20,086 bases of DNA from a virus. Below are positions 1 through 20,086 of the stretch, in pieces. Numbering within the stretch: the first letter of the stretch is position 1; every line of letters starts with the position of its first letter. The DNA lies in IMG/VR virus record IMGVR_UViG_3300029309_000442, positions 1 through 20,086 of that record; one strand, written 5' to 3'. A model generated the notes under the pieces. It was not told the DNA's origin. It made no database searches and saw nothing but the letters and a program-made list of their open reading frames with translations. A program made the position numbers and the translations under genes.

Positions 1-2
1 AA

Positions 3-71
3 GAATATATAGTAAAAGCTATAAAGAAACATCACAAATACGAATCACTAGATAAAATAATGAATGGATAA
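3..71 (+). CDS. 3' end of a gene cut by the window edge
   Basis: An open frame enters from the left edge and stops with TAA at 69-71, giving about 22 residues that end in KIMNG. The residues are lysine- and histidine-rich and no domain can be recognised. It is followed within 15 bases by a well-placed ribosome-binding site and the next gene, which fits the dense gene packing here. It could be a chance frame, but coding density in this genome makes a real gene end more likely. Confidence 0.45.
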   Translation, partial: EYIVKAIKKHHKYESLDKIMNG

Positions 72-85
72 ACAAGGAGAAAAAA

Positions 86-256
86 ATGATGGATTATCTT
101 AATAAAAGAATAAAAGTAATAGACCAAGAGATATATGGAAAGTGTATCATTGAACATGATACGGAAGTGGTCATAGAAGATGAAGATGCAGAAACACTAG
201 ATAACCAATTATGTTTTAAAAAATCAGAGGTGGAGATTATATATGATACAGAATAA
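86..256 (+). CDS. hypothetical protein, 56 aa, acidic
   Basis: Starts at the first of two tandem ATGs (86 or 89), with AAGGAG at 74-79. The product is a small acidic protein with the stretch EVVIEDEDAETLDNQ and a single cysteine pair far apart. No family recognised. Its end overlaps the start of the next gene by 14 bases (243-256), so the two are probably translationally coupled. First complete member of the chain of tiny plus-strand genes. Confidence 0.6.
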   Translation: MMDYLNKRIKVIDQEIYGKCIIEHDTEVVIEDEDAETLDNQLCFKKSEVEIIYDTE

Positions 257-464
257 TATAAGAAGGGCGGAAGAGTTAAAGAAGATAACAAGTAGTATTA
301 TTAAATTAAGAGCAGAAGTAGAAAGCAGTATTAGTAAATTTAGAGCAGAATTAGAAAAGGTTAATCAGGCATTACAGAATTTAATAGATAAAGAAATACA
401 AGAGATAGAAGAGGAAGACCGCTACTGGCAACAGCAATCTGATTCAGAGAAGGAGAGTGCATGA
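243..464 (+). CDS. hypothetical coiled-coil protein, 73 aa
   Basis: ATG at 243 has GGAG at 232-235, spacing 7. The whole protein is a charged helix: from about residue 8 to 60 hydrophobic residues recur with heptad-like spacing between E, K and R (for example RAEELKKI, RAELEKVNQ), which predicts a coiled coil. The last 13 residues are polar (QQQSDSEKESA). Function unknown. Its TGA overlaps the next ATG as ATGA at 461-464. Confidence 0.7.
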   Translation: MIQNNIRRAEELKKITSSIIKLRAEVESSISKFRAELEKVNQALQNLIDKEIQEIEEEDRYWQQQSDSEKESA

Positions 465-628
465 AGTTAAAACAACAACAATTAAATAAAATAGAGCAAA
501 TATTAAGTGACCTTGAGAGGAAGGTAGAAGAAATGGAACAACAAGATTACATGACATTTGATTTAGGTAAAGACCTACAAAATATTTCTTATATGCTTGA
601 TGTATTAAGAGAGGAGTTAAAGAAATGA
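461..628 (+). CDS. hypothetical coiled-coil protein, 55 aa
   Basis: ATG at 461 inside an ATGA overlap; AAGGAG at 450-455. The product begins MKLKQQQLNKIEQIL and is helical and charged throughout, with leucine/isoleucine repeats (QILSDLERKVEEMEQQ), so it resembles its upstream neighbour in style though not visibly in sequence. No family recognised. Its own stop overlaps the next start as ATGA (625-628). Confidence 0.65.
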   Translation: MKLKQQQLNKIEQILSDLERKVEEMEQQDYMTFDLGKDLQNISYMLDVLREELKK

Positions 629-786
629 GTTTACTATGGTTTTTTATGGGCGGAGTATTTATTCTGTCAGGTATTAGCATTATATCTGGTAACGAATCAG
701 ATACCGCTATAATATTTGGTGCAGTCAGTTTTATGTTAGGAGGGTATATGTTATACTTAGGAGGCACAGATAAAGATGTCGAATAA
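625..786 (+). CDS. small membrane protein, 53 aa, two TM segments
   Basis: ATG at 625 with AGAGGAG at about 610-616. The protein is almost entirely hydrophobic: residues about 3-20 (LLWFFMGGVFILSGISII) and 27-44 (AIIFGAVSFMLGGYMLYL) form two candidate membrane helices separated by a short polar loop (GNESD), ending in an acidic tail. Probably an inner-membrane microprotein; function unknown. Overlaps the next gene by 11 bases. Confidence 0.65.
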   Translation: MSLLWFFMGGVFILSGISIISGNESDTAIIFGAVSFMLGGYMLYLGGTDKDVE

Positions 787-958
787 AAAATTAACACTAC
801 AAGAACATTGGGAGTTACACCAAGGCCTATGGAGAATGCTAGGTTGTGATATGGAAGTTAAATATCAAGATAACAATAATATTGTATATGTAGACAAGAA
901 AGAAAATATACAATACACTTACTCAGCATTAGGTATTTTACAGGAGAAAAAATTATGA
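776..958 (+). CDS. hypothetical protein, 60 aa
   Basis: ATG at 776 follows AGGAGG at 759-764. A small soluble protein with aromatic and polar residues (EHWELHQGLWRMLGCDMEV) and a likely beta-hairpin in the second half (NNNIVYVDKKENIQYTYSAL). No known domain seen. It overlaps the previous gene by 11 bases and the next by 4 (ATGA, 955-958), so it sits inside the same translationally coupled run. Confidence 0.65.
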   Translation: MSNKKLTLQEHWELHQGLWRMLGCDMEVKYQDNNNIVYVDKKENIQYTYSALGILQEKKL

Positions 959-1170
959 ATATTTATATAACTTTACAACGATTAAAAAATGCAGTAAAAG
1001 ATATTAAGTCAGAATGGTATGACGGAATGAATGATAATCCTAGCAAAGAAGGAATGCTTAAATATAATGGTGCGTGTGAAGCACTTGATTTATTAGTAAT
1101 ACACTTTCAAGAACTAAATGATTTTGCACATTGGAAAAAGGAGAAAAGTAATGCCACCAAAACAAATTAA
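955..1170 (+). CDS. hypothetical protein, 71 aa
   Basis: ATG at 955 in an ATGA overlap, with CAGGAG a few bases upstream. Mostly helical, polar (RLKNAVKDIKSEWYDG, then a helical GACEALDLLVIHFQEL). No family recognised. The 3' end contains the ribosome-binding site AAAGGAG (1138-1143) for the next gene, which starts 20 bases before this one stops. Confidence 0.65.
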   Translation: MNIYITLQRLKNAVKDIKSEWYDGMNDNPSKEGMLKYNGACEALDLLVIHFQELNDFAHWKKEKSNATKTN

Positions 1171-1336
1171 CAAATTAATTAAAATAAAAAAGAAACCAAA
1201 AGATAAATTAATTTATATCTATGGAGATGAGATGAATGAAGTATGGGAACACTTTAATATGTCTGTAAGAGATGATGATGATAGGATTGTATTAAAGTTT
1301 GTTAAATTTGAATCAAGAGATTTTTACAGAAAGTAA
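1151..1336 (+). CDS. hypothetical basic protein, 61 aa
   Basis: The start at 1151 (MPPKQINK) is chosen over the in-frame ATG at 1118 because AAAGGAG at 1138-1143 is correctly spaced for it. The N-terminal third is lysine-rich (KLIKIKKKPKDK), followed by a possible beta strand (LIYIYG) and an acidic middle with DDDD. It could bind nucleic acid, but nothing diagnostic is visible. Confidence 0.6.
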   Translation: MPPKQINKLIKIKKKPKDKLIYIYGDEMNEVWEHFNMSVRDDDDRIVLKFVKFESRDFYRK

Positions 1337-1345
1337 AGATTAGAT

Positions 1346-1531
1346 ATGCCTAAGTTTACATTATATGCAAAGAAAGTTTACTACTATCGCAAGGAGATTA
1401 ATGCCAGAGATAGGAAGACCGCAGAGAAGAGAGGCGACCAGTATGAATCAGAGAGATTATTTATTCCTACCGGTGAAGAATTTTATATAACAAGTATAGA
1501 GGAGAATGAAGATGTCAACCAAGACAATTAA
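1346..1531 (+). CDS. hypothetical protein, 61 aa
   Basis: ATG at 1346 is separated by 9 bases from the previous stop and has no clear ribosome-binding site. The protein begins with a strand-like MPKFTLYAKKVYYYRKEI, then a basic helix (ARDRKTAEKRGDQYE), and an acidic end (SIEENEDVNQDN). No known family. Overlaps the following gene by 20 bases in another frame. Confidence 0.55.
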   Translation: MPKFTLYAKKVYYYRKEINARDRKTAEKRGDQYESERLFIPTGEEFYITSIEENEDVNQDN

Positions 1532-1820
1532 ACCAACAATAGATGCAGTAACATTAAACTTAATTAATAAACTCAAGAAGATAGATGATACAATCAACGA
1601 AGGTGCGTGGGAGTATATACATTTAGGAGATATACTAAGATTGCAAGATGCCTTTGCTGAAGTTATTAGTTACTATGACCTAAAAAAAGAAGGTGGTATA
1701 CACGAATATGGAGAACACCAAGGTAAGTACCAACAGTTATGGTATAGTGATTATGTATGTCATACAGACCCAAAAGCATTTGACCCAAGCAAAGTAGAGG
1801 AGGAAGATGATGATGAGTAA
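1512..1820 (+). CDS. hypothetical protein, 102 aa, acidic tail
   Basis: Start set at 1512 because GGAG at 1501-1504 is 7 bases away; the ATG at 1506 is too close to it. Residues 1-70 look like a compact helical fold (TLNLINKLKKIDDTINEGAWEY, then a helix around DAFAEVISYYDL); the end is strongly acidic (EEEDDDE). The acidic end is read from the sequence that carries the next gene's ribosome-binding site and start. No family recognised. Confidence 0.65.
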   Translation: MSTKTIKPTIDAVTLNLINKLKKIDDTINEGAWEYIHLGDILRLQDAFAEVISYYDLKKEGGIHEYGEHQGKYQQLWYSDYVCHTDPKAFDPSKVEEEDDDE

Positions 1821-1962
1821 AGACCATTATGATGACACAATTTATGACAGAGAATGTGATAACTGTGGAGAAAATACGAATGCCTTTGTAGGTTACTTAC
1901 AAAGTTTTAAAATTTATTGTGAAGATTGTTGTCCAAATAATTATGGAGAAGATGATGAGTGA
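1813..1962 (+). CDS. small zinc-finger-like protein, 49 aa
   Basis: Three tandem ATGs (1807, 1810, 1813) follow AGGAGG at 1798-1803; 1813 has the best spacing. The product has a CxxC knuckle (CDNC) about residues 14-17 and a second cysteine cluster (CEDCC) near residue 35, the pattern of a single treble-clef or zinc-ribbon finger, ending in GEDDE. Too short for a recognised family. It overlaps the previous gene by 8 bases and the next by 8. Confidence 0.6.
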   Translation: MSKDHYDDTIYDRECDNCGENTNAFVGYLQSFKIYCEDCCPNNYGEDDE

Positions 1963-2197
1963 ATATAAATACACATATAGATTTAGTGAGCAGACAGTAG
2001 ATACTAGATACTACAAAGTAGAATCTAATACTAAACTTACTCAAGCTGAGATGCAAGATTTAGCTTGGTCAGTAGAGCAGACAGAAGGAGAAACCTTTAC
2101 ATGTAATGAAGGTAAAGCTACCTTTGAAGGTACTGAGTTTGGAGATGATGCACAATATCAAATGGAAGAAGGAGAGGAGGACTTAGCAGATGATTAA
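1955..2197 (+). CDS. hypothetical acidic protein, 80 aa
   Basis: Start at 1955 (MSEYKYTYRF) is preferred because GGAGAA at 1945-1950 precedes it; a longer in-frame reading from 1919 would overlap the zinc-finger gene heavily. The body alternates strands and helices (YTYRFSEQTVDTRYYKVES; QAEMQDLAWSVEQ) and the last 20 residues are very acidic (EEGEEDLADD). Function unknown. Its final 8 bases are shared with the glutaredoxin gene's start. Confidence 0.65.
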   Translation: MSEYKYTYRFSEQTVDTRYYKVESNTKLTQAEMQDLAWSVEQTEGETFTCNEGKATFEGTEFGDDAQYQMEEGEEDLADD

Positions 2198-2516
2198 ATA
2201 TATTATATACACACAAAAGAACTGTGAGTATTGTGCCAAAGCAAAGGCATTACTAGATGAAGCAGGAGAAGTATACGAAGAGAGAGTGCTAGATAACTTA
2301 CCTAAGATAAAAAGATTTAGAGAAGCAGGACATAAGACTGTGCCACAAATCTTTCTACACATAGGTGGGTTTAATGAACTAGAAGATTTTATGTTTCCAC
2401 CAGAGGTATCTTTTGATTCAGATATGCCTATTGATACTAGACCTAGTGCAAAAGTTATACCTTTCAAAGGAAAGATAGGTGCTATCTCTGGGGAGAAAGA
2501 GAATAAAGATGAGTAA
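2190..2516 (+). CDS. glutaredoxin
   Basis: A thiol-disulfide oxidoreductase of the glutaredoxin/NrdH type: beta strand IKYIIYT, active site CEYC at residues 12-15, a helix, then the cis-proline motif TVP at 50-52, followed by QIFLHIGGFNELEDF (the GG-xx-E substrate/glutathione region). The thioredoxin fold ends near residue 75, leaving a 30-residue tail of unknown role. It could reduce the class II ribonucleotide reductase encoded at 10602, which has the redox cysteines to accept electrons; that link is inferred. GGAGAGGAGG precedes the start. The gene overlaps both neighbours by 8 bases. Confidence 0.92.
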   Translation: MIKYIIYTQKNCEYCAKAKALLDEAGEVYEERVLDNLPKIKRFREAGHKTVPQIFLHIGGFNELEDFMFPPEVSFDSDMPIDTRPSAKVIPFKGKIGAISGEKENKDE

Positions 2517-2676
2517 AAAAATTAAATGTCAAAAAGAAGATTGCTCTAATAAAGCATACCCAGAAGATATGGAGAATAGAGCATGTAATCTTTTATTATG
2601 TGATGATTGCTACACAGAGATAAGATATTTACTTGCAGATTATTTAGACATAAATATACAAGAGATTAAGATATGA
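2509..2676 (+). CDS. small zinc-finger-like protein, 55 aa
   Basis: Start at 2509 (MSKKIKCQKEDC), with GGGAGAAAG upstream; the longer frame from 2479 lies inside the glutaredoxin gene. Cysteines are arranged as CQKEDC (residues 7 and 12) and CNLLLCDDC (residues about 28-36), which could bind one zinc. The end is an amphipathic helix (YLLADYLDINIQEIKI). No family name can be assigned. Ends in an ATGA overlap with the next gene. Confidence 0.65.
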   Translation: MSKKIKCQKEDCSNKAYPEDMENRACNLLLCDDCYTEIRYLLADYLDINIQEIKI

Positions 2677-2849
2677 AGTACAAAGTAGAAATAGAATTAG
2701 ATTTTAATAGACGACCTTCTAAAAAAGATGTGCTAGATAGGTTGTTTGATATGCTAAAAGATAATAAAGTTAATTATAAATTACACAAATATAACAACAG
2801 TTTATACAAAAAAGTTGAAAGGAGTATTAAGAATGATAAATATAAATAA
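2673..2849 (+). CDS. hypothetical basic protein, 58 aa
   Basis: ATG at 2673 in an ATGA overlap. The product reads as a strand (KYKVEIELDF), a helix (SKKDVLDRLFDMLKDN) and a lysine-rich end (KVERSIKNDKYK). No family recognised. The AGGAG that serves the next small gene lies inside its 3' end at about 2819-2823, and the two overlap by 17 bases. Confidence 0.6.
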   Translation: MKYKVEIELDFNRRPSKKDVLDRLFDMLKDNKVNYKLHKYNNSLYKKVERSIKNDKYK

Positions 2850-2925
2850 AGAAATGATGCAAATACTTGCAGGTATTTTAGGGTGGTATTTTCTATGTTT
2901 TATTGTGCCTTACATTGGGTATTGA
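2833..2925 (+). CDS. membrane microprotein, 30 aa
   Basis: ATG at 2833 follows AGGAG at about 2819-2823 with spacing 9. The product has a short polar start (MINIKEMM-like) and one hydrophobic helix, residues about 10-29 (QILAGILGWYFLCFIVPYIG), so it is a predicted single-pass membrane peptide. Its TGA stop lies inside the -35 element of the promoter at 2922-2950. Confidence 0.5.
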   Translation: MININKEMMQILAGILGWYFLCFIVPYIGY

Positions 2926-2950
2926 CTATATGAAAAATGTAATGTATAAT
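2922..2950 (+). promoter_or_regulatory. sigma70-like promoter, TTGACT-17-TATAAT
   Basis: A -35 box TTGACT at 2922-2927 and a perfect -10 box TATAAT at 2945-2950, 17 bases apart. Predicted transcription start is near 2957, just before the ATG at 2960, so a transcript from here would be nearly leaderless for the next gene. The same TTGACT/TATAAT pair recurs at 3663, 8244 and 12969. No experimental evidence. Confidence 0.6.
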
Positions 2951-2959
2951 AAAAATAAT

Positions 2960-3151
2960 ATGTATGTAATAGCTATGCCATATCCTAATCAAGTAGAGTT
3001 ACCAGATATATTAGAAGAAGATGATGGTAAAGTTATGTATTTTAAAAATAAAACAGATGCTAAAAAGTTTTTACAAAATTTATATGATGAAAGAAATATA
3101 CAAATACAAGCATTGATAGATGACAATATAGAAATTATGAGTGTACAATGA
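2960..3151 (+). CDS. hypothetical protein, about 63 aa
   Basis: Start uncertain: in-frame ATGs lie at 2930, 2942 and 2960 and none has a clear ribosome-binding site. I chose 2960 because the strand MYVIAMPYPNQVELPD looks like a natural N-terminus and the promoter at 2922-2950 would start RNA next to it. The rest has an acidic turn (EEDDGK), a strand and helix (MYFKNKTDAKKFLQNL), typical of small phage proteins of unknown role. ATGA overlap with the next gene. Confidence 0.6.
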   Translation: MYVIAMPYPNQVELPDILEEDDGKVMYFKNKTDAKKFLQNLYDERNIQIQALIDDNIEIMSVQ

Positions 3152-3345
3152 CTGAAAATATATATGAAAAATCTTTAGCAGAAAAAGAAAAAGAAGTGCA
3201 TGGATTAAGAGTTAGAGTTAAAGAGTTAGTATCAGAAGTTAGTGTGCTAAAAACAGAACTCAAACAATTTAAAAGAGTGCAAAGTGATTTTGGATATGAT
3301 TTAGTAGTAGAAAATCCAGATGCAGGACATATTAAAGATGAATAA
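3148..3345 (+). CDS. hypothetical coiled-coil protein, 65 aa
   Basis: ATG at 3148 in an ATGA overlap. Residues about 8-45 (KSLAEKEKEVHGLRVRVKE and onward) form an uninterrupted charged helix with leucine/valine heptads, so a dimeric coiled coil is predicted. The tail ends DAGHIKDE. Function unknown. It shares 8 bases (3338-3345) with the next gene. Confidence 0.65.
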   Translation: MTENIYEKSLAEKEKEVHGLRVRVKELVSEVSVLKTELKQFKRVQSDFGYDLVVENPDAGHIKDE

Positions 3346-3475
3346 AGATAGAGAAAGAAGATTAAAAGCCACAGGAAAATGGTTTAAAAAAAGTCATAAG
3401 AAAATATTATGGGTAAACCATTTGTTTCCTATACTTTTAACTGTAAGTTTTATATTTTATTTACTTACATTATAA
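3338..3475 (+). CDS. small basic single-pass membrane protein, 45 aa
   Basis: ATG at 3338 overlaps the previous stop by 8 bases (ATGAATAA). The first 25 residues are very basic (NKDRERRLKATGKWFKKSHKK), the last 18 are hydrophobic (FPILLTVSFIFYLLTL), ending three residues after the helix. By the positive-inside rule the basic end would face the cytoplasm. Function unknown; no homologous family recognised. Confidence 0.55.
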   Translation: MNKDRERRLKATGKWFKKSHKKILWVNHLFPILLTVSFIFYLLTL

Positions 3476-3489
3476 CAAGAGAGAATAAG

Positions 3490-3669
3490 ATGAATTTATT
3501 AGAAAAAGAAATAAAAGAACTAATTAAAGAAAGATATTATGAGTACCTTGAGGAAGGTTATGAATCTTTTGAAGCTATGGAATTAGCCAAAAGAGATATA
3601 CATGAAACAAAAGAAGTTGAGATAGATGCTTATAATAAAATATATGATAGTTCTTTTGATATTGACTAA
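3490..3669 (+). CDS. hypothetical acidic helical protein, 59 aa
   Basis: Start at 3490 (MNLLEKEIKEL), after AAGAGAGAATAAG; a longer frame from 3409 would run across the membrane microprotein gene. The product is helical and acidic with tyrosines (ERYYEYLEEGYESFEAMEL). No family recognised. It is the last of the tiny-gene run; its stop codon overlaps the promoter that precedes the primase-helicase gene. Confidence 0.6.
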   Translation: MNLLEKEIKELIKERYYEYLEEGYESFEAMELAKRDIHETKEVEIDAYNKIYDSSFDID

Positions 3670-3690
3670 CAATATATAATAGTATATAAT
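3663..3690 (+). promoter_or_regulatory. sigma70-like promoter for the replication genes, TTGACT-16-TATAAT
   Basis: TTGACT at 3663-3668 and TATAAT at 3685-3690, spacing 16. A second TATAAT at 3675-3680 is too close to the -35 to be its partner. Predicted start near 3697, giving a leader of about 16 bases that holds the GGGGAT ribosome-binding site (3703-3708) of the primase-helicase gene. Matches the other TTGACT promoters in this window. Confidence 0.65.
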
Positions 3691-3712
3691 AAAATTTTTA
3701 ATGGGGATTAAT

Positions 3713-5356
3713 ATGGATAAAACATGGCTAGATAGGGGTGCTTGTCCTAAGTGTGGGTCAAGTGATGGCAACGTCAATCATGCAGAAGGGTATAGTTTTT
3801 GTTTTTCCTGTAACACTAGATTTGGAGAGCATATGGAACATGAAAAGGTAGTACCTATACCTACTGAAAGTAATATAAAAACTGTAGGTGTAACAGGTGC
3901 GTTGACTGAAAGAAATATTAGTAAGGAAACTGCACAAAAATATCACACACAAGTTAAAGTAAATGGTAATATGAATACACATCATATATATAAATACTTT
4001 GATAGTGGTGGAAACAATATTGGTAATAAGGTTAGAGATGTAGCCACAAAAAATATGTGGGTAGAAGGAAATGTAACTAATGCAGTATTGTTTGGACAAG
4101 ATTTATTTACAGGTGGTGGTAAGTATGTAACCATTACTGAAGGTGAAGTAGATGCTATGTCTGCCTATGAATTATTAGGTAGCAAGTGGGCATGTGTTTC
4201 TATTAAGACAGGTGCAGGGTCTGCTGTACGTGATTGTAGAAAAGCATTTGAATACTTAGATAGCTTTCAAAATATAGTCATATCATTTGATATGGATAAG
4301 CAAGGTAGAGAAGCTAGTGAAAAAGTAGCACAGTTGTTTAGTCCTAACAAATGTAAGATAATGAACATGGAATTTAAAGATGCTAATGAGTATCTAAAAA
4401 TGGGTAAGAGAGAAAAGTTTTCTCAAGCATGGTGGAACGCAGAGCCTTTTACTCCTGCAGGTATTACTAATCTTAGAGATTTAGGAGATGCTTTATACAC
4501 AGAAGAGTATTGTGAAACAGTACCTTATCCTTGGAGTAAGATGAATGAAAAGACTTATGGTATGAGAACAGGAGAGTTGATTACATTTACATCTGGTGCA
4601 GGTATGGGTAAGTCTTCTATTATGAGAGAACTCATGCATCATTTACTCAAAAATACAAATCATAACATAGGTATACTTGCATTAGAAGAGAGTATTAAAA
4701 ATACTGCATTTAATATTATGTCAGTAGAAGCTAATGCTAGATTATATATCAAAGAGATTAGAGATAATTGTTTTAGTAGAAAGCAATTACAAGAGTATCA
4801 AAAGAATACAGTTGGCTCTGGTAGGTTCTTTGCCTTTGACCATTTTGGTTCTATTGATAATGACGAGATACTATCTAGAGTTAGATACATGGCACAAGCA
4901 TTAGAATGTAAATGGATATTTGTTGACCACTTATCTATACTTGTATCAGGTCAGGAAGATGGAGATGAAAGAAAGTCTATTGATGTATTAATGACTAAGA
5001 TGCGTTCTCTTGTAGAGCAAACAGGTATTGGTATGTTATTAGTATCTCATTTAAGAAGACCTGCAGGTGATGCAGGACATGAGAATGGTAAAGAGATTAC
5101 TCTATCACATCTTAGAGGTTCAGCATCTATTGCTCATTTAAGTGATGGTGTAATTGGATTAGAAAGAAACCAACAAGATGATGATGAAGTTAAATCTAAC
5201 ACTACTACGATTCGTATTTTAAAGAACAGGTATACAGGAGAAACAGGTATAGCCACACATCTACATTATAATAAAGAGACAGGTCGTATGAAAGAGATTA
5301 ACAATCCTTATGAAGTAGATTATAATGCAGAGAATAATGAGGAGGTACCATTCTAA
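3713..5356 (+). CDS. bifunctional primase-helicase (T7 gp4-like)
   Basis: Primes lagging-strand synthesis and unwinds DNA at the phage fork. Seen in order: zinc finger C11-x2-C14 and C30-x2-C33; Toprim primase core with TEGEVDAMS (about 142-150) and FDMD (192-195); a linker; then the RecA-like DnaB/Twinkle helicase with Walker A GAGMGKSS (295-302), Walker B strand WIFVDHLS (D405), the SHL motif near 445, LRGSASIAHLSDGVIGLERN (about 467-486) and arginine finger ILKNRYTGETG. Length 547 aa agrees with T7 gp4 (566). Start at 3713 is preferred over 3701 because GGGGAT precedes it at the right distance. The protein ends in an acidic tail, NNEEVPF, with terminal phenylalanine as in T7 gp4, where that tail contacts the polymerase. 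Confidence 0.95.
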   Translation: MDKTWLDRGACPKCGSSDGNVNHAEGYSFCFSCNTRFGEHMEHEKVVPIPTESNIKTVGVTGALTERNISKETAQKYHTQVKVNGNMNTHHIYKYFDSGGNNIGNKVRDVATKNMWVEGNVTNAVLFGQDLFTGGGKYVTITEGEVDAMSAYELLGSKWACVSIKTGAGSAVRDCRKAFEYLDSFQNIVISFDMDKQGREASEKVAQLFSPNKCKIMNMEFKDANEYLKMGKREKFSQAWWNAEPFTPAGITNLRDLGDALYTEEYCETVPYPWSKMNEKTYGMRTGELITFTSGAGMGKSSIMRELMHHLLKNTNHNIGILALEESIKNTAFNIMSVEANARLYIKEIRDNCFSRKQLQEYQKNTVGSGRFFAFDHFGSIDNDEILSRVRYMAQALECKWIFVDHLSILVSGQEDGDERKSIDVLMTKMRSLVEQTGIGMLLVSHLRRPAGDAGHENGKEITLSHLRGSASIAHLSDGVIGLERNQQDDDEVKSNTTTIRILKNRYTGETGIATHLHYNKETGRMKEINNPYEVDYNAENNEEVPF

Positions 5357-5676
5357 TGAAGTGTTGGCATTGTGATACAGAGTTAATATGGGGAGGAGAC
5401 CATGACATTGCCCATGAAGATGAGGACTATTGTATGGAAACAAATTTATCCTGTCCTAACTGTGGTGCTTTTCATATGGTATACTTACCAAAAAATGAAA
5501 CAGATGATAAGCAAATTTGGATAGAAGGTTATAAAGAATGGTTAGATAAAAACGAAGAAGAGCCTGAAATGTGGGAACACTATTGCCATGAAGAACATAG
5601 TATGATGGCAGTAGGTAAAGGTGAACCTTGTAATTGGTGTGGGAAGGAGGAAGAAGATTGTGAAAGTTGTTCTTGA
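5356..5676 (+). CDS. conserved phage zinc-ribbon protein, 106 aa
   Basis: Starts at 5356, sharing one base with the helicase stop (TAATG). Cysteine pairs: CWHC (residues 3-6) and CPNC (about 33-36) make an N-terminal zinc ribbon around WGGDHD, an arrangement I recognise from small proteins next to replication genes in marine phages. The C-terminus has a second cysteine group (CNWC, then CESC). Function unknown. The C-terminal codons also carry the AAGGAGG ribosome-binding site of the polymerase gene. Confidence 0.8.
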   Translation: MKCWHCDTELIWGGDHDIAHEDEDYCMETNLSCPNCGAFHMVYLPKNETDDKQIWIEGYKEWLDKNEEEPEMWEHYCHEEHSMMAVGKGEPCNWCGKEEEDCESCS

Positions 5677-7294
5677 TATAGAAACAGACCAGATAAATGC
5701 TAAAGTAATTAATTGTATTGTTGCTAAAAATATTGAAACAAATGTGTCTACAGTATTTGACCCAAGTAATATGCATGTATTTAAAGACTGGTCTAAAGAT
5801 ATTAAACAATATATTATGCATAATGGTTTATCTTTTGATGCTCCTGTATTAAATAGATTGTTAGGTACAAATATTAAACCTTCACAAGTATTAGATACAT
5901 TAATATTATCACAGTTATTTAATCCATTACGTGATGGTGGTCATGGACTAAGAGCATGGGGAGATAGATTTAATTTTCCTAAAGGAGATATAAAATCCTT
6001 TGGTCAATATACAGAAGAATTAAAAAGATATTGTATGCAAGATGTAAATATAACACATAAGTTATATGAACATTTAAAGAAAGAAGGCAAAGGTTTTTCT
6101 AGGTCTTCTATTGATTTAGAACATCAAGTAAGAGTTATAATTGACCAACAAGAAAGAAATGGTTTTGCATTAGATGTTCGTAAAGCTATGTCTTTATATA
6201 ATACATTGAGAGATGAAGCAAGTGAGTTAGAAAAGTGGGGTAAGATACACTTTGACCCTACAAGAAAAGACTTAAAAACAAAAACAAAATACATACCTTT
6301 TAATATAGGTTCACGACAACAGATAGCTGATAGATTACAAGAACTAGGTTGGAAACCTAAGAAGCATACTGATAAAGGTAATGTAATTGTTAATGAAGAA
6401 GTTTTGAATAGCATAGACTTAGAAGAAGCAAAGAAGTTTGCTAGGTATTTGTTATTACAAAAAAGAATTGCACAGATTAAATCTTGGATTGAATCGTGTA
6501 ATGATAAGGATGGTAGAGTACATGGTAGAGTTATGACATTACGTACTGTAACAGGTCGTATGGCACATAACAGTCCTAACATGGCTCAGATTCCTGCTGT
6601 TCGTTCTCCATATGGTAAAGAGTGTAGGGAATGTTGGACTGTTGACAATCCCTATACTCACTCCATTGTTGGTACTGATGCTAGTGGTTTAGAACTTAGA
6701 TGTTTAGCACATCTTATGGATGATAAAAACTTTACTGAAGAAGTATTAAATGGAGACATACATACAGCTAATATGAAGATGGCAGGTTTAACAGATAGAG
6801 ACCAAGCTAAAACATTTATATATGCTTTTATGTATGGTGCAGGTGCATCTAAGATAGGTAAGATAGTAGGTGCAGGTGCTAAAGAAGGACAGATATTAAT
6901 AGATAGGTTTCTTTCTAACATGCCTGCTCTTAAAAGAGTTAGGGATAGTGTAACTGAAACAGCTAAGAGAGGTAAGATAAAAGGTATTGATGGTAGACTA
7001 TTACATGTACGTTCTCCACATAGTGCATTAAATACATTACTGCAAGGAGCAGGTGCTGTTGTATGTAAGTTGTGGTTAATAAACATGAATAAAAGAATAG
7101 TACAAACAGGTGTTGATGCTAAGTTAGTTGCATCTATACATGATGAATACCAATATGAAGTTGCAAAGAAAGATGTAAAAAGATTTGGTAGTATTACCAA
7201 AGATGCTATGAAAGATACAGAGCATCAGTTGAAGATGAAGTGTCCATTAGATAGTGAATGGAAGGAAGGCACGACATGGGCAGAGACTCATTAG
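5660..7294 (+). CDS. family A DNA polymerase with 3'-5' exonuclease
   Basis: The replicative polymerase. Exonuclease motifs: VVLDIETD (D6, E8), HNGLSFDAP (D60) and YCMQD (Y124, D128). Polymerase motif A GTDASGLELR (D340), motif B R380-x3-K384-x3-Y388-x3-YG, motif C ASIHDEYQYE (HDE about 494-496). The residue equivalent to E. coli Phe762 is Tyr388, the state found in T7. At 544 aa it is shorter than T7 gp5 (704 aa); the thumb and the region between exonuclease and palm are compact. Start: GTG at 5660 with AAGGAGG at 5644-5650 puts the exonuclease strand at residue 3; the upstream ATG at 5621 lies inside the zinc-ribbon gene and adds a non-conserved extension. Confidence 0.95.
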   Translation: MKVVLDIETDQINAKVINCIVAKNIETNVSTVFDPSNMHVFKDWSKDIKQYIMHNGLSFDAPVLNRLLGTNIKPSQVLDTLILSQLFNPLRDGGHGLRAWGDRFNFPKGDIKSFGQYTEELKRYCMQDVNITHKLYEHLKKEGKGFSRSSIDLEHQVRVIIDQQERNGFALDVRKAMSLYNTLRDEASELEKWGKIHFDPTRKDLKTKTKYIPFNIGSRQQIADRLQELGWKPKKHTDKGNVIVNEEVLNSIDLEEAKKFARYLLLQKRIAQIKSWIESCNDKDGRVHGRVMTLRTVTGRMAHNSPNMAQIPAVRSPYGKECRECWTVDNPYTHSIVGTDASGLELRCLAHLMDDKNFTEEVLNGDIHTANMKMAGLTDRDQAKTFIYAFMYGAGASKIGKIVGAGAKEGQILIDRFLSNMPALKRVRDSVTETAKRGKIKGIDGRLLHVRSPHSALNTLLQGAGAVVCKLWLINMNKRIVQTGVDAKLVASIHDEYQYEVAKKDVKRFGSITKDAMKDTEHQLKMKCPLDSEWKEGTTWAETH

Positions 7295-7725
7295 TACAAA
7301 AAGAATTGTTTAATGATTGTGAATCTATTGATACAAGCAAACCATTAAAGACATGTGTTAAATGTAATAAGACTAAACCATTAGATGCCTTTCAAAGTTA
7401 TGGTTATAATCAAAAGACTACAGGATTACCTTCTACTGAAAGAGTTTGTAAATCTTGTGCTAATGAGAGGAATAGACAAACAAGACAATTAAGATTAGTT
7501 ACTCCTCCTCCACCTAAAGATTATAGATGTCCTATTTGTTTGACAAGTGCTGAAGAAAACAAGCAAAGAAATAATCAATGGTGTTTAGACCATGACCATG
7601 ACACAGGAAAAGCTAGAGGTTGGTTATGTAATAAATGTAATTCAGCTTTAGGTTGGTTTGATGATAACATAGATTTTTTAAAAAGAGCAGTAAACTATTT
7701 GGAGAAATATAATGGTAACAGTTAA
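7276..7725 (+). CDS. endonuclease VII (Holliday-junction/branch resolvase)
   Basis: Cleaves branched DNA, resolving replication and recombination intermediates before packaging. The C-terminal half is the phage endonuclease VII fold: CPIC (85-88), WCLDHDHDTG (about 102-111, His-Asp cluster), GWLCNKCNSALGWFDD (116-130) and a closing helix. An N-terminal extension carries another zinc-ribbon-like set, CVKC (27-30) and CKSC (58-61), giving eight cysteines for two zinc sites. Length 149 aa is near the T4 enzyme (157). Start 7276 has GAAGGAAGG at 7260-7268; an in-frame ATG at 7258 is possible. Overlaps the polymerase end by 19 bases and the next gene by 14. Confidence 0.92.
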   Translation: MGRDSLVQKELFNDCESIDTSKPLKTCVKCNKTKPLDAFQSYGYNQKTTGLPSTERVCKSCANERNRQTRQLRLVTPPPPKDYRCPICLTSAEENKQRNNQWCLDHDHDTGKARGWLCNKCNSALGWFDDNIDFLKRAVNYLEKYNGNS

Positions 7726-8782
7726 AGAGTTTAAGGGAAGACATGACCACAAAGATTATATTAAACGTGGTATAAGAACAGAGAATTTATTTATAGATGA
7801 AGCAATTAAATTAGGTTATGAAGTTAAGGTTGCTTCTGATTCTCAGAACATGTCTGACCATATTGATTTAATTTTAATGAAAGGGGATGAAACATTTACA
7901 GTAGATATAAAAGCAAGAAGAACAGGAACAGATAAGTCAAAAGGTTTTGATGACTTATGGACTGTAGTGGAGTTCAAAAATACCATGGGTAATGCAGGTT
8001 GGTTATATGGCAAATGTGATTACTTTGTTTTTGAACAAGAAGATGAATATGTTTTTGCTAACTCTGAAGAGTTAAGAGAGTTGTGTCATGAAGTTGTAGA
8101 CTTAACTGATAAGGTTAAGTATTTTCGTGAAGCAAACTATAAAGTTTGGGGTAGGAGTTACCAAAACAAAAAAGATTTAATATCTAGAATAGAAATGTCA
8201 AAAGTATTACAATTAAAAAGTACATTTAATTGGAAAAAAAGTCTTGACTTTTCTACTAGAATATGTGATAATTCTATTTTAACAACAATAAAGGATAATA
8301 ATATGAGTGTAATAAAAGGTAATGCCCATTGGGCAAGTATAACAAGTCCAAATACAACATTTGATTCAGATGGTGTGTGGACTATTGATGTTGGTAATCT
8401 TGACGAGAAGAATAAAAAGATTGCTCAAGCTGATGGAATCTCTGTGAAGAATAAGAATGATGACAGAGGTGACTTTGTTACTATCAAAAGAAAAGTAAGA
8501 AGAAAAGATGGTAACTTAAATAAGGCTCCTGAAGTTGTAGATGCTCAGAAGAGAGCAATGATTGGTACATTAATTGGTAATGGTTCTGAAGTTAATGTAT
8601 TATACTCTACATATGAGTGGGAGTTTGGTGGTAAGTCTGGTGTATCTGCTGATTTAAGAGCAATACAAGTAACAAACTTAGTACCATACAATACTGATGC
8701 AGATGCTGAAGAAGCATTTGGTGTAGTTGAAGATGGTTTTGTATCTAAAGAAGCTGACGAAGAAGTTTCTTTTGCTAGTTAA
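7712..8782 (+). CDS. PD-(D/E)XK-type nuclease read in frame into gp2.5-like SSB
   Basis: One uninterrupted 356-codon frame holds two proteins that are normally separate. Residues 1 to about 174 look like a restriction-endonuclease-like nuclease: acidic residue near 30, SDHIDLIL (D52) and FTVDIKARR (D65-x-K67), then LWTVVEFKN and GWLYGKCDYFVFE. Residues 198-356 are an ssDNA-binding protein (see the entry at 8303). Between them, residues 175-197 (KKSLDFSTRICDNSIL and on) look like translated intergenic DNA: they cover a promoter and a ribosome-binding site. A run of seven As (8234-8240) lies at the junction; a -1 shift there would give WKKKS then TGA at 8245-8247, a 178-aa nuclease. Either a true fusion, a frameshift-controlled pair, or a one-base sequence error. 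Confidence 0.75.
   Translation: MVTVKEFKGRHDHKDYIKRGIRTENLFIDEAIKLGYEVKVASDSQNMSDHIDLILMKGDETFTVDIKARRTGTDKSKGFDDLWTVVEFKNTMGNAGWLYGKCDYFVFEQEDEYVFANSEELRELCHEVVDLTDKVKYFREANYKVWGRSYQNKKDLISRIEMSKVLQLKSTFNWKKSLDFSTRICDNSILTTIKDNNMSVIKGNAHWASITSPNTTFDSDGVWTIDVGNLDEKNKKIAQADGISVKNKNDDRGDFVTIKRKVRRKDGNLNKAPEVVDAQKRAMIGTLIGNGSEVNVLYSTYEWEFGGKSGVSADLRAIQVTNLVPYNTDADAEEAFGVVEDGFVSKEADEEVSFAS
8234..8247 (+). other. A7 run with -1 frame stop: possible slippage site
   Basis: Seven consecutive As (8234-8240) follow the TGG codon at 8231-8233 of the nuclease frame. In the zero frame codons run AAA AAA AGT CTT GAC onward into SSB. One base of -1 slip, or one extra A added by RNA polymerase, gives AAG TCT TGA, stopping at 8245-8247 within the -35 box of the SSB promoter. 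Poly-A runs of this length are known to allow ribosomal or transcriptional slippage. A missing A in the assembly would look the same. Confidence 0.4.
8244..8272 (+). promoter_or_regulatory. sigma70-like promoter inside the nuclease-SSB frame, TTGACT-17-GATAAT
   Basis: TTGACT at 8244-8249 and GATAAT at 8267-8272, spacing 17. The nine bases TTGACTTTT are identical to those in the hsp20 promoter at 12969. Predicted start near 8279, followed by AAGGA at 8291-8295 and the SSB ATG at 8303. This supports separate high-level expression of SSB. Confidence 0.65.
8303..8782 (+). CDS. ssDNA-binding protein (T7 gp2.5-like), independently startable
   Basis: Nested in frame at the 3' end of the 7712 gene. 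ATG at 8303 has AAGGA at 8291-8295 (spacing 7) and its own promoter at 8244. The 159-aa product begins MSVIKGNAHWASITSPNTTF, continues with an OB-fold-like strand pattern (GVWTIDVGNLDEKN; GDFVTIKRKVRR; EVNVLYSTYEWEF; LRAIQVTNLVPY) and ends in an acidic tail, EADEEVSFAS. This is the design of phage gp2.5 proteins, which coat ssDNA and recruit polymerase and helicase through the acidic tail. In T7 the tail ends exactly in Phe; here Ala-Ser follow it. An SSB of this size is normally encoded alone, so the short form is probably the main product. Confidence 0.82.
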   Translation: MSVIKGNAHWASITSPNTTFDSDGVWTIDVGNLDEKNKKIAQADGISVKNKNDDRGDFVTIKRKVRRKDGNLNKAPEVVDAQKRAMIGTLIGNGSEVNVLYSTYEWEFGGKSGVSADLRAIQVTNLVPYNTDADAEEAFGVVEDGFVSKEADEEVSFAS

Positions 8783-8799
8783 TCTTTAACATAGAAAGG

Positions 8800-8829
8800 G
8801 TAGTGCCTTGTATTATTGCAGGGCACTAC
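8800..8829 (+). terminator. strong stem-loop between SSB and exonuclease genes
   Basis: GTAGTGCCTTG at 8800-8810 pairs with CAGGGCACTAC at 8819-8829 (11 pairs, one of them G-U) around an 8-base loop. It lies 18 bases after the SSB stop and just before the exonuclease ATG at 8837. No T-run follows, so it is not a classic intrinsic terminator. It may slow or attenuate transcription after SSB, protect the SSB mRNA 3' end, or limit translation of the exonuclease gene, which lacks a clear ribosome-binding site. Confidence 0.55.
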
Positions 8830-8836
8830 ATTAGAT

Positions 8837-9700
8837 ATGAAAACAATAGACACATTAGTAGAAGATATATATAATTTATTTGACCCTATGGTTACAAATA
8901 CTATAGATGAAAAAGAATTAGATAAACATCTAAAAGAATTTACAAAGAATGTAACTAATAATATAAAGACTGTTTTAAATGAACAACCTAGAAAGCAAAG
9001 AAAATTATCTTTATCAGCTATAGGTAAACCTACTAGACAGTTATGGTATGATAAACATTCTAGTTCAGAAGCAAGACCTATATCTTCTGCTACTAGAATT
9101 AAATTTTTATATGGTCACATACTTGAAGACTTACTTATACTATTGTCTAGAGCATCTGGTCATACAGTTACAGAAGAACAAAAGCAAGTAGATGTAGAAG
9201 GTATTAAAGGACATCAAGATTGTAAGATAGATAATGTATTAGTAGATTGTAAGAGTGCTAGTGGTTATGCATTTAAAAAATTTGCTAATAATAGACTAGC
9301 TGATGATGACCCCTTTGGATATATAGCACAAATATCTGCATACTCTGCAGGTAATAATGTTAAAGAAGCATGTTTCTTAGCTATAGATAAACAGCATGGT
9401 AATATTGCCTTAACAAGAGTACATGATTTGGAGATGATAGATGCAAAAGAAAGAATTAAATATCTTAAAGGTGCATTGGAAAGTAAAAGAGTTCCTGATA
9501 GATGTTATAGTGATATTCCTGAAGGTATTTCTGGGAATAGGAAGCTTGCTATTGGTTGTGTTTTTTGTGCTCATAAAAGAGAGTGTTGGTCTGATGCTAA
9601 CAATGGTCAAGGACTTCGTGCTTTTAAGTATGAAAAAGGCACAACATATCTTACACAAGTTTATAAAGAACCTAGGGTTCAAGAAATAATAGATTGGTAA
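8837..9700 (+). CDS. RecB/Cas4-like PD-(D/E)XK exonuclease, probable Fe-S or zinc protein
   Basis: A phage exonuclease, likely degrading host DNA or processing recombination ends as T7 gp6 does. Motifs: GHILEDL (E97), GHQDCKIDNVLVDCKSASG (D128, D137, K139) and QISAY (Q165, Y169), the RecB-family order. Near the C-terminus four cysteines (C223, C241, C244, C250; the last three as C-x2-C-x5-C) recall the cluster cysteines of Cas4/AddB-type nucleases, although all four are C-terminal here rather than one being N-terminal. Start: ATG 8837 is used; a TTG at 8816 would extend it by seven residues inside the hairpin. Neither has a clear ribosome-binding site. Length 287 aa. Confidence 0.85.
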   Translation: MKTIDTLVEDIYNLFDPMVTNTIDEKELDKHLKEFTKNVTNNIKTVLNEQPRKQRKLSLSAIGKPTRQLWYDKHSSSEARPISSATRIKFLYGHILEDLLILLSRASGHTVTEEQKQVDVEGIKGHQDCKIDNVLVDCKSASGYAFKKFANNRLADDDPFGYIAQISAYSAGNNVKEACFLAIDKQHGNIALTRVHDLEMIDAKERIKYLKGALESKRVPDRCYSDIPEGISGNRKLAIGCVFCAHKRECWSDANNGQGLRAFKYEKGTTYLTQVYKEPRVQEIIDW

Positions 9701-9710
9701 AGGAAATAAA

Positions 9711-9932
9711 ATGGTAGCAAAAGCATATATATTAGAAGCAGTTATGTCTCATTATACAGCAGAAAGAGACAAAGCATTAGCAAATATTAAAATACATATC
9801 AATAATCCTGTGGGTGTAGGTGAACATCCTAAGATTGTAGAAGATGTAATAGGTCTAGTGCATAAAGCATCTGAAGCAAAAGATGCTATAGAAATGTTAC
9901 ATACAATAGTAAATGATGAAAAAGAAAATTGA
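9711..9932 (+). CDS. conserved phage hypothetical protein, 73 aa
   Basis: ATG at 9711 is preceded by AAAGGAAA. Two helices (LEAVMSHYTAERDKALANIK; VEDVIGLVHKASEAKDAIEM) flank a central PVGVGEHPKI turn. I recognise this layout from small proteins of unknown role in T4-like cyanophages and pelagiphages. It sits directly after the exonuclease gene and overlaps the next gene by 20 bases. Confidence 0.75.
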   Translation: MVAKAYILEAVMSHYTAERDKALANIKIHINNPVGVGEHPKIVEDVIGLVHKASEAKDAIEMLHTIVNDEKEN

Positions 9933-10218
9933 TATATTTATAGATGTAGAGCAAAAGAAACATGAAGCTCCTGAACGAGGTTTATTTTTGTCTGTTATCT
10001 TACAAGCATTATTAGATGCTACTAATAATAAGAGTAAGGTAAATAAAGATAGAGCAATAGCATGGTTCTTTTGTAGTGTTGGTGTTACATGTGATAACTT
10101 TGAACAGATATGTGACCATGCAGGATTAAGTCCTACATACACAAGAAGTTTTGCATATAAAGTTATTCATTCACCAGATTTAAAATATGTTAGACAAAGA
10201 ATAAAAAAGATGATATAA
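9913..10218 (+). CDS. conserved phage protein with possible helix-turn-helix, 101 aa
   Basis: Two ATGs (9913, 9916), no clear ribosome-binding site, starting inside the previous gene. The N-terminus is basic then strand-like (KKKIDIFIDVEQ). Residues about 25-60 are helical (LFLSVILQALLDATN; KDRAIAWFFCS) and residues 62-80 (DNFEQICDHAGLSPTYTRSF) fit a helix-turn-helix in which AGLSP forms the turn. It may be a DNA-binding regulator; this rests only on the pattern. Confidence 0.65.
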   Translation: MMKKKIDIFIDVEQKKHEAPERGLFLSVILQALLDATNNKSKVNKDRAIAWFFCSVGVTCDNFEQICDHAGLSPTYTRSFAYKVIHSPDLKYVRQRIKKMI

Positions 10219-10219
10219 T
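10191..10219 (+). promoter_or_regulatory. weak promoter candidate before the nucleotide-metabolism genes, TAGACA-17-TATAAT
   Basis: TAGACA at 10191-10196 and TATAAT at 10214-10219, spacing 17, inside the end of the 9913 gene. Predicted start near 10226. The -35 differs from the TTGACT used elsewhere, and TATAAT arises easily in this AT-rich DNA, so support is modest. It would drive DUF3310, RNR and DUF59. Confidence 0.3.
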
Positions 10220-10309
10220 ATGGAATTTAATTTATTAACATGTTTTATTATAGGAATAATTTTAGGTATGTTTATTGTTTTGATAGCATACTTTTTAACA
10301 AAATTATAG
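10220..10309 (+). CDS. membrane microprotein, 29 aa
   Basis: ATG at 10220 directly after the previous stop; TAG at 10307-10309 is part of the AGGAGAGG ribosome-binding site of the next gene. Almost the whole peptide is one hydrophobic helix (LLTCFIIGIILGMFIVLIAY), ending in LTKL. It is predicted to span the inner membrane. No clear ribosome-binding site of its own, so translation may depend on coupling. Confidence 0.5.
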   Translation: MEFNLLTCFIIGIILGMFIVLIAYFLTKL

Positions 10310-10318
10310 GAGAGGTTT

Positions 10319-10615
10319 ATGGGACAAATGGATGAAGCTATTAGAGAAACAGTAAAAGATAAAAAAGGTTTTAAGAAAATAAATTTAGAGAAAGAAGCTA
10401 GAATTGCTACTGATAGACAGGTAGGTGGTGACCATTACAAGACATGTAAGATACAACCTGTTGATTATATTGTAGAAAATAACCTTACATTTCTTGAGGG
10501 TAATGTAGTAAAATATATTACAAGACATAGAAGAAAAGGTGAAGGTGCAAGAGACATTGAGAAAGTAATACATTATTGTGAATTAATATTGGAGAAAGAT
10601 TATGGCAGGGAATAA
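10319..10615 (+). CDS. DUF3310 protein (SaV-like)
   Basis: Contains the DUF3310 signature: QVGGDHYKTCKIQPVDYI (about residues 34-51), LTFLEGNVVKYITRHRRKG (about 56-74) and a closing helix RDIEKVIHYCELIL. The family is widespread in phages, often next to nucleotide metabolism genes, and is sometimes annotated as a nucleotide kinase without firm biochemical support. AGGAGAGG at 10308-10315 precedes the ATG. The gene overlaps the RNR start by 14 bases, so the two are coupled, which suits a role in dNTP supply. Confidence 0.9.
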   Translation: MGQMDEAIRETVKDKKGFKKINLEKEARIATDRQVGGDHYKTCKIQPVDYIVENNLTFLEGNVVKYITRHRRKGEGARDIEKVIHYCELILEKDYGRE

Positions 10616-12527
10616 CTATTTACCAACAGAATATCAGACGTTTATTCATGCATCTAGATATGCACGTTGGCTACCTGATGAGGGTAGAAGAGAAACATGG
10701 ATAGAAACAGTAACTAGATTAACTAATTTCTTTCAAATACATTTAAATAAAAATCTAGGTGTTAAATTAGATAGTGAAGTATGGAGAAGAATAGAAGATA
10801 ATATAATAGGATTAAATGTTATGCCTTCTATGAGAGCATTAATGACTGCAGGCAATGCATTAGAAAGAGAAAACATAGCAGGATATAACTGTTCGTATAT
10901 ACCTATTGATACACCTAAATCTTTTGATGAAGTATTATATATACTTATGAATGGTACAGGTGTAGGTTTTTCTGTTGAAAGACAGTATGTAGATAAGTTA
11001 CCTACTATACCAGATAGAGAGTTTGAAAAGACAGAAGATGTTATATCTGTTGCTGATTCTAAAGAAGGATGGGCAAGAGCTTTTAAAGATTTAATATCTT
11101 TTCTTTATACTTGTAGAATACCAAAGATAAATGTAAGCAAAATAAGACCTGCAGGTGAGAGATTAAAAACATTTGGTGGTAGAGCAAGTGGTCCTCAACC
11201 TTTAGTTAATCTTTTTGATTTTACTATTGAGAAGTTTAAAAATGCTAAAGGTAGAAAACTATCTTCTATGGAGTGCCATGATATAGTTTGTAAAACAGGT
11301 GAGGTTGTAGTTGTAGGTGGTGTGCGTAGGTCAGCTCTTATATCTCTGTCTAATTTATCAGACCAGAGATTAAGAGTTGCTAAGTCTGGTGCTTGGTGGG
11401 AGACTAATCCAGAAAGAGCATTAGCTAATAACTCTGTAGCATATACAGAGAAACCAGATGCAGGTATCTTTATGAAAGAATGGTTAGCATTATATGAAAG
11501 TAAATCTGGTGAACGTGGTATCTTTAATAGAAAGTCTGCTCAAGAAAAAGCTAAAGAAAATGGTAGACGTAATAGTAATTGGGATTTTGGTACTAATCCT
11601 TGTAGTGAAATTATATTAAGACCTAATCAATTTTGTAATCTTACAGAGGTAGTTGTAAGACCTACAGATACAGAAGATATGTTACATGATAAGATAGAAG
11701 TAGCTACTATACTAGGTACAATACAAGCAACACTAACAGACTTTGGTTATCTTAGAAAAAGATGGCAAACAAATACAGAAGAAGAAAGATTATTAGGTGT
11801 GTCTCTTACAGGTATTATGGATAATAGTTTATTGTCTAGAATGAGAACTCCTTTACCAGATTTTTTAAGCAAGATGAGATACAAAGCTGTATTAGTAAAT
11901 GAAGAGTGGTCTAAAAAATTAGGAATACAACAATCAACAGCTATTACTTGTGTTAAACCTTCAGGTACAGTTAGTCAGTTAGTTGATAGTGCTAGTGGTA
12001 TTCATGCTAGACATAATCCATATTACATTAGAACAGTAAGGGGAGATAAGAAAGACCCACTAACACAGTTTATGGCAGAGCAGGGTATACCTTGTGAAGA
12101 TGATGTTATGCAACCTAATAATTCTGTCTTTTCTTTTCCTATGAAAACAGAACCTGGTGCTATATATAGAGATACTATGACAGCTATTGAACAGTTAGAG
12201 ATATGGAAGTGTTATGCACAACATTGGTGTGAACATAAACCTTCAGTAACTATATCTGTTAAGGAACATGAATGGATTAATGTAGGTAACTGGTGTTGGG
12301 ATAATTTTGATACACTATCTGGTATATCATTCTTACCTTTCTCAGACCATACATATCAACAAGCACCTTATCAAGATATAGATGAAATGAAATATAAAGA
12401 ATTAGAATCTAAGATGCCTAAAAATATTGACTGGTCTTTATTACAAAAGTTTGAGACAGAAGATAATACAAGAGGTTCACAAGAGTTAGCTTGTACTGCA
12501 GGTTCATGTGAATTGGTTGATATATAA
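10602..12527 (+). CDS. nrdJ: class II (adenosylcobalamin-dependent) ribonucleotide reductase
   Basis: Makes deoxyribonucleotides for phage DNA synthesis. Monomeric RTPR-like: GYNCSYIPID (redox Cys97), a long allosteric/dimer-mimic region, TNPCSEIIL (active-site Cys334) and FCNLTE (Cys345, redox partner), KPSGTVSQL, and the C-terminal redox pair C631-x4-C636 (ACTAGSCELVDI), the same spacing as in the Lactobacillus enzyme. Length 641 aa is short for RTPR (739). No small subunit or activase gene is present, as expected for class II. Ribosome-binding site GGAGAAAG about 8 bases before the ATG. The glutaredoxin at 2190 could be its reductant. Needs B12 from the host or the environment. Confidence 0.93.
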   Translation: MAGNNYLPTEYQTFIHASRYARWLPDEGRRETWIETVTRLTNFFQIHLNKNLGVKLDSEVWRRIEDNIIGLNVMPSMRALMTAGNALERENIAGYNCSYIPIDTPKSFDEVLYILMNGTGVGFSVERQYVDKLPTIPDREFEKTEDVISVADSKEGWARAFKDLISFLYTCRIPKINVSKIRPAGERLKTFGGRASGPQPLVNLFDFTIEKFKNAKGRKLSSMECHDIVCKTGEVVVVGGVRRSALISLSNLSDQRLRVAKSGAWWETNPERALANNSVAYTEKPDAGIFMKEWLALYESKSGERGIFNRKSAQEKAKENGRRNSNWDFGTNPCSEIILRPNQFCNLTEVVVRPTDTEDMLHDKIEVATILGTIQATLTDFGYLRKRWQTNTEEERLLGVSLTGIMDNSLLSRMRTPLPDFLSKMRYKAVLVNEEWSKKLGIQQSTAITCVKPSGTVSQLVDSASGIHARHNPYYIRTVRGDKKDPLTQFMAEQGIPCEDDVMQPNNSVFSFPMKTEPGAIYRDTMTAIEQLEIWKCYAQHWCEHKPSVTISVKEHEWINVGNWCWDNFDTLSGISFLPFSDHTYQQAPYQDIDEMKYKELESKMPKNIDWSLLQKFETEDNTRGSQELACTAGSCELVDI

Positions 12528-12838
12528 TGAATAATGAAGATTTAAAAATAAGTATTGTAGACGTGTTAAAAAAAGTATATGACCCTGAAATACCTATTTC
12601 TATATATGATTTAGGTTTAATATATAATGTAGATATAAAAGAAAATAATAATGTTGACATTCTTATGACTCTTACTACACCACATTGTCCAGTTGCTCAA
12701 GATTTACCAAAGCAAATAGAAGATGAAGTGGCAAAGTTAGAAGAGGTTAATATAGTCAGAGTTGGTATTACTTGGGACCCACCTTGGACACAAGATATGA
12801 TTTCAGAGAGTGGTAAACTAGAATTAGGATTAATATAA
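12527..12838 (+). CDS. DUF59/MIP18 family protein (SufT/PaaD-like Fe-S assembly factor)
   Basis: Matches the DUF59 pattern throughout: KKVYDPEIPISIYDLGLIY (about 15-33), LMTLTTPHCPVAQDLP (about 46-61, with the conserved cysteine C54), then VRVGITWDPPWTQDMISESGKLELG. Cellular relatives help insert iron-sulfur clusters. Of 103 aa, it is a complete domain. Starts one base into the RNR stop (TAATG), so it is cotranslated with the reductase. In this window the best Fe-S client candidate is the four-cysteine exonuclease at 8837; that link is inference. Confidence 0.88.
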   Translation: MNNEDLKISIVDVLKKVYDPEIPISIYDLGLIYNVDIKENNNVDILMTLTTPHCPVAQDLPKQIEDEVAKLEEVNIVRVGITWDPPWTQDMISESGKLELGLI

Positions 12839-12961
12839 ATGACACTACTAGATATAATATGTAAATTAATAGTTAATGGTATGGCTATTTGTGTAGGATT
12901 ATGGATGCTATATGTAATACTTATGGCTATATTAAATACATTTGGTTTATTAAATATATAA
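12839..12961 (+). CDS. membrane microprotein, 40 aa
   Basis: ATG directly after the DUF59 stop. One or two hydrophobic helices fill the peptide (LIVNGMAICVGLWMLYVILM), ending ILNTFGLLNI. No ribosome-binding site is obvious apart from AGGAT near 12826-12830. It sits at the end of the RNR/DUF59 run, eight bases before the hsp20 promoter. No family recognised. Confidence 0.5.
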   Translation: MTLLDIICKLIVNGMAICVGLWMLYVILMAILNTFGLLNI

Positions 12962-12968
12962 AAAGTTC

Positions 12969-12997
12969 TTGACTTTTAAAATTAGGTGGTGTATAAT
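12969..12997 (+). promoter_or_regulatory. sigma70-like promoter of hsp20, TTGACT-17-TATAAT
   Basis: TTGACT at 12969-12974 and perfect TATAAT at 12992-12997 with the ideal 17-base spacer. It lies in one of the longest non-coding gaps of the window (12962-13057). Predicted start near 13004, at the foot of the hairpin at 13006. The first nine bases, TTGACTTTT, match the SSB promoter. Confidence 0.75.
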
Positions 12998-13005
12998 TAC
13001 ATCAT

Positions 13006-13031
13006 GAGTGCCAGAAATGGACTCGTTTTTT
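13006..13031 (+). terminator. terminator-like hairpin with GAAA loop at the hsp20 transcript start
   Basis: GAGT (13006-13009) pairs with ACTC (13021-13024), and CCA (13011-13013) with TGG (13018-13020), around a GAAA tetraloop; one G (13010) bulges. It is followed by G and six Ts (13026-13031). It could terminate read-through from the RNR operon, attenuate hsp20, or, lying within a few bases of the predicted RNA 5' end, protect the hsp20 mRNA. The hsp20 ribosome-binding site AAGGAG is at 13044-13049, beyond the hairpin. Confidence 0.55.
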
Positions 13032-13057
13032 AACTTGCTTAATAAGGAGATAAATAT

Positions 13058-13459
13058 ATGTTTGAAGTAGATACATTTGCAAGACAAGCTATTGGCTTTG
13101 ATAGATTGTTTGATGTAATGAACAACATAAGAGGGACAGATACAAACTATCCACCTTATGATATTATAAAAGAAGATGAAGAAACTTTTCTGATTGAGTT
13201 TGCTCTGTCAGGATTTAAAAAAGATGATTTGAATATAGTTGTAAAAGAAAATCATTTAACTATAGAAGGTGATTATGTAAGAGCAGAAGAGAGTGAATAC
13301 TTACATAAGGGTATAGCTAAAAGGTCTTTTACTAGGGACTTTGTTCTACACGATACGTTAAACGTTGAAGACGTTACATTCAACGAAGGTATATTAAGAA
13401 TAACTCTTAAACAGATTGTACCTGAAGAACAAAAACCTAAGAAGATTAAGATTAATTAA
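13058..13459 (+). CDS. small heat-shock protein (Hsp20/IbpA family)
   Basis: An ATP-independent holding chaperone. N-terminal GFDRLFDVMNNI (about 13-24) and YPPYDI (about 31-36) are typical of the IbpA type. The alpha-crystallin domain follows: FLIEFALSGFKKDDLNIVV, LTIEGDY, GIAKRSFTRDFVL, then FNEGILRITLKQIVPEEQKPKKIKIN with the conserved G-I-L-x-I pattern. At 133 aa it is full length. It has its own promoter, leader hairpin and terminator, so it is a monocistronic unit, probably strongly expressed. Hsp20 genes are common in marine cyanophages and pelagiphages, where a role in virion protein folding is suspected. Confidence 0.95.
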   Translation: MFEVDTFARQAIGFDRLFDVMNNIRGTDTNYPPYDIIKEDEETFLIEFALSGFKKDDLNIVVKENHLTIEGDYVRAEESEYLHKGIAKRSFTRDFVLHDTLNVEDVTFNEGILRITLKQIVPEEQKPKKIKIN

Positions 13460-13471
13460 GTTTATAAATTA

Positions 13472-13500
13472 GGGGGTTGAAATATACCCCCATTTTTTTT
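13472..13500 (+). terminator. intrinsic terminator after hsp20
   Basis: GGGGGT (13472-13477) and ACCCCC (13486-13491) form a perfect six-pair stem around an 8-base loop, followed by A and eight Ts (13493-13500). In this AT-rich genome a run of five Gs facing five Cs is exceptional. It lies 13 bases after the hsp20 stop and directly before the next gene's ribosome-binding site (GAGGA, 13501-13505). Confidence 0.92.
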
Positions 13501-13510
13501 GAGGAAATAT

Positions 13511-13756
13511 ATGAAAAAGTTATTAGTATTATTATTTTTTTTTACTACTGTTAGTTATTCAGGAGATAATATTTTGGATTCACTAGGTTATAGATACTAT
13601 CATGATTTAGATAATGAACATGATGGTTCAAAGTTTAGAGCTTATGCTACAAAAAATTTTTATCAAAGTAAATTAAAGTTTGCTTATGAAAGAAAAAGAA
13701 CAGGTCGTGGAGTAGAAGCAGGTACTTGGTTTATTGACCAAGAATATAAATTTTAA
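13511..13756 (+). CDS. small exported protein, 81 aa, with signal peptide
   Basis: ATG at 13511 with GAGGA at 13501-13505. The N-terminus is a classic signal peptide: MKK, hydrophobic core LLVLLFFFTTV, and a likely cleavage site at SYS-GD near residue 18. The mature part (about 62 aa) is rich in aromatic and charged residues and strand-like (YRYYHDLDNEHDGSKFRAYA; KLKFAYERKRTGRG), ending WFIDQEYKF. No cysteine. The alternating pattern and terminal Phe recall outer-membrane strand proteins, but the size is too small for a barrel. Its position before the glycan cassette suggests a cell-envelope role, for example altering the host surface. Confidence 0.7.
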   Translation: MKKLLVLLFFFTTVSYSGDNILDSLGYRYYHDLDNEHDGSKFRAYATKNFYQSKLKFAYERKRTGRGVEAGTWFIDQEYKF

Positions 13757-13766
13757 GGAAATGCAT

Positions 13767-14555
13767 ATGCTATTAAAGAAACAAATGGTAAACACAGTTT
13801 ACATAGGGTATGACCCTAAAGAACATACTGCTTATGAGGTATTAAAATTTTCATTAGAAAGAATATCTACTAAAGCTGTACGTGTTATACCTTTACGAAG
13901 AGATATACTTACTAAGATAGGTGTCTATACTAGAAAACATAATACAATTAGTGGACAAGACTATGATGAAATAGATGGTAAACCTTTTTCTACACAATTT
14001 AGTTTTAGTAGATTTTTAATACCTGCTTTAAATATGTATGAAGGATTAGCTTTGTATATGGATTCTGATATGTATATTAGAGCAGATGTATCAGAGTTAT
14101 TTGAAATATGTAATAATAATTATTATCCTATACATGTAGTTAAACATAAGTATGAACCTAAAGATAAAAAGAAAATGGATGGTAAAGAACAACATGCTTA
14201 TCCTAGAAAAAATTGGTCTAGTTTAATTATGTTTAATTGTGGTCATGAAGTAAATCAAAAACTTACACCACAAGAAGTAAATACTAGGTCAGGCAGATGG
14301 TTACATACATTTCAATGGTTACCAGATAAAGAAGCAGATATAGGTACAATACCAGAAGAGTGGAATTGGTTAGACAATCATTCATCTACAGATATAGATG
14401 CAAAGAATGTACACTTTACAACAGGTGGACCTTGGTTTAAAAATTGGGGAACTAAAAGAGACAAAGATGCACAGTATGCTATTGAATGGAGTAATGATGC
14501 TCAATGGTTACAGATGCAAGGTATACTAGATGCTAATAAGGATTACATGATATGA
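13767..14555 (+). CDS. glycosyltransferase, GT8-like
   Basis: Start 13767 has AAGGA at 13755-13759 at the right distance; 13761 is too close and 13785 lacks a site. Begins TVYIGYDPKEHTAYEVLKFSL, the nucleotide-sugar-binding opening of GT-A family 8 enzymes; YMDSDMYI (DSD at 99-101) is the metal-binding DxD motif; SSLIMFNCGH (about 151-160) and HFTTGGPWF (about 216-224) match the later conserved blocks. At 262 aa it is a single catalytic domain without membrane segment. It overlaps the next gene by 4 bases (ATGA), so they are coexpressed. The acceptor is unknown: virion protein, phage DNA or host glycan are all possible. Confidence 0.85.
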   Translation: MLLKKQMVNTVYIGYDPKEHTAYEVLKFSLERISTKAVRVIPLRRDILTKIGVYTRKHNTISGQDYDEIDGKPFSTQFSFSRFLIPALNMYEGLALYMDSDMYIRADVSELFEICNNNYYPIHVVKHKYEPKDKKKMDGKEQHAYPRKNWSSLIMFNCGHEVNQKLTPQEVNTRSGRWLHTFQWLPDKEADIGTIPEEWNWLDNHSSTDIDAKNVHFTTGGPWFKNWGTKRDKDAQYAIEWSNDAQWLQMQGILDANKDYMI

Positions 14556-16852
14556 AAATAAATTTTGTTACCTCTTTTAATGAAGATTTATATAACAGAT
14601 TTGGTAATGTATTTTTTAAATCTATACAAGAAAATTGGGAACCTAGTTTAAAAATAAAAGCTTACTATCATAACTTTCCTTTTTCTAAATATTCATTAAA
14701 TAAAAACATTGAGTATTCTAATTTAAAAGATAATAAAAAATATGTAAAGTTTTTAGAAGATAATGCTAAACATAATGGTACTGAAGATGGACAGATACCT
14801 TACAATATAAAACTTGATGCTATTAAATGGTGTCACAAAATGTTTGCACTAACAGATTATGCTTTTACTTTAACTGATAATAATAAAGAAGCAGGTTGGT
14901 TAATATGGGTTGATATTGATTCTTACACAAATAAAAGATTAACTTATAAAGAAATGTTATCTATGCTACCTGATAATGTTGATATTGTACATGGTGAAGA
15001 TATGTCTTTTATGGCATTTAATTTAAATAAAAAACCACCATTAGATTTATTATGGGATTTGCGTAGAATATATATGAATGATGAACTTACTAGCTATAGA
15101 GAATGGCATGATGGTTTTGTTATTCAAAGGCTATTAAATTTATATAAAGCACATGGTTTAAAAATACATAGTATTGAAGAACAAATGTCAGAATATTTAG
15201 TGCATTTAAAAGGTGTTTCTAATTCTAATATAATACCTTTAAGAGATGCAAAAGGTAATCGTGTATTTGAATTATCTAAAGATACAGTATCACAAGATAT
15301 ATTACCTTCAAGGTATCAAAAAAATGCTGAGTTAATTAGACATTTTAAACCTAAAACTATATTAGAAGTTGGTACATGGAATGGTGGTCGTGCTATTGAG
15401 ATGGCATTAGCTGCATTTGAAAACACAGATACATTAGAGTATTATGGTTTTGATTTGTTTGAAGATGCTACAATAGAAACAGATAAAGAAGAGTTTAATG
15501 TTAAAGCTCATAATACTTTAGAAGCTGTAGAGAAAAGATTACAAGAATTTAAAGTTAAAATGAAAGAAAAAAATAAAACATTTAATTATGTTTTAACTAA
15601 AGGTAATAGTAGAGAAACATTAAAAGCTGAAAATTTATTTGAATTTTTACCTACTATAGACTATGCTTTTATAGGTGGTGGTGATAGTATACAGACAAAA
15701 CAAAGTGATTATGATTGTTTAAAACATGTACCTGTAGTTGTTATGGATAATTACTTTTCTAAAGATACAGATGGTAATGAAGTAGAAGATAAATATAAAG
15801 GTACAAATAAAGTTAAAGAAATGTTAGGTAAAAAAATAAAGAATAATATATTACCTAGTGAAGATAAAGTAAGAGAAGGTGGACATACACATTTATTATT
15901 TATATTACACAATGATAAGTTAACTTCTCCTCCTAAACATTTATTTAGTGTACCTATTAAAGTTAATCCTAGAGATTGTGTACCTAAAGATTATATTAGA
16001 GGTAATATAAGAACTAATTTTAAAAAGATTAATAAGTGGTTAGGTAAGTTTCCTTTACATGATTACAAATGTATATTAGTATCAGGTGGACCTTATATTA
16101 ATTTTGATAAATTAAAAAAATTAATTAAAGATAATCCTAATAGTAAAGTTGTTACTGTTAAACATTCTTATCCTAGATTATTAAAGCATGGTATTAAACC
16201 TTGGGCATGTGTTGTATTAGACCCTAGACCTATTACAGGTAAAAGTACACATGGTATAATAAGAAAAGATTTATTTAAAACTATAGACCCTAGTACAAAA
16301 TTCTTTGTTGCTTCTATGACTGACCCTTCTGTTACTGATTATTTAATAGAAAAGAAAGCAAATATATGGGGATGGCACGCATTTACAGAATCATTACGTG
16401 ACCCTGAAGAACAAAAAAAAGGTATACAAAATAATCAAGTTACCTTAAATAAAGATTTAGGTTTACCAGAAGGCACTACATTAATAACAGGTGGTACTTG
16501 TGCAGCTATGAGAGCTATAGGTATTATGCATACTATGGGTTTTCGTTTCTTTGATTTATTTGGTTTTGATTCTAACATGGAAGAACCTAGTGAAGAACAA
16601 AAGAAAGAAACTACAGGTGCAGAAGATGAACAACCTAGACCTAAATACTTTAAGGTATCTGTTAATAAACAAGAGTTTTGGACAACAGGTGAGTTACTTG
16701 CTTTAGCACAAGATTGTGAAAAGTATTTTAACGAATCACCTATGGAGATGGATATTAATTTTCATGGTGAAAATACATTAGTGTCTGCATTATGGCAGTT
16801 ATCTGCTAGATATACACAAAAGCAACAATCTTTTAAAGGAGACTTAGTATGA
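14552..16852 (+). CDS. three-domain glycan enzyme: glycosyltransferase + methyltransferase + DUF115/MptE-like
   Basis: Residues 1 to about 225: GT-A-like domain with YNIKLDAIKWCHKMFAL and the DxD motif WVDIDSY (D121, D123), DGFVIQRLL. About 255-455: class I SAM methyltransferase with ILEVGTWNGGRAIEMA (motif I, 270-285), YYGFDLF (about 297-303), a YAFIGGGD strand (371-378) and VVVMDNYF (396-402). About 495-760: DUF115/MptE-like Rossmann fold as in Maf flagellin glycosyltransferases: CILVSGGPYINF (507-518), HGIKPWACVVLDPRP (546-560), TLITGGTCAAMRAIGIMH (643-660) and FDLFGFDSN (667-675). The 766-aa length equals three full domains, so this looks like a real fusion. Probably builds and methylates a sugar on one target; the target is unknown. 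Confidence 0.75.
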   Translation: MKINFVTSFNEDLYNRFGNVFFKSIQENWEPSLKIKAYYHNFPFSKYSLNKNIEYSNLKDNKKYVKFLEDNAKHNGTEDGQIPYNIKLDAIKWCHKMFALTDYAFTLTDNNKEAGWLIWVDIDSYTNKRLTYKEMLSMLPDNVDIVHGEDMSFMAFNLNKKPPLDLLWDLRRIYMNDELTSYREWHDGFVIQRLLNLYKAHGLKIHSIEEQMSEYLVHLKGVSNSNIIPLRDAKGNRVFELSKDTVSQDILPSRYQKNAELIRHFKPKTILEVGTWNGGRAIEMALAAFENTDTLEYYGFDLFEDATIETDKEEFNVKAHNTLEAVEKRLQEFKVKMKEKNKTFNYVLTKGNSRETLKAENLFEFLPTIDYAFIGGGDSIQTKQSDYDCLKHVPVVVMDNYFSKDTDGNEVEDKYKGTNKVKEMLGKKIKNNILPSEDKVREGGHTHLLFILHNDKLTSPPKHLFSVPIKVNPRDCVPKDYIRGNIRTNFKKINKWLGKFPLHDYKCILVSGGPYINFDKLKKLIKDNPNSKVVTVKHSYPRLLKHGIKPWACVVLDPRPITGKSTHGIIRKDLFKTIDPSTKFFVASMTDPSVTDYLIEKKANIWGWHAFTESLRDPEEQKKGIQNNQVTLNKDLGLPEGTTLITGGTCAAMRAIGIMHTMGFRFFDLFGFDSNMEEPSEEQKKETTGAEDEQPRPKYFKVSVNKQEFWTTGELLALAQDCEKYFNESPMEMDINFHGENTLVSALWQLSARYTQKQQSFKGDLV

Positions 16853-17460
16853 TGTTAAAACCATCAGAAGATTATTATGAACTACTAGACTCTTATAAAA
16901 AATTACATAAAGAAGAAGGTAAATTTAGAGGTATAAGTTTAATACCTCTTGTTCCTACATTAATGAATATTGTAAAAGAAAATAAATGTAAAACATTATT
17001 AGATTATGGTTGTGGTAAAGCAGTTCCTTACATGAAAAGAAAATGTAAAGAATTAGGAATAAGAAAACCTATTCAAGAATTATGTAACTTAGATTCATTT
17101 GATTTATATGACCCTGCTTATCCTAAATATAATAAATTACCTAATAAAAAATATGATATTGTTATATGCACAGATGTTATGGAGCATATAGCAGAACAAG
17201 ATATAGATTGGGTATTAACAGAGATATTATCTCATAGTAAAAAAACAGTATTCTTAAATATATCTTGTCAACCTGCACTTAAACATTTTAAAGAAGGTAA
17301 ATTTAAAGGAAAGAATGTACATGTGTCTGTGTTTAATGGTCATTGGTGGTCAGCTAAAGTAAAAAATATTTGGAATAATTTTAAACATTTAAAAATATAT
17401 ATGGTTTGTGTGGGTAAAGATTATACTCATGTTGACTGTATAAAAAAGGAGGAAGAATAA
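16849..17460 (+). CDS. SAM-dependent methyltransferase, 203 aa
   Basis: Class I methyltransferase: motif I TLLDYGCGKAVPY (about 49-61), an acidic post-I strand (SFDLYDPAYP), and KYDIVICTDVMEHI (about 102-115), the DxxEHI pattern of small-molecule and sugar methyltransferases. Start 16849, with AAGGAG at 16836-16841; a second ATG follows directly at 16852. Overlaps the fusion gene by 4 bases, so it belongs to the same transcript. The AGGAGG in its last codons (17448-17453) serves the holin gene. Confidence 0.85.
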   Translation: MMLKPSEDYYELLDSYKKLHKEEGKFRGISLIPLVPTLMNIVKENKCKTLLDYGCGKAVPYMKRKCKELGIRKPIQELCNLDSFDLYDPAYPKYNKLPNKKYDIVICTDVMEHIAEQDIDWVLTEILSHSKKTVFLNISCQPALKHFKEGKFKGKNVHVSVFNGHWWSAKVKNIWNNFKHLKIYMVCVGKDYTHVDCIKKEEE

Positions 17461-17867
17461 TGGCTTTAACAGCTTTAATAGGACCTGCTAGTAAATTACT
17501 TGGCAAGTTTATAAAAGATAAAGATAAGCAAATGCAACTTGCTCATGACCTGTCTACTATGGCAGAGAAACATGCACAAGAATTAGCTAAATCACAAATA
17601 GAAGTAAACAAAGAACAAGCTAAACATCCTAGTTTATTTGTTTCAGGAGCACGTCCTGCAATAATGTGGGTCTGTTGCCTAGGACTACTATGGCAGTTCT
17701 TCATAGGTCCAATTTTAACATGGGCTACAGGTATATGGATGCCTGATGTAGTACCTCCACAGCTAGAAGTAGAGGGATTAATTACATTAGTAATGTCTTT
17801 ATTAGGATTAGGAGCAATGAGGTCTTTTGAAAAATCAAAAAATGTAGCAAGAGATAATTTAAAGTGA
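17460..17867 (+). CDS. holin, 3TM GTA/phage type
   Basis: Makes the inner-membrane lesion that ends infection. Residues 1-60 form an amphipathic, charged region (KLLGKFIKDKDKQMQLAHDL and on); then HPSLFVSGARPAIMWVCCLGLLWQFFIGPIL (split here for length: the helix runs about 66-88), and a second hydrophobic block 105-121 (GLITLVMSLLGLGAM). ARPAIMW and the short acidic tail fit the 3TM holin family first described for gene-transfer agents. Starts one base into the preceding stop, with AGGAGG at 17448-17453. The endolysin is on the opposite strand about 1.6 kb away. Confidence 0.82.
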   Translation: MALTALIGPASKLLGKFIKDKDKQMQLAHDLSTMAEKHAQELAKSQIEVNKEQAKHPSLFVSGARPAIMWVCCLGLLWQFFIGPILTWATGIWMPDVVPPQLEVEGLITLVMSLLGLGAMRSFEKSKNVARDNLK

Positions 17868-18067
17868 CAACAGTATTTTTATTAGTTATCTATCTTGGAC
17901 AAGCACAGCAAGAAAGTAACATGATTTTTGCAGATATTAATAGATGTAAATATTTTGCAAAAACATTAATGAGACAACCTGCTGTACCTGGTGGTGCTAG
18001 ATATAAAGCTATATGTAAACCTATAGAGGTAGATGCTAATAACCCTAATGTAAGGATATACAGATGA
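17864..18067 (+). CDS. small exported protein, 67 aa, GTG start
   Basis: GTG at 17864 overlaps the holin stop (GTGA). The N-terminus TTVFLLVIYLGQAQQ is a short hydrophobic signal or anchor with a possible cleavage after GQA. The mature part has two cysteines (RCKY, AICKP) that could form a disulfide, and ends NNPNVRIYR. Located next to the holin, so a lysis accessory or periplasmic role is plausible, but no spanin signature (lipobox) is present. The start lacks an obvious ribosome-binding site and relies on overlap with the holin gene. Confidence 0.6.
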   Translation: MTTVFLLVIYLGQAQQESNMIFADINRCKYFAKTLMRQPAVPGGARYKAICKPIEVDANNPNVRIYR

Positions 18068-18189
18068 ATTTTTTAAAATATATTTATTATAAAATAAGGA
18101 GTATAGAAGCTATGTATATAGAATTATTTATTTATGCAGTTATAACTGGTTTAGTTGCAGGTGGTTTTCATTGGATTGTAGGTGGTTAA
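18064..18189 (+). CDS. small membrane protein, 41 aa (or 25 aa from 18112)
   Basis: ATG at 18064 overlaps the previous stop (ATGA). An internal in-frame ATG at 18112 has AAGGAG at 18096-18101, so the shorter form may be the true or main one. Both contain the hydrophobic helix ELFIYAVITGLVAGGFHWIV and end VGG. The glycines recall small pore-forming or antiholin-like peptides, though nothing proves it. It lies between the holin region and the terminase gene. Confidence 0.5.
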   Translation: MNFLKYIYYKIRSIEAMYIELFIYAVITGLVAGGFHWIVGG

Positions 18190-18678
18190 ATGGCATTAAA
18201 AGAAAAGTATGAGAAGTTTGCACAAGGTATGGTTATTCATAACAATGCTACAGAAGCAGCTAGATATGCAGGATATACAGCAAACTCTTCTCATGCATTA
18301 GCTAATACAGGATTTAGATTAAAAAACTTACCTGAGATAAAAGATAGAATAAAAGAATTAGAAGATAATCTTGAAACTAATGTTGATGTTATTACTGAGA
18401 TAGAAAGACAATATGAGTTTGCAAAAACTAATGGACATACTAATAGTGCTATTAAAGCTTTAGAATTATTATCTAAGATAAGAGGAGCAAAGAGTGATAA
18501 AGAAGTGGATACTTCTCCTGAAGGATTAGAAAAAAATATAATTAATTCACTTAATATATTAGGTAAAAAGAAAGTAGAAAGTATACTTAGTAAATGTGAT
18601 TTTACTTTACAATTAAAATTAAATACAGAACAAAGCCAACAGCACCAAGAAAAAATATCAGAAGAACTCCAAGAATAA
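18190..18678 (+). CDS. terminase small subunit
   Basis: Recognises phage DNA for packaging. The N-terminal helix-turn-helix is clear: NNATEAARYAGYTANSSHAL (about 18-37) followed by ANTGFRLKNLPEIKDRIKEL, the standard layout of Terminase_2 proteins. A central helix (EIERQYEFAKTNGHTNSAIK) is the oligomerisation region and the C-terminus is polar (EQSQQHQEKISEELQE). Length 162 aa is typical. ATG follows the preceding TAA directly (TAAATG). The large subunit is not in the window. The last 77 bases overlap a minus-strand gene tail-to-tail. Confidence 0.88.
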   Translation: MALKEKYEKFAQGMVIHNNATEAARYAGYTANSSHALANTGFRLKNLPEIKDRIKELEDNLETNVDVITEIERQYEFAKTNGHTNSAIKALELLSKIRGAKSDKEVDTSPEGLEKNIINSLNILGKKKVESILSKCDFTLQLKLNTEQSQQHQEKISEELQE

Positions 18679-19051
18679 TATTCTCTATCATTTGTGCTTG
18701 TTTTCTTTTAGCTTCTTCCAGAGCTTCTTTCTTTTTCTTTCTTATCTGTGCTTGTATTCTAAGCACTTCATTCCATGCATTAGGACCATGAGATAGATTT
18801 ACAAAGTTACGTAAATCATTTTCCATTTGTTGTGCTTGTTTTAAAGCAGCAAAAGATTCTAAAGCTTCCTCTTCAACAGAACCAAAAGACCTACCTTTTG
18901 CTTTATTATGACCTTCTTTAACCTCTTGAATAGCACCCATCCATCTACCAAGGTCTTTGGACATACTCTCAATTTCTTTCCCAACTTGAAATCCTTTTTT
19001 AATTGCATTATATGCAGTTGTAGCAACACCAATAGCTGATATAGGGTCCAC
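18602..19051 (-). CDS. tail-anchored coiled-coil membrane protein, 149 aa
   Basis: GTG start at 19051 on the minus strand with AAGGAG five bases upstream. N-terminus DPISAIGVATTAYNAIKKGF with ESMSKDLGRWMGAI is a pattern I know from hypothetical proteins near the internal-virion and lysis genes of T4-like cyanophages and pelagiphages. Then a charged helical region (about 60-120, KKKKEALEEAKRKQAQM) and a C-terminal transmembrane helix (123-148, NIILGVLLIFFLGAVGFVLY). Possibly an internal virion protein that enters the cell membrane, or an i-spanin-like lysis protein. Last of four minus-strand genes; its 3' end is antisense to the terminase gene. Confidence 0.75.
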   Translation of the reverse strand: MDPISAIGVATTAYNAIKKGFQVGKEIESMSKDLGRWMGAIQEVKEGHNKAKGRSFGSVEEEALESFAALKQAQQMENDLRNFVNLSHGPNAWNEVLRIQAQIRKKKKEALEEAKRKQAQMIENIILGVLLIFFLGAVGFVLYLILIVK

Positions 19052-19060
19052 ATCATCTCC

Positions 19061-19450
19061 TTATTTATAAGACCATATCCAAGGTCTAGGACTTGTTACT
19101 GATTTTCTAGGCATAGTATCTAAATGTATAAATCTTTTTCCATGTACACCATTTTGTTTTACACCTATACCTGTAAAGCCTAACTCCATAGCTAAACGCA
19201 CTATCTCAAAAGCTTTATGTCCAGAGCATACTACATCTACAGCACACCCTTTTAAATGTGCAGATTGTTTACTACCACCTATAGCTATATTATGTGCTTC
19301 ACTTCTGTAACCAGAACTAATAGTCATAGGTTGTTTTAACTTATCTCTTAACTCATCAAGCTTACTCATAAACTTTTCATCCATATGTATTTCACCTGTA
19401 CCTTTACATCTTAGTTCTTCTTCAGAAAAGTATTTCCATCTTGTATGCAT
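19061..19450 (-). CDS. endolysin, peptidase M15A family (D-Ala-D-Ala type)
   Basis: Cleaves peptide cross-links in peptidoglycan. YFSEEELRCKGTG (7-19) opens the family; ISSGYRSEAHN (44-54, R49) precedes the zinc-binding SAHLKGCAVDV (63-73; H65 and D72) and FIHLDTM (107-113; H109), the third zinc ligand. The end, RPWIWSYK, is the usual close. Length 129 aa is the bare catalytic domain, without signal peptide, so it needs a holin for access. ATG at 19450 shares a base with the upstream gene's stop (TAATG); AAGGAG at 19460-19465 (read on the minus strand) precedes it. Confidence 0.93.
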   Translation of the reverse strand: MHTRWKYFSEEELRCKGTGEIHMDEKFMSKLDELRDKLKQPMTISSGYRSEAHNIAIGGSKQSAHLKGCAVDVVCSGHKAFEIVRLAMELGFTGIGVKQNGVHGKRFIHLDTMPRKSVTSPRPWIWSYK

Positions 19451-19692
19451 TACTTATGTCTCCTTATCATATCATCTATTTTACTTTCTAATCTATCAAA
19501 TCTTTGAAGCAGTTGTTTTAAATCATCTTTAACATCTTCTTTAGAAGCATAGGTTACAGCTATGTTCTCTCTTGTCTCTGATAGTTCTTCTTTTACTTTA
19601 CTAATAGCAGCAGATGTAGAACGTATCCACCATAGAAATCCACCTATTGCCATTGTTAGTATTGCATTCCATATCATTGTCATATCTGCCAT
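19450..19692 (-). CDS. membrane-anchored coiled-coil protein, 80 aa (i-spanin or holin-accessory candidate)
   Basis: ATG at 19692, with AAGGAG six bases upstream. N-terminal transmembrane helix MTMIWNAILTMAIGGFLWWI (about 4-23), then a coiled coil from about 28 to 78 (KVKEELSETRENIAV; DDLKQLLQRFDRLESKIDDM). The one-TM plus coiled-coil design and position directly before the endolysin fit an inner-membrane spanin subunit; similar proteins in marine phages are annotated hypothetical. No outer-membrane lipoprotein partner was found in the window. Confidence 0.75.
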   Translation of the reverse strand: MADMTMIWNAILTMAIGGFLWWIRSTSAAISKVKEELSETRENIAVTYASKEDVKDDLKQLLQRFDRLESKIDDMIRRHK

Positions 19693-19702
19693 TGTTTACT
19701 CC

Positions 19703-20086
19703 TTATTGTAATAAGTCTTCGAATTTTCTTTGTAATATTTCTGTACCAGTATCTTTTTTTTCTTTAGGAAGAATAGCAGATAATACAGGTATATTATTAA
19801 TAATAAATCTGGATAAGCTTCTTACATTACCCATTGATGCTTGTCCTATTGCAGATAAAGCATTACTTAACCAAGATAATCCAGGACCTGCAATAGTTTC
19901 TAAAGGTTTAGCACCATATTTAAAAGATAATAAAGATTCATATAAAACAGTTCCAGGTCCTAATATATTACTATTTATAAAAGCTTCAATTATTTTTTGA
20001 AAAGTATCTAAATTTTGATAAGGTCCATCACCATTATATCTAATAAAATCTTTTATCTCTCTAATCCCCATAGTTCCTGCCATAAT
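19703..20086 (-). CDS. C-terminal end of a probable large internal virion protein (partial)
   Basis: Minus-strand frame open to the window edge; ends with TAA at 19703-19705. An ATG at 20083 could start a 126-aa protein, but no ribosome-binding site can be seen there and the frame stays open. The sequence GPGLSWLSNALSAIGQASMG and SLSRFIINNIPVLSAI, with short helices and glycine-rich turns, resembles the very C-terminus of large polyvalent or internal virion proteins of marine podoviruses, which end near NIP-hydrophobic motifs. It leads the minus-strand run that holds the lysis genes. Confidence 0.6.
   Translation of the reverse strand: MMAGTMGIREIKDFIRYNGDGPYQNLDTFQKIIEAFINSNILGPGTVLYESLLSFKYGAKPLETIAGPGLSWLSNALSAIGQASMGNVRSLSRFIINNIPVLSAILPKEKKDTGTEILQRKFEDLLQ

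Follow-up and report, generated by a model that had tools for sequence, protein, structure and literature searches.

Results

A predicted nuclease and SSB in one reading frame

The locus studied here raises the question of why a phage nuclease should run, in a single open frame, through what resembles the promoter of the following gene and into a single-stranded DNA-binding protein (SSB), and which proteins such a frame would give. The 356-residue ORF (7712..8782, + strand) is found in a 20,086-base record of an uncultured virus in which a phage replication module is present, and this whole stretch is referred to below as the window. Its upstream neighbour is a family A DNA polymerase (5621..7294, + strand), whose nearest relatives are those of the Pelagibacter phages HTVC115P, HTVC104P and HTVC103P (46-47% identity); this makes a marine host, SAR11-like or similar, plausible. 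The ORF, the A7 tract, TTGACT, GATAAT, the ribosome-binding site (RBS), the ATG and the -1-frame TGA were all re-located at the positions given in a preliminary description of this DNA. The structure model of the fusion contains two folded domains separated by a disordered stretch (residues 178-196), with a mean pLDDT of 71.9 and a pTM of 0.49, values too low for the relative placement of the domains to be interpreted.

The nuclease domain (about residues 1-177; 7712..8242, + strand) was modelled with a pLDDT of 85.6 and a pTM of 0.85 as an alpha-beta PD-(D/E)XK core with the pattern E...D-X(n)-(D/E)-X-K, and its catalytic set (E24, D52, D65 and K67) is invariant in 37 homologues. The best fold match was I-Ssp6803I (2ost; Z 9.5, Foldseek E 6.6e-4, 13% identity), which ties with Hjc of A. 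fulgidus (Z 9.4). T7 endonuclease I did not appear among the fold matches listed, which is not evidence of absence. Curated models matched weakly (Pfam NERD, 0.062; NCBIfam PRK14674, 0.01, and YraN, 0.12), while PHROG 5018, which has no function assigned, gave 0.0012. The models thus support an I-Ssp6803I/Hjc-like PD-(D/E)XK nuclease at the N-terminus. No relative of the nuclease turned up in a scan of genome contigs, no match among cultured phages at E 0.01 (query L107), and no PADLOC match.

With regard to the C-terminal part, the segment starting at its own ATG (8303..8782, + strand; 159 aa) was modelled as a gp2.5-type OB fold with a disordered acidic tail (residues 330-356, pLDDT <50, ending ...EADEEVSFAS). 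It superimposes on T7 gp2.5 (1je5) with Z 12.9 and rmsd 3.2 over 134 residues, and the profile match has an E value of 6.6e-8. As judged by the model, this part is a T7 gp2.5-type SSB and a predicted ssDNA binder.

The linker carries the putative promoter and RBS of the SSB gene

The translated linker (residues 178-197; 8243..8302, + strand) is predicted to be disordered (pLDDT <50 at 178-196). Its DNA holds a -35 element, TTGACT (8244..8249, + strand), which is conserved among relatives, and an extended -10 element, TGTGATAAT (8264..8272, + strand), made up of TGn (8264-8266) and GATAAT (8267-8272) at a 17-nt spacer from the -35 box. A Shine-Dalgarno sequence, AAAGGA (8290..8295, + strand), lies 7 nt before the start ATG at 8303.

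Within the window alone, promoter matches with at most one mismatch numbered 9 against 4.3 expected (4 of 100 shuffles reached 9), and a second count in this AT-rich DNA gave 50 against 55.5 expected, not clearly above chance. It is conservation across relatives that identifies a putative sigma-70-type SSB promoter in the linker. The pattern TTGAC-N15-TGn-nATAAT (C allowed for the first T of ATA, the extended -10 thus being TG-n-nA[TC]AAT) is found in 31/31 distinct fused linkers, and at the same 17-nt spacer in 16/19 linkers from genomes in which nuclease and SSB are separate genes (split), the other 3/19 having an 18-nt spacer. Across relatives the letters of the -35, TG and -10 elements are near invariant and the spacer is variable. 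The Shine-Dalgarno sequence is present in 31/31 fused and 18/18 split linkers, and every fused linker keeps promoter, RBS and SSB ATG together. Similar promoter-RBS units, some with an 18-nt spacer, also precede SSB genes that lack the PD-(D/E)XK nuclease. The gene in front of such a unit is the polymerase itself, a 143-residue ORF or an HNH endonuclease, and HTVC115P has a unit of this kind too. Judged by this distribution, these signals, the ATG included, are part of the SSB gene, and the earlier view of the linker as translated promoter and RBS DNA is borne out. A search for a phage RNA polymerase (PF00940) gave no match, nor did its controls, and was uninformative.

Exact matches to TTGAC-N19-ATAAT also occur at 3662-3690 and 12969-12997 of the window, in gaps that immediately precede the genes for primase-helicase and Hsp20, and may mark further starts of transcription units.

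Fused and split junctions among relatives

When the results of three marine viral contig scans were classified by profile, 70 distinct junctions were found to have both genes, of which 45 form one open frame and 25 are split. Since the fused junctions stem from about 40 metagenomes, a missing base in one assembly is ruled out, and the one-frame nuclease-SSB ORF of the window is real. The preliminary description had placed a nuclease and a gp2.5-like SSB in one frame, and models, profiles and this recurrence all back it. In a fourth scan, beyond the 70, L266 was fused, and L252 and L254 were split with an identical linker.

The 31 distinct fused linkers measure 69, 72 or 75 nt, all multiples of three, and contain no stop in frame 0, with an average of 5.3 stops in frame 2. 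The 18 distinct split linkers (62-77 nt) occur in all three phases and each contains a stop. One member of the fused clade, L017, has an in-frame TAG in its linker and ambiguous bases elsewhere in its genome. Because of this TAG and the 25 split junctions, the fusion appears from the sequences to be dispensable. Readthrough in the L100 group, which has two in-frame TAGs, was considered and is unlikely, the same-type linker of L252 being one base shorter.

The A7 tract

Seven As (8234..8240, + strand) lie just 5' of the -35 box, and a -1-frame TGA follows five bases downstream (8245-8247). The preliminary description had proposed this tract as a slip site from which the nuclease alone could be made, its null being that an A is missing from the assembly or that a single base was recently deleted. 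Aligning homologous loci, as it had suggested, speaks against both. A homopolymer at the join does invite suspicion of a sequencing or assembly error, but at the 45 distinct fused junctions its place is taken by A6T, A7, A8 or interrupted runs (AAGAAAA, AATAAAC), all in frame, and down to about 60% nuclease identity these junctions differ by in-frame indels only; an artefact as the source of the fusion is a negligible prospect. Programmed -1 slippage is very improbable as well. The tract and the nearby TGA would suit it, but the run is not conserved (12 of the 31 distinct fused linkers lack A7 or longer), the codons AAA AAA AGT put the heptamer out of the X_XXY_YYZ phase for a tandem slip, and the RNA around it shows no notable structure (z -0.46); programmed -1 frameshifting is recognised by a conserved in-phase slippery heptamer with a stimulator, and the locus has no such element. 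The TGA is accounted for by the -35 box itself (consensus TTGACA, TTGACT in the window). Moreover, unrelated upstream genes, namely the 143-aa phrog_13596 ORF and the HNH endonuclease, carry KKSVD at the same place. This is the translation of A tract plus -35 box, and its occurrence in unrelated ORFs means that the run is associated with the SSB promoter rather than the nuclease.

Selection on the open frame

After masking of promoter and RBS positions, linker substitutions were mapped on the nuclease tree and stop gains were counted. This tree was used because SSB alleles recombine with split genomes, the SSB tree showing alleles that move between fused and split genomes; the parsimony counts thus assume the nuclease tree despite that recombination. 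Frame 0 gained one stop (in L017) against 8.5 expected (P 0.0019), a depletion driven mostly by the 72-nt clade, the 69-nt group of the window having few events and no depletion alone. The other frames had 10 against 8.9 (frame 1) and 27 against 9.2 (frame 2). The fused or split state requires three changes on the nuclease tree, gain versus loss not being polarised. The junction of L109 is still in frame, and its SSB shares just 48% identity with that of the window. In fused genomes dN/dS was 0.29 for the nuclease, 0.17 for the SSB and 0.51 for the linker, whose amino-acid conservation is confounded by that of the promoter; for the nuclease in split genomes it was 0.21.

A variable slot between polymerase and SSB

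The nuclease gene sits between the polymerase stop (ACACATTAG) and the -35 box. Among relatives this slot is seen both empty and occupied. Where no gene intervenes, about 65-137 nt separate the polymerase stop from the SSB ATG, and in one such type stop and -35 box are only a few bases apart. Occupants other than the nuclease are the 143-aa phrog_13596 ORF (L175:2522-2953), the HNH endonuclease (L185:123-743) and a 177-aa ORF with no family match (L040:2117-2650).

An Endonuclease VII-like gene lies between polymerase and nuclease (window 7258-7725) and is missing from many close relatives. It begins with MEGRxxMGxxxLV, residues that open the nuclease where this gene is absent, and it seems to have taken over the nuclease start, the nuclease then starting at MVTVKEF. 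It occupies the same place in two split genomes.

Two further genes, absent from the window, follow the Cas4-like exonuclease in relatives: a SegE-like GIY-YIG gene (L025:4976-5407) and an HNH gene (L036:4999-5565), which are homing-type inserts in the replication module. In the nuclease-less genomes L168 and L183, an inverted-repeat hairpin that looks like a terminator stands just after the polymerase stop, before the SSB promoter.

A second nuclease-SSB fusion

In the split-type genome behind L135, a second SSB paralogue carries a C-terminal T5orf172/GIY-YIG domain (L268:70-912, - strand; Pfam E 1.4e-11), and this fusion is kept in relatives (L269-L278) at 62-70% identity. The join, AAAAAGGA[GA]AAAGAAATG, is again a translated RBS plus ATG, as in the PD-(D/E)XK-SSB fusion, whereas the nuclease fold is another and the order opposite. 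On sequence grounds this is a second, independent nuclease fusion in related phages.

Discussion

The sequences firmly establish the architecture, the conservation of frame and promoter, and the domain types. The reading that we consider probable is that of a two-product gene. Transcripts from the upstream replication genes, translated from 7712, would give the nuclease-linker-SSB fusion, the nuclease frame having no stop at the -35 box and running on into the SSB. SSB alone would come from transcripts that begin at the internal sigma-70-type promoter (8244-8272), and also from either transcript where ribosomes start at the internal RBS and ATG. Of the three products once proposed for this frame, fusion and free SSB are thus the ones retained, as most likely both made in view of the conserved signals, and the nuclease released by slippage is given up. 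Free SSB in excess, together with a minority of fusion molecules, could form mixed assemblies, through which a PD-(D/E)XK nuclease of the branch or junction type would reach the ssDNA of forks and recombination intermediates. Tethering the nuclease to ssDNA would most likely be the purpose of the fusion.

Two other explanations accept the fusion as real. The nuclease may have lost its stop codon neutrally, the added tail doing no harm and the phage needing just free SSB and the activity of the nuclease. Split forms are indeed common (25/70), three state changes suffice on the nuclease tree, and selection on the linker is relaxed; nevertheless, the depletion of stops is specific to frame 0, fused linkers show triplet indels only, and the fusion persists across deep divergence and exchange of SSB alleles, which makes this account unlikely. 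Somewhat less doubtful, while still the weaker candidate, is a selfish element: a homing-type nuclease inserted between polymerase stop and SSB promoter, for which the fusion means a tie to an essential gene rather than a service to replication. This would agree with I-Ssp6803I, a PD-(D/E)XK homing endonuclease, as the best fold match, with a slot that is empty or filled by other ORFs, including an HNH endonuclease, and with the patchy presence nearby of Endonuclease VII, HNH and GIY-YIG genes. On the other hand, archaeal Hjc resolvases score equally well, and neither an intron nor an intein is present. It should be underlined that a homing-type origin is compatible with the two-product reading, and both may hold.

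In a more general and tentative form, for which we would claim somewhat less than even chances, the two-product reading can be extended: these marine phages would time and again join nucleases to their SSB, retaining the start signals of whichever gene lies downstream, and so set a mixture of free and nuclease-bearing SSB that aims cutting at ssDNA. Selection would act on the conserved promoter at two levels at once, DNA sequence and open linker, and the two fusions, each with a translated RBS, would be convergent. If so, this is a conserved case of a promoter and RBS doubling as the linker of a protein, and internal initiation could set the dose of what would be a natural tether between nuclease and SSB. 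Gene callers will give one 356-residue ORF and overlook the separate SSB. The link between SSB and junction nuclease is testable. A literature search, with most subscription journals outside its reach, found no paper describing a nuclease-SSB fusion.

The window nuclease shares the PD-(D/E)XK fold and the active site E...D...DxK with the archaeal Hjc Holliday junction resolvases (2wcw, 2eo0), but is a longer, phage protein with a sequence match at E 0.12, and its activity is only predicted. To I-Ssp6803I the likeness is one of fold, and the window nuclease sits in no intron. The SSB has the OB fold, the place in the replication module and the disordered acidic tail of T7 gp2.5 (1je5), with about 19% of the aligned residues identical; many of its relatives here differ in adding an in-frame N-terminal nuclease. 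In T7, endonuclease I (gene 3), a PD-(D/E)XK resolvase, adjoins the gene 2.5 SSB; the two are thus neighbours there too, but separate, unfused and in the opposite order.

Nested in-frame products made by internal initiation are found in T7 gene 4 (4A/4B). SpaO and SpaO-short likewise come from an in-frame nested gene with internal initiation (PMC12132427). Both systems yield a full-length protein plus its separate C-terminal part, as proposed here; in the present locus, by comparison, a sigma-70-type promoter, itself conserved, accompanies the internal start, and the C-terminal product would be an SSB.
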